Shown: piece by piece, positions 1-64,000 of the stretch
How positions within the stretch are numbered: the first letter of the stretch is position 1
Layout: each line of letters starts with the position of its first letter
DNA from: Marinobacterium lutimaris
GTDB taxonomy: Bacteria; Pseudomonadota; Gammaproteobacteria; Pseudomonadales; Balneatricaceae
Assembly (NCBI RefSeq): GCF_900108065.1
Contig: NZ_FNVQ01000003.1
Location: 372,001-436,000, forward strand
Direction: 5' to 3'
DNA: 64,000 nucleotides
The notes under the pieces: generated by a model
What the model was told of the DNA's origin: nothing
Databases searched by the model: none
The model's input: only the letters and a program-made list of their open reading frames with translations
Made by a program: the position numbers and the translations under genes

Positions 1-1
1 T

Positions 2-757
2 CCGCACTGGCACGATGATTATCTGATCGGCTACACCGAACAGGGCCTGCAGCAGTTCAGCTGTCGGCGCCAGGTCCAGCGCTCCACGCCGGGGAACATT
101 TTCCTTATCGAGCCGGGCGAACTGCACGACGGCGAAGCGCCGCAGCAGGATGGATTCACCTACCGCGCGCTCTACCTGCCCACCGACTGGCTGCACCGAC
201 AGTTGGCCGATATTTTTGAGGATCTTCCCGACCGCTTTGAGCTGCGCGTGGAGCAGACGCTGTGCGATGATCGCCGCCTGATGGCCAGCCTGGCCTCCGC
301 CTACATGGCGCTGAAGGAGGGAGAACCGCGCATGGTCCGCGACGCCTGCATCGATCAGCTGATGGAACGGATGACGGCCCACTTCAGTTGGCGTAAGCGC
401 CAGCGCGACGAACTGCTGCTACCCGGGCTGGCCCGACAGGGGCGCGATTTTCTGCATGCCCATCTGCACCAGGATATCGGCCTCGATGATCTGGCGCTGG
501 CGCTTAACTCCGACCGCTTCAAGATAAATCGAGCCTTCAAGGCCGCGTTTGGCGTTGCGCCTCACACCTACCTTCTGCAACTGCGGCTGATCAAAGCCCG
601 AGAGCTGCTTGCACGTGGCCGCCGCCCAGCCGAGGTGGCAGCTGATCTCTGTTTCTCCGACCAGAGCCACCTGGGGCGCTGGTTCAGACGCGCCTACAAA
701 CTGACGCCTGCGGCCTATCGCAGCCTGTGCACGGGCGTTCCAGACGGAGTTGGCTAA
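2..757 (+). CDS. AraC-family transcriptional regulator, 5' end outside window
   Basis: The reading frame is open from base 2, so the start lies upstream of the window. The visible N-terminal part is a cupin-like effector domain with motifs such as PHWHDDYLIGY and GELHDGEAP, typical of AraC regulators of the LysE-partner type. The C-terminal third carries two helix-turn-helix units, seen as DRFKINRAFKAAFG and FSDQSHLGRWFRRAYK, the normal AraC DNA-binding layout. It ends 41 bp before a LysE-type exporter on the same strand. This regulator-exporter pairing is common, so I infer that it controls export of an amino acid or similar small molecule. The ligand cannot be read from the sequence. A TTG at 203 is an internal codon, not the start. 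Confidence 0.88.
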   Translation, partial: PHWHDDYLIGYTEQGLQQFSCRRQVQRSTPGNIFLIEPGELHDGEAPQQDGFTYRALYLPTDWLHRQLADIFEDLPDRFELRVEQTLCDDRRLMASLASAYMALKEGEPRMVRDACIDQLMERMTAHFSWRKRQRDELLLPGLARQGRDFLHAHLHQDIGLDDLALALNSDRFKINRAFKAAFGVAPHTYLLQLRLIKARELLARGRRPAEVAADLCFSDQSHLGRWFRRAYKLTPAAYRSLCTGVPDGVG

Positions 758-798
758 TAGCGCGACACTAAGCGGGAACCACCTGATAAGGAATCCCG

Positions 799-1413
799 AT
801 GTCCGCGCTTGTTGTCAGTTTTTCCCTCTTTGCCTTTGTCGCCTCGGCCACGCCCGGCCCCACGAACCTGCTGGCCCTGAGTAACGGCAGCCGCTTTGGT
901 ACCCGCTCTACCCTGCCCTTCGCCTTCGGCGCATCGCTGGGTGCGGCCGCGGTGCTGCTGCTGACCGCCAGTGGATTGGGCCGGTTGATTCAGGAGTATC
1001 CCCTGCTACGGCTTTCACTGGCTCTTTGTGGCGTACTTTGGCTGACAAGCCTGGCCTGGAAGCTCTACCACGCCCCGGCCGTTCAGACAGACGACGGGAC
1101 CGAATGCGCCAGGGCCAGCTGGTATCACGGCGCGTTGATGCAGCCGGTCAATCCGAAAACCTGGATGATGGCGCTGACCGCTACCAGCCTGTTCGCACCG
1201 GTCGCTCCGTCCGGCTCGACGGCTCAGGGATTCACCCACGCTATGCTGATGGCGACGATCTTCTTTATCGTGACCCTGCCCTGCATCGCCGCTTGGGCCT
1301 GGCTGGGCGATGCCTGCGTCAGGCTGCTGAAAAGCGAGCAACGCCTGCAACTGCTCAATCGCGTATTGGCGGTGCTGCTCGGTGTGTCTGTCTGGTCGGC
1401 GCTATTACTCTGA
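799..1413 (+). CDS. LysE/RhtB-family amino-acid exporter
   Basis: This 204-residue integral membrane protein of the inner membrane probably has six transmembrane helices. Family marks are the early ATPGPTN motif (residues 17-23) and a central QPVNPKTWMM segment (about 115-124), both typical of LysE/RhtB exporters that expel amino acids or derivatives using the proton gradient. The start is an ATG preceded by TAAGGA at a good distance. It lies downstream of the AraC regulator and probably forms a unit with it. Its natural terminator seems to be the bidirectional hairpin at 1801-1832, from which it is now separated by a non-coding element. The substrate is unknown. Confidence 0.9.
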   Translation: MSALVVSFSLFAFVASATPGPTNLLALSNGSRFGTRSTLPFAFGASLGAAAVLLLTASGLGRLIQEYPLLRLSLALCGVLWLTSLAWKLYHAPAVQTDDGTECARASWYHGALMQPVNPKTWMMALTATSLFAPVAPSGSTAQGFTHAMLMATIFFIVTLPCIAAWAWLGDACVRLLKSEQRLQLLNRVLAVLLGVSVWSALLL

Positions 1414-1422
1414 AACGGCGAC

Positions 1423-1797
1423 TCAACTGGCATAAGCCACCCATAGTAATAATCCGCCTGTATGGCAGATGCTTTTGCATCTAGCTCCCTGTAAGGGAGC
1501 CTCGGCAAACCTTCCGACGAATTCAGGGATCGTCCATATCCGAGTCCTTTTTAAGGCCGGTTTCGGCTGCTGCCGAGCAAAGAGACTTGTGCGGCTTTCG
1601 TTGCTAAGTGAGTCCCTTTGCAATCCCAAACCGCCCCTAAGGCTTGGTCGGCTACGCCGACTTCCCTGCGCCAAAGGGGATAGATTGATCCGCTCAGATA
1701 ACTATGAGACATCGAGCCCCATTATCGCTGTGGCACGAAACAGGCCTAGCCTCGACTAAACGATCACCACCTCCATAGGAGGTGGTTTAAGAGCGAC
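1423..1797. mobile_element. Structured non-coding element, possible IS200/IS605-type remnant or MITE
   Basis: These 375 bp hold no convincing gene. They contain a series of foldbacks: AGATGC-tttt-GCATCT near 1478, GCTCCCT-gta-AGGGAGC near 1494, TCGGC-tgct-GCCGA near 1563, GTCGGC-tac-GCCGAC near 1648 and a 9-bp stem ACCACCTCC-ata-GGAGGTGGT at 1766-1786. The last resembles the sub-terminal hairpins of IS200/IS605 elements. GCGAC occurs just outside both suggested edges (1418-1422 and 1793-1797). Removing the segment would place the lysE stop about 13 bp before its terminator hairpin. What is seen is the hairpins, the repeat and the position; the transposon origin is inferred. A TnpB or IscB guide-RNA scaffold is one possibility that I could not confirm. 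Confidence 0.35.
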
Positions 1798-1800
1798 AAC

Positions 1801-1832
1801 AAAAAAGGGCCTGCATCTCTGCAGGCCCTTTT
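1801..1832. terminator. Bidirectional Rho-independent terminator
   Basis: An 11-bp perfect stem AAGGGCCTGCA / TGCAGGCCCTT with a TCTC loop is flanked by A-runs on the left and T-runs on the right, so it can stop transcription from both sides. It serves the leftward Tim44-domain gene ending at 1863 and, originally, the rightward lysE gene. Confidence 0.85.
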
Positions 1833-1862
1833 CTATTTGCCTAATTGGCGTAGCGGTTAAGC

Positions 1863-2795
1863 TTACTTGGGCTGTTCGATACCGACGATAAACCAGTCAG
1901 CGTTTTCGACGCTCATGTCACGGCTCAGGTGCCAGATTTCGCTGAACTCGGCGAGGCCGGACTGCTCATCTTCACGCAGCCAACCGTAGAAGTTGATCGA
2001 TACGATGACGTGATCTTTCTCGTCGATAAAGTTGATCAGGTCCGCCATCACAGAATCCACTTCGGTGGTCTGACGATCCGGGAAGCGACCGCGCTGGGCT
2101 TTCAGCTCTTCAAACAGCTCGGCGGTGGTGTAGCTTTTAAGCTCTTCCCAGTTGCACTCGTCCCAGGCTTTCTGCAGGCCGGTAAAGTGGCTGCAGGCCT
2201 GATCCAGGAACGCGCGCTTGTTAAACCATTCCGGCAGGTTCAGCTCCGGCTCCGCCAGAGAGGCACCAAAACCGCTATCAGCGACCGGCTCAGGCTGGCT
2301 GGCCTGAGGCTCTGCCTGGTGCTGCTGCCGAGCCTGGACCTGCGGCTCTTCCTGAGAAGAAGTGCGCCACTGCCCCATGTCGGGCTGGGGACCCGCCCCT
2401 GCATAGGCCTGCTGCTGTTGCTGCGCCTGACGACGGCCGGCAAACAGCTTGAACAGCACAAAGCCGATCACTGCGACGATCAGGATATCCATGATCTGGA
2501 TACCTTCGAAGGCGCCACCGAAGAAGAGAGCACCCAGCAGACCACCGGCCAACAGACCACCCATCAGGCCACCCATACCAGGGCGACGCTGGGTAGTACC
2601 GGGCTGCTGCGCGGTATTAGTAGTTTGCTGCGCATCCTGCTGCTTGTTGGCAGTAGGTGCCGGCGAAGTCTTTTTCGGCGCCGAGTAGGACTTGCCGAGA
2701 GAGAAGCCGCCGCCGAGACGTTTGGCGTGAGCATCGTCAACGGGCATAAGCACGCTGAGAAGAAAAGCAAAGAGACTGACTGTCAAAATCCGCAT
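1863..2795 (-). CDS. Tim44-like domain membrane protein
   Basis: A 310-residue protein with an N-terminal signal or anchor (about 1-24, ending DDAHA). A low-complexity region rich in Q, T, P and A follows, then a Gly-rich GMGGLMGGLLAGGLLGALFFGG segment leading into a second hydrophobic helix (about 100-120), a Gln-rich linker, and a C-terminal Tim44-like domain (about 185-310) with motifs such as WDECNWEELKSYTT and WHLSRD. Bacterial proteins of this type are widespread in Proteobacteria but have no firmly assigned function. In mitochondria the domain binds membranes and import machinery. The gene is monocistronic with its own terminator. The function is unknown; the domain call is fairly certain. 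Confidence 0.8.
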   Translation of the reverse strand: MRILTVSLFAFLLSVLMPVDDAHAKRLGGGFSLGKSYSAPKKTSPAPTANKQQDAQQTTNTAQQPGTTQRRPGMGGLMGGLLAGGLLGALFFGGAFEGIQIMDILIVAVIGFVLFKLFAGRRQAQQQQQAYAGAGPQPDMGQWRTSSQEEPQVQARQQHQAEPQASQPEPVADSGFGASLAEPELNLPEWFNKRAFLDQACSHFTGLQKAWDECNWEELKSYTTAELFEELKAQRGRFPDRQTTEVDSVMADLINFIDEKDHVIVSINFYGWLREDEQSGLAEFSEIWHLSRDMSVENADWFIVGIEQPK

Positions 2796-2868
2796 GGGAA
2801 TCCTCGATTTAGGAAAAACATGAACAAACCCGTCTGTGCAGGCTTCTTCAAATCGCCCCTATCTCGCG

Positions 2869-3765
2869 CTAACTCGTCTTCGCCGTCTCCTTCCTCCGGC
2901 AAATTGTTGCCAGATAGATACCTGTAAAGATGAGCAGAATACCTGCTCCGTGGAAAAGGTACAGCGATTCTCCAAGAAAAAGTACCGACATCAACACGCC
3001 AAACACCGGAATCAGGTGGATAAACAGCCCTGCCCGAGCAGCGCCAAGCTCTGCCACACCGCGGTTCCAGAACAGGTAAGCCAGTATCGAGGGGCCTATG
3101 GCCATGTAGATAATGGCGGAGACCACCGGCAGCCCCCAGTTGATCTCCACACCCTCGCCCAGGTGCCAGATACCGAATGGCGCCAGCGCCAGGGTACCGA
3201 TCACCACGCTGACCGAAAACAGGGTAAAACCGTCCAACGCCTGCGGGCGCCAGCGCAGCGCCACGGAGTAGACCGACCAGGTCAGCACCGCCACGCCGAT
3301 CCAGATATCACCACGGTTGAACTCCAGCGCCAGCAGTGTCGTAAAATTCGCCTGACTGACCAGTACCGCCACGCCACAGAGCGATACCAGAATCCCCGCC
3401 CATTGGCGCAGACTGATCCGCTCGCGCAGCAGCATGGAGTTAAGCAGCACGATCACCACCGGCGCAGCGGACTGCAACAACGCTGCGTTGGAAGCGCCGG
3501 TGTCCTGCAGCCCCATGTAGATAAAAGTGTTGAAGCTGGCGACACTAAGAATGGATAAAAGGATAAGCATCGGCAGGTGAGCGCGGATCACCTCACGGCT
3601 GCGCCAGATGCGGGGCAGCGCCCAGGGCAGGATCATCAACAGCACCAGCAGCCAGCGCAGAAACGCCAGCGCTATGGGATCCAGATCGGCATGGATAGCG
3701 CGAGCGCTGACCACGTTGCCGGCCCAGAACAGTGGTGTCAGGGCCAGAAGCAGATAGGCCTTCAC
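2869..3765 (-). CDS. EamA/DMT-superfamily transporter
   Basis: A 298-residue hydrophobic protein with about ten transmembrane helices arranged as two EamA repeats, the usual size for drug/metabolite transporters. The N-terminus PLFWAGNVVSARA and the segment YMAIGPSILAYLFWNRGV are characteristic of the family. Such proteins move small metabolites across the inner membrane, and the substrate here is unknown. Its start overlaps the stop of the upstream potassium-channel gene by four bases (ATGA), so the two are probably translationally coupled. The C-terminus ends in a basic tail (CRRKETAKTS), which I take to be cytoplasmic. Confidence 0.88.
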   Translation of the reverse strand: MKAYLLLALTPLFWAGNVVSARAIHADLDPIALAFLRWLLVLLMILPWALPRIWRSREVIRAHLPMLILLSILSVASFNTFIYMGLQDTGASNAALLQSAAPVVIVLLNSMLLRERISLRQWAGILVSLCGVAVLVSQANFTTLLALEFNRGDIWIGVAVLTWSVYSVALRWRPQALDGFTLFSVSVVIGTLALAPFGIWHLGEGVEINWGLPVVSAIIYMAIGPSILAYLFWNRGVAELGAARAGLFIHLIPVFGVLMSVLFLGESLYLFHGAGILLIFTGIYLATICRRKETAKTS

Positions 3766-5459
3766 TTGGTGTCGCTCCCCTGCAGCCAGCGTTGCAGCCG
3801 GCTCTGAGTGGCATCGTTACCGGTCAGCACATAATGCAGGGTGTTGTAGTTGAAGGCGGTCCAGGCCATACGATCCAGCGCTCCCTTGCGACCGCAGAAC
3901 AGAATATCGTCACCGGGCTGCAGTTCGGTCAGCTCGCCGGGCAGCAGCTTCACCTCGTCACCGCGGCGCATCATCAACGGGAAGCAGTGCAATGTCTCTT
4001 TGCGGTAGTGAGGATTCTTCAGCAGTGCGATCAACTTTATTTCGGTTCCTTCCTGAAGTTTTTCCAGCACTGCGGGAGCTTCTTTCTCACCGACACAGAC
4101 AGAACGACTCTCCAGCGCCTCGTCTCCTACCGTCGCGTTCATGCGGTTAAGCAGCGTATGGGCCCAGACCTCGTCCTGCTGCATTAACTGATCGAGGAAC
4201 TCCGACAGCAGCGGTGTTTTAAGCTGCGCCATGATGCGGGTGGCGATAATCTGCCCCGGCTGCATTATGAAATCGCAGCGGGAGTTTTCAAACACCAGGT
4301 CGTTGGCGCTCAGGTTTTGGCGCACCACGGTGATCAGCTTCGGGTTGAGCTCACGGGCGGTCATGATGATCGACAGGTTGTCAGCGTCATTGGCGGTGCC
4401 TGCCACTATACCCACTGCGTCTTCGACGCCCGCCTGCTGCAGGGTCACCGCCTCGGTGCCGACACCGAGCACCGCGCCCGGCAGATCACGGATATTCTTC
4501 GGATCCGGGTCGATAATAGTGACCTCGGTCTCTTCCTGCTTCAGCTCGCGGCTGATGTTGCTGCCGAAACGGCCAAAGCCGCAGATAATCCAGCGCCCCT
4601 TGGCATGGCGATAGACGCTGGCCAGGTTGCGATGTTCCGGGTTCATCAGCCAGTCAAACACCAGGTGCCGGTGCGGGCTATGAGCCGCCAGCGCCACGTA
4701 TTCAGCGTAGGCACGGAAGGGGTCGACAATCAGATCGGTGCCAAAGGAAGCCAGGTTGGCGGTGGTGATATCGTTTTCAGAGCGGCTGATCGCCAGCCGC
4801 TTCGGCTTGAGCACCTTGCTGGCGATAGAGATCGCCAGGTTGACCTTGTCGCTGTTGGTCAGCGCCAGCACCCCGGCGCAGTTCGGCAACTGCAGGCCGG
4901 CGTGATCGAGAATATCCGGCAGCGAGGCATCGCCACAAAGCGCCGGCACCGGAATCCGCAGACCATCCAGCTCCAGTTCATCAACGCGGTCCTGATCAAT
5001 ATCCACCACGACCACGCGTACGTTGCGCTCGGTCAGCTCGCGGGCCAGGTTGGAGCCGGTAACGCCATAGCCGCAGATCAGGTAGAAGGGTTCGGTCAGA
5101 CTACGTACGTGGTTTACGAACCGGCGTAGCCGCAGCAACCGGGTAAAGCCGGAGTCCTGGAACACCGCCAGCGTGGTACCTATACCGTAGAGCCAGGCCA
5201 CCACGCAGGCGTAGATGGTGCAAAGCGTCCACATCCGCTGGGCATCGTTAAAGGCGTAGGGGATCTCGCCAAAGCCGATGGTAGAGCCCATGAACGAGAC
5301 GAAGTAGAAGGCGTGGAAGTAGCTCATGTGCCAGACGTTGCCCTGATCGTCCTGGCCGGGGATCAGGATAAAACCGAGTATCGACACCGCATAGACCACG
5401 ATCAACGTGATCAGCGGCGCCCTCAGCCGTCTCAGCAGCACATAGAGGATATCGTACAT
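3762..5459 (-). CDS. Two-TM potassium channel with two RCK/TrkA-N NAD-binding domains
   Basis: A 565-residue protein. TM1 is at about 15-34. A pore loop follows with selectivity filter TIGFG (60-64), then TM2 at about 75-98. Two cytoplasmic Rossmann-type RCK domains start at YLICGYGVTGSNLAREL (about 126) and WIICGFGRFGSNISREL (about 293), and a TrkA-C-like region (about 470-545) closes the protein. This is the plan of ligand-gated potassium channels related to Kch and MthK, in which the RCK ring gates the pore. The filter has Ile and Phe in place of the classical TVGYG; Phe at the Tyr position also occurs in other bacterial channels. It lies in an operon with a small four-helix protein (7 bp upstream) and an EamA transporter. 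Confidence 0.88.
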   Translation of the reverse strand: MYDILYVLLRRLRAPLITLIVVYAVSILGFILIPGQDDQGNVWHMSYFHAFYFVSFMGSTIGFGEIPYAFNDAQRMWTLCTIYACVVAWLYGIGTTLAVFQDSGFTRLLRLRRFVNHVRSLTEPFYLICGYGVTGSNLARELTERNVRVVVVDIDQDRVDELELDGLRIPVPALCGDASLPDILDHAGLQLPNCAGVLALTNSDKVNLAISIASKVLKPKRLAISRSENDITTANLASFGTDLIVDPFRAYAEYVALAAHSPHRHLVFDWLMNPEHRNLASVYRHAKGRWIICGFGRFGSNISRELKQEETEVTIIDPDPKNIRDLPGAVLGVGTEAVTLQQAGVEDAVGIVAGTANDADNLSIIMTARELNPKLITVVRQNLSANDLVFENSRCDFIMQPGQIIATRIMAQLKTPLLSEFLDQLMQQDEVWAHTLLNRMNATVGDEALESRSVCVGEKEAPAVLEKLQEGTEIKLIALLKNPHYRKETLHCFPLMMRRGDEVKLLPGELTELQPGDDILFCGRKGALDRMAWTAFNYNTLHYVLTGNDATQSRLQRWLQGSDTK

Positions 5460-5466
5460 GGGACGA

Positions 5467-5850
5467 TCAGCGCCGGATCAGTACGGTTTCTACCATCAGC
5501 AGGATCACCGAGGTGATGTTCGCCAGCAGCGCCCCGCCGGCAAAGGAGACCACACTGGCCATCACTTCAGCCTCCATGCCGGTGGCAGCAATATGCTCGC
5601 CATAGCCCCAGATACCGGCGGCGATGATCAGCTGCAGGTCAGCCACCAGGCTGGTCGCCAGCATCAGCGCGCCCAGGTGGCTGCGATCACCGAACTTGAG
5701 CACGGTGCAGATCAGGCTTACCACCAGGGCAAGGAAGAGTTCGAGGACATCGTGGTGATCGGGGTTATCGATCTCGCCGACAAAGAAACCGAAGTTCAGC
5801 GTTAAGGCCAGCACAATAAAAAAAGCGAATATCACTTTTTCGCGATTCAT
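5467..5850 (-). CDS. Small four-helix membrane protein of unknown function
   Basis: A 127-residue protein consisting almost entirely of four hydrophobic helices (about 6-25, 36-52, 60-80, 95-122). It ends in a short basic tail (LIRR). I do not recognise a named function. A conserved-looking acidic loop EIDNPDHHDVLE lies between helices 1 and 2. The stop is 7 bp from the start of the RCK potassium-channel gene, which suggests co-expression and perhaps a partner or accessory subunit role. That role is inference from position only. It starts at ATG with the purine-rich stretch GGGAGTTTCAAC upstream. Confidence 0.75.
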   Translation of the reverse strand: MNREKVIFAFFIVLALTLNFGFFVGEIDNPDHHDVLELFLALVVSLICTVLKFGDRSHLGALMLATSLVADLQLIIAAGIWGYGEHIAATGMEAEVMASVVSFAGGALLANITSVILLMVETVLIRR

Positions 5851-6016
5851 CCGTTGAAACTCCCTGCGTTAGTCATATTAAGATTCTACCGGCCCTCGGG
5901 GGACAGCGCATCCGGCTGGAGACGTTTTTCCGAATCGACTTAGAAACTGAACGTCAAAGCTGAGGTCTGAGGAAGTACTATTGCGCACCATCTTGAAAAA
6001 AGGGATCAGGATTCAC

Positions 6017-8857
6017 ATGCATTTCAGGCGAGCTGCCCAAGGCTTCAGTGCCCTTCTTCTGCTTTTTGTGTTCGCCAGCGTTGCCCGCGCAGCGCTGATT
6101 CAGAGCCCAAACGACCAGCGTCAGTACGAAAACTTCTCGCTGGATAACGGCCTTGAGGTGGTGGTGATATCAGACCCGACCACGGACAAGGCCGCCGCCT
6201 CCATGAACGTACTCGCCGGTAGCGCCGACAACCCGGAAGAACGACCCGGCCTGGCTCACTTTCTGGAACACATGCTGTTCCTGGGTACCGAAAAGTACCC
6301 GGAATCCGGCGCCTACCAGGAGTTCATCAGCGCCAACGGCGGCAGCCACAACGCTTACACCGCCTACGACAACACCAACTACTTCTTCGACGTTAAGGCC
6401 GACGCCCTCTCCGGAGCCCTGGATCGTTTCTCCCAGTTTTTCATCGCCCCCCTGTTCACCCCCGAACTGGTGGACCGGGAGCGTCACGCAGTGCACTCGG
6501 AATTCAAATCCCAGCTGCAGGACGATGGCCGCCGCCTCTACTCCGCCAGCAAGCTACCGATGAACCCTGAGCATCCGTTCAGCCGTTTCTTCGTCGGTAA
6601 CCTGGACACACTGGCGGACCGCCCCAACTCCGATGTTCGCGATGAGCTGATCAAGTTTTACGAAAGCCACTACTCTGCCAACCTGATGGATCTGGTGGTG
6701 ATCGGGCGTCAGTCCACCGCCGAGCTGCGCGCCATGGTAGAGCAGTACTTCAACGCCATTCCCAACCGCAAGCTTGAACACACGCCCTCCACCGAGCCGC
6801 TTTACAAGCCGGAGCAGTTGCCGGTGCAGCTGGATGTGGTCACCAAGATGGACACCCGCCAGCTGAGCCTGCGCTTCCCGGTACCTGCCATGCGCGACCA
6901 CTGGCGCGAAAAACCGCTCTATTACATCGCCAGCATGATCGGCTACGAGGGCAAAGGCAGCCTGCTGAGCCTGCTGAAGGAGAAAGGCTGGGCACGCGGC
7001 CTCGGCGCCTCTCCCGGCATGGATCTGGCCAACCAGGCCAGCTTTGATGTGGGTATCGAACTGACCCAGTCCGGTCTTGAACACTACGACCAGGTAGTCG
7101 AGCTGTTCTTTGCCTTTGTGGAAAAATTCAAGGCGGAAGGCGTGCGCGAAGATCTTTACGACGAGGAAGCACAACTGGCCGCCACCGACTTCCGTTTCCA
7201 TGAGTCCGGTGAGCCGGTGCATGAAGCGATGCAGTTAGCCGCCAGAATGCCGGATTACCCGGTTGAGAACCTGCTCGATGGCCCCTACCTTTACGATCGT
7301 TTCGACGCTGACCTGATCCAGAGTTACCTGGACAAGCTGACGCCGGAAAATATGATCCTGACCCTGGCGGCTCCCGATCTGAAAACCGACAGCAAGACCG
7401 AGCGCTACGGCATTGAGTACAGCCTCGGCAAGCCAGACAGCAACGCCGAGCGCGGCTGGGACAATCCCCAGGCCGATGATGCTCTGGCGGTGCGCAGCCT
7501 CAACCCCTACGTGGCAAAGGATCTCAGCCTGATCCAGCCCGAGGGCGAGCCAAGCGAGACACCGGAAGCACTCTGGCAAGCCAAGGGCGCCAAGCTCTGG
7601 TTCCTGCAGGATCTGAGCTTCAATGTCCCCCGCGCCAATCTCTACTTTACGTTCATCTCGGAGACCGCCAACGACAGCGCCCGACACGCGGTGCTGAACA
7701 CCCTGTTCGCGCGGATGCTGGATGACCGCATGAACGAGGACTTTTACGACGCCAGTCTCGCAGGACTGTCTGCATCGATCTACCCGCACATGCGCGGTTT
7801 CGGCATCCGTATCTCAGGCTACAACCAGCGCCAGCCGGTACTGCTGGACAGCATTCTCGATGAAATCAAGCAGCAGCCGGAGTCCGAGAGCCGCTTCCGT
7901 CGCATCAAGAACGCGCTGACCGAAGAGCTGGAAAACGCCGACAAGGACAAGCCCTACAACCAGACTTTCAGCGCGCTTTACACCGCGCTGATGCCGCAGT
8001 GGTCCGAGCAGCAGAAGCTGGATGCCCTGGCATCGATCTCCCTTAAAGACCTGCAGGAGTACCTGCCCGAACTGTTCTCCGGCCTCTACCTGCGCAGTTT
8101 TGCCCACGGCAACATCAGCAGCGTCAGTGCCCGCCAGATGGCCAGCAAGGTTTACGAATCCCTGGTAGCGAAAGACCCGGCCGAGGAAGCCGCACAGCTG
8201 CCGGTGGTCCAGCTGCCGGCGGGCAAACGCCTATATGACACCCTCGATATCGAACACAACGACTCGGCCCTGACGCTCTACATGCAGGGTAACAGCACTG
8301 CTATCAAGGCCCGCGCCGAGGTCGCCCTGCTGAACGAGATCATGCAGACGCCGTTTTACTCAAGCCTGCGTACCGAGCAGCAACTGGGCTATATCGTATT
8401 TTCGACCCCGCTGCCGATGCAGGATGTTCCGGGAATTGCCCTGGTCGTGCAGTCTCCGGTGGCCGACCCTGACAAACTGGAAGCCGCCTACGACGAGTTT
8501 CTGGAAGGGATGTCTGAACGCCTCAGCACAATCACCGAGGAGGAGCTTGCAGCGTTCAAGCAGAGCTTGATTTCACGTATCAACCAAAGCGATAAAACGC
8601 TGAAGAATCGCTCTGCCCGCCTCTGGCGAGAGCTGGACCGGGAAAACCCTGACTTCAACACCCGCGAAGCACTGACCGCCGCGACACTGCAGATCACGCC
8701 GGATTCACTGGCGGCACGACTGAGCGAGCTGCGTACGCGCCAGCTGGCGCTGCGCAGCTACGGCGGCGACAACGAGCCGGGTTCCAGGGATGACAAGGCG
8801 CTGCTGAATGCGCTGAAAGAGGATAAGCAGTTTGTACCGGGAACGGCGGCGCCTTGA
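6017..8857 (+). CDS. ptrA: Pitrilysin-type (M16) periplasmic protease
   Basis: A 946-residue insulinase-family zinc metallopeptidase. The inverted zinc motif HFLEHMLF (HxxEH) and the downstream glutamate region HAVHSEFKSQ are present in the N-terminal domain. Three further non-catalytic M16 domains follow, matching the four-domain layout of E. coli protease III (about 960 residues). I chose the ATG at 6017 over an upstream TTG at 5981. It has a Shine-Dalgarno AGGA six bases ahead and gives a clean signal peptide MHFRRAAQGFSALLLLFVFA... cleaved near ARA-ALI. It should act in the periplasm, degrading small polypeptides. It is transcribed alone and converges on the sbcB side. Confidence 0.92.
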   Translation: MHFRRAAQGFSALLLLFVFASVARAALIQSPNDQRQYENFSLDNGLEVVVISDPTTDKAAASMNVLAGSADNPEERPGLAHFLEHMLFLGTEKYPESGAYQEFISANGGSHNAYTAYDNTNYFFDVKADALSGALDRFSQFFIAPLFTPELVDRERHAVHSEFKSQLQDDGRRLYSASKLPMNPEHPFSRFFVGNLDTLADRPNSDVRDELIKFYESHYSANLMDLVVIGRQSTAELRAMVEQYFNAIPNRKLEHTPSTEPLYKPEQLPVQLDVVTKMDTRQLSLRFPVPAMRDHWREKPLYYIASMIGYEGKGSLLSLLKEKGWARGLGASPGMDLANQASFDVGIELTQSGLEHYDQVVELFFAFVEKFKAEGVREDLYDEEAQLAATDFRFHESGEPVHEAMQLAARMPDYPVENLLDGPYLYDRFDADLIQSYLDKLTPENMILTLAAPDLKTDSKTERYGIEYSLGKPDSNAERGWDNPQADDALAVRSLNPYVAKDLSLIQPEGEPSETPEALWQAKGAKLWFLQDLSFNVPRANLYFTFISETANDSARHAVLNTLFARMLDDRMNEDFYDASLAGLSASIYPHMRGFGIRISGYNQRQPVLLDSILDEIKQQPESESRFRRIKNALTEELENADKDKPYNQTFSALYTALMPQWSEQQKLDALASISLKDLQEYLPELFSGLYLRSFAHGNISSVSARQMASKVYESLVAKDPAEEAAQLPVVQLPAGKRLYDTLDIEHNDSALTLYMQGNSTAIKARAEVALLNEIMQTPFYSSLRTEQQLGYIVFSTPLPMQDVPGIALVVQSPVADPDKLEAAYDEFLEGMSERLSTITEEELAAFKQSLISRINQSDKTLKNRSARLWRELDRENPDFNTREALTAATLQITPDSLAARLSELRTRQLALRSYGGDNEPGSRDDKALLNALKEDKQFVPGTAAP

Positions 8858-8892
8858 GCGACGCCCAGCCGGACCTGATAAAAAAGGCTGAA

Positions 8893-9339
8893 TTAGAGCT
8901 CGATAACGTTACGCCGGGTGCCGAAAGGGGCATCCGGCGTTAATGAATCACCGGGCGGAATACCGATATCCGGCTCCATCAGATGACCGCAGTCCTGGCT
9001 GCGTTTGCAGCCCGCGTTGTACTCATCCTGCATGATCTGAGCAAACACCAGATCCTCACCCGCTATACGGACCCCATCGACCGGCGAAACCACCACCTCG
9101 TGCACTGGCGGCGGAGGGGAAGGAGCCACCACCGTAACCGGCGGCAAAGGCCTGTCCGGTCCCCGTGTTACCACAGCATATTCAATCTCCGAGGCATAGC
9201 GCTCAGCGATCTGCTTACTGGGCTCGGCGGCCAATAGCGGCGCGCAGACAAACGCCAGCAGCAGAGCCGCAACCGTGCCGGCCCTGCCCGCCTTGCGACG
9301 TCTGAGATCAGTATTCAAGCGGGTAGATCGACTCGGCAT
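8893..9339 (-). CDS. Secreted proline-rich hypothetical protein
   Basis: A 148-residue protein with a basic N-terminus and a hydrophobic signal segment (about 21-37, AALLLAFVCAPLLAA). A Pro/Val-rich linker (PPVTVVAPSPPPPVHEVVV) and a short C-terminal part with two cysteines (CKRSQDC) follow, perhaps forming a disulfide after export. I do not recognise a family. The start overlaps the 3' end of sbcB by 32 bp on the same strand, so it probably shares the sbcB transcript and is translationally coupled to it. A start further inside is possible. It converges with ptrA, whose stop is 35 bp away. Confidence 0.6.
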   Translation of the reverse strand: MPSRSTRLNTDLRRRKAGRAGTVAALLLAFVCAPLLAAEPSKQIAERYASEIEYAVVTRGPDRPLPPVTVVAPSPPPPVHEVVVSPVDGVRIAGEDLVFAQIMQDEYNAGCKRSQDCGHLMEPDIGIPPGDSLTPDAPFGTRRNVIEL

Positions 9340-10759
9340 AGAACGCCAGCTCTTCCAGAATAAGTTTGTCCCGATCTGAAATAGTCGGCTGCTGCGCCAG
9401 TTTGTTTAGCTCTTCATAGAAGCGCGGAATCGTCAGGTAGCCGTTGTTGTTTTCGTTCAACAGCTTATGCGAGCGATACTCCTCCCAGCGCTGGTGTTCA
9501 TCCTCGCGCATCGCTTCGGGGAAGTTACGCGCCTTGTAGCGCAGCAGCATCTCTTCAAGGCGAGGATCCTGGAACGGCGGCTCCATCAGCGCCAGCTCTT
9601 CCGGCGCGGCGTTACGCACCTGCTCCATCAGCACGCGGTCGGAATCGCCGAAGAAACCACCGGAGTAAAGCATATGATCTGGATCGCCATCGGACGGCGG
9701 GTGCTCGTCGGTATAGAGGGCAATCAGTTTTTCCAGCAGCCCCGGTTCAGCCCTCAGCATCGCCAGGTGACGTCGACAGGTATCGCCATCGATATTGAGC
9801 CGCGCCGCCTCTTCAGCGTTCAGCATGCCGGCCGGTGCAACGATCGGGCAGCGGTTGGTATGTAGCAGCTTCAGCGCGATCTGCGGTGCATCGGCGGGAC
9901 GCTCATCATGGCGGGTATAAAGCAGTTCGCGGATCTGTTCTACGCTGAGCTCAAACAGCGGCGTCGGATCTACGCGAAGGTCCCATACGGCTGCCGCGTT
10001 GCGGTTCACCGGGTGCCAGGTCAGTGGCGCAACAATCGCCGCATTACCCCACTCTACCGGGTATTTAGAAGAAACGTGCAGCACCGGTTTCATCGCTGGC
10101 ACATCGAGCTTCGACTGAATAGCGCGTTTGCCGCGATTGTTGAGCACATAGTCAAACAGCTTCGGCTGCCGCTCCCTGACCAGCTTGGCCACGGCGATGG
10201 TCGCGTATACATCGGACAGCGCATCGTGCGCCTGTTCATGGGCCAGACCATTAGCCTTGCTGAGATCCTCAAGCCGAAGACTCGGGGTGCCGTCTTCATA
10301 GGTGGGCCACTCGATGCCTTCTGGCCTTAGCGCACGGGTCAGGCGCAGCATATCGATAATGTCCCAGCGTGAGCAGCCGTTCTGCCACTCCCGCGCGTAC
10401 GGATCATAGAAGTTACGATAGAGAGTGTTGCGGGTCACTTCGTCATCGAAGCGGATGGAGTTATAGCCCACCGCACAGGTACCCGGACGGGCCAGCTGCT
10501 CATGAATCTGACGGATAAACTCAGCCTCGCAGACACCCTCAGCCAGCGCCTGCTGCGGCGTGATGCCGGTGACAAGACAAGCCTGGGGATGCGGCAGAAT
10601 ATCCTCGGAGGGGATGGCGAAGACCACCAGCGGTTCTTCGATGATATTGAAGTCGGCGTCGGTGCGTACTCCGGCGAACTGCACGGGCCTGTCCCGCGCC
10701 GGATCGGTGCCGAAAGTTTCGTAGTCGTGCCAGAAGAATGTGTCTTGAGCCTTAGCCAT
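9308..10759 (-). CDS. sbcB: Exodeoxyribonuclease I
   Basis: A 483-residue 3'-to-5' single-strand DNA exonuclease. The DEDDh exonuclease domain shows FWHDYETFG (DxE motif), GYNSIRFDDEVTRN and the HDALSDVYAT motif. The exonuclease I SH3-like and C-terminal regions follow, with conserved HVSSKYP, ARNFPE and RWEEYR. It is close in length to the E. coli enzyme (475). I chose the internal ATG at 10759 (MAKAQDTFFWHDYET) over the ORF-maximal start at 10798, which would overlap the promoter of the divergent YchJ gene. It acts in mismatch repair and recombination, and interacts with SSB in known homologues. Confidence 0.94.
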   Translation of the reverse strand: MAKAQDTFFWHDYETFGTDPARDRPVQFAGVRTDADFNIIEEPLVVFAIPSEDILPHPQACLVTGITPQQALAEGVCEAEFIRQIHEQLARPGTCAVGYNSIRFDDEVTRNTLYRNFYDPYAREWQNGCSRWDIIDMLRLTRALRPEGIEWPTYEDGTPSLRLEDLSKANGLAHEQAHDALSDVYATIAVAKLVRERQPKLFDYVLNNRGKRAIQSKLDVPAMKPVLHVSSKYPVEWGNAAIVAPLTWHPVNRNAAAVWDLRVDPTPLFELSVEQIRELLYTRHDERPADAPQIALKLLHTNRCPIVAPAGMLNAEEAARLNIDGDTCRRHLAMLRAEPGLLEKLIALYTDEHPPSDGDPDHMLYSGGFFGDSDRVLMEQVRNAAPEELALMEPPFQDPRLEEMLLRYKARNFPEAMREDEHQRWEEYRSHKLLNENNNGYLTIPRFYEELNKLAQQPTISDRDKLILEELAFYAESIYPLEY

Positions 10760-10784
10760 TGCGGGTCCGTTCGGTTCCGTCGTG

Positions 10785-10790
10785 TATAAT
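10785..10790 (+). promoter_or_regulatory. Probable -10 element (TATAAT) for the YchJ gene
   Basis: A perfect TATAAT lies 35 bp before the ychJ start in the divergent sbcB/ychJ spacer. No good -35 is visible at the usual distance, so strength and activator need are unclear. Confidence 0.4.
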
Positions 10791-10825
10791 CGGTGCATAC
10801 ACTAACATTGAAAGGGTTCTCTGGC

Positions 10826-11254
10826 ATGTTCCACGATCAGTTAAGCAGCGACGCAGCCTGCCCCTGCGGCTCCGGCAAATCTTTCGCCGACTGCTGCGGC
10901 CCCGCTCTCAGCGGCACCACGCCAGCCCCCACCGCGGAAGCACTGATGCGCTCGCGTTACTGCGCCTTTGCCATCGGCGCCGTGGATTATCTGCTGGACA
11001 CCGTAGCGCCGGAAAAACGCCAGGAGGGCGATGCCGAGCTACTGACTGAACAAACCCAGGTCACCACATGGACTGGTCTGAACATTCTCTCCACCCGTAT
11101 GGGCAAGGAAAGTGACGATCTGGGAGAAGTCAGTTTCGAAGCTCGATTCCAGTCAGGCCCCAGCAAAGGCGTTCTGCGCGAACACTCTCGGTTCCGCCGC
11201 GAAGCCGGTCTCTGGGTCTACGTCGACGGTGATGTAGAGCTTCTGCCGGGCTAA
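10826..11254 (+). CDS. YchJ-family SEC-C protein
   Basis: A 142-residue protein with an N-terminal SEC-C zinc motif CPCGSGKSFADCCG, followed by a YchJ/UPF0225 domain (EALMRSRYCAFAIGAVDYLLDT ... REHSRFRREAGLWVYVDGD). The start was placed at the ATG at 10826 because AAAGGG lies about nine bases ahead and the family begins just before its Cys motif. The SEC-C motif is the same zinc knuckle found at the C-terminus of SecA. The function of YchJ proteins is not established. The gene is divergent from sbcB and stands 281 bp before the DUF349 gene. Confidence 0.85.
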   Translation: MFHDQLSSDAACPCGSGKSFADCCGPALSGTTPAPTAEALMRSRYCAFAIGAVDYLLDTVAPEKRQEGDAELLTEQTQVTTWTGLNILSTRMGKESDDLGEVSFEARFQSGPSKGVLREHSRFRREAGLWVYVDGDVELLPG

Positions 11255-11535
11255 GAAAGCGAAGAAAAAGTCCAGGCTGATTGATGGGAGTTCCGGTCAG
11301 GGCTCCCGGATTTCGGCGCTCATCTCGGACATATTTTTCAGCTCTGTCAAGGCTTTTCCTGCGTTGTACTAGGCCGTTAGAATAGGTGCCCGCTCCTGTG
11401 GACGCCCTTTTTAGCGACCAATACTGCGGGCCCGTCGGTCGGTGCCAGAGATAGGTTCCGACCGGGTCCCGGATCTTCATTAGAGCCGGATACACGATTA
11501 AAGAGCCGAGCCTCTGCGCCGGTTTGTGGTGATTG
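11255..11535 (+). other. Intergenic region and probable structured leader of the DUF349 gene
   Basis: This 281-bp gap has no gene. A possible -10 TAGAAT lies near 11380. Downstream, 11428-11470 can fold into a bulged stem in which GGTCGG (11437-11442) pairs with CCGACC (11458-11463), and flanking CCC/GGG and GGG/CCC pairs extend it. A second inverted pair, GGGAG / CTCCC, lies near 11286-11309. No known riboswitch class is recognised. Confidence 0.35.
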
Positions 11536-14133
11536 ATGTTTGCGAATCTGTTTAAACCTAAATGGCGGCACCCAAGCCCCGATGTCCGCGCCCGTGCCGT
11601 TAACCGGCTGGACTCGGACCGCCCCGCTCACTCCGACATCCTGCGCAGTCTGTTGCTGGATGATCGCAGCAGCGAGGTACGCCGGGCCGCTATTGAACGT
11701 GTCACTGATACCGCGCTGCTGATCCAGGCACTGACGGCGGAACAGGACGCGGAGATTCGCCACCTCGCCGCCAATGCGATCGCTGCCCAACTCTCATCAC
11801 GCTCCATGAACGAGCAGCTGGAGTGGGCACTTAAGCTTCCCACAGACAGCACACGCGTCGAGCTGGTGCTGGCCGATATTTCATCCACTCTGCGCAGCCA
11901 CATTATTGACCTGGTCGAGGAACAGCAGTTCCTGATCCTGATCGCGCTGAAAGGCCCCACCGCCCAGACTCGACGTGAAGCGGCGCTGCGCGTATCAGGC
12001 CCGGAACATCTCGAGACCCTGGCCAGAGATAGCCGGGGTAGCGACAAGGCGGTTCATCGCATTGCCCGGGACGCGATCCAGGCGTTGCGTGAGCAGGAAA
12101 AAGAGCAGGCGCAGATAGCAATCCGCCGTGAGGAGCTGCTTGCTTCGCTGGATACTCTGGTGAATGGCCAGGACCAGCAGCTGTTCCAGGCCCGTTTCGA
12201 TGTGCTGATTCGCGACTGGAGCCAGCTCCCGGAAGCTTCGCAGCAACAGAATGACCACTACCTGGTGCTCAAGGCCCAGGCGGAACAGGTCATCGCCGAG
12301 CAGGCCGCACGCAAGGCGGCCGCCGAAGCCGCTGAGCAGGCCCGGATCCTGCATGCAGAGCAGGCTCAGGCTCTGGATACCGAACTGGCCGCTCTGTGCC
12401 TGCGTAGCGCTGACGCCACTGCACTCCTGCCTGAACTGAATGAACTGCTGCAGCGAGCCGAGCAGTACCGCAACGAAGGCGACGTTGAGACACAGCTTGC
12501 CGAGCGCGTCGCAACAGCAGCGAAGCTACTTGAGGCCATTAGCCAGCTTGCCGAATTAGAGCCGCACATCCAGCAACAGCTCGAAACGCCGGCAGACGGC
12601 AACGGCACTGACATTGCCCTGGCCGGTTATCTTTCCCGCATCGACTGGCCCACCTCCTGCCCACAGCCTGCCCTGCTGAACCGTGCACAGCAGATACTGA
12701 ACGAGGCTCGTCAGGCCAAGCGGGAACAGAAAGAACAGATCAGCGAACTCTGTACCCGTCTGGAGAAAACCCTCGACCAGCTCGAACAGGCGATAGAACA
12801 GGGTGAAATCCGTAACGCCCTGAAACAACGCGAGCGCGCCGAGCAACAGGCACAGGCAGTCTCAACGCAGCTGCCCGATGCTCTGGAACAACGCCTCAAG
12901 GTGCTGACGGCCCAGCTTCAGGAGATCAAGGACTGGCAGGGTTTTGCCGTCAACGGCAAAAAAGAAGCACTGTGCGAACAGATGGAAGCGCTGATCGGCT
13001 CCGCACTGGAACCTCAGCCGCTGGCAGACCGCATCCGCGCGCTGCAGAAAGAGTGGAAAGCACTCGACTCGAACTCTGCCGTGCATTCGCAGAAGCTCTG
13101 GCAGCGTTTCCGCACCGCAGCGGAAACCGCATACGCCCCCTGTGAAAGCCACTTCGCCTCACAGAAAGAGAAACGCCTGCAAAATCTCACCCAGCGCGAA
13201 GAGATCTGCCGCCAGCTCGAAACCCTGTTTGAGTCCGTAAACTGGGACGAAGCTGAATGGCCCGCGATTGAACGGATCTGCCACACCGCCAAGCGCGAGT
13301 GGAAGCAGTTTTCGCCGGTAGACCGGGCTCCCGGCAAGGTGCTGCAGCAGCGTTTCAACCAGTTGATCCGTGAGCTTGATAACCGCCTGCGCACCTGGCA
13401 TCAACAGTGCGCAAATACCAAGCAGTCACTGGTGGACAGCGCCGCGGCCCTGACCGAGTGGGAAGATGTTTCAGCGGCAGCGGCGGAGGCCAAGGCGCTG
13501 CAGCAACAGTGGAAGCAGACGGGGCCGGCATTTCGCACCGAAGAGCGCGCGCTCTGGCAGGCGTTCCGAGAGCATTGTGACGCTATCTTTGCACGCCTGA
13601 AAAGCACAGGCAGCAGCGGCGATCCAATCAGTGTCGAACAGACCACGCCACCGCTTAAAGCCGAGGCTATGTCGCGTCTTGAGTCCTGCGCCGAGCTGCT
13701 CGACAAGGCCGAAAAAGCGATCCTTGATGGCAATAGCGGCATCGTCGACAAACTGCTTTCAGCGATCAGTGATTCACTCTCACAGGTGCCGGAGCAATGG
13801 AAGCTGGCGATGAGTCAGCGTGTCGATGCGGTTGCATCTCTGCTCTCTTCGCCGGACGCTCTCGAGGCGCGCCTTGCCGATAGCGAAAGCGAGCTGCGTG
13901 AACTCTGCATCCGCCTGGAGATCCTGCTCAGCCAGCCTTCACCGGATGAGGATCAGGCTCAGCGCATGGAATACCAGATGCTGCGCCTGCAGCAGGCGAT
14001 CGACGAGCAGAGCCGCAACCCCTCCAGCGCCGATGTCACCGAACTCGAACTGCTGTGGCACTGCGTTGCATTCAACCGCGTATTCCCGCAGCTTTCACGG
14101 CGCTTTAACCAGCTGAAACAGCGCACGGTATAA
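11536..14133 (+). CDS. DUF349-domain protein with HEAT-like N-terminus
   Basis: An 865-residue cytoplasmic protein. The first ~170 residues resemble HEAT-type helical repeats (SPDVRARAVNRL, DRSSEVRRAAIERV, EIRHLAANAIAA). Long coiled-coil stretches follow, rich in Glu, Gln and Ala, with repeated DUF349 units recognisable by motifs such as LQKEWKAL, AKREWKQF and LQQQWKQTGP. Proteins of this kind are conserved in Pseudomonas and relatives, but I know of no defined role. The start is the ATG at 11536 rather than the TTG immediately before it. Leu, Gln and Glu richness and lack of signal peptide point to a soluble scaffold. It converges closely (17 bp) with the DJ-1 gene. Confidence 0.78.
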   Translation: MFANLFKPKWRHPSPDVRARAVNRLDSDRPAHSDILRSLLLDDRSSEVRRAAIERVTDTALLIQALTAEQDAEIRHLAANAIAAQLSSRSMNEQLEWALKLPTDSTRVELVLADISSTLRSHIIDLVEEQQFLILIALKGPTAQTRREAALRVSGPEHLETLARDSRGSDKAVHRIARDAIQALREQEKEQAQIAIRREELLASLDTLVNGQDQQLFQARFDVLIRDWSQLPEASQQQNDHYLVLKAQAEQVIAEQAARKAAAEAAEQARILHAEQAQALDTELAALCLRSADATALLPELNELLQRAEQYRNEGDVETQLAERVATAAKLLEAISQLAELEPHIQQQLETPADGNGTDIALAGYLSRIDWPTSCPQPALLNRAQQILNEARQAKREQKEQISELCTRLEKTLDQLEQAIEQGEIRNALKQRERAEQQAQAVSTQLPDALEQRLKVLTAQLQEIKDWQGFAVNGKKEALCEQMEALIGSALEPQPLADRIRALQKEWKALDSNSAVHSQKLWQRFRTAAETAYAPCESHFASQKEKRLQNLTQREEICRQLETLFESVNWDEAEWPAIERICHTAKREWKQFSPVDRAPGKVLQQRFNQLIRELDNRLRTWHQQCANTKQSLVDSAAALTEWEDVSAAAAEAKALQQQWKQTGPAFRTEERALWQAFREHCDAIFARLKSTGSSGDPISVEQTTPPLKAEAMSRLESCAELLDKAEKAILDGNSGIVDKLLSAISDSLSQVPEQWKLAMSQRVDAVASLLSSPDALEARLADSESELRELCIRLEILLSQPSPDEDQAQRMEYQMLRLQQAIDEQSRNPSSADVTELELLWHCVAFNRVFPQLSRRFNQLKQRTV

Positions 14134-14150
14134 GGCTTCAAAACCTTCGA

Positions 14151-14750
14151 TCAGGCGAGATAGGGCAGAATATTGCGTATCGCCTGATCGACGTACACCT
14201 CCTTCTCCCCCACCGGTGCCACATAGTGGATAGCGCTTTTGGCTGCTTCCACCCCTTCTGACCGGGCGATCACCCAAGCCGCCAGGTAGCTCGAGGCAAG
14301 ACAACCTCCTGCGGTCGCCAGATTTCCGCTGGCGAAAAACGGCTGCTCCAGCACTTCAACACCTTTTTCTTCAACCCAGGGGCGCGTCGTCAGATCCGTG
14401 CAGGCCGGCAAGTTATCCAGTAAACCGAGACTCTCCAGCACCAGCGCGCCGGAGCACTGGGCACCGATAAGCTGACGCTGGTGGTCAAGTTTAAGCTGCT
14501 CCATCAACGCCACATCCGCAGCAACCTCTCGGGTTTTCATCCCGCTGCCGACCAGCACCGCATCGGCAGCGTTGGCCTGCTCGAGTGATATATGCGACTC
14601 GATCACTACGCCATTCATCGACTCTACTCGTGGTTTCGGACTCGCGATCGACACCTGCCAGCCCGGCCTCCTGATTCGGTTAAGCACGCCGAGGGCGATG
14701 AGAGAGTCGAGTTCATTGAAGCCATCAAAAGTCAGAATAGCGATATGCAT
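14151..14750 (-). CDS. DJ-1/PfpI-family protein
   Basis: A 199-residue class-I glutamine-amidotransferase-like protein. The nucleophile elbow GAQCSGALVLES carries the conserved cysteine, an N-terminal acidic LTFDGFNELDSL segment matches the family, and a late AGGCLASSYLAAWV follows. DJ-1/PfpI members act as chaperones, glyoxalases, isonitrile hydratases or regulators, and the sequence does not decide which. An ATG at 14750 is preferred; a GTG three codons upstream would also work. It is divergent from a MocR-type regulator across a spacer with a perfect palindrome, so it is likely that regulator's target. Confidence 0.85.
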   Translation of the reverse strand: MHIAILTFDGFNELDSLIALGVLNRIRRPGWQVSIASPKPRVESMNGVVIESHISLEQANAADAVLVGSGMKTREVAADVALMEQLKLDHQRQLIGAQCSGALVLESLGLLDNLPACTDLTTRPWVEEKGVEVLEQPFFASGNLATAGGCLASSYLAAWVIARSEGVEAAKSAIHYVAPVGEKEVYVDQAIRNILPYLA

Positions 14751-14804
14751 CTTATCCACTTGCTCAAGTTGTATTAGCGAGCAGGCAGTCTATTTCTTAA
14801 TATG

Positions 14805-14826
14805 ATGACAATATAAAAATTGTCAT
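14805..14826. promoter_or_regulatory. Perfect palindrome, probable operator in divergent spacer
   Basis: ATGACAAT and ATTGTCAT are perfect 8-bp inverted arms separated by ATAAAA. The site sits between the divergent DJ-1 gene and the MocR-type regulator and touches the first possible start of the latter. This suggests binding by the GntR-type head of that regulator and self-repression. Confidence 0.55.
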
Positions 14827-14839
14827 GGATATATTTCAT

Positions 14840-16201
14840 ATGCCGCGAGCGCGATACAAGCAGCTGGTCGATAAATTGAGCGCCGACATCCGCTCCGGCG
14901 ACTTACCTCCGGGAACACGTTTACCCACCCATCGACAACTATCGGAAGTTGAGGGCGTCGCTCTTGTTACCGCATCCAGGGTCTATGCGGAGCTGGAGAA
15001 AATGGGGCTTGTCAGTGGCGAAGCGGGCCGCGGCACCTTTGTCCGCGAAACAAGACTACCTCCGGGCCAGGGAATCGATCAGCACCCGGTCCCCGGCGGC
15101 ACCCTGGATCTGAACTTCAACTCGCCATCGATCGACGGGCAAAGCCAGCTGCTACGCGAGGCTCTTCGACAGCTTTCGGTGTCTGGCGAGCTGGAGCCGC
15201 TGCTCCACTACCAGCCCCATGCCGGGCGCCAACATGAGCGCAGTATCATTGCAGCACACCTGAAAAATAGAGGTCTCGATGTCAGCGAGAACCAGGTGTT
15301 ATTCACCAGCGGTGCTCAACACGGGCTGGCGATCACCGTCCTGGCATTGCTCAACCCCGGTGATATCGTCGCCGTAGACAGCCTTATCTATCCGGGATTT
15401 AAAACGGTGGCTGAGGTCGGTCGTCTGGAACTTGTCCCCATCCCCTGCACTGATGCAGGACCTGATCTGAACGCCCTTAAACAGCTCTGCCAACAGCGCA
15501 ACCTGAAAGCGGTTTACACCCAGCCGACACTGCACAACCCTCTGGGCTGGGTGCTAAGCCTTGAACAGCGCGAAGCTCTTGTGGCCATCGCCAGAGAACA
15601 GGACCTTCTCCTGATCGAAGATGCGGCCTACGCCTTCCATGCAGACAATCCACCGCCACCGATCAGCAGCCTTGCCCCCGAACGAAGCGTTTACGTTTCC
15701 GGTGTATCGAAAAGCCTGGCCACAGGCCTGCGCTGCGGCTTTGTAGCAGCCCCCTCCAACTGGATAGGCCGGCTCGAAAGGGCGATCCGCGCCACTACCT
15801 GGAACACGCCGGGGCTGATCACCGCGCTCACCTGTCGCTGGATAGAGGATGGTACCCTGGCCCGTCTGGAAACGCAGAAGCGTGAAGATGCACAGTCACG
15901 CCAGCTGATCGCCAGTAAGATATTTCACGACTGGCGTTATACGGCACATCCCAATGCCTATTTTATCTGGCTGCCACTGCCCAATGAGGTTCGCGCCGAC
16001 CAGGTCTGCGCAAAACTGTTGGAAGCGGGTATTTCGGTGTCATCAGCAGAGCCATTTGCCACCACCGAGCATGTTCCTCACGCCCTGCGTCTGGCGCTCG
16101 GCTCGGTCAAAAAAGAACAGCTCGAAGGCGCACTGCTGAAGGTTAAAGAGGTGATTGAAGACTTTGCCGGCCTTAGGGGCACAGTTCCGCGAAAGCGATA
16201 G
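14840..16201 (+). CDS. MocR-type regulator (GntR head fused to PLP aminotransferase-like domain)
   Basis: A 453-residue protein with an N-terminal winged helix (RYKQLVDKLSADIRSGDLPPG, then LPTHRQLS and TASRVYAELEKMGLV) and a fold-type I aminotransferase-like domain from about residue 90. PLP-binding marks are the Schiff-base lysine in VSGVSKSLATGLRCG, the LLIEDAAYAFH aspartate and TQPTLHNPLG. MocR proteins use PLP adducts as effectors, often for vitamin B6 or amino-acid metabolism. I chose the second ATG (MPRARYK), since the first at 14825 overlaps the palindromic operator. The divergent DJ-1 gene is the likely target. The effector is unknown. Confidence 0.87.
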   Translation: MPRARYKQLVDKLSADIRSGDLPPGTRLPTHRQLSEVEGVALVTASRVYAELEKMGLVSGEAGRGTFVRETRLPPGQGIDQHPVPGGTLDLNFNSPSIDGQSQLLREALRQLSVSGELEPLLHYQPHAGRQHERSIIAAHLKNRGLDVSENQVLFTSGAQHGLAITVLALLNPGDIVAVDSLIYPGFKTVAEVGRLELVPIPCTDAGPDLNALKQLCQQRNLKAVYTQPTLHNPLGWVLSLEQREALVAIAREQDLLLIEDAAYAFHADNPPPPISSLAPERSVYVSGVSKSLATGLRCGFVAAPSNWIGRLERAIRATTWNTPGLITALTCRWIEDGTLARLETQKREDAQSRQLIASKIFHDWRYTAHPNAYFIWLPLPNEVRADQVCAKLLEAGISVSSAEPFATTEHVPHALRLALGSVKKEQLEGALLKVKEVIEDFAGLRGTVPRKR

Positions 16202-16230
16202 CTCAGGACTTTTCTTCTGGCTAACAGGCA

Positions 16231-16265
16231 ATAAAAAACCGGCCGTAATGAGGGCCGGTTTTCTT
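16231..16265. terminator. Bidirectional Rho-independent terminator
   Basis: An 8-bp stem AACCGGCC / GGCCGGTT with an 8-nt loop is flanked by AAAAA on the left and TTTTCTT on the right. It sits between the convergent MocR-type gene and phaB and can serve both. Confidence 0.85.
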
Positions 16266-16287
16266 AAGCTCGTATGCGGCTAGCGCA

Positions 16288-17037
16288 TCAGTGCATGTAC
16301 TGACCGCCGTTGATGGAGAAGTCGGCACCGGTGATGTAGCCCGATTCCTCATCTGCCAGGAAAGCAACAATGCGACCGATCTCTTCCGGAGTACCCAGAC
16401 GACCGACCGGGATGTTGGAAGCGATCTTGTTGAGCACTTCCTGATCGATCTTGGCAACCATGGCAGTCATGATGTAGCCCGGTGATACGGTGTTAACCGT
16501 AACGCCCTTGGAAGCCACTTCCTGCGCCAGCGCCTTGGTAAAGCCATGAATACCGGCTTTGGCCGCAGAGTAGTTACACTGACCGAACTGGCCCTTCTGT
16601 GCGTTGATAGAGGAGATGTTGATGACGCGACCAAAGCCGGCTTCAAGCATCGGGTTAATCGCCAGACGGGTCATGTGGAACATCGAGTCAAGGTTGGCGG
16701 TGAGGACTTCGTCCCACTGCTCCCAGCTCATTTTCTTGAAAGTACCATCACGCGTGATACCGGCGTTGTTCACCAGCACACTGATTTCACCACCGGTCAG
16801 CTCCTTGACCGTCGCTACGCACTGGGCGCAGGACTCGGCGTCGGTAACGTCGCCGTAGGCTACATCGATGGAGTAGCCGTCCTTTTTCTGCTCTTCCTGC
16901 CACGCCTTGGCTTTGTCGTGGTTACCACCACTGTTATAGCCGGCCACCACACGGAAGCCTGCGTCAGCCAGTTTGCGGCAGATTGCCGTACCCAGACCGC
17001 CAGTACCGCCGGTCACCATAGCTACTTTCTGACTCAT
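16288..17037 (-). CDS. phaB: Acetoacetyl-CoA reductase
   Basis: A 249-residue short-chain dehydrogenase/reductase. The cofactor loop TGGTGGLG, the NNAG motif, the catalytic serine in NISSINAQKG and the YSAAK catalytic pair are all present. The region QKGQFGQCNYSAAKAG and the ending YITGADFSINGGQYMH match PhaB enzymes, which reduce acetoacetyl-CoA to (R)-3-hydroxybutyryl-CoA with NADPH for polyhydroxybutyrate synthesis. No phaA or phaC is adjacent, so the gene stands alone here. It has its own promoter and an unusually long leader with a two-tier hairpin. A 3-oxoacyl-ACP reductase is the alternative, but the C-terminus favours PhaB. Confidence 0.88.
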   Translation of the reverse strand: MSQKVAMVTGGTGGLGTAICRKLADAGFRVVAGYNSGGNHDKAKAWQEEQKKDGYSIDVAYGDVTDAESCAQCVATVKELTGGEISVLVNNAGITRDGTFKKMSWEQWDEVLTANLDSMFHMTRLAINPMLEAGFGRVINISSINAQKGQFGQCNYSAAKAGIHGFTKALAQEVASKGVTVNTVSPGYIMTAMVAKIDQEVLNKIASNIPVGRLGTPEEIGRIVAFLADEESGYITGADFSINGGQYMH

Positions 17038-17101
17038 AATATCGCACCCCTCTTTATTTACTTATACGAACCAGTTGAATCCGGTTTTCGAATTTGTAGT
17101 A

Positions 17102-17146
17102 GGGAAGCTGAGAACAAGCCCGGGCCTTTCGGGATAACAGCTTCCC
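17102..17146 (-). other. Two-tier hairpin in the phaB leader
   Basis: A 9-bp perfect outer stem GGGAAGCTG / CAGCTTCCC encloses an inner CCCG / CGGG hairpin. It lies between the predicted phaB promoter and the phaB start, so it should be in the 5' UTR. There is no T-run after it, so it is not a simple terminator. The function is unknown; mRNA stabilisation or a regulatory leader is possible. Confidence 0.45.
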
Positions 17147-17172
17147 CAGGTTTTGTGCGTGTACTTGCTTTG

Positions 17173-17202
17173 ATCTTAGTACGCGCAGGCACTAATAAAC
17201 AA
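17173..17202 (-). promoter_or_regulatory. Predicted sigma-70 promoter of phaB
   Basis: Read on the minus strand, TTGTTT and TAAGAT are 18 bp apart, placing the transcript start about 130 bp before the phaB ATG. An inverted repeat AATAAGT / ACTTATT (17226-17249) lies just upstream of the -35 and could bind a regulator. Confidence 0.5.
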
Positions 17203-17257
17203 CCGTTTATCTGCCGTTAAGGAAGAATAAGTGAGGGGTTTGACTTATTGATGACAC

Positions 17258-18598
17258 TTAGCGGACAAGACGGGTGAGATAACGTCGCATCCAGGTGAAG
17301 GCAAGCGCTGCGGTGATACCGTTGGCGAGCACCAGGGCCGCAAACATACCTTCCAGACCGAAAAGCAGGCTGCCGAGCCAACCGAGAGGCACGTACATGA
17401 TGAACAGCCGGAACAGGCTGATCCGCATCGCACGCATGGGCTGGTGCAGCGCGTTGAACGAAGAGGCGCTGAGAAAGGTGATCGCCTGGAAACCGAAACC
17501 GGCGGGCACCACCACCATCCAGAGGGCAAGCCAGCCGGAAACTTCTCGGTCTTCGGTGAACAGAATCGCCAGCGGGTTGGCAAAAATAAACAGTGCCAGA
17601 TAGATCACACCCTGCCAGATCAGGGCAAAGCGGACCGCGCCCATATAGGCCTTACGCACCCGCTCCACCTGACCGGCGCCGTAGTTCTGACTGATAAACG
17701 GCGGCAGCGTCATCGACAACGCCAGGCATACAAGCAGAGACAGCGACTCGACGCGGTTACCCACACCATAGGCCGCCACCGCTTCTGCGCCGTGCCCGGC
17801 AACCACTGCGGTCAGCACACCATTGGCCAGCGGCGTCATCATATTGGAAAGCGCCGCCGGCAGGCTGATCTGCATCAGCTGCTTCCAGTGCCCAACCATC
17901 TCCGACAGATCGGGCCAGGCGAAGATCAGCATCTGTCGGCGGCCGTAGAGCAGATAAAACGCCAGCAGCGTCGTGCTGCCCCAGGCCAACACACTGGCAA
18001 TGGAGGCCCCCTGAATCCCCAGCGCCGGGATGGGGCCCCAGCCGAATATCAGCAAGGGATCCAGCATAAGGTTCAGTATCGCCGAGACCAGCATCACCAA
18101 ACCGGACATGCGCGTATCGCCCGCCGCCCGGAAGATGCTGTTGCAGACCATGTTTAGAACCAGGAATACCGAGCCGGAAAACCACACCGTCATATAGGCA
18201 TGGATATAGGGCATCAAACCGGGTTCGGCCCCCATGGCACGGAAAACGGGATCGATGATCCAGTGGCCGCCAACACCGACCACCAGCATCAGCAGCACCG
18301 TCATGATGATGTTGTCGGTGGCCATGCGAGAGGCATTGCGGGTTTCACCTGCGCCGATCAGCCGCGCCAGCGTTGCGGACGTGCCAACCCCCAAGCCGAT
18401 CGCCAGGCTGGTGACAGAGAAGGTCACCGGAAAGGTAAACGCCAACGCCGCCATCGGCTCGGTACCGAGCTGACCCACAAACCAGATATCGGCGATGTTG
18501 AACAGCATCAGACTGACGATGCCCATCATCATCGGCAGAGTCATACGCACAAGCGTCGAATGGACCGGAGATTTCAGGATATCGGAAGCTGGAGACAT
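17258..18598 (-). CDS. MATE-family multidrug efflux transporter
   Basis: A 446-residue inner-membrane protein with about twelve transmembrane helices in two homologous halves, the normal size for NorM/DinF-type MATE exporters. Typical segments include the N-terminal LVRMTLPMMMGIVSLMLFNIADIWFVGQLG (split here as LVRMTLPMMMG and NIADIWFVGQLG), the LGVGTSATLARLIGAG loop and PPFISQNYGAGQ in the second half. It should export cationic or hydrophobic compounds in exchange for sodium or protons. The substrate is not readable. It is transcribed alone, with about 220 bp to the phaB start downstream. Confidence 0.9.
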   Translation of the reverse strand: MSPASDILKSPVHSTLVRMTLPMMMGIVSLMLFNIADIWFVGQLGTEPMAALAFTFPVTFSVTSLAIGLGVGTSATLARLIGAGETRNASRMATDNIIMTVLLMLVVGVGGHWIIDPVFRAMGAEPGLMPYIHAYMTVWFSGSVFLVLNMVCNSIFRAAGDTRMSGLVMLVSAILNLMLDPLLIFGWGPIPALGIQGASIASVLAWGSTTLLAFYLLYGRRQMLIFAWPDLSEMVGHWKQLMQISLPAALSNMMTPLANGVLTAVVAGHGAEAVAAYGVGNRVESLSLLVCLALSMTLPPFISQNYGAGQVERVRKAYMGAVRFALIWQGVIYLALFIFANPLAILFTEDREVSGWLALWMVVVPAGFGFQAITFLSASSFNALHQPMRAMRISLFRLFIMYVPLGWLGSLLFGLEGMFAALVLANGITAALAFTWMRRYLTRLVR

Positions 18599-18766
18599 GG
18601 GTGGGCCGGTTCTCAGAGGGACGCGCAGTTTACCACAGCCCTGGAGGGCTGACTAAACGGTCAGTTCATTCCCGGTATTCCGCCTGTACCTCCTGGTGTC
18701 TGCTGGGCTCACATTCCCTGACTCCGCTGTAGTATGATCGGCGCTCACCCGAGTTATGTAGCTGTT

Positions 18767-19504
18767 ATGAACCTGATCCTGCTGTTCGAAGACGATTTTA
18801 CCTCGCCCCTTACCTCTCCCCTTACCTCGGCCGGCGAAGTCCGCCTGCACGATCGCCGTCTTACCCATATTCGTGATGTTCACCGCGCGTTGCCCGGAGA
18901 TCAGCTCAGAGTTGGGCTTCTCAATGGCGCTATGGGATCAGGCCAACTGCTCTCCCTATCGGAGCATGAGGCTGTATTGCGGGTCGAGCTGGACACTCCC
19001 CCGCCGCCGCCACTGCCGCTGACACTGATCCTGGCGCTGCCACGCCCGAAGATGTTCAAGCGCACGCTGGCCGCTGCCGCCAGCATGGGCGTAAAGGATC
19101 TCTGGCTGATCAACTCCTATCGTGTCGATAAGAGCTATTGGGGATCTCCTCTTTTGACAGAAGCCGGGCTCAGGGAGCATCTACTGCTGGGACTGGAACA
19201 GGCCTGCGACACGCAGCTGCCGCAGGTTCACCTGCGAAAACGGTTCAAGCCCTTTGTTGAAGACGAACTGCCGGAGCTCTGCCGGGGGCGCCGCGCACTG
19301 CTGGCTCACCCCTATAATGCACAGCCCTGCCCTTCGGCCTCGGATGAATCAACACTGCTGGCGATCGGACCCGAAGGTGGCTTTATCCCCTACGAGGTGG
19401 AAAAACTCGTTGAGGCAGGCCTGAGCCCCGTGCATCTTGGGCCACGAATTCTTCGCGTAGAGACGGCCGTCCCTGCTCTTTTATCCCGGCTATTCACCTT
19501 CTGA
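18767..19504 (+). CDS. rsmE: 16S rRNA m3U1498 methyltransferase
   Basis: A 245-residue SPOUT-class methyltransferase that modifies U1498 of 16S rRNA with S-adenosylmethionine. The N-terminal PUA-like part (RLTHIRDVHRALPGDQLRVGLLNG) and the C-terminal knot motifs AIGPEGGFIPYEVEKL and LGPRILRVETAVPALLS are clear. I placed the start at MNLILLFEDDF (18767), since the family begins with such a segment. The upstream ATG adds eleven unrelated residues. Codons 12-21 contain an in-frame 12-bp tandem repeat that inserts a TSPL duplication between the first strand and the RLTH motif. It is divergent from the MATE gene. Confidence 0.9.
   Translation: MNLILLFEDDFTSPLTSPLTSAGEVRLHDRRLTHIRDVHRALPGDQLRVGLLNGAMGSGQLLSLSEHEAVLRVELDTPPPPPLPLTLILALPRPKMFKRTLAAAASMGVKDLWLINSYRVDKSYWGSPLLTEAGLREHLLLGLEQACDTQLPQVHLRKRFKPFVEDELPELCRGRRALLAHPYNAQPCPSASDESTLLAIGPEGGFIPYEVEKLVEAGLSPVHLGPRILRVETAVPALLSRLFTF
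18800..18830 (+). repeat. 12-bp tandem repeat inside rsmE
   Basis: Two 12-bp units, ACCTCGCCCCTT and ACCTCTCCCCTT, are followed by a partial third (ACCTCGG). They keep the frame and encode Thr-Ser-Pro-Leu repeats near the N-terminus of RsmE. Confidence 0.8.
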
Positions 19505-19601
19505 TCAGGCCGAGCGACAAGATTGATCTCAAAGTATCTTATAAATAATATGGTTATATGATTCGAATCTAAAACGAAAACAAGAATCGAACTCAGTTGC
19601 G

Positions 19602-19640
19602 TTGACCCGACAGGAAAAAGTGATAACAATTCGCATTACG
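19602..19640 (+). promoter_or_regulatory. Predicted fbpA promoter with overlapping Fur-like box
   Basis: TTGACC (19602-19607) and TAACAA (19624-19629) are 16 bp apart. The -10 is covered by GATAACAATTCGCATTACG (19622-19640), which matches the 19-bp Fur consensus at roughly two thirds of positions. Iron repression of fbpAB is the natural reading. The ~100-nt leader that follows can form a GC-capped hairpin near 19654-19680. Confidence 0.5.
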
Positions 19641-19735
19641 CGATTGATATCCGGCCCTGCTCTTTTTAGGAGTGCGGCCAGCTTTTCCAATAATTACTTT
19701 TTTAATAACTAAAAGTTTCCGGAGAATCCGCGACA

Positions 19736-20755
19736 ATGAAAAAAGCTCTTTTATCTGCCGCAGTACTGAGCGCCACCTTCAGCACCTTCGCACAGGCCGA
19801 AGAGGTCAATGTGTACTCTTTCCGCCAGGAGTTTCTGCTGAAGCCTCTGCTGGAAGCGTTCACCGAAGAGACCGGCATCAAGGTCAACGTAGTATTCTCC
19901 AAAAGCGGTCTGCTGGAACGCCTTGAGCATGAAGGCCAGAACACCCCGGCCGACCTGCTGCTGACCGCCGATATCGGCCCACTGTACGACGCTACCGAAC
20001 GTGATCTGGTAGCGCCGATCAAGAGCGACATTATTGAGCAGAACATTCCGGAACATTTCCGCGCTACCGATGGCCGCTGGGTGGGTCTGACCAGCCGTGC
20101 ACGTCTTATCTATGCCTCCAAGGATCGTGTAGAGCCGGGCGAAATCACCACCTACGAAGAGCTGGCCGACCCGAAATGGAAAGGCCGTATCTGTACCCGC
20201 AGCGGCAAGCACACCTATAACCTCTCCCTGATCGGCTCCATGATTGCCCACCACGGCGAAGCGGAAACCGAACAGTGGCTCGAAGGCGTCAAGGCTAACC
20301 TGGCACAGAAGCCTCAGGGTAACGACCGTAGCCAGGTCAAGGCGATCATGGAAGGCGTGTGCGATCTTGCCCTCGGTAACAGCTACTACTACGGCAAGAT
20401 GGCCACCAACGAAGACGAGCCTGAGCAGAAAGAGTGGGCTGCATCCGCCAACCTGGTGTTCCCGAACCAGGACGATCGCGGCACCCACATGAATATCTCC
20501 GGCGCAGCACTGACCAAGTACGCTCCGCATCCGGAAGCGGCAGTCAAGCTGGTTGAGTTCCTGACCCAGGAAAAGGCACAGAAACTCTACGCCGAAGCCA
20601 ACTTCGAATTCCCGGTGCGTCCGAACACCCCCTGGTCTGAACTGCTCGAAGAGAAAATGAGCGGCTTCAAGGGTGACGAGATCAACCTGGGTGAAATCGG
20701 CGCCAACCGCGCTGCTGCCGCCAAGCTGGTCGACAAGGTCGGCTTCGATAACTGA
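19736..20755 (+). CDS. fbpA: Ferric-iron ABC transporter, periplasmic binding protein
   Basis: A 339-residue periplasmic binding protein with a clear signal peptide MKKALLSAAVLSATFSTFAQA. The mature part starts EEVNVYSFRQEFLLKP, typical of FbpA/FutA-type iron(III) binders. The ADLLLTADIG strand, TSRARLIYAS and the tyrosine cluster GNSYYYGKM, whose tyrosines bind Fe(III) in the family, are present. It captures Fe3+ in the periplasm and passes it to the FbpB permease, encoded 16 bp downstream. A Fur-like box overlaps its promoter. The ATP-binding subunit is encoded convergently at 22592-23644. Confidence 0.93.
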   Translation: MKKALLSAAVLSATFSTFAQAEEVNVYSFRQEFLLKPLLEAFTEETGIKVNVVFSKSGLLERLEHEGQNTPADLLLTADIGPLYDATERDLVAPIKSDIIEQNIPEHFRATDGRWVGLTSRARLIYASKDRVEPGEITTYEELADPKWKGRICTRSGKHTYNLSLIGSMIAHHGEAETEQWLEGVKANLAQKPQGNDRSQVKAIMEGVCDLALGNSYYYGKMATNEDEPEQKEWAASANLVFPNQDDRGTHMNISGAALTKYAPHPEAAVKLVEFLTQEKAQKLYAEANFEFPVRPNTPWSELLEEKMSGFKGDEINLGEIGANRAAAAKLVDKVGFDN

Positions 20756-20771
20756 TACCGGGAACTAGTGC

Positions 20772-22463
20772 ATGAGTGCCACCGCCGAAACCACACTGAC
20801 CGAATCACGGACCCTGCCCCGTCTGCGCGGGCTTCTTCCCGGTTGGTACAGTATCGGCTGGGGCACCGCACTGCTGGTGATGTTGCCCGTGCTGGCCGTA
20901 CTCTGGCTGGCACTCTTCCCCACCGAAAATATCTGGCCGCACCTGGCCTCCACGGTGCTGCCGGTTTATATCAAGTCCACGCTGATTCTGATGGTGGGTA
21001 CCGGCGCGCTGTCGGTGGCGATCGGCGTAGGCACCGCCTGGCTGGTGACCCTATGTCACTTTCCTGGGCGACGAGTATTTGAATGGGCACTGCTGCTGCC
21101 CTTTGCGATTCCGGCATACGTGATCGCTTATATTTATACCGACCTGCTTGAATATGCGGGTCCGGTCCAGATTCTGCTCCGTGACCTGTTCGGCTGGCAA
21201 ACCGCCCGCGACTACTGGTTCCCGGAGATCCGCAGTATCGGCGGCGCTATTCTGATGCTGACGCTGGTGCTCTACCCCTACGTTTACCTGCTTGCCCGCG
21301 CCAGCTTCCTGGAGCAATCCATGAGCATTCGCGACGCCAGCCGCATGCTGGGCTGCAGCCCCTGGCAGAGTTTCTACCGGGTTTCACTGCCGATCGCTCG
21401 CCCGGCCATCGCTGTCGGCCTGTCATTGGTTTCGATGGAAACGATCAACGACTTCGGCACAGTAGATTACTTTGCAGTCAAGAGCATGTCCGCCGGCATC
21501 TACGACGCCTGGCTGAACATGGGCAACGTGGGCGCGGCCGCTCAGATCGCCAGCCTGATGATGATCTTCGTGGTGGTGCTGATCTCACTGGAGCGTGTCG
21601 CCCGCGCCAAGTCGCGCCAGTACACCAGCCCCGACCGCTACCGCACCATCGAGCGCTACCGCCTGACAAAGAGCCGCGCCTGGCTCTGTACGCTGGCCTG
21701 CTCTCTGCCCGTGCTGTTCGGTTTTCTTCTGCCGTTCATTTCACTGGCGGATATGTCCCTGGCCCATCTGGACCAGTTCAGCGACAGCAACTTTCTCGGC
21801 TTTGCCACCAACAGCTTTACTCTCTCGGGCGTGACCGCTCTGCTGGCGGCAGCCATTGCCATCGTACTGGCGTACAGCAAGCGACTTTATGCCCGCAACC
21901 GCTCTCTGCAGGTGGCCGCCCGCATGAGCAACCTGGGCTATGCCCTCCCCGGCGCCGTGCTCGCCATTGGCGTGATTATCCCTCTGGCCGCTTTCGATAA
22001 CAGTGTCGACGCCTTTATGCGCGAGCACTTCAATATCAGCACCGGCCTGCTGCTGAGCGGCACGCCCTTCGCCCTGGTGTTTGCCTACTGCGTGCGCTTC
22101 CTGGCCGTCTCCGGCGGCGCCGTGGATTCTTCGCTGGGCAAGGTCACGCCCAACATGGATATGGCGTCCCGCTCGCTGGGCGCCAATACGCTGCGCACAC
22201 TTAAAGAGGTGCATCTGCCGCTGATTCGCGGCGGCCTACTCACCGGGGTGCTGGTGGTGTTCGTGGATTGCATGAAGGAACTGCCGGCGACACTTATCCT
22301 ACGCCCGTTCAACTACGATACGCTGGCAACCTATGTCTACCAGTACGCTTCGGACGAACAGATCGAAAGCTGCTCACCCGCAGCGCTGTTGATCGTTCTG
22401 GTGGGAATTATTCCGGTGATTCTGCTGAGCCGCACGATTACCGCTACACGCGCCAGCCGGTAA
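20772..22463 (+). CDS. fbpB: Ferric-iron ABC transporter, fused permease
   Basis: A 563-residue inner-membrane permease with about twelve transmembrane helices, formed by two binding-protein-dependent permease halves, as usual for FbpB. Two EAA-type cytoplasmic loops contact the ATPase: DASRMLGCSPWQSFYRVSLPIARP in the first half (quoted in part: SRMLGCSPWQSFYRVSLP) and ASRSLGANTLRTLKEVHLPL in the second. It lies 16 bp after fbpA and is probably co-transcribed with it. It works with FbpA and FbpC in ferric iron uptake. The gene ends about 45 bp before a REP pair. Confidence 0.93.
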   Translation: MSATAETTLTESRTLPRLRGLLPGWYSIGWGTALLVMLPVLAVLWLALFPTENIWPHLASTVLPVYIKSTLILMVGTGALSVAIGVGTAWLVTLCHFPGRRVFEWALLLPFAIPAYVIAYIYTDLLEYAGPVQILLRDLFGWQTARDYWFPEIRSIGGAILMLTLVLYPYVYLLARASFLEQSMSIRDASRMLGCSPWQSFYRVSLPIARPAIAVGLSLVSMETINDFGTVDYFAVKSMSAGIYDAWLNMGNVGAAAQIASLMMIFVVVLISLERVARAKSRQYTSPDRYRTIERYRLTKSRAWLCTLACSLPVLFGFLLPFISLADMSLAHLDQFSDSNFLGFATNSFTLSGVTALLAAAIAIVLAYSKRLYARNRSLQVAARMSNLGYALPGAVLAIGVIIPLAAFDNSVDAFMREHFNISTGLLLSGTPFALVFAYCVRFLAVSGGAVDSSLGKVTPNMDMASRSLGANTLRTLKEVHLPLIRGGLLTGVLVVFVDCMKELPATLILRPFNYDTLATYVYQYASDEQIESCSPAALLIVLVGIIPVILLSRTITATRASR

Positions 22464-22507
22464 AGGCCGTCGGCGCGGTTAGGCAGGTCTTACCGGGCTG
22501 AATTCTT

Positions 22508-22595
22508 GTAGGAACGACGCCCCGTCGCGAACAACCACCAGTGTATTGAATCACCACCGAGCAGCATTCAATCGGCGCGAGGGCACATCTCCTAC
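22508..22595. repeat. Inverted pair of REP-like elements
   Basis: A plus-strand copy (22508-22530) begins GTAGGAACGACGCCCC and a minus-strand copy (22595 back to 22571) begins GTAGGAGATGTGCCCTCG. Both share the GTAG head, a GC-rich foldback and a CG-rich tail, and resemble REP sequences mobilised by REP-associated tyrosine transposases. They are arranged tail to tail with a 40-bp centre, between convergent fbpB and fbpC. The second copy overlaps the fbpC stop codon. A second pair of the same kind lies at 34444-34506. Confidence 0.65.
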
Positions 22596-23644
22596 CGGTC
22601 GAAAAAAACGATGGGACGGTGTGGCGCTACGCGCAGCGCCACCTGCTCACCGATCGGGTAACGGTGCATACCACTTTCCACCGCCTGCAGCTCCAGGCCC
22701 GAAGCCAGTTTCAGACTGTACTGCGTCTGACTGCCCTGGAACTCACAGGCCAGCACCTCGGCGGATACACTGCCTTCATGCGTCAACTGAATATCGGTGG
22801 GACGCAGGAACAGGCGGATAGAGCGACCTTCACAGCCATCCTTCCCGAAAGGCTCGGCAAACTCCAGCTCGCCCAACTCACAGCTGAGACGATCAGGCGC
22901 CAGCGCTTTACCTGACACCATCACCCCCTTACCCACGAACGATGCTACCTCGGGTGTTGCCGGCTGATAGAACAGCTCTTCCGGCGTGCCCCACTGCTGC
23001 ACCTCGCCTTGCGACAAAACGCCCAGGCGGTCACTGATGGTGAACGCCTCCTGCTGATCATGGGTCACCATGATCGAAGCGATCTGCTGCTTCTTCAGAA
23101 TGCGGCGCATCTCCGCGGAAAGCTGGCGGCGCAGGTCGGTATCCAGATTGGAAAACGGCTCATCCATCAGCAACAGACGAGGTTTGGGCGCCAGAGCCCG
23201 AGCCAGCGCCACGCGCTGCTGCTGACCGCCGGACAACTCATGAGGATAACGTTTGGCCAGGTCCGGGAGCTCAACCAGATTGAGCACCTCCTCAACCGCC
23301 TGCTGCTTTTCACTGCGGCTTTTACCCTTGAGGCCAAAGGCGATGTTCTCCGCGATCGTCAGGTGCGGGAACAGCGCGTAATCCTGAAACACCATGCCCA
23401 TACCACGCTTTTCAGGCGGCAGAGTGCTCTTCCCGTCGCTGATCACTTCACCATTAACTCGAATGGCACCAGACTCTGCCTCGATAAAACCGGCGATCGC
23501 TCTGAGAACGGTCGTCTTACCACAGCCGCTGGGTCCCAACAGGCAGGCGATCTCGCCCTCTTCGATGGAAAAACTGACCGACCGCAGTACCGGGGTTCCC
23601 TCGTAGGCACACTGAAGTTTTTCGACGGAAAGAAGTTCGCGCAT
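22592..23644 (-). CDS. fbpC: Ferric-iron ABC transporter, ATP-binding subunit
   Basis: A 350-residue ABC ATPase. Walker A GPSGCGKTT, Q-loop VFQDYALFPHLT, signature LSGGQQQRVALARAL, Walker B LLLMDEPFSNLD and switch VTHDQQEAF are all intact. The C-terminal ~110 residues form the TOBE-type regulatory domain of FbpC/CysA-like ATPases. It energises Fe(III) import through FbpB. It is separated from fbpAB and transcribed towards them from its own promoter, an unusual split for what is commonly an fbpABC operon. The stop codon lies inside a REP-like sequence. A polyamine or thiamine type ATPase is less likely given the neighbours. Confidence 0.9.
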   Translation of the reverse strand: MRELLSVEKLQCAYEGTPVLRSVSFSIEEGEIACLLGPSGCGKTTVLRAIAGFIEAESGAIRVNGEVISDGKSTLPPEKRGMGMVFQDYALFPHLTIAENIAFGLKGKSRSEKQQAVEEVLNLVELPDLAKRYPHELSGGQQQRVALARALAPKPRLLLMDEPFSNLDTDLRRQLSAEMRRILKKQQIASIMVTHDQQEAFTISDRLGVLSQGEVQQWGTPEELFYQPATPEVASFVGKGVMVSGKALAPDRLSCELGELEFAEPFGKDGCEGRSIRLFLRPTDIQLTHEGSVSAEVLACEFQGSQTQYSLKLASGLELQAVESGMHRYPIGEQVALRVAPHRPIVFFDR

Positions 23645-23717
23645 AGCTCTCCTGCTACCGTACCCGACATCTATTACCTCTGGTGTACAGGGAAAGATAG
23701 GACGTGAACGGTTTAAT

Positions 23718-23757
23718 ACCCTGAAATGACAGGGTCAATAATAATTGGAAATCATTC
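23718..23757 (-). promoter_or_regulatory. Predicted fbpC promoter with palindrome and weak Fur-like half-sites
   Basis: On the minus strand TTGACC (23738-23733) is followed 16 bp later by TTAAAC. The spacer carries the palindrome ACCCTG-N6-CAGGGT (23718-23735). Just upstream, AATAAT and ATCATT half-sites (about 23738-23756) look like a Fur box with one extra base. A role in iron control is inferred. Confidence 0.4.
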
Positions 23758-24318
23758 TTAATTACCAGCAAGAGAGCGGCGATAACGCTCCCAGTCAAAA
23801 GCCGGGCCAGGATCGGTCTTTCTTCCCGGTGCAATATCGCTGTGACCGCAGATTCGCTCGGGGTTGATCTGCGGATACTGCTGCATCAGGGCTCCGGTAA
23901 CGCCGGTCAGCGCAGCATACTGCTCGTCAGTGAAGGGAAGATCGTCTGTGCCTTCGAGCTCTATGCCGATGGAGAAATCGTTACAGGCCTCTCGCCCGTC
24001 AAAGCAGGAACGTCCCGCGTGCCAGGCACGCTTATCAAAGGGGACAAACTGAGTCACCTGGCCGTGACGGTCGATCAACAGGTGGGCGGAAACCTCCAGC
24101 TGATGAATCTCGCGATAATAGGGATGATCATCTGGGTTCAGGCAGTTGGTGAACAACTGGTGGATACCGGGCCCACCAAATTCTCCGGGCGGCAGGCTGA
24201 TATTGTGTATCACCAGCAATGAGATTTCGCCGTCCGGGCGCTCATTGTGATTTGGCGAAAGACACTGCTCTGCGGCGGTTAGGCGATGCTCCTTGATGGA
24301 AAAATCCTGAATCGTCAT
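23758..24318 (-). CDS. ampD: 1,6-anhydro-N-acetylmuramyl-L-alanine amidase
   Basis: A 186-residue cytoplasmic zinc amidase that removes peptides from anhydro-muropeptides during wall recycling and thereby affects AmpR-controlled beta-lactamase in species that have it. The zinc ligands are visible in LLVIHNISLPPGEFGG, and in HSDIAPGRKTDPGPAF, which supplies the His and Asp. Length and motifs match AmpD (about 185) rather than the longer AmiD type, and no signal peptide is present. It is divergent from nadC with about 110 bp between, as in several gammaproteobacteria where nadC, ampD and pilin genes cluster. Confidence 0.92.
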   Translation of the reverse strand: MTIQDFSIKEHRLTAAEQCLSPNHNERPDGEISLLVIHNISLPPGEFGGPGIHQLFTNCLNPDDHPYYREIHQLEVSAHLLIDRHGQVTQFVPFDKRAWHAGRSCFDGREACNDFSIGIELEGTDDLPFTDEQYAALTGVTGALMQQYPQINPERICGHSDIAPGRKTDPGPAFDWERYRRSLAGN

Positions 24319-24427
24319 TGAAAGGAATAGACTCCTGAGACAAGCGAAATTACAGCGGCGAGGTTCTCGCTAAGACGCGCATTCGCTAGAATATCGACCT
24401 CGAACCACACCCGCAACGGAACCTCTC

Positions 24428-25267
24428 ATGCTGAACCTGACCGACCTCAAACCGGTGATCGAAGAAAATGTGCGTACAACCCTGAGCGAAGATGTGGGCG
24501 ACGGCGATATAACTGCCGCGCTTATCCCCGCCTCGGACCAGGCCAGCGGTCGCGTGATCAGCCGCGAGTACGCCACCGTCTGCGGAACAGCCTGGGTAGA
24601 CGAGGTATTCCGCCAGGTTGACCCCGAGGTTCGCATCGAATGGAAAGTCAAAGACGGCGACCAGGTAGAACCTGACCAGACACTGTTCACCATCGAAGGC
24701 GCAGCTCGCAGCCTTCTGACCGGCGAACGCGCCGCACTGAACTTTCTCCAGACTCTATCCGGCACTGCCACCCTGGCGCGCAGCTATGCAGACCATGTGG
24801 CTGAAACCAGCGTACGCCTGCTAGACACACGCAAAACCATTCCCGGGCTGCGCATGGCACAGAAATACGCCGTCAGCTGTGGCGGCTGCTTCAACCACCG
24901 CATCGGCCTGTTCGACGCCTTCCTGATCAAGGAAAACCATATTCTTGCCTGTGGCGGCATCTCCGCGGCGGTCAGCACCGCGCGCACCATGCATGCAGAC
25001 AAACCGGTTGAAGTCGAGGTTGAAGATCAGGATCAGCTGGTTGAAGCGCTTGAGGCCGGCGCCGATATCATCATGCTGGACAACTTCAGCCCCGCCGAAA
25101 TGGTCGATGCGGTAACCATCACCGCCGGCCGCGCCAAGCTTGAAGCCTCTGGCAACATCACCGATGAAACCCTGCTGGAATATGCGAAAACCGGCGTCGA
25201 CTATATCTCCATCGGCGCCCTGACCAAGCATTGCCGGGCGATAGACCTGTCGATGCGGCTCGTTTAA
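24428..25267 (+). CDS. nadC: Nicotinate-nucleotide pyrophosphorylase (quinolinate phosphoribosyltransferase)
   Basis: A 279-residue enzyme of de novo NAD synthesis that converts quinolinate and PRPP to nicotinate mononucleotide, CO2 and pyrophosphate. Active-site segments [33 protein letters not shown] and [26 protein letters not shown] (read here in shorter parts: [20 protein letters not shown]) are intact. So is the C-terminal [11 protein letters not shown]. Length is normal for the family (about 280-300). It is followed by a bidirectional terminator and is divergent from ampD, a synteny seen next to type IV pilin loci. Confidence 0.95.
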
Positions 25268-25295
25268 GCCTCCTCAGAATGCAAAAAAGGAATGC

Positions 25296-25325
25296 AAAAA
25301 AGCCAGCTAAATAGCTGGCTTTTTC
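25296..25325. terminator. Bidirectional Rho-independent terminator
   Basis: AGCCAGCT / AGCTGGCT form a near-perfect stem with a four-base loop, with AAAAA before and TTTTTC after. It lies between convergent nadC and the small anchored protein gene at 25336. Confidence 0.88.
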
Positions 25326-25335
25326 ATCTCAATAT

Positions 25336-25680
25336 TTACTCGCAGCGCGCCGCACCGATCTGCACCCAGTCATCATCATTCTGAATCTGCAGCACATCGA
25401 ACACCTCCACCTCGGCGGGGGTAATACCATGCTGTAGCATAATCGAGCAGGCGTCTCGCGCTTCCGCATCACGGTTGGATCCGTCCGGAATAACGCCAAT
25501 ACCCAATCGATGCCCCTTATCCCACCAGACCGGCTGAGCCGGTAGCTCCAGCCGCGCCATCACTTCGGCAGCGGCTCTCTCACGCACATCTGCAGACACC
25601 TCTTTGCGAGCGGACTCGATATACCAGGTCACACCGATACTCAGGGCTATGAGGATAAGCACCATTAGGCGTTTGTTCAT
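25336..25680 (-). CDS. Small membrane-anchored hypothetical protein
   Basis: A 114-residue protein with one N-terminal hydrophobic helix (about 4-21, RLMVLILIALSIGVTWYIES) that could be a signal anchor or an uncleaved signal. A soluble domain of about 90 residues follows, with two cysteines (DACSIMLQH, AARCE), possibly joined by a disulfide outside the membrane. I do not recognise a family. It starts at ATG with GGAAGTTACCCA ahead, has its own terminator and converges with nadC. The gene is monocistronic as far as visible. Confidence 0.62.
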   Translation of the reverse strand: MNKRLMVLILIALSIGVTWYIESARKEVSADVRERAAAEVMARLELPAQPVWWDKGHRLGIGVIPDGSNRDAEARDACSIMLQHGITPAEVEVFDVLQIQNDDDWVQIGAARCE

Positions 25681-25760
25681 TGGGTAACTTCCGTGCGGGT
25701 GGTTGATTCTTAAGGAGTTCGAGTGTGCCGGGAAGGAGCTTGGGAGACAACCGGACTAAA

Positions 25761-25829
25761 GGCTAAATCGGAGATTAGCCCTATTTGCCACTTCCTGTTC
25801 GAATGACTTCCATGGAAGTCCAGGCCTGG
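25761..25829. other. Cluster of small palindromes downstream of the RAYT remnant
   Basis: GGCTAA-N8-TTAGCC (25761-25780) is followed by a perfect 14-bp palindrome ACTTCCATGGAAGT (25806-25819) that directly abuts a perfect 10-bp one, CCAGGCCTGG (25820-25829). No T-run follows. They may mark the 3' border of the transposase module or be regulator sites. Confidence 0.4.
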
Positions 25830-25839
25830 CAGGGCCAAC

Positions 25840-26471
25840 TCAAATATCTATCGCCTCTTCAATCTGTTTGCGAAATCGCACACGGCTAAAAACATACCGT
25901 TTTTTCACGGCAAGCCGAAGCTCATCATTCAGCCCTGTGCCAAATCGTACTGAAGTGATTCTCGATAGGGTTGCTGGCGTGTTTCCAGGCAAAAAGACAC
26001 TTCATAGTTCTGTTTTCGGTTCCCTACAGCCCTAGGTGAATTGTTGAGATAACTGGACCAACAATACTCTGCCGGATACACAACCATAGAGGCTCCCTCA
26101 GTGTTTAACTCGATATATCGATAGCACGCCAGAAGATAGCCATCCTTCACCACAAGAGAGGATTTAAAACGCCTACCCCCAAGGGTGCAGCTGCGCCGAT
26201 AGAGCCGATTGATTCTTTGCACATAGCACTGCCCCAGCTGCTGCATCAATGCAGGCAAAGTAGCAGCAACCCTGGATAAAACTAGCAGGTGGTAATGGTT
26301 GGTCATGAAGCAGTATGCATGCAACCGAATATTCAGCGCAGTGCAGAGTTCGTGCAAAACTATCCACATAACTGGCGTAGTCATCATCCGCTAAAAAACG
26401 CTGCAATTGTTTCCGCGATGAATGATGTACACCAGGCAATGGCTCTGCAGAACACGAGGTTTTCTAGACAT
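25840..26471 (-). pseudogene. Decayed REP-associated tyrosine transposase (RAYT, Y1_Tnp)
   Basis: The intact parts read MSRKPRVLQSHCLVYIIHRGNN (in short: CLVYIIHRGNN), then FLADDDYASYVD, then HAYCFMTNHYHLLV, GGRRFKSSLVVKDGYLLACYRYIELN, and finally NDELRLAVKKRY...RVRFRKQIEEAI. This is the normal order of a RAYT with its HUH-like MTNHxHLL motif and the catalytic Tyr region YRYIELN. The pieces lie in different frames, with shifts near 26420, 26375 and 25930, so no full protein can be made. The longest open piece (25929-26387) is only the C-terminal two thirds. RAYTs mobilise REP sequences, and two REP-like pairs lie in this window. Confidence 0.8.
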
Positions 26472-26561
26472 TACTAAGCTCGATCAAATCCATTTAATGG
26501 TCGATACCGAGCATAAATATTCAGGCAGCAGGTGAACAATGACCTGCTCAAGGCTGACAAC

Positions 26562-26585
26562 AAAAAGGACCGCCGAAGCGGTCCT
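26562..26585 (-). terminator. Rho-independent terminator of pilA
   Basis: On the minus strand an 8-bp stem AGGACCGC / GCGGTCCT with a TTCG tetraloop is followed by TTTTTG, 58 bp after the pilA stop. UUCG-capped stems are very stable. A second hairpin, AGCAGGT-N8-ACCTGCT, follows at 26527-26548. Confidence 0.88.
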
Positions 26586-26642
26586 CTCTGCATAACTCGG
26601 GGGTAAGCCAGAAATATTACTCTGCCCCGATTTCTAAGACTC

Positions 26643-27062
26643 TTACTTACAGGAGCCCGGCATCAGGTTCTGAGGAGTACCAGTACAGGTCCATTCAGTA
26701 ATGAAATCAGAATTAGCCAAAGGATCCGGCGTCAGGGTAACCGTTACAGCCACATCTACGTCGCCTGTCGCCGTGATAGTACCATTACTAGCTACAGCCA
26801 GCGCTGTAGTATACTGAGTAACCTCAAAATCGTGAGCACAAGCACTGAAATTAGCAGTGGCCAAACTAGCAGCAGATTGGTTGATTTCGGATACGCAGGT
26901 ACGGGCAGAACTTGCTGCCAGTACAATTTCGGATACGCGGGCTTTACGCACATAGTCCTGATAAGCAGGCAGCGCGATCGCCGCCAGAATACCGATGATC
27001 GCCACAACGATCATCAATTCGATCAGGGTGAAACCCTGCTGTTTTGCAAATTGTTTTTTCAT
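26643..27062 (-). CDS. pilA: Type IV major pilin
   Basis: A 139-residue prepilin. The short charged leader [10 protein letters not shown] ends in the Gly cut by the PilD peptidase, followed by Phe+1 and [20 protein letters not shown] with Glu at +5. The globular part carries a C-terminal cysteine pair (WTC...PGSC) that closes the D-loop, and another pair (RTC, SAC). Three ATGs stand in a row. I chose the third (27062), because GGAGAG is then six bases away. The gene is preceded by a sigma-54 promoter and PilR-type sites and followed by a strong terminator. It polymerises into the pilus fibre for twitching, adhesion or DNA uptake. Confidence 0.94.
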
Positions 27063-27129
27063 CATCATCTCTCCAGCGAGTTATGAACTTCCTGTTTTCA
27101 AACAGCAGCTTGCTGCCCTCAAAAAACAA

Positions 27130-27146
27130 AGCAAGAGCGGTGCCAA
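27130..27146 (-). promoter_or_regulatory. Sigma-54 promoter of pilA
   Basis: TTGGCACCGCTCTTGCT on the minus strand fits the sigma-54 (RpoN) -24/-12 consensus, with GG and GC in the right spacing. The start of transcription should be near 27119, giving a leader of about 57 nt before pilA. Confidence 0.88.
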
Positions 27147-27200
27147 CATCCAATCATCAAGTTCTATGCGGCTTTCCGTCCATTCCGGGGAGCGATCCTA

Positions 27201-27245
27201 AGTCAGGGAGTGACAATCTGTCACCCCCGGTGTCACTAATTGACA
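27201..27245 (-). promoter_or_regulatory. PilR-type binding-site cluster upstream of pilA
   Basis: Four TGTCA/TGACA pentamers occur at 27211, 27219, 27231 and 27241, about 90-125 bp before the predicted pilA transcript start. In Pseudomonas aeruginosa PilR binds repeated C/G-TGTC sites in this same range. The cluster lies between the pilR stop and pilA. Confidence 0.65.
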
Positions 27246-27247
27246 AA

Positions 27248-28615
27248 CTAGTGTTTAAATTCTTGATCCAGGTCCTGATCCAGACCGTATTTCTGGATTC
27301 GGTAGCGCAGCTGACGTAGCGTCAACCCCAATTGCCGAGCAGCGGCCGAACGGTTCCACCGATGCTGCTCGAGAACTGCAACGAGCTGTTCGCACTCACT
27401 GCTGTCACCTTCAACGCCGCCGGGACTAATAGGTACCGGTCGACCGCACAGGGAAAGATCCTCCGGCGTGATCCGCCCCTCCTCGCAAAGCGCCATTGCT
27501 CTCTCCAGAATATTTTCCAATTCACGGACGTTGCCGGGAAAGGGGTAGTTACGCAGTTCATCAAGCGCCTCGTCGGTGAGCTCCCCATGGCACTGATGAA
27601 TTCCGCCTTCTTTGTTGCGGCGGATAATCCGGTCGAGAATCGCCTGGCTCAGGGCCCAAATATCCTGCCCACGCTCCCGTAAAGGAGGTACCTGAAGCTC
27701 GATTACATTGACGCGGTAGTATAGATCCTGGCGGAAGTTACCCGAAGCCACCTCGTCATGTAGCTGTTTATGGCTAGCGCTAAGAATTCGCACATCAACC
27801 GGCTGCTCATGCTCGGCACCGACAGGGCGAATTTTCCGCTCCTGTATTGCTCGCAGCAGTTTCACCTGCATCGACATAGGCATATCGCCGATCTCATCGA
27901 GAAACAGGGTGCCGCCCTCCGCCGCCTGAAAAAAGCCTTCACGCTGGCTGGCAGCGCCGGTAAAACTGCCCTTGAGATGGCCAAAAAATTCAGACTCGAT
28001 CAGATCCTCTGGAATGGCACCACAGTTGACCGCAACAAAGGGCCCACTGCCACGATGGCTACGCACGTGGATCTGACGGGCGATAATCTCCTTACCGGTG
28101 CCTGACTCCCCGCAAATACAGACCGGCGCCTGGGTACGCGCCAGCTTATCAATACGTGACTTTAGTACCCGCATGGCCGGCGAATCGCCCACCAGTTCAT
28201 CATCCATTTGAGAGCGCACCGGATTGACCAGCGCTTGGTTCACCAACGCCCGCAGCTGATGGATATCCAGGGGTTTGGAGACACAGTCAAAGGCGCCCTT
28301 GCGCAGCGCTTCCACCGCCAGTTCCATATCCCCGTAGGCGGTGATGATCGCCACCGGCAGCGCCGGAAACTCCTTCTGGATCTGTTCCACCAAATCCATG
28401 CCACGGCCGTCCGGCAGACGCATATCGGTGAGACAGAGATCAAAGGATTGCCGGCCCAGGAGATCTCGGGCTTCACGCAGGCTGGCGGCACTGCAGGGCA
28501 AAGTGCCCATCCGGCTGAGGGTGATCTCCAGCAGTTGCCTCAAGTCGGCCTCATCATCGACCACCAGCACCCTAGGAACCACTCCCGGCTGTTTATCTGA
28601 CTGCACCTTATCCAC
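27248..28615 (-). CDS. pilR: Sigma-54-dependent response regulator PilR
   Basis: A 455-residue NtrC-type activator. The receiver domain (about 14-130) has the acidic pocket VDDEAD and phospho-acceptor LTDMRLPDG. The AAA+ domain shows Walker A GESGTGKE, the sigma-54 contact loop GSFTGA (Ser in place of the usual Ala) and Walker B GGTLFLDEIGDMP. The C-terminal Fis-type helix-turn-helix reads RWNRSAAARQLGLTLRQLRYRIQKYGL. It activates pilA when phosphorylated by PilS. It overlaps pilS by 8 bp, so the two are coupled, and pilA with its sigma-54 promoter follows directly. Confidence 0.95.
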   Translation of the reverse strand: MDKVQSDKQPGVVPRVLVVDDEADLRQLLEITLSRMGTLPCSAASLREARDLLGRQSFDLCLTDMRLPDGRGMDLVEQIQKEFPALPVAIITAYGDMELAVEALRKGAFDCVSKPLDIHQLRALVNQALVNPVRSQMDDELVGDSPAMRVLKSRIDKLARTQAPVCICGESGTGKEIIARQIHVRSHRGSGPFVAVNCGAIPEDLIESEFFGHLKGSFTGAASQREGFFQAAEGGTLFLDEIGDMPMSMQVKLLRAIQERKIRPVGAEHEQPVDVRILSASHKQLHDEVASGNFRQDLYYRVNVIELQVPPLRERGQDIWALSQAILDRIIRRNKEGGIHQCHGELTDEALDELRNYPFPGNVRELENILERAMALCEEGRITPEDLSLCGRPVPISPGGVEGDSSECEQLVAVLEQHRWNRSAAARQLGLTLRQLRYRIQKYGLDQDLDQEFKH

Positions 28616-30272
28616 TGACTGCTTCCTTAGCCTCGTTCACGCTGCTCACCGGTCTCTCCATCGGGAAGGTGATGCGGAAACATCCGCCTTTCGCCCCAAT
28701 CGACGCCTTTTTATGGGAAGCACTATACCCCATAGCGCCACTGCTATTCAGTTCACGGCTCTTATCTTCAAAGTACGTCAGTTCACAATAGTTGGCTTCG
28801 CACAGTTCCCTAGCGATATAAAGCCCCAGGCCAGTGCCCTCATGGCGGGTCGAATAGAAAGGTTCGTAGATCATCGCCTGAATATCCGCAGGCACCCCCG
28901 GGCCGTTATCCACCACCTCAATACAGGGAGTCGCATTGGGGTCGGCTCTATAAAGACTGAGCCGGATAATCGACTCCCCTTTTTGCGGCGTGCCATGCCG
29001 AATGGCGTTATCCAACAACAGGGTTAGCAACTGGCGCAGATGCTCAGAATCGGCTCGCACCTGTATCGGCCGATCTTCTATGTTCAGACGCAGGCAGCGA
29101 TACAGATCTGGCCAACTCAGACGCCACTCCTCGCGCAGGGTCTCTAGCCAGTCGCTAAGCTCTATATCCTCCCACTGCGGCGTTTTCCGGCGTGATAACG
29201 TGAGCACATCATGAATCAGCCGGTTGAGCCTGCGCACCTGATTAAGCTGAATGGATATCAGCGGCTGCTCCTGCTCCGACAGGGCCGGCGACTCCGCCAA
29301 AAGCTGGGTAGCATGGCTGATCGCCGCAAGGGGATTACGGATCTCGTGGGCCAAGCTCGCGGTCAGCCGCCCCAGCGCGGCGAGCTTCTCCCGCTGCAGC
29401 CGGGAATCCTGCTGCTGCATGTTTTCAAGCATCAGCAGCACCCGCTGATCCCGCCCACGCCCGGTCGCAGTTAACTGCAGACGCAGTGGCAGGATGCGAT
29501 CACCTTGAAGGGGAATGCCCTGACGCCACGCCTTCAGCAGTTCATCCAGGGGTTGTGAGAGAGCAGACAGGGGGCGATGCAAAATATTTTCAGGCCGGAT
29601 ACCGAACAGCTCGGCCGCCGCTGGGTTGATAAGGCGGACCATATTTTCGCCATCAACAACCAGCACACCTTCGTCCATCCGCTGCACAATAAGGGCATTT
29701 AGCTGAGTCAGGCTGGCAAGATCGAGCTCTTTAGCCCCCATCTCAAGCCGGGTATCCGCCATGCTGCGTCCAGTAAGTCCGCTAACCAAGGCAATGGTCA
29801 GGTGCGCCAGCGCAAGAACGCCCAGATCCGCCAGGGGAAAGTTTTCATCAAACAGCTCCCTGGCCGCCAGGCTGGCGCTGAGCACACCTGCGATAGCAAC
29901 CACTGCATAAAGCTGGGTCCAGCGCCCCGGCTGCCAGAAACCAGCAAACGTCACAGGCACCAACGTCAGCGTTGCAAACACCCCGGGACTTATCCCGCTG
30001 GAGAAATCGAGCAGCGACAGCAAGGCAATATCGGTCAGCAGTTGCAGCACGAACTGGGCTTGGCGCGATGCTTCGCGGCGGAGCATGCCAAAGCTGAAGC
30101 CGATGGATAGCACCAAATAGACCAACGCCGTAATACTGAACAGGCCAGACTGGTGGTTAACGAAAACAATATTGTCGCCAGGCAGAACCAATAATGTAAC
30201 CAACCCAGCCGCCAGCACCGTCCGGTAAAGGTTGAACAGCCTGAGTGCACGCCTGTCGCCGCTTTGCCGCAT
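28608..30272 (-). CDS. pilS: Sensor histidine kinase PilS
   Basis: A 554-residue membrane sensor with six predicted transmembrane helices in the first ~185 residues, then a PAS domain (about 195-300, with MDEGVLVVDGENMVRLINPAA), a dimerisation/phospho-acceptor region ASLAHEIRNPLAAISHA with the phosphorylated His, and an ATP-binding domain (DNAIRHG, VDNGPGVP, GTGLGLYIAREL). Partner of PilR in pilin control; in P. aeruginosa PilS senses PilA itself in the membrane. Between ELCEANYCELTYFE and GGCFRITF there is an extra stretch of about 28 residues, not typical for PilS. It is divergent from pilB. Confidence 0.94.
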   Translation of the reverse strand: MRQSGDRRALRLFNLYRTVLAAGLVTLLVLPGDNIVFVNHQSGLFSITALVYLVLSIGFSFGMLRREASRQAQFVLQLLTDIALLSLLDFSSGISPGVFATLTLVPVTFAGFWQPGRWTQLYAVVAIAGVLSASLAARELFDENFPLADLGVLALAHLTIALVSGLTGRSMADTRLEMGAKELDLASLTQLNALIVQRMDEGVLVVDGENMVRLINPAAAELFGIRPENILHRPLSALSQPLDELLKAWRQGIPLQGDRILPLRLQLTATGRGRDQRVLLMLENMQQQDSRLQREKLAALGRLTASLAHEIRNPLAAISHATQLLAESPALSEQEQPLISIQLNQVRRLNRLIHDVLTLSRRKTPQWEDIELSDWLETLREEWRLSWPDLYRCLRLNIEDRPIQVRADSEHLRQLLTLLLDNAIRHGTPQKGESIIRLSLYRADPNATPCIEVVDNGPGVPADIQAMIYEPFYSTRHEGTGLGLYIARELCEANYCELTYFEDKSRELNSSGAMGYSASHKKASIGAKGGCFRITFPMERPVSSVNEAKEAVSG

Positions 30273-30402
30273 CAGAAAAAGACCCTGATCAAGTTATATC
30301 TAATCATATTTGCCACTACCTATTTGCCAGTATCAGGAGGCTACTATAGAGTAACGTCAATACCGTTTTCATGGTCTGATTTGCAAATGTAAGGTAAGGC
30401 AG

Positions 30403-32118
30403 TTGTCGAACGGATTTCAACCACTTAGCGGTCTAGCCAAGCGTCTGGTTAACGACGGTGCATTTTCTGCCGAAGTCGCCATGGAAGCGCTGACCCAGTC
30501 GCGTAACGCCAATCAAAGCTTTGTCAGCTATATCATCTCCCAGCGACTTGTAAGCTCCCATCGCGCGGCCTGCGCGGCCTCCGAGGAGTTCGGCCTGCCA
30601 CTGTTGGATCTGGATGCCTTTTCCAGCGATGCCATACCCCAGGGGCTGATTGCCGAGAACTTGATACAGAATCACCGCGCCCTGCCGCTGATGCAGCGAG
30701 ATAACCGCATCTTCGTCGCAATCGCCGACCCCACCAATATCCAGGCCTTGGACGAGATCAAGTTCCATACCGGCACCACCACTGAGGCGGTAATCGTCGA
30801 AGAGGACAAGCTATCGCGCAGGATCGATGCATTCCTGGATTCGGGTACCGAAGCACTGGAAGATCTTGAAGACGCGGACCTGGATAACATCGAAACCGAC
30901 GATGGCAGTCAGCGAAAAAAAGAGGAGGAATCCGCCGAGGAAGCCGCCTCCGACGCGCCGATCGTGCGTTTTATCAATAAGATTCTGCTCGACGCGATCA
31001 AAAATGGTGCTTCGGATATCCACTTCGAGCCCTATGAGAAAGCCTACCGTATCCGCTGCCGTATAGACGGTATCCTGCAGGAGGTGAGCAAGCCGCCCAC
31101 TAATTTGGCGTCACGGCTGTCGGCACGTTTGAAGGTTATGTCCAATATGGATATCGCCGAACGCCGCGTACCTCAGGATGGCCGCATCAAGTTGAAGGTA
31201 TCGGCAAAGCGGTCCATCGATTTCCGTGTAAACACCCTGCCAACGCTCTGGGGCGAAAAGATCGTACTGCGTATACTCGACCCCACCAGTGCTACCATCG
31301 GCGTCGATGCTCTGGGCTTTGAACCAGAACAAAGAGAGGTGTACCTGAGCACGCTGGAACGTCCCCAAGGGATGATTCTGGTAACCGGGCCCACAGGTTC
31401 TGGTAAAACGGTAACCCTCTACACCGGCCTCAATATCCTCAATACAGAAGAACGCAATATCTCCACGGCGGAAGACCCGGTAGAGATCAATATGGACGGG
31501 ATCAACCAGGTCCATGTAAACCCCAAGGTCGGCCTTACTTTTGCTGAAGCGCTACGCTCTTTCCTGCGTCAGGACCCTGACGTGGTGATGGTGGGTGAGA
31601 TCCGTGATCTTGAGACCGCCGAAATCGCCATCAAGGCGGCTCAGACCGGTCATATGGTGCTATCTACCCTGCACACCAATAGCGCACCGGAAACGCTAAC
31701 GCGCCTCAGAAATATGGGAGTACCATCCTTTAACATCGCCACATCAGTCAGCTTGATCATCGCCCAGCGTCTTGCCCGCCGCCTGTGTGAATCCTGTAAG
31801 CAATCGGTCTCCCTACCGGAAGCGACCCTGTTGGAAGAGGGCTTCAAACCGGAAGAACTCGATCAGCTACAGATCTATGAAGCCAACCCCGACGGCTGCA
31901 CGAAGTGTAACCGGGGTTACAAGGGCCGGGTTGGTATTTATGAAATGCTGGTAATGAGCACCGAAATCGCGCAATGCATTATGGAAAACGGAAACTCACT
32001 GGATATACTTCGCGTCGCCCGCGATCAGGGCTTTAAAACGCTGCGTCAGTCTGGGCTACTAAAGGTAGCTAAAGGGATGACAAGTCTGGAAGAGATGAAC
32101 CGCGTTATCAAGGTCTGA
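30403..32118 (+). CDS. pilB: Type IV pilus extension ATPase PilB
   Basis: A 571-residue secretion-superfamily ATPase. The N-terminal GspE/MshE domain (about 1-150) is followed by an acidic linker. The ATPase core has Walker A GPTGSGKT, an Asp box, Walker B SFLRQDPDVVMVGEIRD and a His box HMVLSTLHTN. A tetracysteine zinc site CESCK ... CTKCNRGYKG lies near the C-terminus. It drives pilin insertion at the inner-membrane platform. The start is a TTG at 30403 with AAGG eight bases ahead. It begins the pilBC(D) unit. A possible promoter TTGCCA-N15-TATAGA lies at 30324-30350. Confidence 0.95.
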   Translation: MSNGFQPLSGLAKRLVNDGAFSAEVAMEALTQSRNANQSFVSYIISQRLVSSHRAACAASEEFGLPLLDLDAFSSDAIPQGLIAENLIQNHRALPLMQRDNRIFVAIADPTNIQALDEIKFHTGTTTEAVIVEEDKLSRRIDAFLDSGTEALEDLEDADLDNIETDDGSQRKKEEESAEEAASDAPIVRFINKILLDAIKNGASDIHFEPYEKAYRIRCRIDGILQEVSKPPTNLASRLSARLKVMSNMDIAERRVPQDGRIKLKVSAKRSIDFRVNTLPTLWGEKIVLRILDPTSATIGVDALGFEPEQREVYLSTLERPQGMILVTGPTGSGKTVTLYTGLNILNTEERNISTAEDPVEINMDGINQVHVNPKVGLTFAEALRSFLRQDPDVVMVGEIRDLETAEIAIKAAQTGHMVLSTLHTNSAPETLTRLRNMGVPSFNIATSVSLIIAQRLARRLCESCKQSVSLPEATLLEEGFKPEELDQLQIYEANPDGCTKCNRGYKGRVGIYEMLVMSTEIAQCIMENGNSLDILRVARDQGFKTLRQSGLLKVAKGMTSLEEMNRVIKV

Positions 32119-32154
32119 CACCTGGCCGTTTGGAATCAATAGGCAGCAATTATT

Positions 32155-33384
32155 ATGGCGACAAAAACAAAAGAAGCTAAGCGAGTCACCTTCGCCTGGC
32201 AGGGCAAGGATAAGAGCGGCAACCTCAGTAAAGGTAAAATTGATGCCGAAAGCATCGCCGCTGCTAAAACCCTGCTGCGCAAACAGGGGATTAACCCAGG
32301 CAAGGTTGCCAAGGAACGTACCTCCATCTTCAGCGGCGGTCGTAATAAAGCGATCAAGCCCCTGGATATCGCCTTCTTTACCCGCCAGATGGCTACCATG
32401 ATGAAAGCCGGCGTTCCGATTATTCAAGCGCTGGATATCGTTGCCCAGGGCGCCGAAAAAATTAAGTTGAAAGAGCTGATCTATAAAATCCGCACCGATG
32501 TTAGCGGCGGTACCGACTTCTCCACCGCGTTGTCCAAACACCCTGACTATTTCGATGACCTTTTCTGCAGCCTGATCCAGGCCGGTGAGGCATCGGGTCA
32601 GCTAGAAACTATGCTTGACCGCGTAGCGACTTACAAGGAAAAGGTCGAGGCGCTAAAAGCAAAAATCAAGAAAGCGCTCACCTACCCTACCGCGGTAATC
32701 ATCGTGGCGATTATCGTTACCGCCATACTGCTGGTGAAGGTAGTGCCCGTATTTGACGATGTGTTCTCAAGCTTTGGCGCAGAGCTTCCGGCATTCACAC
32801 TTTGGGTTATCGGCCTATCGGAGTTTGCACAAAAATACTGGTTCTTCGCGCTGCTCGGCATTATTGCCGCCATCGTAGCTTTTGTTCAGGCCAAAAAGCG
32901 CTCACAAAAATTTGCCGATTTTGTCGATCGAACGCTGTTAAAAATCCCTATTATTGGGAGCATTGTTAACGAAGCGATTATTGCACGTTTCGCCCGCACG
33001 CTGGCGACAACCTTTGCCGCCGGTGTACCTCTGGTGCAGGCCTTGGACTCCACTGCCGGTGCGACTGGCAATGTAGTTTACCGTAATGCCACTCTGCAGA
33101 TCCGCAATGGCGTATCCACTGGCCAGTCATTAACCAATGCGATCAATATGACTGGCGTCTTCCCGGTAATGGTCGTGCAGATGACCTCCATCGGCGAGGA
33201 GGCAGGCTCTCTGGATGCGATGTTAGACAAGGTTGCAACCTTTTATGAGGAAGCGGTCGATAACGCCGTGGACAATCTTTCCAGCCTGCTCGAGCCGCTG
33301 ATCATGTGTATTCTGGGCGTACTTGTGGGTGGTCTGGTTATCGCCATGTACCTGCCGATCTTCCAGCTGGGTAATGTGGTTTAA
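32155..33384 (+). CDS. pilC: Type IV pilus inner-membrane platform protein PilC
   Basis: A 409-residue GspF-family protein with two T2SS-F domains (about 75-195 and 280-400), each ending near a transmembrane helix. There are three membrane segments in all (about 175-200, 225-245, 380-400). FFTRQMATMMKAGVPIIQAL and FARTLATTFAAGVPLVQALDS are the repeated domain starts (quoted up to 20 residues). It forms the platform that PilB acts on to add pilins. It lies 36 bp after pilB and is followed by a good terminator 36 bp downstream, so PilD is probably expressed partly on its own. Confidence 0.95.
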   Translation: MATKTKEAKRVTFAWQGKDKSGNLSKGKIDAESIAAAKTLLRKQGINPGKVAKERTSIFSGGRNKAIKPLDIAFFTRQMATMMKAGVPIIQALDIVAQGAEKIKLKELIYKIRTDVSGGTDFSTALSKHPDYFDDLFCSLIQAGEASGQLETMLDRVATYKEKVEALKAKIKKALTYPTAVIIVAIIVTAILLVKVVPVFDDVFSSFGAELPAFTLWVIGLSEFAQKYWFFALLGIIAAIVAFVQAKKRSQKFADFVDRTLLKIPIIGSIVNEAIIARFARTLATTFAAGVPLVQALDSTAGATGNVVYRNATLQIRNGVSTGQSLTNAINMTGVFPVMVVQMTSIGEEAGSLDAMLDKVATFYEEAVDNAVDNLSSLLEPLIMCILGVLVGGLVIAMYLPIFQLGNVV

Positions 33385-33420
33385 AAGAACACCACAAGAG
33401 ATCGGATCTTATACAGAAAA

Positions 33421-33450
33421 AGGGCCTCATTATCTTGAGGCCCTTTGTTT
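33421..33450 (+). terminator. Rho-independent terminator after pilC
   Basis: A perfect 8-bp stem AGGGCCTC / GAGGCCCT with an 8-nt loop is followed by TTGTTT and preceded by AAAAA. It lies between pilC and pilD and would uncouple most pilD transcription from pilBC, unless read through. Confidence 0.8.
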
Positions 33451-33474
33451 ATTAACTAGTGGAAGCGGATTGTT

Positions 33475-34371
33475 TTGTTATCGGCCCAGACTCTTTATTG
33501 GCTACTCTCGGAGCCAAGCATTTTTACTCTACTAACCGGCCTTGTTATCTCCCTTTCTGTCGGCAGCTTCCTTAATGTAGTGATATATCGTCTGCCAGTA
33601 ATGATGGAGCGCGAATGGCAGGCGATGACTGCGCCTGCCGATACGGTGGAGGGCTCTGCTGGCATCGCCAAAAACCAAGAGCAAGAGCCGTTTAACCTGG
33701 CGGTACCGGCTTCACGCTGCGGCAACTGCGGCCACCGCATTCGCTGGTACGAGAATATCCCGGTGCTAAGCTATGTGGCTCTGCGTGGTCGTTGCAGCGG
33801 CTGCAATGAGAAAATATCCCTGCGCTACCCCTCTATAGAACTGCTTACCGGCATACTAGGCGCCTTTATCGCCTGGCATTTTGGGTTAGGACTCGCCGGT
33901 ATAAGCATGCTGCTGCTGACCTGGACCCTCGTTGCACTAACCTTTATCGATATCGACCACCAACTGCTGCCAGACCGCCTGACTTTGCCTCTGATGTGGC
34001 TGGGACTGTTGCTGAACACCCAGGAGCTGTTCACCTCCCTCGAACACGCGGTTATCGGCGCCGCGGCCGGCTACCTGGTGCTGTGGAGCGTGTACTGGCT
34101 GTTCAAGCTGCTGACCGGCAAGGAAGGGATGGGCTATGGTGACTTCAAACTGCTGGCGGCAATCGGCGCCTGGGGCGGTTTTGAAGTACTACCTCTAACC
34201 ATACTTCTTTCATCGGTGGTTGGCGTTGTTCTCGCGCTGTTGCTGATGGCGGCGAAACGACATCAGGCAGCTAACCCACTCCCCTTTGGCCCCTACCTGG
34301 CGATTGCTGGCTGGATTGCTCTTATCTGGGGTGAACAGATCAATGGCTGGTATTTGGGAATGCTGCTATAG
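33475..34371 (+). CDS. pilD: Prepilin peptidase / N-methyltransferase PilD
   Basis: A 298-residue inner-membrane aspartic protease with about eight transmembrane helices. The cytoplasmic zinc loop has two Cys pairs (CGNCGH and CSGCNE). The two catalytic aspartates lie in FIDIDHQLLPD and MGYGDFKLLAAIGAW. It cleaves the prepilin leader at the Gly-Phe bond and methylates the new N-terminus, serving PilA and type II secretion pseudopilins. The start is a TTG at 33475 with a GGAAG stretch nine bases ahead, because no ATG occurs before the first helix. It follows the pilC terminator. Confidence 0.94.
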   Translation: MLSAQTLYWLLSEPSIFTLLTGLVISLSVGSFLNVVIYRLPVMMEREWQAMTAPADTVEGSAGIAKNQEQEPFNLAVPASRCGNCGHRIRWYENIPVLSYVALRGRCSGCNEKISLRYPSIELLTGILGAFIAWHFGLGLAGISMLLLTWTLVALTFIDIDHQLLPDRLTLPLMWLGLLLNTQELFTSLEHAVIGAAAGYLVLWSVYWLFKLLTGKEGMGYGDFKLLAAIGAWGGFEVLPLTILLSSVVGVVLALLLMAAKRHQAANPLPFGPYLAIAGWIALIWGEQINGWYLGMLL

Positions 34372-34443
34372 AAGGCACTCAATCACACCGTTAGGAGCTG
34401 GTACGACGTTGATTCACGTGTTGATTCAATAGCATGGCAGGTG

Positions 34444-34506
34444 ATCGCGACGAGGGCTTCGCTCCTACGCCAAGAAATACTCCGTAGGAAGCGCCCTCGC
34501 GCCGAT
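34444..34506. repeat. Inverted pair of REP-like elements between pilD and yacG
   Basis: A minus-strand copy (34468 back to 34444) begins GTAGGAGCGAAGCCCTCG and a plus-strand copy (34484-34506) begins GTAGGAAGCGCCCTCGCG. They stand head to head with 15 bp between, the opposite orientation to the pair at 22508-22595. They share GTAGGA, a GCCC core and a CGAT tail. As a long foldback between convergent genes the pair may also act as a transcription barrier. Confidence 0.7.
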
Positions 34507-34521
34507 TGGGCAAGGTCGGGT

Positions 34522-34734
34522 TTAATGCCTGGTCGGAGTGAACGGCTGCTCTTCTGGATCCAGGCCGGTACTGTAGTCATCCAGGGAGGGTTCTGCGGCG
34601 ATCTGGTAGCTTTCGCTGGCCCACTCACCTAGATCGATCAGACGGCAGCGCTTACTGCAGAATGGACGGAACTTGTTTTCCGGGCTGTAGACGGTTTCTT
34701 TGCCACATTGCGGACATTTAATCGCTTTACTCAT
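34522..34734 (-). CDS. yacG: DNA gyrase inhibitor YacG
   Basis: A 70-residue zinc protein. The four-cysteine site is CPQCGK and [13 protein letters not shown], the hallmark of YacG. In E. coli YacG binds GyrB and blocks DNA binding by gyrase. Its acidic C-terminal tail ([16 protein letters not shown]) is longer than the minimal domain but normal for the family. It lies 27 bp after coaE and is probably co-transcribed with it; pilD-coaE-yacG clustering is common in Pseudomonas and relatives. It converges with pilD across a REP pair. Confidence 0.93.
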
Positions 34735-34761
34735 ACAGATTTGCTCCGCTTTGCTTTCTCT

Positions 34762-35397
34762 TTACACACTAGCGTTTGCGTTTGCAGGCTCTCGATCGAC
34801 ATAATCGATCAGTTGCCGATGCAGGGATTCCACCTGCTCTCTTAAATGTTTCAGGCTCCCGCCGTTGTCGAGCAGATGGTCCGCCCGCCGGGTTCGTTCT
34901 ACCCTGCTGCACTGAGACGCCAGAATCTTTTCTACTTGCTCTGCGCTTACCTTATCCCGGGTGAGGGTACGTTCAATCTGGGTCTGCTTATCCACATCGA
35001 CCACGATCACCCTATCCACCAGATCGACCTGACCTGACTCGATCAGCAGCGGCGACACCAGCATGACATAAGGCGCCTCAGACGCCGCCAGGCGTTCACG
35101 GATACGCTGATTAATAAGCGGATGCAGCAACTGTTCAAGCCACTTTCTCTCCGACACCTCTGCGAACACACGCTCACGAAGCGCCCTGCGATCAAGGCAA
35201 CCGTCACTTTGAATGACATCATTCCCGAAGTGTTCGGCAATAAGCTCAAGAGCTGGCTCACCGGGCTCCACGACCTCCCGAGCGATAAGGTCTGCATCAA
35301 CAACAGGAACACCAAGCCCGGCAAACATATTGGCAGCGGCGCTCTTGCCACTGCCGATGCCTCCGGTCAGCCCGACTTTTAGCGCATGCCCTGTCAC
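34762..35397 (-). CDS. coaE: Dephospho-CoA kinase
   Basis: A 211-residue P-loop kinase that phosphorylates dephospho-CoA, the last step of coenzyme A synthesis. Walker A GLTGGIGSGKSAAA, the DADLIAREVV motif and the PLLIESG lid region are intact. I chose the GTG at 35397, which overlaps the stop of the upstream Nudix gene as GTGA and starts the protein as MTGHALKVGLTGG. A GTG at 35409 is the alternative and adds four residues. Translational coupling to the upstream gene is therefore likely. yacG follows after 27 bp. Confidence 0.93.
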   Translation of the reverse strand: MTGHALKVGLTGGIGSGKSAAANMFAGLGVPVVDADLIAREVVEPGEPALELIAEHFGNDVIQSDGCLDRRALRERVFAEVSERKWLEQLLHPLINQRIRERLAASEAPYVMLVSPLLIESGQVDLVDRVIVVDVDKQTQIERTLTRDKVSAEQVEKILASQCSRVERTRRADHLLDNGGSLKHLREQVESLHRQLIDYVDREPANANASV

Positions 35398-36380
35398 CGA
35401 GCCCACCACTCAGAGATCGATGCGATACCCTGGGCGCCCTGCTGCCAGGCCCCAGGCAGCTCTTTACCGCTCATACCACCCAGGGCATAGACCGGAATCA
35501 CCGCCTTTTCACTAAGATCGAAAAAGCCCGACCAGCCGAGGGTTGCAGCTCCCCGGTGCGAAGGTGTCTCGTTCACCGGAGAGAGGGTCACGAAATCCAG
35601 ACCGAGCTCAGCGGCACGAACCAGCTCAGCCTCATTGTGGCAGGATGCGCTGAGCCAGCGGCCGGCAAACTGCTCAGGCTCGTGCAGCTCATTCAGCCTT
35701 GCAGAGTTCAGGTGCAACCGCTCTGCGCCGAGTTTATTGGCCAGATGAATACTGGCGTTGAGTATCAGCGGGTAGCCCTGTTCTTCGCACCAAGGCAGAA
35801 GCCGCTGAAACAGATCTCCCAGCCGCTCCTCATCAAGCAGTGGATCACGCAGCATAAATTGCACGCTGCCCGATGCCAGACCCGCACTATCAACGGCATT
35901 AAGCATTCTCTGTTTCACCGAGTCGGCAGTCTCATCCTCGAGGCTGCCAGTGATCCATAGCCGCGGCGGCAGCTGGGCAGCACTGACGATAGGCCGATTC
36001 GCAGCTGGAAACTCATAGTCATTCAACTGAGCGGGACCCACCCAACGAACTGGCTGCCCCTCTTTTCCATGAGCGTCGCCGGTAAAACCATCAACCCGCC
36101 ATACATCCAGCAGCACCGATTTATCCGGGTAATGATGGCTGATGCGGATCAGTGGTCGCGCCTTATCGACTCTGATACCCAGCTCTTCATCCAACTCCCG
36201 CGCAAGCGCGACCTGTACAGGCTCTCCAGGCTCAACCTTACCGCCCGGAAACTCCCACAGGCCGCCCTGATGCTTGTCGCTGGGGCGCTTCGCGATAAGG
36301 ATCTGACCGGCCGCGCCGACGATCACTGCCGCGACCACATGAATCAAACGCTTATCGGATTGCTCGTTCAACTGACTCAT
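35394..36380 (-). CDS. Nudix hydrolase (MutT-like) fused to ThiE-like domain
   Basis: A 328-residue protein. The N-terminal half is a Nudix hydrolase with a perfect box, G47 x5 E53 x7 R61 E62 xx E65 E66 x G68, and FPGGKVEPGEP, as in MutT, which hydrolyses oxidised dGTP. The C-terminal half (about 150-328) folds like thiamine-phosphate synthase (AERLHLNSARL, GLDFVTLSPVNETPSHRGA, YALGGMSGKEL), but it lacks the usual Asn-Asp substrate motif, having LILNASIHLA there. This fusion is conserved in gammaproteobacteria next to argJ/secA. The role of the second domain is not known. It follows argJ by 16 bp. Confidence 0.88.
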   Translation of the reverse strand: MSQLNEQSDKRLIHVVAAVIVGAAGQILIAKRPSDKHQGGLWEFPGGKVEPGEPVQVALARELDEELGIRVDKARPLIRISHHYPDKSVLLDVWRVDGFTGDAHGKEGQPVRWVGPAQLNDYEFPAANRPIVSAAQLPPRLWITGSLEDETADSVKQRMLNAVDSAGLASGSVQFMLRDPLLDEERLGDLFQRLLPWCEEQGYPLILNASIHLANKLGAERLHLNSARLNELHEPEQFAGRWLSASCHNEAELVRAAELGLDFVTLSPVNETPSHRGAATLGWSGFFDLSEKAVIPVYALGGMSGKELPGAWQQGAQGIASISEWWAR

Positions 36381-36396
36381 CTCTCAACAACAACGA

Positions 36397-37611
36397 TCAG
36401 CTGCGGTAGTCCGCGTTGATATGCACATAATCGGTGGAGAGGTCAGTAGTCCAGACCGCTTCGCACACATCGCCACGATTCAGAACTACATGGATCAGAA
36501 TCTCTTCACCATTCATGACCGCCTGCCCCTGCTCTTCGGTATAGCTCGCCGCACGCCCACCTTTCTCAACGATGCAGACATCATTCAGGTAGATCTCGAT
36601 AGCGTTGAGATCCAGATTCTCCACACCAGCGCGGCCGACACAGGCCAGAATACGACCCCAGTTTGGGTCGGAAGCGTAAAGCGCAGTCTTTACCAACGGA
36701 GAATGCGCGATGGTGTAAGCCACATCCAGCGCCTCACGCACGCTCGCAGACTTCTCGACACGTACCTCGACAAACTTGGTTGCCCCCTCGCCATCTCGCA
36801 CGATCGACTGGGCAAGATGCAGCATCAACCGGTTCAGGGCGCTGACAAACTTATCGGCCGCCTCGCCGCTGCTTTCAACTTTCACACCACTACGACCGGT
36901 CGCAGCGAGAATGCAGGAGTCGTTGGTAGAGGTATCGCCATCCACGGTAATACGGTTAAACGACTGCTCGGTGGCAGCCGTCAGCCAAGCCTGTAGCTGC
37001 GCCTGATCGACCTCGGCATCCGTGGCCACATAGCCCAGCATGGTCGCCATATTGGGCATGATCATGCCGGCACCCTTGGAGATGCCGGTCAGTGTGACGG
37101 TTTTACCTTCATGCTCAAACTGCTCACAGCCGGCCTTGGCGCGGGTATCAGTGGTCATGATGCCATGAGCGGCGTTGAGCCAGTTGTCTTCGCTCAGGTC
37201 ACTTTTTGCGGCTTCCAGAGCACCGACGATCTTTGCTACGGGCAGAGGCTCGCCAATCACTCCGGTCGAGAACGGCAGAACCGCTTCGACAGAAACGCCG
37301 GTACGCTCCGCCAGCGCTTCGCAGCAGGCTGTCGCGTCGCGCATACCCTGCTCTCCGGTACCGGCATTGGCGTTACCGGTGTTAACCAGCAGGTAGCGTA
37401 TGGAGCTGGCGGCAAGATGCTTTTTGCTCAATACAACCGGCGCGGCGCAGAAGGCGTTTTTCGTGAACACACCGGCTACCGTTGCGCCCTCGCAGAGCTC
37501 CATCAGCACTATGTCACGTCGCCCCGGCTTCTTGATCCCGGCGGATGCAACGCCAATTCGAAAGCCATCGACAGGTTTAAGTTCAGGCAGGGTATCAGGA
37601 CCAACAGCCAT
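36397..37611 (-). CDS. argJ: Bifunctional ornithine acetyltransferase / N-acetylglutamate synthase
   Basis: A 404-residue arginine-biosynthesis enzyme that transfers acetyl from N-acetylornithine to glutamate (and may also use acetyl-CoA). It is made as a precursor that cuts itself between Ala and Thr in the motif MIMPNMATMLGYVATD, the Thr becoming the nucleophile; this motif is intact. GIMTTDTRAK, DGDTSTNDSC and SDPNWGRILACVGRAG are other family marks. It lies 83 bp after secA across a terminator and is followed closely by the Nudix fusion, the Pseudomonas-like order secA-argJ-nudix. Confidence 0.94.
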   Translation of the reverse strand: MAVGPDTLPELKPVDGFRIGVASAGIKKPGRRDIVLMELCEGATVAGVFTKNAFCAAPVVLSKKHLAASSIRYLLVNTGNANAGTGEQGMRDATACCEALAERTGVSVEAVLPFSTGVIGEPLPVAKIVGALEAAKSDLSEDNWLNAAHGIMTTDTRAKAGCEQFEHEGKTVTLTGISKGAGMIMPNMATMLGYVATDAEVDQAQLQAWLTAATEQSFNRITVDGDTSTNDSCILAATGRSGVKVESSGEAADKFVSALNRLMLHLAQSIVRDGEGATKFVEVRVEKSASVREALDVAYTIAHSPLVKTALYASDPNWGRILACVGRAGVENLDLNAIEIYLNDVCIVEKGGRAASYTEEQGQAVMNGEEILIHVVLNRGDVCEAVWTTDLSTDYVHINADYRS

Positions 37612-37635
37612 GGTGCTTCCTCGCTGATTGTGGGT

Positions 37636-37658
37636 AAAACGCCGGCAATTGCCGGCGT
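37636..37658 (-). terminator. Rho-independent terminator of secA
   Basis: A perfect palindromic stem ACGCCGGC-aatt-GCCGGCGT on the minus strand is followed by TTTTAC, 37 bp after the secA stop and before argJ. The T-run is short, so some read-through into argJ is likely. Confidence 0.7.
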
Positions 37659-37694
37659 AAGTTTATAGCGTTTACGGTGCCTCAGGCTCTCAGG

Positions 37695-40451
37695 TCAGAG
37701 ACGGCCATGGCACTGCTTGTATTTCTTGCCGGAGCCGCAGGGACAGGGATCGTTACGTCCAACTTTCGGCTGATCGCGCACCATGGTCTGTGGCGCTTCA
37801 GCAACCGCCTGCTCGGCTTCATTCTCGGCTTGCGTCTGCTGCTCAGATTCCACCGCTGTGCGCTGCTCGTGCTGATAGTTCATCTGCTGACGCTCAGCCT
37901 GCTCGCGGCGCTCCTGCTCCATCGCTTCGACATCTTCCGGCTGACGAACCTTCACATGACTCAGGATACGGACAACATCGCGCTTGATGTTATCAAGAAG
38001 GTTCTGGAACAGGTTGAACGCCTCGCGCTTGTACTCCTGCTTCGGGTTCTTCTGCGCGTAACCGCGCAGGTGAATCCCCTGACGCAGCAAGTCCATGGTC
38101 TGCAGGTGTTCTTTCCACAGGGTATCGAGCACCTGTAGCATGACCTGCTTCTCGAACATGCGCATGGTTTCGGTACCAACCTGCTCCTCTTTCGCGCGGT
38201 ATTCACCCAGGATAGTTTCCTGAATACGCTCACGCAGAGGCTCTTCATGCAGGCTGTTGTCTTCATCCAGCCACTGCTGGACGGGGACCTTCACGGCGAA
38301 GTCGGTTTCAAGCGATTTCTCCAGGCCAGACACATCCCAGGTTTCGGACAGGCTCTGCGGCGGAATAAACTCGCTGATCAGATTATCGACCACCTCTTCG
38401 CGAACCGCATCGACCGTTTCGGAGATATCGTCCGCCGCCATCAGCTGGTTACGCTGATCATAAATCGCCGAGCGCTGATCGTTGGCCACATCATCGTATT
38501 CCAGCAGCGTTTTACGGATATCGAAGTTACGGCCCTCGACCTTACGCTGGGCTTTCTCGATGGCGTTGCTGACCATCTTGTGCTCGATCGCCTCGCCCTT
38601 TTCCATACCCAGAGCCTGCATGAACTGACGCACACGCTCGGAGGCGAAGATACGCATAAGGTCATCTTCCAGGGACAGGAAGAAACGGGAAGAACCCGGA
38701 TCACCCTGACGGCCGGCACGACCACGTAGCTGGTTATCGATACGGCGTGACTCATGACGCTCGGTACCGATGATGTGCAGACCACCCGCCTGAATAACCA
38801 CCTCATGACGCTGACGCCACTCTTCGGTCGCCTTGTCTACAGCGGCCTGATCACTGCCTTCAGCCAGAGCATCGAGCTCTGCCTCAAGCTTGCCGCCCAG
38901 CTTGATATCAGTACCACGACCGGCCATGTTGGTGGCGATAGTCACCGCGCCCGGACGGCCCGCCTCGGCGATAATATCCGCCTCACGTCCGTGATTCTTG
39001 GCGTTAAGCACGTTGTGCGGCACACCTTCTTTCTTCAGCATGGCCGAGATCAGTTCGGAGGACTCCACCGACGCAGTACCGACCAACACCGGACGGTTAG
39101 TCTCACGGCAGTGTTTGACCTCTTTGGTGATCGCCTCGTACTTCTCCTGCATGGTGAGGTATACGAGGTCGTTGTAATCGATACGGGCAATCGGACGGTT
39201 GGTGGGGATAACCACCACGTCGAGGCCGTAGATCTGACGCAGCTCGAACGCTTCGGTATCGGCGGTGCCGGTCATACCGGAAAGTTTTTCATACAGACGG
39301 AAATAGTTCTGGAAGGTGGTGGAAGCCAGGGTCTGGCTCTCCTGCTGGATAGTCACACCCTCTTTAGCTTCTACCGCCTGGTGCAGGCCTTCAGACCAGC
39401 GACGGCCCGGCATGATGCGGCCGGTATGCTCGTCGACAATCACCACCTGACCATTCTGGACGATGTAGTCCTTGTCACGCTGGAACAGGTAATGAGCACG
39501 CAGGCCCGCCAGCACGTGGTGCAGCAGGTTCAGGTTCTGCGGAGCGTACAGGCTTTCGCCCTCTTTCAGCAGCCCGGCTTCGATCATCAGATCCTCAACC
39601 AGCTGGTGGCCGGCTTCGGTCATATCGACGCTACGGTTTTTCTCGTCGACGGTGAAGTGCTCTTCGATAACCTGAGTAGTATCTTTTGGATCGATCTCAC
39701 CGTGAAACTGCTTCAACTGCGGGATCAGCTGGTTGATCGCCTGGTAGGTCGCGGAGCTGTCTTCGGCTGGGCCGGAGATAATCAGCGGCGTACGCGCCTC
39801 ATCGATCAGAATGGAGTCAACCTCATCGACCACCGCGTAATGGAAATCACGCTGCACCTTGTCCTTGATGCTGAACGCCATGTTGTCGCGCAGGTAGTCA
39901 AAGCCAAATTCGTTGTTGGTTCCGTAGGTGATATCGGCATTGTAAGCGGCGCGCTTCTCTTCCGGGCTCTGGCCGGAGAGGATCACACCGACACTGAGAC
40001 CCAGCGCTTCATACAGCGGGCGCATCCATTCGGCGTCACGGCTTGCCAGGTAGTCGTTGACTGTTACCACATGGACGCCGCGGGCCGGCAGTGCATTCAG
40101 GTAGACCGCCAGCGTACCCACCAGGGTTTTACCCTCACCGGTTTTCATCTCGGCGACTTTACCGTCGTTGAGGCTCATACCGCCGATCATCTGCACATCG
40201 AAATGGCGCATACCCATGATGCGCTTGGACATCTCACGCACGTTGGCGAAAGCTTCCGGCAGCAGCTTATCCAGGTCTTCCCCGTCAGCCAGCCGCTTGC
40301 GGAAGCTTTCAGTCAGTGCCTTGAGCTCTTCGTTGGAGAGTTTTTCGAACTCCGGCTCCAGCGCATTGATCTGTTTAACGATGCGACCCATACGTTTGAG
40401 TTCGCGTTCGTTTTTACTTCCGAAAACTTTCTTGAGTAGTGATGTCAGCAT
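37695..40451 (-). CDS. secA: Preprotein translocase ATPase SecA
   Basis: A 918-residue motor that pushes preproteins through SecYEG. Walker [15 protein letters not shown], Walker [15 protein letters not shown], the preprotein-crosslinking region and helicase-like motif [14 protein letters not shown] are all intact. The C-terminus ends in the zinc tail [19 protein letters not shown], which binds SecB and lipids. Its length is close to E. coli SecA (901). No SecM-like regulator is encoded upstream, unlike in enterics. The 245-bp gap before it contains a predicted promoter with an overlapping inverted repeat. Confidence 0.97.
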
Positions 40452-40528
40452 AATTCGACTTTTAACCGGTTGAATGCAAAGCGGGTCGGGCTCATCCCGA
40501 GAGGGGCCTGCATGACAGGATTAACGCA

Positions 40529-40566
40529 GCATTCTACCTATATTGGGCCTCAGAATAGAATGCCAA
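40529..40566 (-). promoter_or_regulatory. Predicted secA promoter with overlapping inverted repeat
   Basis: On the minus strand TTGGCA and TATAGG are 18 bp apart, with transcription starting about 80 bp before secA. The perfect 8-bp inverted repeat GCATTCTA / TAGAATGC (40529-40536 and 40556-40563) spans the spacer and flanks the -10, so a regulator or RNA hairpin is possible. The rest of the 245-bp lpxC-secA gap shows nothing except the stem at 40641. Confidence 0.45.
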
Positions 40567-40640
40567 GGGGCAATAAATAGTTTCCGAGTGAAAACGAAAG
40601 GATTCAAGCAGAGGGCAATACGGGGTAAAACGAGGAGAAC

Positions 40641-40661
40641 GCGACCGGCACAGCCGGTCGC
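40641..40661 (-). terminator. Probable terminator after lpxC
   Basis: A perfect 9-bp GC-rich stem GCGACCGGC / GCCGGTCGC with a 3-base loop lies 36 bp after the lpxC stop. The following tract (TTCTCCTCGTTTTA) is only partly T-rich, so efficiency is uncertain. Confidence 0.6.
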
Positions 40662-40696
40662 GAAGCCTTGGCGGCAAAGAACAGAAGGGGCCTGGA

Positions 40697-41614
40697 TCAG
40701 ACCACCGCAGCAGCCGGGCGCTGATAGGAGATCGGAGCAGTGGCCTCTTCGTCTTCAAAGGTCACGATCTCGTAAGCATCTTCATTGGCGAGTAGTTCAC
40801 GCACCAGCTGGTTGTTCAGGTAGTGCCCGGACTTATAGCCGTAGAATTCGCCGATCAGGCTCTTGCCGAGCTGATACAGATCCCCCACCGCATCCAGAAT
40901 CTTGTGCTTGACGAACTCGTCGTCGTAGCGAAGACCTTCGTCGTTCAGAACGCGATAGTCATCAACCACGATGGCGTTATCGAAGCTGCCGCCCAGCGCC
41001 AGGTTCTGTGAACGCAGATACTCGATATCACGCATGAAGCCGAAGGTACGTGCGCGAGAGACCTCTTTCACGAACGAGGTGCTGGAAAAATCCAGCGAGG
41101 CTTCCATGTTGCCACTGGCAAATGCCGGGTGGTCAAAATCGATGCGGAATCCAACCTTAAAGCCGTCAAACGGCTTGAAGCTGGCAGTCTTGCCATCGTT
41201 GCTGACCGAAACCTCTTTCTTGATACGGATGAACTGCTTAGGCGCATCCTGCTCGAAAATACCCGCCGACTGAATCAGGAACACGAACGGCGCAGCGCTG
41301 CCGTCCATGATCGGTACTTCTTCGGCGCTCAGTTCAACGATAACGTTATCGATACCCAGACCCGCCAGAGCGGACATCAGGTGTTCGATAGTCGCGACGC
41401 GCACTCCATTGCACGACAGATTGCTCGAAAGCATGGTGTCAACGATATTCAGACCACTGGCCTTCACCTCGGCCACCGGATCCAGGTCAGTACGACGGAA
41501 TACGATACCCGTGTTAACCGCAGCGGGTTTCAATGTCATGTAGACCTTCTGCCCGGTGTGGAGACCGATGCCGGTGGCTTTGATGCTGTTTTTGAGAGTG
41601 CGCTGTCTGATCAT
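40697..41614 (-). CDS. lpxC: UDP-3-O-acyl-N-acetylglucosamine deacetylase
   Basis: A 305-residue zinc enzyme, exactly the E. coli length, catalysing the first committed step of lipid A synthesis. Zinc ligands are in [13 protein letters not shown] and in [16 protein letters not shown], which supplies His and Asp. The early [11 protein letters not shown] is also typical. The position after ftsZ is standard and ties lipid A to division-gene expression. A hairpin in the 155-bp spacer may partly separate it from ftsZ. The C-terminal tail is where FtsH/LapB-mediated turnover acts in enterics; whether this applies here is unknown. Confidence 0.96.
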
Positions 41615-41649
41615 TCGTCGTGCCGTTATTTTATTCGGTCAAAATTAAC

Positions 41650-41678
41650 GGGCTAGTGTAACAAAACCATGCTAGCCC
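41650..41678 (-). terminator. Possible weak terminator or attenuator between ftsZ and lpxC
   Basis: GGGCTAG and CTAGCCC form a 7-bp stem with a 15-nt loop, followed on the minus strand by GTTAATTTTG. The long loop and broken T-run make it weak; it could equally be part of the lpxC leader. Confidence 0.35.
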
Positions 41679-41769
41679 CACCACTTTCGATCACTCTTTA
41701 TCCAACCATCTACCCAGCTTTTCCATCCAACGGTGGACCCAACTTTCATCCCAGCTTCTGCTGCGTCGA

Positions 41770-42954
41770 TCAGTCCGCCTGACGACGCAGGAATGTCGGG
41801 ATATCCAGCGCACCGTAATCGCTGTCATCACGGCCTTTTTCGCCGGAGTGACGCTCGGACGGTTTATCCAGCAGCGCTTCTTCACGCTGACGTCTCAGGA
41901 TGGTGGGCAGTTCGATCTGGTCGAGATCCAGGGATCCGTCCGCTTTGCGGCCGTTTCCGGTTTTGGAGTGAACTACTTTGATCTCCTGTTCCGCATCGCG
42001 GTCCAGGCCTGTTGCCACTACCGTGACCTTAATATCTTCGCCCAGTTCCGGATCAATGACGGTTCCGACCACAATAGTGGCATCTTCTGAGGCGTACTCC
42101 TCGACGATGTTACCCACTTCGGTGAACTCGCCCAGGCTCAGGTCTTCACCGGCAGCGATGTTCACCAGGATGCCACTGGCGCCCTTGAGGTCGATATCTT
42201 CCAGCAGCGGGCTGCGAATGGCCGCTTCAGCCGCTTCCTGGGCACGGTTATCGCCACGCGCAACCGCGGTACCCATCATCGCCATACCCATCTCAGACAT
42301 AACGGTACGCACGTCAGCAAAGTCGACGTTGATCATACCCGGGCGGGTAATCAGGTCCGCGATCCCCTGCACTGCGCCCTTAAGCACGTTGTTAGCCGCG
42401 TTGAACGCGTTGATCAGGGAGCAGTTCTTACCCAGCACCTGCATCAGTTTTTCGTTCGGGATGATGATCAGGGAGTCCACGTTTTCACGCAGTTCGATGA
42501 TCCCCTGCTCAGCGATCTTCATCCGCTTCTTGCCTTCGAACGGGAACGGCTTGGTCACCACCGCCACGGTAAGAATACCCAGCTCACGGGCGATCTCCGC
42601 CACGATCGGTGCAGCACCCGTTCCGGTACCGCCGCCCATACCTGCGGTGATAAACACCATGTCGGCGCCGTTCAGGGTTTCCGCGATACGCTCACGGTCT
42701 TCCAGCGCCGCGGTACGGCCCACTTCCGGGTTGGCGCCAGCGCCAAGCCCCTTGGTCAGTTCACCGCCGATGTGCAGGGACACACGGGACGCCATGCGAC
42801 CCAGCGCCTGAGCATCGGTGTTGGCACAGATAAACTCGACGCCTTCCACCGTGTTGTCGACCATGTGCTGTACGGCATTACCGCCGCCACCACCAACACC
42901 GACAACCTTGATAACGGCGCTCTGCTGGATATTTTCAATCAGTTCGAATTCCAT
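41770..42954 (-). CDS. ftsZ: Cell-division GTPase FtsZ
   Basis: A 394-residue tubulin homologue that polymerises into the Z ring. The GTP-binding signature [10 protein letters not shown], the glycine loop [15 protein letters not shown] and the T7 synergy loop [15 protein letters not shown] are intact. After a variable linker the conserved C-terminal peptide [12 protein letters not shown], which binds FtsA and ZipA, closes the protein. It lies 65 bp after ftsA in the dcw cluster. That spacer is long enough for an extra promoter, as in other bacteria, though I see none clearly. Confidence 0.98.
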
Positions 42955-43019
42955 ACTCTTTCCTCCCGTCAGGGCCTGCGACTACCTTCCGGCTCCTGAC
43001 ATTAACCGTTTAAAAAAAT

Positions 43020-44288
43020 TCAGAAATTACCCTGCAACCAGGTCTTGATTCGTTGCAAAAAGCCCTGACCGGGCTGACTCGCTTTCGTCACATCGGCCTC
43101 CTGTTGAATCAATTCCGGCGCCGCCGGACCATGATCCGCACGGGCGTAATGCAACAGACCTATGCCGGTGGCATAGATCGGATTACCCAGCAGATCTTCC
43201 ATGCCTCTCACTCCCTGAGGGCGAGCAAGCCGCACCGGCATATGGAAAATCTCCTCTGCCAGCTCAACCGCACCCTCCATTTTTGATGTTCCCCCGGTCA
43301 GAACGATGCCCGCTGCCGCCAGATCCTCAAATCCGCTGCGGCGCAGCTCCGCCTGCACCAGGGTGAACAGTTCTTCGTAACGCGGCTCCACCACTTCGGC
43401 CAACGCCTGACGGGAAAGATCCCGTGCCGGGCGGTCGCCAACGCTGGGCACCTTGATCATCTCCTCCGGTCGCGCCAGCTGGGCCAGCGCGCAGGCGTAT
43501 TTGATCTTCAGTTGCTCTGCGTTCAACGTGGGGGTGCGCAGCGCCATGGCGATATCGTTGGTCACCTGGTCCCCTGCTACCGGTATCACCGCCGTATGAC
43601 GGATGGCTCCACCGGTGAAGACGGCGATATCGGTGGTGCCGCCGCCGATATCCACCATGCATACACCCAGGTCCTTTTCATCGTCGGTGAGTACCGAGTA
43701 GCTGGACGCCAGCTGCTCAAGCACTACCGCATCGACTTCAAGGCCACAGCGGCGGATACACTTCTCAATGTTCTGCACTGCGTTAATCGCACCACAGACC
43801 AGGTGAACCTTGGCCTCCAGACGCACACCGGACATCCCCAGCGGCTCCCGAATCCCCTCCTGATGGTCGATCAGGTATTCCTGCGGCAGGATATGCAGGA
43901 TCTTCTGGTCCGCCGGAATGGCCACGGCACGGGCAGCATCAATCACCCGCTCCAGGTCATATTCCGAGACCTCACGATCCTTAACCGCTACGATGCCGTG
44001 GGAGTTGTGGCTGCTGATATGGCTGCCTGCGATCCCCACAGTCACCGAGTGGATCTTGCAGCCCGCCATCAGCTCCGCTTCTTCCACGGCACGCTGAATC
44101 GAATGTACGGTCGACTCAATATTCACCACCACGCCGCGTTTGAGACCACGCGACGGATGCGAACCCACACCGACGATCTCAATGGCGCCGGCATCGGTGA
44201 TCTCGCCCACCAGACACACCACCTTGGATGTGCCGATATCCAGTGCGACGATCATGTTGCTCTGGCTTACTGCCCCTCTATCCTGCAT
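43020..44288 (-). CDS. ftsA: Cell-division actin-like protein FtsA
   Basis: A 422-residue actin-fold ATPase that anchors FtsZ to the membrane through a C-terminal amphipathic helix (GQGFLQRIKTWLQGNF). Phosphate loops MIVALDIGTSKVVCLVGE and VVDIGGGTTDIAVFTGG-like MVDIGGGTTDIAVFTGG, and VLTGGTSKMEGAVELAE are present. I chose the ATG at 44288 (MQDRGAVSQSN), which has AAGAG a few bases ahead and overlaps ftsQ by 11 bp. The longer reading from 44363 would run 86 bp into ftsQ and has no family similarity. Confidence 0.95.
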   Translation of the reverse strand: MQDRGAVSQSNMIVALDIGTSKVVCLVGEITDAGAIEIVGVGSHPSRGLKRGVVVNIESTVHSIQRAVEEAELMAGCKIHSVTVGIAGSHISSHNSHGIVAVKDREVSEYDLERVIDAARAVAIPADQKILHILPQEYLIDHQEGIREPLGMSGVRLEAKVHLVCGAINAVQNIEKCIRRCGLEVDAVVLEQLASSYSVLTDDEKDLGVCMVDIGGGTTDIAVFTGGAIRHTAVIPVAGDQVTNDIAMALRTPTLNAEQLKIKYACALAQLARPEEMIKVPSVGDRPARDLSRQALAEVVEPRYEELFTLVQAELRRSGFEDLAAAGIVLTGGTSKMEGAVELAEEIFHMPVRLARPQGVRGMEDLLGNPIYATGIGLLHYARADHGPAAPELIQQEADVTKASQPGQGFLQRIKTWLQGNF

Positions 44289-45105
44289 TTTCACTCTTCT
44301 CTTCGGCTCGCCAACGCACGGCGATGCCGTTGGTATAACGAATGTCGACCTGCTCAATTTCATCGGCTCTTGCGGCCAACTGGAGCTGATAAACAGTCAA
44401 AAATCGCTTCAGTCGCGGTATCAGCCGGTCGCGACCGGCAACAACGCGGATACCGTTATCCAATTCAATGTTCCAGGCGCCACGCGGCTCCAGCGTCAAA
44501 CCAGTCAATTTCAGTCCCCGTGCCGCGAACATGCGGTTAAGGTCATGAAACTGCTCCATAATCCTGACCGTCTCATGGGCAGGTCCGTTCAACATCGGCA
44601 GGCTGGAATACTCGGGTTTCAGCGCCGGCCAGAAAATATCACCCTGGTTGTTGAGCAGCCCCTTGTCGCTCCAACGCGCCACCGGAACCTCTTCAACCAC
44701 ATTGACCTTCAGCGCCGGCGGCCACTGCCGACTGATGGTGGCGTCATGTACCCAGGGGTTTGCGATCACTTGTTCACGCAGCGGTTCCAGGTCCAGCTCC
44801 AACATCGGCCGGTCCAGGCTGGCAGCCATTTCATGGGCGATCGCCTGCTTGTCCAGGTGGCGTGATGCGCCTTCGATCTGTATTTCCGCCACCGGACCAT
44901 CCAACCAGCGCCAAAGATCCCGGGAACCGGAACTGAGGATGCCGCAGAACACCACCAGCAACGTCAGCAGCACCAGCGGACGCCAGTACCAGTCGCTATC
45001 GGGCGGAGTCGTCGGTGCTGCCTCCGCTGCACGCACGGCACCACGCACAGGCGCTGTTTCCAGCTCTTCCTGAGTGCGGTTTTTCCATGGCAGCGTCATC
45101 AGCAT
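44278..45105 (-). CDS. ftsQ: Cell-division protein FtsQ
   Basis: A 275-residue bitopic protein. A cytoplasmic N-terminus of about 45 residues is followed by one transmembrane helix (about 42-62), a POTRA domain (VAEIQIEGASRHLDKQAI ... VHDATISRQWPPALKVNVVEEVPVARW, quoted in parts) and the FtsQ beta domain with WNIELDNGIRVVAGRD. It links FtsL/FtsB and FtsI/FtsW in the divisome. It starts 6 bp after ddl and overlaps ftsA, in the usual order. A GTG or ATG choice at the very start (MLMTLPW) could shift the N-terminus by two residues. Confidence 0.94.
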   Translation of the reverse strand: MLMTLPWKNRTQEELETAPVRGAVRAAEAAPTTPPDSDWYWRPLVLLTLLVVFCGILSSGSRDLWRWLDGPVAEIQIEGASRHLDKQAIAHEMAASLDRPMLELDLEPLREQVIANPWVHDATISRQWPPALKVNVVEEVPVARWSDKGLLNNQGDIFWPALKPEYSSLPMLNGPAHETVRIMEQFHDLNRMFAARGLKLTGLTLEPRGAWNIELDNGIRVVAGRDRLIPRLKRFLTVYQLQLAARADEIEQVDIRYTNGIAVRWRAEEKSENAG

Positions 45106-45111
45106 GGCGTT

Positions 45112-47511
<2,400 letters not shown>

Positions 47512-47515
<4 letters not shown>

Positions 47516-48588
47516 TTCATTACCTCCACACAGACCTGGGCCACACGCTTACTGGACTCCGGTCTGGCCTGCGCCCTCGCGGCACTGGCCATTTTCAATA
47601 GTTTGTCTCTGTCACTGAATTCTTTGAGCAGTTCCAGCAACCTGTCGCCGGACAGTTCCGCCTGGCGTATACGGACGCCCGCGCCCGCCTCGCTAAGGAA
47701 ACCTGCGTTAGCGTTCTGATGGTCGTCAATGGCGTGCGGCAGAGGCACCAGAATCGATGCTACGCCGGCAATCGCCAGCTCACTGACCGTCAACGCGCCA
47801 GCACGACACAGCACCAGATCGGCCCAGGCATAGGCTTCATCCATACGCTCGATAAACGGCACAACCTTCGCTTCAACGCCCTCACGCTCGTAGGCCGCGC
47901 TCAGCTCTTCAATATTGCGCTTGCCGCTCTGGTGCCAGATCTGCGGGCGTTCGCTCTCCGGCAGCTTGGCAAGCGTAGGCGGCAGCAGGTCGTTGATCGG
48001 CTTGGCCCCCAGGCTGCCGCCAACTACCAGCAGACGCAGCGGTCCGCTTCGATCCTTAAATCTTTCCTCTGGAGCCTCAACGTTCAGGATCGGCCCCCGA
48101 ACCGGGTTACCCACGACCTCGCCAAGATCCTTCCCCCTAAACGCGCGCGGGAACGCCTGCAAAACCCGCGTAGCGAAACGCGATGAAATCCGGTTGGTGG
48201 TGCCCGCTACCGCGTTCTGCTCATGGATCACCAGAGGCTTGCGCCGCAACCAGGCCATCAATCCACCGGGCCCAGAGGCGAAGCCACCCATACCCAGCAC
48301 CGAATCCGGCTTGACCCGATTGATAACTTTTAACGCCTGCCAGAGCGCCAGCATCAGACCAAAGGGCGCCAGCAATTGCTTGAGCCGCCCTTTGCCACGC
48401 ACGCCACGGACATCGATACAGTGCAGTTTGATACCGGCCTTGGGCACCACATCAGCCTCGATACCTGCCGCAGTACCCAGCCACTCCACTTCGATACCCT
48501 GACTACGCAGCGCATCCGCCGTGGCCAGCGCGGGAAAGACATGACCACCGGTACCACCGGCCATGATCAACACACGCTTAGCGGCCAT
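47512..48588 (-). CDS. murG: UDP-GlcNAc:lipid I N-acetylglucosaminyltransferase
   Basis: A 358-residue GT28 glycosyltransferase on the inner face of the membrane; it makes lipid II from lipid I. The first G loop [15 protein letters not shown], the second [13 protein letters not shown] and the UDP-GlcNAc-binding region [17 protein letters not shown] and [19 protein letters not shown] are intact. It overlaps ftsW by 11 bp and murC by 4 bp. Length is normal (about 355). Confidence 0.96.
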
Positions 48589-49894
48589 GACGCACCTCTT
48601 TTACAACATCTCTTCTCACGCCTTTCGCATCCGCCCTGGCTTTTCGACCTTTTTGAGCCGGCGCATTGACGCGCATCCGCTTCAACTCGTAATCCACCCG
48701 CTGCACGATCGCGATCATGCCGCAGCACGCCAGCAGACTACTGCCTCCGTAACTGAGCAGCGGCAGCGTCAGCCCCTTGGTGGGCAGGGCTCCCACGTTA
48801 ACGCCAATATTGATCATCGCCTGGCCCGCAATGATGAAAGCGAAACCGTAGCTGATATAGGCCATGAAAAACTGTTCCTGCTTCTCCGCCTGTCGGCCGA
48901 TCAGGAATATCCGCGCCACCAGCAGCCCGTAGAGACCGCAGATCAACAGGGCGCCAATCATTCCAAGCTCTTCGGCCAATACCGAGTAAACAAAGTCGGT
49001 ATGTGCCTCAGGCAGATAGAAAAGCTTCTGCACGCTGTTACCCAGCCCTTCGCCAAACCAGCCGCCACGACCAAAGGCGATTTGCGCCTGGGATAGCTGA
49101 TAACCGGCACCGAAGGGGTCGGCCCAGGGGTCGGTAAAGCTCTGCAGACGCTCAAGTCGGTAGGGCTGAGCTACCGCCAGCGCGCCAACCAGAACGCCAG
49201 CCACCGCCACCAGGATGAAGAACTGGAAGGCGCGCATGCCACCCAGAAAGATCATCCCCATTACCGTACCCATCAGCACCACGGTGGCGCCGTAGTCAGG
49301 CTCCATAATCAGAACAAACACGTACAGCGCCAGCGGGAAAGCGGGTTTGATCACGCCCCACCAGCTGGTGCGTACTTCGCCCAGACGACGCACCAGGTAA
49401 CCGCCCATGAACACCACCATGCACACCTTGGCGATCTCTGAGGCCTGCAGGTTGATCGGCCCGAGACCTATCCAGCGGCGACTACCGTTAACCTCTCGTC
49501 CAATACCGGGAATCAGTACCAGCGCCAGCAACAGCAGCCCAAAAAACAGCAGCACGACGCCATACTTTTCCCAGAACCGGATCGGAATAAGCGCAGTGAC
49601 CAGCGCACCGATCAGCGCCAGCACCATGAAGCTGCCATGACGAACAATAAAGAAGCCTGCTGAACCGAAGTTCTTTGCCGCCACATCCATAGACGCCGAG
49701 GTGATCATCACAAAGCCGGTCAGCACCAGGGCAACAGTCGCCAGCAGCAGCCAGGGATCAAACGGCAGCGTGGCGCCTGTTTTATGTGGCTGCGCCGAGT
49801 GATCGCTGCTGAGCTGGTCCACCAGTGTGCTGACGCTGAACTTTTTCAGATCAACAATTTTCGGCACGGACGGACGAGGCAGGCTCAGTCGCAT
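48578..49894 (-). CDS. ftsW: Divisome SEDS glycosyltransferase FtsW
   Basis: A 438-residue SEDS protein with about ten transmembrane helices, polymerising septal peptidoglycan together with FtsI. It has the conserved GSRRWIGLGPINLQASEIAKV (quoted as RRWIGLGPINLQASE) and the late PTKGLTLPLLSYGGSS. The cytoplasmic N-terminus is about 50 residues, with a basic C-terminal tail (KGRKARADAKGVRRD). The catalytic aspartate is expected in the large loop near DFVYSVLAEELG. It overlaps murD by 10 bp and murG by 11 bp. Confidence 0.95.
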   Translation of the reverse strand: MRLSLPRPSVPKIVDLKKFSVSTLVDQLSSDHSAQPHKTGATLPFDPWLLLATVALVLTGFVMITSASMDVAAKNFGSAGFFIVRHGSFMVLALIGALVTALIPIRFWEKYGVVLLFFGLLLLALVLIPGIGREVNGSRRWIGLGPINLQASEIAKVCMVVFMGGYLVRRLGEVRTSWWGVIKPAFPLALYVFVLIMEPDYGATVVLMGTVMGMIFLGGMRAFQFFILVAVAGVLVGALAVAQPYRLERLQSFTDPWADPFGAGYQLSQAQIAFGRGGWFGEGLGNSVQKLFYLPEAHTDFVYSVLAEELGMIGALLICGLYGLLVARIFLIGRQAEKQEQFFMAYISYGFAFIIAGQAMINIGVNVGALPTKGLTLPLLSYGGSSLLACCGMIAIVQRVDYELKRMRVNAPAQKGRKARADAKGVRRDVVKEVRHGR

Positions 49895-51240
49895 GGCAGC
49901 TCCTCCACCGCGGATACAAAGGCCTCGCCTCGGGCCGGATACCCGGAGAACATGTCAAAGCTCGCGCAGGCCGGCGACAGCAGCACTATGTCACCGGGAC
50001 CGGCGATACTGTTCGCCAGCGCCACGGCTTCATCCATGCTGGTGGCGAATCGGTGCGGAACGCTGGTTATCTCGGCAGCCAGTTTCGGAGCATCCTCGCC
50101 GATCAGCACCAGTTCACGGCCGAAACGCCCCATCGGCGCATCAAGCTCATCGAAGGTCTGACCCTTGCCGACGCCACCGGCGATCAGAATAATCTTCTCT
50201 TCGCCTTCCAGGGTGGCGCCCAAGCCATTCAGCGCCGCCAGGGTAGCGCCCACGTTGGTACCCTTGGTGTCGTTGTACCATTCGGCGCCGCACTTGCTGG
50301 CAACCCACTGACAGCGATGCTTCAAGCCTGCGAAGGTTTTCAGTGCCTCAAGCATCGGCGCCATCGGCAGCCCCACGGCTTCGCCCAATGCCAGTGCGGC
50401 CAGGGCATTGGCCTGGTTATGGCTGCCGCGAATTTTCATCTCGCGAACATCCAGCAGCGGCTCCAGGCCTCGCGCCAGCCAGGTCCCGCCCTGATGCCCG
50501 ATCAGACCAAACTGATTCAGATCCGGCTTTGACAGGCCGAAACTGCGCATTTTGGTACCGGTGGCGACCAAGGGCTGGGTCAGCGCATCGTCACGGTTGG
50601 TGACGGCGCAACTGCAACCACGGAAAATACGATGCTTAGCCGCGTGATAGCCCTGCATGGAGTCATAGCGATCCAGGTGATCCGGGCTGATATTCAGCAC
50701 AGTTGCCGCCGCTGCCCGCAGGTCATTGGTGGTTTCCAACTGAAAACTGGAAAGCTCCAGCACATAGAGCTCGGCACTGTCATCAAGCAGGTCCAGCACC
50801 GGCGTCCCCAGGTTACCGCCGACCCTCACGTTGACACCTGCAGCCTCGGCCATCTCACCCACCAATGAGGTCACCGTGCTTTTCGCGTTGGAGCCGGTAA
50901 TCGCAACGATCGGTGCCTTAGCCTGCTGGCAGAACAGATCGATATCACCACTCAGACGCACACCCTGCGCCACCGCTTGCCGGATTGCCGGATCAGCCTG
51001 GGCAACGCCTGGGCTGAGCAGAATTTCAGCCGCCTGACAGAGCAGCTCTGCATCCAGCGGTCCACAATAAAGAGGAACCCCCGGAAACTCGCGCCGAAAC
51101 TGATCCGCCGCCGGCGGGTTATCGCGAGTATCACAGGCAAAGAATGCCTGTCCGCGGGCAAACAGATAGCGCGCACAAGCCATGCCGGTCTGTCCCAGAC
51201 CGATCACCACCCGCTTTTTATCTGTCGCTATCAGACTCAT
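49885..51240 (-). CDS. murD: UDP-N-acetylmuramoylalanine-D-glutamate ligase
   Basis: A 451-residue Mur ligase that adds D-Glu to UDP-MurNAc-L-Ala. The substrate domain begins VVIGLGQTGMACARYLF. The ATP loop AITGSNAKSTVTSLVGEMA has Asn-Ala in place of the common Asn-Gly, a form also found in other gammaproteobacterial MurD proteins. NDTKGTNVGATLAAL and LLSPACASFDMFSGYPARGE are typical MurD motifs. It lies 12 bp after mraY and overlaps ftsW. Confidence 0.95.
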   Translation of the reverse strand: MSLIATDKKRVVIGLGQTGMACARYLFARGQAFFACDTRDNPPAADQFRREFPGVPLYCGPLDAELLCQAAEILLSPGVAQADPAIRQAVAQGVRLSGDIDLFCQQAKAPIVAITGSNAKSTVTSLVGEMAEAAGVNVRVGGNLGTPVLDLLDDSAELYVLELSSFQLETTNDLRAAAATVLNISPDHLDRYDSMQGYHAAKHRIFRGCSCAVTNRDDALTQPLVATGTKMRSFGLSKPDLNQFGLIGHQGGTWLARGLEPLLDVREMKIRGSHNQANALAALALGEAVGLPMAPMLEALKTFAGLKHRCQWVASKCGAEWYNDTKGTNVGATLAALNGLGATLEGEEKIILIAGGVGKGQTFDELDAPMGRFGRELVLIGEDAPKLAAEITSVPHRFATSMDEAVALANSIAGPGDIVLLSPACASFDMFSGYPARGEAFVSAVEELPCD

Positions 51241-51252
51241 TCTTTCTTTGCC

Positions 51253-52335
51253 CTATCGGATTTTCAGAGAAGCCAGGCCTATCAGCACCAGCACCACGGT
51301 GATGATCCAGAAACGCACGATGACGCGCGGCTCCGGCCAGCCTTTCAGTTCAAAATGGTGATGGATCGGCGCCATGCGGAAGATGCGTCGCCCGGTCAGC
51401 TTGAAAGAAGCAACCTGCAGAATGACCGACACGGTCTCCATCACGAAGATGCCACCCATAATCACCAGCACCAGCTCCTGACGTACGATGACGGCGACCA
51501 CGCCCAGTGCAGCACCGAGCGCCAGCGCGCCAACATCGCCCATAAACACCTGGGCCGGATAGGTGTTAAACCAGAGAAAACCAAGACCTGCGCCCACGAT
51601 GGCGCCGCAGAAAATAATCAGCTCCCCGGCACCGGCGACATAGGGAATATTCAGGTAGTTGGCGAACTGCACATGGCCACTCAGGTATGCAAATACCGCC
51701 AGCGCTCCGCCCACCATTACGGTCGGCATAATCGCCAGGCCGTCGAGCCCGTCGGTCAGGTTGACCGCGTTTGAGCTGCCGACAATGACGAAATAGGTGA
51801 AGACAACGAAGCCGACTCCCAGCTCCAGCGTGAACTCCTTAAAGAAAGGCACGATCAGGGTCGTTTCCACCGCGGTCTGCGAGGTCATGTAGAGCAGAAC
51901 AGCCGCTCCCAGGCCACCCACGGACTGCCAGAGATACTTCCAGCGTGCCGGCAGGCCGCGCGGGTTTTTCTCCACCACCTTGCGCCAGTCATCGACCCAG
52001 CCGACCGCACCAAAGATCAGCAGCACGCCCAGGGTGATCCAGACGTAGCGGTTGCTCAGATCGCTCCACAGCAGAGTGCTGATGGCGATAGAGAGAATAA
52101 TCAGCGCGCCACCCATGGTTGGCGTGCCCGCCTTGCTCAGATGACTCTGCGGGCCATCGTCACGCACCGCCTGGCCAATCTGCTTCGCCTTGAGCTGGCG
52201 GATCAGACGCGGGCCGATAAACAGAGACAAGCCGAGTGCCGTCAATACGCCCAGTATCCCGCGCAGCGTGATATAGCCGAATACGGCAAACCCGCTGTAG
52301 AACTGGGACAGAAACTCGGTCAAAAGAAGCAGCAT
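51253..52335 (-). CDS. mraY: Phospho-MurNAc-pentapeptide transferase
   Basis: A 360-residue inner-membrane enzyme with ten transmembrane helices that transfers phospho-MurNAc-pentapeptide to undecaprenyl phosphate, forming lipid I. Family motifs [12 protein letters not shown], the aspartate pair [10 protein letters not shown], the [13 protein letters not shown] nucleophile region and [19 protein letters not shown] are all present. Length equals E. coli MraY (360). It lies 6 bp after murF and 12 bp before murD. Confidence 0.97.
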
Positions 52336-52341
52336 GCGTGG

Positions 52342-53718
52342 TTATTCTCCAGTCACGAGAGCTTTTACCGCTCTCTCCATACCGGCGCTGCGCGAGCCCT
52401 TGGCCAGCAGCGTTCCGGCGGTCAAATCCAATTGTTCAAGTTCCGAGAGCAGATCTTCAAAGCGGGCAAAATGTTTCGCTTCGCTTCCCTGTTCGGCCGC
52501 GGCGATCGCCGCCTGCTGCGACAGAACGCCGGTGGTCAGCAAACGCTCCACGCCGGCCGCACCTGCGTACTGGCCAACTTCGGCATGCAGCTGCGCGGCT
52601 TCGTCGCCGAGCTCCGCCATATCACCCAGCAGCAGTGTGTGCGGACCTGGCTGATCCATCAGCACATCGATGGCCGCTTTCACCGCCCCCGGGTTGGCGT
52701 TGTAGCTGTCATCGATCAGCAATGCACCCTGGTTTAGAATGTGCGGGCAGAGACGTCCGGGCACCGCACGAAAGGCCTCAAGACCTGCCACCGCGCCCTC
52801 CAGCGGTAAACCTGCGGCCACCCAGGCTGCGGCGGCTGCAGCCGCGTTAGCCAGGTTATGACGTCCCAGCACCGCCAGCGACAAGGCCTGGGTTTCGCCA
52901 CGGTAGTTCAGATCGCCACCCCAGCTGCCACGAGCTCCGATCCGCGCATTACGCACGTTCAGGTCCGCGGCCGGGTTATCGACCCCGAAAGTGACCGCTT
53001 CCTTACCCAGATCGTTCAGTTTTTTTAACCAGAAATCTGCATGGGGGTCGTCCAGGTTCACCACGCCAACGCCGGAGGCGGTCAAACCCTCGTAGATTTC
53101 ACTCTTCGCCCGGACGATATTCTCCAGACTGCCGAAACCTTCCAGGTGCGCTCCCTGTGCGTTGGTCAGGATCGCCACCTTCGGTTTTGCCAGCGCGGTG
53201 GTATAGGCAATTTCCCCCAGACCACTGGCGCCCAGCTCGATAACCGCATACTGATGGCGGGGCTCCAGCTCCAGTAGCGTCAGCGGCACGCCGATCTCGT
53301 TATTGAGATTACCGCGGGTCGCCAGGGTCTCGCCCAGGGTCGCCAGCATGCTGGCCAGCATCTCCTTGACCGTGGTTTTGCCACTGCTGCCGGTCACGGC
53401 AAATAACAGCCCCGGGAACGCCTGACGGTTATAACCGCCCAGCATCCCCAGCGCCTTTAAGGTGTCGGCGACCACCAACTGCGGCACTTCCGGATCGACG
53501 CTATGATCGACCACGGCAGCCACAGCCCCCTTCCCAACGGCGTCGCCGACATAATCATGGGCATCAAACCTGGGGCCTTTCAGCGCCAGGAACAGATCCC
53601 CCGGTTCAACCTTACGTGTATCGGTACAGACACGCCGACTCACCGGCACTGCCTGCTTGCCAGCGAACTCGGCGTTTAGCACCTGGGCGAGCGCATTCAA
53701 TGAAAAGTCGGCAATCAT
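52342..53718 (-). CDS. murF: UDP-MurNAc-tripeptide D-alanyl-D-alanine ligase
   Basis: A 458-residue Mur ligase that completes the pentapeptide with D-Ala-D-Ala, the product of Ddl encoded further down. ATP loop AVTGSSGKTTVKEMLA, TRGNLNNEIGVPLTLL, the central GASGLGEIAYTTALAKP and DDSYNANPGAVKAAIDVL are MurF signatures. It overlaps murE by four bases and precedes mraY by 6 bp. Normal length. Confidence 0.96.
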   Translation of the reverse strand: MIADFSLNALAQVLNAEFAGKQAVPVSRRVCTDTRKVEPGDLFLALKGPRFDAHDYVGDAVGKGAVAAVVDHSVDPEVPQLVVADTLKALGMLGGYNRQAFPGLLFAVTGSSGKTTVKEMLASMLATLGETLATRGNLNNEIGVPLTLLELEPRHQYAVIELGASGLGEIAYTTALAKPKVAILTNAQGAHLEGFGSLENIVRAKSEIYEGLTASGVGVVNLDDPHADFWLKKLNDLGKEAVTFGVDNPAADLNVRNARIGARGSWGGDLNYRGETQALSLAVLGRHNLANAAAAAAAWVAAGLPLEGAVAGLEAFRAVPGRLCPHILNQGALLIDDSYNANPGAVKAAIDVLMDQPGPHTLLLGDMAELGDEAAQLHAEVGQYAGAAGVERLLTTGVLSQQAAIAAAEQGSEAKHFARFEDLLSELEQLDLTAGTLLAKGSRSAGMERAVKALVTGE

Positions 53719-55211
53719 TGAGCTCTCCTCTTTTCCAGTGCTTCTTTAACCTGCTGCTGGTCGCTGAACGGATACCTGACACCATCGATTTCCTGATAGG
53801 TCTCGTGCCCCTTGCCGGCCACCAGCACGGTATCTTGATCAGCTGCGCCGGCGATGGCCCAGACAATAGCCTGGGCGCGATCCGCGTCGATATGCACGGA
53901 TCGTTCGGCGGGAATACCTTGTTTAATCATCTGCAGAATACTGAGCGGATTTTCGGAGCGCGGATTATCGCTGGTCAGCACCAGTTCGTCAGCCCCTCTT
54001 GCAGCGATCTCGCCCATTACCGCGCGTTTGGCATTATCTCTGTCGCCACCACAGCCAAACACCACCCACAATTTCGCGTTTTCTTTCAAATGTGCACGCG
54101 CCGCCTGCAGCGCTTTGTCGAGGGCGTCCGGTGTGTGCGCGTAATCCACAATCACGCTGGGAGAACCTCCCACATTCACCACTTCCATGCGGCCACTGAC
54201 CGGTTTGAGTGCTGCCAGTGCAGTGGCAATACTGCCGGTTTCATAACCCATGCCACCCAGAACCGCCGCTACCAGCAACAGGTTCGACACGTTGAACTCA
54301 CCCAGTACCGGTGACGCCACGAGGGTTTCACCCCAGGGGGTATGCAGCTCAAACATCAGCCCCTGAGAGCGCATCTCCAGGGCATCTGCGTAAACCTGAG
54401 CCTGACTGTCACTGGCCGAGAAACCGATGCGCTCTCCACCTGCCGGACAACGCTGCGCCAGCAGACGCCGTCCCTCTGCATCATCGGCATTGAGCACCTG
54501 GATTGGCGCGCCATATTCGGTAAACAGCCGCGCCTTGGCGGCCGCATAAGCCTCCATGCTGCCGTGATAGTCCAGGTGATCGTGCGTCAGGTTGGTATAC
54601 GCGGCCACGTCAAACTGCACACCGGCGACTCGCGCCTGGTCCAGCGCATGACTGGAAACCTCCATCACTACCGCTTCGGCGCCTTCGGCACGCAACCGCG
54701 CCATCTCGGCATGCAAACGGATCGGATCCGGCGTTGTATGCGTCGCTTCGCGCAGCTGGCCGGGAAAACCGTTACCTACCGTGCCGATCAGCGCAGCCTT
54801 GAGGCCACAAGCGGTCAAGGCCTGGGCCAGATAATGTGCACAGGAGGTCTTGCCGTTAGTGCCTGTAATGCCTATCACGCGCATCTCGCGTGTCGGCTCA
54901 CCATAGAAACGGCTGGCAGCCACGCCAATCTGGCTGTTCAGGCCAGCCACACGAATCACCGGCAGCCCAAGGTCTTCTGCCTGTTCTGCGCTGACCTCCA
55001 GCTCGTCTACAACCGCTGCCACCGCCCCCTTGCTCAGAGCCTCTGGAATGAAGTCGCTGCCGCGATGCTTTACACCGGAACGGGCGAAAAACAGATCGCC
55101 GGGGCGCACACAGCGGCTATCCTGGCAAAGGCCGGAAACGCGCAATGCCGCAATACGCTGCGGCACCTGGGGCAAGAGCTGTTGCAGTTGAATTTCGGGA
55201 GCGCTGCTCAT
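53715..55211 (-). CDS. murE: UDP-MurNAc-L-Ala-D-Glu:meso-diaminopimelate ligase
   Basis: A 498-residue Mur ligase. ATP loop IGITGTNGKTSCAHYL, TTPDPIRLHAEMARL and VIVDYAHTPDALDKAL are present. The DNPR signature in LTSDNPRSENPLSIL indicates meso-diaminopimelate rather than lysine as the third residue, as expected for a Gram-negative wall. It overlaps ftsI and murF by four bases each, so translation is coupled. Length is normal (E. coli 495). Confidence 0.97.
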   Translation of the reverse strand: MSSAPEIQLQQLLPQVPQRIAALRVSGLCQDSRCVRPGDLFFARSGVKHRGSDFIPEALSKGAVAAVVDELEVSAEQAEDLGLPVIRVAGLNSQIGVAASRFYGEPTREMRVIGITGTNGKTSCAHYLAQALTACGLKAALIGTVGNGFPGQLREATHTTPDPIRLHAEMARLRAEGAEAVVMEVSSHALDQARVAGVQFDVAAYTNLTHDHLDYHGSMEAYAAAKARLFTEYGAPIQVLNADDAEGRRLLAQRCPAGGERIGFSASDSQAQVYADALEMRSQGLMFELHTPWGETLVASPVLGEFNVSNLLLVAAVLGGMGYETGSIATALAALKPVSGRMEVVNVGGSPSVIVDYAHTPDALDKALQAARAHLKENAKLWVVFGCGGDRDNAKRAVMGEIAARGADELVLTSDNPRSENPLSILQMIKQGIPAERSVHIDADRAQAIVWAIAGAADQDTVLVAGKGHETYQEIDGVRYPFSDQQQVKEALEKRRAQ

Positions 55212-56950
55212 TTCGCCACCACCTGCTGCTTATCCTGTTGAGGCCACTTATCGGGCGGTACATTAAGTAACCGCAGCGCCCCCGTCGCTATCCGCGAGAA
55301 GACTGGCGCGGCAACTGCGCCACCGAAATATTCCTGGCCCTTGGGGTTATCAATCATCACAGCCATGATGATGCGCGGATTGGAAACCGGCACTATGCCG
55401 GAGAACACCGAAAAATAGCGGTCAGCGGCATACCCGCCGCCACTGGCCTTGTGAGCGGTACCGGTTTTACCCGCTACCCGATAGCCATCAACGGCAGCCC
55501 GGCGCCCGGTGCCCTGGTCGGAGATAACCGTTTCCATCATCGCCAACACCTCATCGGCGATTTTCTCCGGCATCACCCGCTTACCAGCAGGCACCTCTCC
55601 ATCTTCAAGCTTCAGCAGGGAAACCGGCCGCTGCATGCCGCCATCGGCCAGCGGGATATAGGAGTGAGCCAGCTGCAGCGCAGTCACCGACAGGCCGTAG
55701 CCATAGGACACAGTCGAGCGCTCAACGGTCTGACGCTCGCTCAGGAACGGCAGCGTACCGCTGCGCTCGCCGGGGAAACCGGTTCCGCTGACCTGACCAA
55801 TCCCCAGGTTATGCATGACGTTACGGATCGCATCCGGATCCATATCCAGCGCCAGCTTGGTCACCCCCACGTTACTGGATTTGGTGATAATGCCGGTCAG
55901 ACTCAGCTCGCCATAGTTACGGTGATCCCTGATCGTGGCGTTACGCACCCGGATATAACCCGGCGAAGTATCCACGATGGTCTCCGGGGTGTAACGGCCG
56001 GTCATCAGGGCGGTAGCCACAGTGATCGGCTTCATGGTCGAGCCTGGCTCAAAAATATCGGTCATCGCCCGGTTGCGCAGCGCTTCGGTAAGCAGGTTGC
56101 TGCGATCATTCGGGTTATAGGAGGGCTGACTCACCATCGCCAGCACCTCGCCGGTATGAGCATCCAGCACAACGGCTGTACCTGAGTCCGCCTTATGAGT
56201 ATTCACCGCATCCTTGAGCTCCCGGTAAGCCAGGTACTGCAGGCGCAGATCGATACTCAGCGCCAGGTCCTTGCCCGGCTGAGCCGGTGCCAGTGAACGG
56301 ATATGCTTGATGGTGCGCCCGGTGCGATCTTTCATTACCAGCTTGCGGCCCGGTTCACCCCGCAGCCAGTCGTTGTATGCCAGCTCAAGACCTTCCTGCC
56401 CCTCACCATCCACGTTGGTGAAACCCACCAGGTGGGTAGCCACCTCTGCCGCGGGGTAGTAACGCTTGTACTCCTGATCCACGTGGATACCGGCGATATT
56501 CAGAGCAGACACGCTTTTAGCCAGTTCCGGAGTCACCTGGCGTTTCAGATACAGGAAGCGGCGTTCACGATCCCTGTTGAGATCACGCAGCAACTCCTCG
56601 CGCGGCATATCCAGCAGCTGCGCCAGCTGACGCAGGTTGGTATCGGCCACGTTGGTCATTTTCGGATCGGCCCAGATTGTCGCCACTGGGGCGCTGACCG
56701 CCAGAGGGTCGCCATTGCGGTCGGTGATCAGACCGCGGTGAGCCGGCAGCAGCATGGTTCTCAGCGAGCGGGCATCGCCCTGGCTCTGCAGGAACGCCTG
56801 ATCCTCTGTCGACAGCGACAGCATTTTCGCGAGAATGCCCACCGCAATCAGGGCGAGCAGGACGAACACCAGCCACAGGCGCCAACCTCGTGCCGCCAGA
56901 GCCTGGGCTACGCCTCCCTTGACCTGTTTGTCGGTTGCCTTATCGCTCAT
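55208..56950 (-). CDS. ftsI: Septal peptidoglycan transpeptidase FtsI (PBP3)
   Basis: A 580-residue class B penicillin-binding protein: short cytoplasmic tail, one transmembrane helix (about 22-43), pedestal with RGLITDRNGDPLAVSAPV, and a transpeptidase domain with SxxK in FEPGSTMKPITV, SxN in TKSSNVGVTKL and KTGT in YRVAGKTGTAHKA. It cross-links septal wall with FtsW. It overlaps ftsL by 11 bp. It is the target of beta-lactams such as aztreonam in relatives. E. coli FtsI is 588 residues. Confidence 0.97.
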   Translation of the reverse strand: MSDKATDKQVKGGVAQALAARGWRLWLVFVLLALIAVGILAKMLSLSTEDQAFLQSQGDARSLRTMLLPAHRGLITDRNGDPLAVSAPVATIWADPKMTNVADTNLRQLAQLLDMPREELLRDLNRDRERRFLYLKRQVTPELAKSVSALNIAGIHVDQEYKRYYPAAEVATHLVGFTNVDGEGQEGLELAYNDWLRGEPGRKLVMKDRTGRTIKHIRSLAPAQPGKDLALSIDLRLQYLAYRELKDAVNTHKADSGTAVVLDAHTGEVLAMVSQPSYNPNDRSNLLTEALRNRAMTDIFEPGSTMKPITVATALMTGRYTPETIVDTSPGYIRVRNATIRDHRNYGELSLTGIITKSSNVGVTKLALDMDPDAIRNVMHNLGIGQVSGTGFPGERSGTLPFLSERQTVERSTVSYGYGLSVTALQLAHSYIPLADGGMQRPVSLLKLEDGEVPAGKRVMPEKIADEVLAMMETVISDQGTGRRAAVDGYRVAGKTGTAHKASGGGYAADRYFSVFSGIVPVSNPRIIMAVMIDNPKGQEYFGGAVAAPVFSRIATGALRLLNVPPDKWPQQDKQQVVAK

Positions 56951-57329
56951 GCCGCACTATCTCGATATTTTTCCGTTCCGGAGATGTCATCTGCAGTTTT
57001 TTGTCTGCCAGGGTTTCGATCCGATTGTTCGAGCTCCAGGCGCTCTCTTCCAGCAGCAACTGCCCCCACTCAACCTGCAGATCCTCGCCCTGCGAGCTGA
57101 GCACCTGATGCTGGTTAAACAGTCGCCGATATTCGTAAGCGGAATAGATCACCAGCATCGCGGAGCCAATCACCAGCAGAATTGCCAGAAGAAGCATCGC
57201 CGCTGGCTTTGCCAGTTCAGCCGCACCCAGCAGGCGCTGCTCCTCATCGCCCGACGGCCCTGCCGTCTGTGAAGCCGGCTTTGACCAGATGCGAAGCAAC
57301 TGCCCGAGCTTTGGCTTCACGGCGATCAT
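56940..57329 (-). CDS. ftsL: Cell-division protein FtsL
   Basis: A 129-residue bitopic protein: a cytoplasmic N-terminus of about 40 residues, one transmembrane helix (about 44-64, [21 protein letters not shown]) and a periplasmic coiled coil ([20 protein letters not shown] ... [18 protein letters not shown]). It forms the FtsQLB complex that activates FtsWI. FtsL sequences vary widely, but position, topology and the WSSNNRIE-type motif settle the call. It overlaps rsmH by 4 bp (ATGA) and ftsI by 11 bp. Confidence 0.92.
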
Positions 57330-58264
57330 GCTTTTTTCACCGCCACCCGCATGACTGCGCTGCGCGAACGCGGATTGGCATCAACCTCCGCCTTGGAAGC
57401 CTTGATCGCCTTGCCGCCACTGTTCAAACGCTGATTGAGCATATCGTCAGTCACCGGAATGCCCGGCGGCAGATGCTCGTCACCCTTCACATACTTGCGG
57501 ATGAAGCGCTTCACCAACCGGTCTTCCAGCGAGTGGAAGCTGATCACCACCAGATGCCCACCAATCGCCAGCGCCTCGAGGGACTTCTCCAACACCTGCT
57601 CAATATCTTCAAGCTCACGGTTCACGTGAATCCGGATACCCTGAAAAGCCCGTGTGGCCGGGTTTTTGCCTTTTTCCCAACGGGGGTTGGCTTCGGCAAT
57701 AATCTTCGACAGCCTGGCTGTAGTGGTAATCGGCTCTTCTTCACGAGCAGCGACGATCGCTTTTGCCATGCGGCGGGAGAAACGTTCTTCGCCGTAGTGA
57801 TAGATCACGTCTGCGATCTCTTCTTCCGGTGCGCGATTGATCCATTCGGCAGCGCTTTCGCCGCTGCTGGTATCCATGCGCATATCGAGCGGACCGTCAT
57901 TGAGGAAGCTGAAACCTCGCTCCGGATCATCCAGCTGCGGAGAGCTGACACCAAGGTCAAGCAGGATGCCGGACACCTTTCCGGTCATACCCGCATCGGC
58001 GACAAAGCGGTCCAGTTCGGAAAAAGAGCCGTGACAGATAGAGAAGCGAGGCTCATCGGCGAAGCGTTCACGGGCATGGGCGATCGCTTCAGGATCCTTA
58101 TCGATAGCCATAAGTCGGCCCTGCGCATCGAGTTCGCGCAGAATACGTTCGGAGTGACCGCCACGCCCGAAGGTTCCATCGACGTAGAACCCGGAGGGGT
58201 CGGTAACGAGTGAGGTTACAGCCTCCTCCAGCAATACGGTTGTGTGGCTGAACACTTGTGGCAT
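57326..58264 (-). CDS. rsmH: 16S rRNA m4C1402 methyltransferase
   Basis: A 312-residue SAM-dependent enzyme that N4-methylates C1402 of 16S rRNA (formerly mraW). SAM motif [36 protein letters not shown] (first 20 residues) and [17 protein letters not shown] are diagnostic. It is the second gene of the dcw operon, 18 bp after mraZ. RsmI, which modifies the ribose of the same nucleotide, is encoded nearby at 61384-62214. Confidence 0.97.
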
Positions 58265-58282
58265 GATGCCCCGGCCCTTAAT

Positions 58283-58738
58283 TTATAATGATAGTGTTTT
58301 TACTTGTTCGGGCAGCTCTGCACCCACAGCTTCGTCCTGCAGATATAGATCCCGAGTCGCGTTCCAGAGATCCTCACTCCAGATCTCAAATTTTTTCCCC
58401 TGCCCCAGCAAAACGATGCGCTTTTCCAGAGAGGCGTAGTCACGCAGCGGCGCCGGTAACAGCACACGACCAGCCGAATCCATATCAAGATCCGTTGCAT
58501 GGCCTATCAGCAGGCGTTTTACCCGCCGCGCACCCGGGTCATAGCTGGGCAGCTGCTCGAGCTGCTCCTGAATAACCTCCCACTCGGGTTGTGGATAAAG
58601 CAGCAGACATTTGGTTTCCGTATCGATGGTAACCACCATGCGTCCATCGCAGTGATCCGAAATCGACTCGCGATAACGCGAGGGGATCGCCAGGCGCCCC
58701 TTGCCATCGAGATTGATCGGATTCATTCCGCGGAACAT
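58283..58738 (-). CDS. mraZ: Transcriptional regulator MraZ
   Basis: A 151-residue protein with two AbrB-like (SpoVT) units. MFRGMNPINLDGKGRLAIPSRYRE and GHATDLDMDSAGRVLLPAPLRDYA are the two halves (quoted to 20 residues in spirit: NLDGKGRLAIPSRYRE, DMDSAGRVLLPAPLR). I chose the ATG at 58738, matching the universal MFRG start and the E. coli length of 152, rather than the ATG seven codons upstream. It represses its own operon by binding repeats in front of it; these repeats are present at 58751-58790. Confidence 0.96.
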   Translation of the reverse strand: MFRGMNPINLDGKGRLAIPSRYRESISDHCDGRMVVTIDTETKCLLLYPQPEWEVIQEQLEQLPSYDPGARRVKRLLIGHATDLDMDSAGRVLLPAPLRDYASLEKRIVLLGQGKKFEIWSEDLWNATRDLYLQDEAVGAELPEQVKTLSL

Positions 58739-58750
58739 GATTCCCACCGG

Positions 58751-58790
58751 ACACCCCAAAATTAACCACTTTTACCCACTTCATACCACT
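58751..58790 (-). promoter_or_regulatory. MraZ operator (10-bp direct repeats)
   Basis: Minus-strand units AGTGGTATGA, AGTGGGTAAA, AGTGGTTAAT and TTTGGGGTGT follow each other with an exact 10-bp period, ending 12 bp before the mraZ ATG. Repeated TGGG-type boxes with 10-bp spacing are the known MraZ target, so this is the autoregulatory site of the dcw operon. Confidence 0.85.
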
Positions 58791-58797
58791 ATGCGAC

Positions 58798-58826
58798 ACT
58801 ATAGGTATCAACACTACCCAAATCAA
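58798..58826 (-). promoter_or_regulatory. Predicted promoter of the dcw operon
   Basis: On the minus strand TTGATT and TATAGT are 17 bp apart. The transcript should begin near 58790, so the MraZ repeats lie at and just after the start, well placed for repression. Confidence 0.75.
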
Positions 58827-59141
58827 GGTTATCTGGGGTGAGTAAGGCTGTGGAAAAGGTTCAAAGGCCGCGCTGTAACAAAAACGGAACAGAGTTTGGG
58901 TGAATAGAGAAACCCTGGCCGTTTCGATCTATTTTGATGCCCTTTACCCACGCCGCGGTGAGGGCTTTTAAGAAAGAAATAATTACTGTTTAAAAAACAA
59001 CCACATCGACCAGTAGAGTCAGTTTTCAAAAACACAAACCTAAGGCTTAACTCCCCGATGTGGATATTTACCCGAGGCTTCGCTAGCTTTTCAGGAGCGA
59101 GTCAAAAGATAGAAAAATTCAAGTTCGGGAGTGTACGACTT
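58827..59141. other. Intergenic region between mraZ and the Sel1 lipoprotein gene
   Basis: About 315 bp that hold no supported gene. A small inverted pair, CCGCGG near 58954, and an AT-rich stretch (58973-59000) are the only visible marks. A promoter for the rightward lipoprotein gene should lie here, but I cannot point to one with confidence. Confidence 0.3.
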
Positions 59142-59981
59142 ATGCGGCGACTGGCCCTGCTTTTAACAGCCGGAGCAATGATGATCCTGGGCGGATGCAC
59201 TCAAATAGGCCTGATCGACTCCTCCGACTCCACCCGTGAAGTCGCCAAACGCGCCAACCAGGGCGACGCCGATGCGCAGTATCAAATCGGATTGCGTTTC
59301 ACCAACGGTGCCGATGCGATGCAAGACTATCCTTTGGGCGTGCAGTATTTCAGCGACGCTGCAGAACAGGGCCACCCCGACGCGCAATACATGCTGGGAA
59401 TGGCCTATTACCTTGGACGGGGAACCAACACCGACTACGAAAAAGCCCGTCGCTGGCTGAAGAATGCTGCCGAGCAGCATCACCGCGAAGCGATGCATTA
59501 CCTGGGTGAAATCTATTTTAACGGCTATGGAACGGACAGATCCCCCGCTTGGGGTATTCACTGGAGCGGCCAGGCGGCAGAGCGCGCATACCCGGAAGCT
59601 CAGTACCTGCTGGGAGTCAGCTATTTATCCGGCATGGGCAGCCCAATAGACAAACACCTGGGGATAAAATGGCTCAGCAGCGCCAGCAAAGGGGGCAGCT
59701 TGAGAGCAAAGGAATTACTGAGCAAACTTGACCAAGCGCCAATAAGCCCAGCATTTCAGCCCAGCACCCTTGGAAATTTACAGTTAAACAAGAAATACCG
59801 CATAAGGTACGCACAGATACGCCTCAACCAACTGGGCTATTCAGCCGGCTCTCCTGATGGAATCTGGGGACCAAGCACCGAACGCGCAGCCACGGACTTT
59901 ATGGGGAAAAGCCCGGCCTCAATCGAGAGACTGATTGAGAAACTGCGCAAACTAAAAGAACAAGCCAGCCCTGACAACTGA
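59142..59981 (+). CDS. Sel1-repeat lipoprotein with C-terminal peptidoglycan-binding-like domain
   Basis: A 279-residue predicted lipoprotein. The signal peptide MRRLALLLTAGAMMILGGC carries a lipobox with Cys19. Four Sel1-type repeats follow (for example ADAQYQIGLRFTNG, PDAQYMLGMAYYLGRG, REAMHYLGEIYFNGYG, PEAQYLLGVSYLSGMG), then a C-terminal segment LNQLGYSAGSPDGIWGPSTE that resembles PG_binding_1 domains. I set the start at the ATG at 59142, as the longer reading from 59058 would hide the signal peptide. It is probably in the outer membrane, contacting the wall. It sits between mraZ and rnpB, a place without genes in Pseudomonas. Confidence 0.82.
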   Translation: MRRLALLLTAGAMMILGGCTQIGLIDSSDSTREVAKRANQGDADAQYQIGLRFTNGADAMQDYPLGVQYFSDAAEQGHPDAQYMLGMAYYLGRGTNTDYEKARRWLKNAAEQHHREAMHYLGEIYFNGYGTDRSPAWGIHWSGQAAERAYPEAQYLLGVSYLSGMGSPIDKHLGIKWLSSASKGGSLRAKELLSKLDQAPISPAFQPSTLGNLQLNKKYRIRYAQIRLNQLGYSAGSPDGIWGPSTERAATDFMGKSPASIERLIEKLRKLKEQASPDN

Positions 59982-60090
59982 CCTAACTGAGCCAAAAGGC
60001 CGAATCATGGCTTGAGATCCGACCGCGCAAAAATCCACCCTGCTTCTATTTAACTCAACAGCAGGCTAACTCAATAGCAGCTGACAAACG

Positions 60091-60843
60091 TTACTGAAAA
60101 GTCCCGCCACTAACCTGATCAGCAACTTCATCAGCGACGGCTGACTCTATGCCCAACAGAGAGTTGACCTCGGCAACCACCGTCGGCGACAAGGTTTTAT
60201 TGGCCGCTTCCGCCAGCGCTGTCACCTCAGCCTGCGCCTGGTTATTCAAACCGTTCGTGGTTGCATCATCCAGATCAGAGCGAGCCCTGCTCAACTCCGC
60301 CTCGACATCAGCATACGCCTGAGTACCCTCTTCCAGTGTTTCTAACTGATCTTCAAGAGCCTCGACCCTTTCAGCCAGCGAATCCACCCGATCAGACAGA
60401 GCAATACCGTCTTCAACAACTCGCTCATAAGCGGCTATTAGCCCGACCCGGGAGTTAGGCGCTGCATTAAGACGCGCCGTTGGAGAAGCATGCGCCGCAT
60501 TCAATGCGCCCAGAGCGCTGGCTACCTGCCCGCGGTTATTGCCCAGCCCCCGCCCAGGGTTGCCTTTACCCTCCGCAGCTGCGCCCAGACCTCTGGCACC
60601 AAGGCCACCGGCGTTACCCTGACCTTTTCCGTTACCACCGGCATTGCCACCGCCGTTGCCATGCCCTCCACCATTCCCGCCACCATTCCCGCCACCGTTG
60701 CCGCCGCCATTACCTCCGCCATTGCCACCTTTGGCGTGCGCCTGGGCACCCAGATCCACGGTAATAACCGACTGCACCAGAACAGGACCCAGAGAGAGGG
60801 CAGAGACAGCGAACATAGCGACAAATATAGACTTGAGCTTCAT
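60091..60843 (-). CDS. Exported glycine/asparagine-repeat protein with coiled coil
   Basis: A 250-residue protein with a signal peptide (about 1-36, cut near AHA-KGG). A low-complexity block of GGN and GGGN units with occasional His, Lys and Ala (about 38-95) follows, then a region AALNAAHASPTARLNAAPNS and a long helix with heptad spacing DRVDSLAERVEALEDQLETLEE (shortened: RVDSLAERVEALEDQLETL). The C-terminal part is Ala/Val-rich and ends SGGTFQ. A perfect Shine-Dalgarno AGGAGGT is eight bases from ATG. I recognise no named family. It is likely secreted or cell-surface. The repeats look able to expand or contract. Confidence 0.72.
   Translation of the reverse strand: MKLKSIFVAMFAVSALSLGPVLVQSVITVDLGAQAHAKGGNGGGNGGGNGGGNGGGNGGGHGNGGGNAGGNGKGQGNAGGLGARGLGAAAEGKGNPGRGLGNNRGQVASALGALNAAHASPTARLNAAPNSRVGLIAAYERVVEDGIALSDRVDSLAERVEALEDQLETLEEGTQAYADVEAELSRARSDLDDATTNGLNNQAQAEVTALAEAANKTLSPTVVAEVNSLLGIESAVADEVADQVSGGTFQ
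60668..60727 (-). repeat. Five 12-bp tandem repeats in the glycine-rich gene
   Basis: Five consecutive 12-bp units, read on the plus strand as CCACCATTCCCG (twice), CCACCGTTGCCG, CCGCCATTACCT and CCGCCATTGCCA, encode Gly-Gly-Asn-Gly tetrapeptides. The two identical neighbours suggest recent slippage. Confidence 0.85.
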
Positions 60844-60970
60844 GACAACCTCCTGCGAACACCTTAGATCAGTCTAGCAAAAGAGATAGTCGAGACTAGC
60901 CTCAGAACCTTGCGAATGAGAAGGTCTCAAGAAGGGTCGAGGTAATAGAAGTATAAAACGGAAGGGAGAA

Positions 60971-61326
60971 GTGGGAGTCAGCCGATAAGCCGGGTTTTGT
61001 CGTGGACAATCATTCATCTAGGGTCTGCGTCACCACAGACCTCAAGCAACCTACCCGGACCCGGCGCGGGCCACGCCTTAAGGGTCCCTATTTGGTCTTG
61101 CTCCGAGTGGGGTTTACCATGCCGTGGAATGTTGCCACCCACGCGGTGCGCTCTTACCGCACCATTTCAACCTTACCGGCAACCCTAAAGCTGCTTAGGC
61201 GGTATATTTTCTGTTGCACTTGCCGTCGACTTTCGTCGCCCAGACGTTATCTGGCACCCTGCCCTGCGGAGCCCGGACTTTCCTCCCCTGCGCGAACGCA
61301 GCAGCGATTGCCTGGCTGACTCCCGC
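60971..61326 (-). ncRNA. rnpB: RNase P RNA, bacterial type A
   Basis: About 356 nt on the minus strand. The ends pair perfectly over 11 bp (GGGAGTCAGCC at 61324-61314 with GGCTGACTCCC at 60983-60973), forming P1. Conserved blocks are clear: GAGGAAAGTCCGGGCTCC, GGGCAGGGTGCCAG, GTGCAACAGAAA, GGTAAG...GTGCGGTAAGAGCGCACC, GAGCAAGACCAAATAGGG, GGGTAGGTTGCTTGAGG and TAGATGAATGATTGTCCACG. This is the catalytic RNA that matures tRNA 5' ends. The region matching the L15 loop reads AAGGCGUGG; in E. coli, as I recall, it is AAGGUACGG. Ends are estimated to within a few bases. Confidence 0.96.
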
Positions 61327-61331
61327 GGCGC

Positions 61332-61359
61332 AGTATAAACATCGCCACATAGATAGCAA
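61332..61359 (-). promoter_or_regulatory. Predicted rnpB promoter
   Basis: On the minus strand TTGCTA and TATACT are 16 bp apart, and the RNA should start six to eight bases after the -10, exactly where the P1 helix begins. It lies between rsmI and rnpB. Confidence 0.8.
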
Positions 61360-61383
61360 GCGAAAGCGATAGCCAGAGAACGC

Positions 61384-62214
61384 TCAGTCGGCGATCAATA
61401 CCTGGTACAGCAGATTCTTTTTCAGCCCGGTAATCTCCGCGGCCAGACCCGCCGCCTTTTTCGGCGGCAACTCTGCCGCCAGCAGACGCACGATGCGCTC
61501 AGCCTCAGGATCGATAACAGCCTCCTTCTCCGGAGCACCATGCACCAGCACCACGAACTCTCCTTTCTGCTGCATGGGATCGTTCGTCATCCACTCGATC
61601 AGCTCACCCAGGCTAGCGCCATGAATTGTCTCGAACGTCTTGGTCAGTTCACGCGCAACCACGGCGTAACGCTCTGCGCCAAACTGTGACGACATATCCT
61701 CAAGACTGGCCAGGATGCGATGCGTTGACTCATAAAAAATCAACGTCGGCACTTCCGCCTTCAACTGCTCCAGTCGCTGTTGGCGCGCACCACTTTTCGC
61801 GGGCAGAAACCCTTCAAAGAAAAACCGGTCCGAAGGCAACCCAGAAGCGCTGAGCGCCGCGACAAAAGCGCAGCAGCCGGGCACCGGTGAAACCCTGAAA
61901 CCCGCCTCACGCACCGCCTTGACGAGATGAAAACCCGGGTCCGATATCAGCGGCGTCCCCGCATCCGAAACCAGGACCACCTGCGCCCCTTTCTGCAGAT
62001 GACGAATGATCAGCTCAGCCCGTTGACGCTCGTTATGATCATGAACTGAAATCATCTCCGCTTTAATGTTAAAGTGCGCGAGCAACCGGCCAGTGTGACG
62101 GGTATCTTCGGCTGCAACGAGGTCAGCACCCGCCAGCACATCCAGCGCACGCGAAGAAATATCGCCTAGGTTGCCGATAGGTGTCGCGACAATAGAGAGA
62201 ACAGGTTCCGACAT
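61384..62214 (-). CDS. rsmI: 16S rRNA 2'-O-ribose C1402 methyltransferase
   Basis: A 276-residue tetrapyrrole-methylase-fold enzyme that methylates the ribose of C1402 in 16S rRNA using [45 protein letters not shown] and [16 protein letters not shown] are hallmark segments. I chose the ATG at 62214 ([15 protein letters not shown]), since the family starts there. The longer reading to 62334 runs into the divergent lpoA gene. It pairs functionally with RsmH (same nucleotide). The divergent neighbour lpoA is the standard rsmI partner in gammaproteobacteria. Confidence 0.96.
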
Positions 62215-62248
62215 CGTTATCCATCCATACTTTCGGGTGTCCGAGTAT

Positions 62249-64000
62249 ATGACGAATAAAACCAGACTGCCTCTTTGTATCCTGTTGATATCTCTGCTAA
62301 CCGCATGCGCGGGCCCGATATCGACCAGCCGCACAGCATCTCCCGGCAGCGAAATCGATCAAATGCTGGCCAGAGCTGACAAAGCGCCTCCCATTGAGGC
62401 TGCGGACCTGAAGCTACAGGCAGCCCAGTCGCTGATGCGCCGCGGCGAAACCGAACGCGCACTCGCCCTGCTGGATGGTATCGATACCCGAGGGCTGCCA
62501 CCCAGCCTGGCATTCGATATTGCCCGTCTGCGCGCGGACGAAGCACTGAAGGACAACGATAGCGATCGCGCACTGCGCCTGCTCGACACCCGCGCTCTGC
62601 CAAGCCTTTCGCAGCCACAGCAGACACAGCTTGGCGAAATGCGCGCCGAGGCCTTCAGCCAGCAGAACCAGCCCCTGGATGCTGCCATGGAGCTGATCGC
62701 CATCGCTCAGTACCAGCAGACAAACGAACAGAAGCAGTCACTGCACGATCAGATCTGGAGCCTGCTGCAACAGACGCCCATCTCCTCACTGCGCCAGGCA
62801 GCCAGCGACTCGAATAACGACTTCTACCAGCAGGGCTGGCTAGAACTTGCACTGGCCGCACAACAAAGCGGCGATATCACCCAGGGCAGCAGCGCGATGA
62901 CGGAATGGCAGACGCTCTGGCAGAATCACCCCGCCTATGCGCTGCCCCCTAATGGTCTCAGCGCCAAGCGCGTGGCTGTGACGGACGTTCGTCGCATCGG
63001 CCTGCTGCTGCCACTCAGCGGTCCGCTCGCCGACCCGGCACGTGCGATCAGCGAAGGCTTCTATAGCGCGATGATGACCTCTGAATCCGCCATGGCGCAG
63101 CCCGAGATAATTTCCATCGACAGCACCCGTGTGTCGACTCCCGCGCAACTGGCGGGGCTGGCACAACAGCAGCAGCTGGACCTGATAATAGGCCCCCTGT
63201 CGCAGGACTATGTAGCCCAACTCAGCTCGATCAACAATTTCCCGGTGCCCGTTCTTGCCCTGAACAAGGCACCCCAGAACTCCAGCCTCTACCAACTGGA
63301 CCTCTCATCCGAGCAGGAAGCCCAGCTTGCAGCACAGAAAGCCTGGCAGGATGGACACCGTCGCGCAGCGATCATCGTCCCCGCCGCCGAATGGGGACAG
63401 CGACTCGCCGCCAGCTTCGAACGCGCTTTCAGCGCACTTGGCGGCAAGGTAACCGCACGCCTCGATTACACCGGCACCGATGAGCTTTCCAGCCAGATCA
63501 GCCAGCTTCTGCTCACCAACCAGAGCCAGGCCCGCGCCCAACAGGTGCGCCGCGTTATTGGACAGAGCGTCGATTTTGATGAGACGCCACGCAGCGATAT
63601 CGATGCAATCATCCTCACCGCACTGCCTCAGGATGCCCGCCAGATCAAACCGATGCTCGCCTTCCACTTTGCCGGTGATATCCCGGTCTATGCCACATCA
63701 CACATCTATGAAGGCAACCCGGACCCGACCCGCGACGTAGACCTGAACGGCATCAGTTTCCTCGACCTGCCCTGGGTACTTGAACCTGCAAGTGAGGCGC
63801 ACCGCGCACTGCAGCAGAGCCGCTCCGACACGGAGAGCCGCTTCGGCAGACTCTATGCCCTTGGCATCGACGCCTACAAGCTCTACCCCTACCTGAGCGG
63901 ACTGAGCCAAAACCCCAGCGCCTTCGTTGACGGCGAGACCGGCCAGCTTCGCCTGGACAGCCAGGGGCACATCAAGCGCACCCTGCCCTGGGCAAAATTC
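62249..64000 (+). CDS. lpoA: LpoA-type penicillin-binding protein activator, 3' end outside window
   Basis: The frame is open from the ATG at 62249 to the end of the window (584 codons), so only the last part is missing. The signal peptide ends in a lipobox LLTAC (Cys at about 20), giving an outer-membrane lipoprotein. The N-terminal part is TPR-like helical ([18 protein letters not shown]). The C-terminal part is a periplasmic-binding-protein fold ([45 protein letters not shown]), the LpoA arrangement. In E. coli LpoA activates PBP1a. It ends near [18 protein letters not shown], close to the usual terminus. It is divergent from rsmI, with starts 34 bp apart. Confidence 0.93.

Follow-up and report, generated by a model that had tools for sequence, protein, structure and literature searches.

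The window analysed here is a 64,000-nucleotide stretch of DNA from Marinobacterium lutimaris (genome G000). Near its beginning, a non-coding, fold-rich stretch lies between a lysE-type translocator gene (799-1413) and a terminator hairpin formed by an inverted repeat (1801-1837). An earlier note on this DNA had seen this arrangement correctly, whereas its edges (1423-1797), the GCGAC motif it reported at both of them and its distance to lysE did not hold. The element is 353 bp long and reads on the minus strand, with its left end at 1798 (TGTCGCTC...) and its right end at 1446 (...ATTATTAC); these limits derive from the empty sites of two other copies (L106 against L022, L227 against L006) and from the alignment of the right ends of relatives, beyond which the DNA is variable. 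GCGAC falls inside the element at 1793-1797 and in flanking DNA at 1418-1422, a chance repetition, and removal of the element would leave the lysE stop 34 nt from the A/T tract of the terminator instead of about 13 bp from the terminator. The 9-bp stem noted near the right edge does exist and is the left-end hairpin ACCACCTCC/GGAGGTGGT. The terminator hairpin, taken in the same note as that of lysE, is likewise present, but its relevant T-tract is on the minus strand, downstream of a Tim44-domain gene. The features of the locus are as follows.

799-1413, plus strand: lysE-type translocator gene (PF01810), neighbour of the element.
1446-1798, minus strand: whole non-autonomous IS200-type element, 353 bp, its ends compared with those of the plasmid IS200 elements L021 and L022.
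1446-1489, minus strand: right end, a degenerate terminal hairpin with the ATTATTAC tail (alignment with the right ends of relatives).
1484-1500, minus strand: right-end hairpin GCTCCCT/AGGGAGC, like the hairpin after tnpA in L021 and L022 (by eye; folding).
1556-1697, minus strand: truncated copy of the structured arm, an inner repeat (covariance model R1, 106.3 bits, E 1.8e-32).
1666-1671, minus strand: GCGCAG junction at which the arm has lost about 91 bp with its long first hairpin (intact ortholog in G003; same junction at a different G003 site).
1766-1786, minus strand: left-end subterminal hairpin ACCACCTCC-TAT-GGAGGTGGT (sequence, folding).
1799-1800, minus strand: target flank GT, 3' of the T-tract and just before the left end (empty-site comparison, other copies).
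1801-1837, minus strand: intrinsic-terminator hairpin with T-tract, the insertion target (inverted repeat; target pattern in relatives).
1863-2795, minus strand: Tim44-domain gene (PF04280), whose downstream terminator is the target.

Folded as single-stranded DNA, positions 1446-1798 scored z = -5.06 for the minus and z = -3.95 for the plus strand, and for neither did any of 100 shuffles reach as good a fold. The element is too short for a transposase and contains no tnpA. In genome G003 it also lies behind the orthologous Tim44-domain gene. The hairpin at 1801-1837 carries A/T tracts on both sides and was not among the calls of a simple terminator scan, perhaps because these tracts were counted as stem; since the scan missed it, the target statistics given below were obtained with purpose-written scripts.

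Several observations tie the element to the IS200 group. On the minus strand it consists of the left end TGTCGCTCTTAA with the hairpin ACCACCTCC/GGAGGTGGT, and a right end made of the GGGAGC hairpin and then a hairpin with ATTATTAC. This is the anatomy of the tnpA-bearing plasmid elements L021 and L022, except that about 250 bp of other DNA stands in place of their tnpA. The left-end hairpin, or variants of it, also occurs in the left ends of other copies. By BLASTN, positions 1740-1800 show an 88.5% match to Photobacterium plasmids, and a 51-bp part of them a 92.2% match to an Edwardsiella plasmid, with the plasmid matches lying just upstream of annotated IS200/IS605 tnpA genes; the right ends of the window element and of the tnpA-bearing elements also align (local alignment and by eye). 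The kinship of both ends with autonomous ends supports a non-autonomous IS200-type element, much as the earlier note had proposed in suggesting an IS200/IS605 derivative with foldback ends and no target duplication: besides the IS200-like ends there are other copies and two empty sites, one for an autonomous relative and one for a sister copy. That autonomous relative is an intact IS200 copy on an Edwardsiella IncC plasmid (L022 3492-3941, minus strand), which sits behind a hairpin and T-tract and adjoins a ParA-family gene, with sul2 and floR near.

The further copies and empty sites that the earlier note had hoped to find by blastn in this genome and its relatives do exist. With a 401-bp query (window 1400-1800) and places less than 700 bp apart merged, the own genome holds at least 49 matching places, and at least 34 clusters of related sequence at E <= 0.001 with the window copy counted; 40 of 45 first-look candidates were scored. 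Copies within one genome diverge directly after ...TTTTTAC, so that the right end is set at this point and the left end at TGTC. On the IncC plasmids, the empty L106 reads TTTTTTTGTTTAAAG and the occupied L022 reads TTTTTTTGTTGTC...GGATTTTTACTTAAAG, without duplication and with one ambiguous base. When G003 and G001 were searched with the flanks of 12 sites, one clear chromosomal empty site emerged, L227 in G003, the closest relative, for the sister copy L006, again without target duplication; at the L007 site in G003, 67 nt are unaligned between the flanks. The site in the window has no clean empty counterpart among these genomes: it is occupied by the same insertion in G003, and in G001, G002, G004, G005 and G006 the lysE side is not conserved, the terminator behind the Tim44 gene being unoccupied in G002. 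BLASTN of the element against phages gave no match. A Y1 search of the own genome found no tnpA of the element's group; its only Y1 match is a truncated gene (window 25929-26387, minus strand, PF01797, 29 bits, 152 aa) that had no tblastn match with IS200 TnpA. Because no transposase of its group was found there, the element family is probably inactive in this genome unless helped.

A marked pattern among the relatives concerns the DNA into which these elements insert. Among the best 80 of 222 tnpA loci, of which 73 were usable and 7 were dropped for short upstream DNA, a hairpin and T-tract stands directly before the left end in 58 of 73, as compared with 117 of 7904 control positions drawn from both strands of the flanks, coding DNA included. 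Runs of at least four T residues carry a stem in 54 of 63 cases at left ends and in 176 of 1875 elsewhere (Fisher p 2.5e-43), and the proportion elsewhere in the flanks is 17 of 147 when the run is followed by GTT or ATT. The upstream stems differ among copies of one genome, with a hairpin and T-tract before most left ends, so the stems belong to the target and not to the element. In a second set, defined by a left-end score of at least 41, with L059 left out as a duplicate, one autonomous element included (L085 = L132) and two sites, L001/L066 and L003/L084, each entered for two species, terminators precede 15 of 18 left ends, the misses being L004, L008 and L019. The strict test thus fails at 15 of the 73 tnpA loci and, in the second set, at 3 of 18; by eye, L131 and L176 among the misses are terminator-like and L137 and L192 are not, and L163, whose left end escaped detection (score 14), is counted among the 15. 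We regard the preference for a hairpin and T-tract as a solid result. A literature search by title and abstract opening, with subscription journals mostly outside its coverage, returned no description of IS200 targeting of terminators.

The right end of the element is also a hairpin with a T-rich tail, and from this likeness in shape we infer that the transposase could mistake terminators for the element's own right end. The spacing is compatible with such a model. Under a slightly different stem rule, which finds a stem in 59 of the 73 loci and 14 of the 18 in the second set, the stem base lies 8 nt from the cleavage position in 24 and 7-9 nt from it in 43 of the 59 stem-bearing loci (5 nt in two, 6 in eight, 7 in 15, 9 in four, 10 in five and 13 in one). 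The distance from right-end hairpin to element end, taken by text pattern in 70 loci, is 7 nt in four, 8 in 40, 9 in 24 and 10 in two. This match, at a commonest value of 8 nt, lends the decoy model little weight because uninserted terminators are spaced alike: the 7-9 nt class makes up 21 of 39 uninserted T-runs with a stem that are followed by [GA]T (p 0.08 against the 43 of 59 at insertions) and 75 of 142 of all T-runs with a stem (p 0.012 in the same comparison).

The core of the element is a separate repeat, hereafter the arm, of about 220 nt and eight helices, as defined by aligned copies without clear IS200 ends; in two of these copies, L026 and L030, what looks by eye like degraded left-end sequence remains. 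When 22 copies, drawn from three species, are aligned, standard pairs fill 98.8% of pair cells and 20 of 57 pairs are changed on both sides, counts that are inflated by the relatedness of the copies; none of 500 shuffles was as high on either measure. Covariation scored 0.264, as compared with 0.092 in shuffles; of five measures, four were matched in none of the 500 shuffles and one in a single shuffle, and sliding the partners abolished the signal. On the strength of the slid controls and of how many double changes there are, we argue that the arm structure is real, whether in RNA or in single-stranded DNA. At the GCGCAG repeat the window copy is shorter by about 91 bp, and the long first hairpin is among the DNA lost. 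In G003 the copy at the same site is intact and the copy at the L003 site has exactly the same deletion, so the loss either occurred twice or was copied between sites. In nine printed copies the arm has one orientation relative to the visible ends, which suggests a single capture of the arm that was then followed by spread.

With the covariance model, the arm is detected in 42 of 116 genomes of the family and in nine of its 16 genera (7 of 8 genomes of the own genus, 35 of 108 of the rest), a spread visible only with that model. An exact 17-mer of the arm did not occur in any of the other 193 genomes sampled across the order (none is listed as the same genus), a longer pattern was absent from viral contigs, and a diverged arm used as query had no match in plasmids or phages. 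A literature search with sequence strings and with defence-cassette wording, with subscription journals mostly outside its coverage, gave no match for the arms. Nor does Rfam contain a family that matches the element at gathering score, and in E-value mode the matches are only at or beside the terminator hairpin. At nine loci with fuller copies, Rfam searches up to E = 1 leave the arm without a match, and two sub-threshold matches both fall in the flanking DNA of one locus. The orphan guide RNA that the earlier note had entertained, and had meant to check against Rfam, is thus not supported by these searches. Elsewhere in the window, Bacterial RNase P class A RNA (60970-61323, minus strand) is the only Rfam match at gathering score.

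The arm also recurs outside the element as inverted pairs with either little between them or 0.7-3.5 kb of cargo. Among the 150 arm matches listed there are at least 23 neighbouring pairs less than 5 kb apart, 16 of them (-)(+), two (+)(-) and five on the same strand; the excess of (-)(+) over (+)(-) among these matches has p 0.0013. Gaps within the 16 listed (-)(+) pairs are 22-102 nt in eight and 698-1914 nt in the other eight. Further (-)(+) pairs were found, four with cargo (in G000, G003, G002 and G006) and two without (L262, L271). One such locus follows an M20-peptidase gene at a distance of 53-64 nt, and the inverted arm pair found there in three species encloses three different cargos. 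G000 has three genes there, with weak P-loop matches, a membrane-like protein (by eye) and a sub-cut-off match to Mrr_cat; G001 has a LEM-3-like GIY-YIG gene (L079 1346-1942, minus strand, PF22945; PADLOC PD-T4-3, 6.8e-14); and G003 has a retron-type RT-trypsin fusion (L224 8552-10432, minus strand; PADLOC RT-Protease_XI, 8.3e-188). G007 has the peptidase gene and no arm at that locus. Other cargos encode PIN7/NYN, DUF4238, DUF6119/TIGR04141 and DUF6731 proteins, two BRCT proteins with weak PDC-S48 matches and an HNH protein (L258) with weak matches to Zorya and IscB models; at two cargo loci the main gene has no match over the cut-off. Strong matches to defence models occur at two of 12 cargo loci, as a raw count, and no transposase family matched among the main cargo ORFs scanned.

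Two stretches are worth recording beside these loci. In L207, arms at 755-972 (minus strand) and 4462-4683 (plus strand), with further arms at 6410-6644 and 7981-8202 (both plus strand), enclose three cargo genes first and, further on, a gene for an acetamidase/formamidase as well as an ORF that by eye resembles an aldo/keto reductase; the corresponding stretch between arms in G003 is without these last two. L256 and L257 hold related BRCT-domain cargo in two species of another genus of the family (g15), with very similar arm ends.

Potential mobilisers of the arm were also considered. The arm was found near none of 27 Y1 loci in the fetched flanks, which come from 14 of the 22 arm-bearing genomes searched, and the other eight had no Y1 match at all; with none of the 27 loci carrying the arm, a RAYT partner was rejected. 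The GIY-YIG gene was rejected as a dedicated mobiliser, being present in one of eight genomes of the genus. The genes inside an inverted pair of elements on contig C11 are, by eye, TPR- and EAL-like and were not accepted as cargo. Between G000 and G003, the arm is opposite between conserved flanks at three of five sites (L026/L232, L032/L233, L034/L230) and colinear at L038 and L044; the opposite orientations would fit an inverted dimer in the ancestor, with a different one of its arms retained in each species. It is possible, and we put this forward tentatively, at somewhat below an even chance, that the arm represents an undescribed class of cassette, in which inverted arms of about 220 nt with their 5' ends inward enclose one to three accessory genes, some of them antiviral, and no transposase. 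Such cassettes could pass between species at fixed loci, moved by some single-strand-recognising enzyme, and one arm could have been captured by a terminator-seeking IS200 derivative and spread with it to safe sites.

For the window element itself, we consider it likely that a transposase-less IS200 element, moved in trans, landed 3' of the T-tract of a terminator that served as a decoy right end, with the arm as its passenger. In IS200/IS605 chemistry, excision and insertion proceed as single-stranded DNA. A Y1 transposase (TnpA) acting in trans would have excised and inserted the element in this form, immediately on the 3' side of an intrinsic terminator's T-tract. TnpA would normally cut about 8 nt 3' of the T-tailed hairpin at its own right end (a hairpin and [A/T]TTTTTAC), and the terminator (a hairpin and TTTTTT[G/A]T), having the same shape, could act as a decoy for it. 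Insertion behind the T-tract would spare both the terminator and the genes. In place of tnpA, the element carries a single arm of about 220 nt from the second structured repeat family, which would have spread as a passenger, and in the window copy the long hairpin of the arm was later deleted between short direct repeats.

The same distribution could arise by selection if insertion were random among T-rich sites and insertions outside terminators were harmful and lost. In favour of this explanation, an insertion at a terminator falls in a safe intergenic place, the target sequences used by IS200/IS605 elements are short, insertions and uninserted terminators cannot be clearly told apart by their spacing, and the control positions mix coding and intergenic DNA. 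We nevertheless think it unlikely, considering how seldom T-runs elsewhere carry a stem, including those followed by GTT or ATT, as compared with the left ends; selection for intergenic sites alone would be expected to leave many insertions at stemless intergenic T-runs too.

Two further explanations would place the function in RNA. The strong compensatory change in the core and its wide occurrence in the family are what would be expected of a structured non-coding RNA gene, or a 3'-UTR element with a cellular role, on which the IS200-like ends were incidental, but the same ends are found on tnpA-bearing IS200 elements, occupancy of the sites differs among relatives, no Rfam family is matched at gathering score and the window copy has lost one long helix, making such a gene very improbable. 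A guide RNA for IscB or TnpB (omega RNA, reRNA or HEARO) as a remnant of an IS605-type element would account for ends related to IS200/IS605, and the arm-bracketed HNH cargo protein L258 matches the NCBIfam IscB model weakly (18.8 bits, where the cut-off is 175). We find this scarcely credible, in view of the missing Rfam match and the fact that L021 and L022 hold only tnpA between their ends. The single TnpB match in the genome (PF07282, a 353-aa open frame at G000:C16:70910-71125) is on another contig, and no TnpB gene adjoins the element, whose neighbours are lysE and the Tim44-domain gene.

If the preferred reading is correct and an IS200 TnpA reads terminators as its own right end, this would provide a simple structural rule for the target choice of a minimal transposase and would explain how such elements multiply without breaking genes. 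The arm family is a covarying element in more than a third of the genomes of its family, and it is found repeatedly around accessory genes with no recognisable transposase. If the arm pairs are indeed cassettes, they would point to an unrecognised route of exchange for small defence systems, given the two cargos with strong matches to antiviral models.

Among known systems, the window element is closest to the IS200 group, which has only the Y1 TnpA, and shares with it the subterminal hairpins, the lack of target duplication and a left end placed 3' of the target; it differs in having no tnpA, a hairpin and T-tract as target and a foreign structured arm. Group IIC introns also insert at intrinsic terminators but are retroelements of unrelated chemistry. 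The partner TnpA belongs to PF01797 and has sequence relatives among the solved Y1 transposases, such as that of ISHp608; recognition by TnpA of guide and hairpin, with guide tetranucleotides that pair with cleavage sites, has been described in the family (PMC6006769). The PATEs of Haloquadratum, as described in PMC3119063, are transposase-free, IS605-related elements with near-terminal palindromes and no duplications, which undergo repeat-mediated core deletions and have other small repeats inserted inside them. The window element has all of these traits in common with the PATEs, but it is a gammaproteobacterial IS200 derivative with a terminator target and a conserved 220-nt passenger, whereas PATEs are haloarchaeal. 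For the arms, the nearest counterparts in PMC3733652 are the TIRtrons and TIR families, which are likewise moderately abundant repeats also found as inverted pairs around RAYT-like genes, although the arm pairs examined enclose other genes and not a Y1 transposase. The inverted dimers and singletons of foldback DNA also recall REPINs and BIMEs (for dimers, PMC3733652), but REPs are palindromes of 20-40 bp tagged with GTAG or CGTC and a REPIN is built on a short hairpin, unlike arms of about 220 nt with several covarying helices and dimers that may hold genes. Non-autonomous IS605-type elements (PMC3119063) and inverted repeats around Y1 genes (PMC3733652) are already known, and we rate the arm cassettes as a more novel case than the IS200-type element itself.
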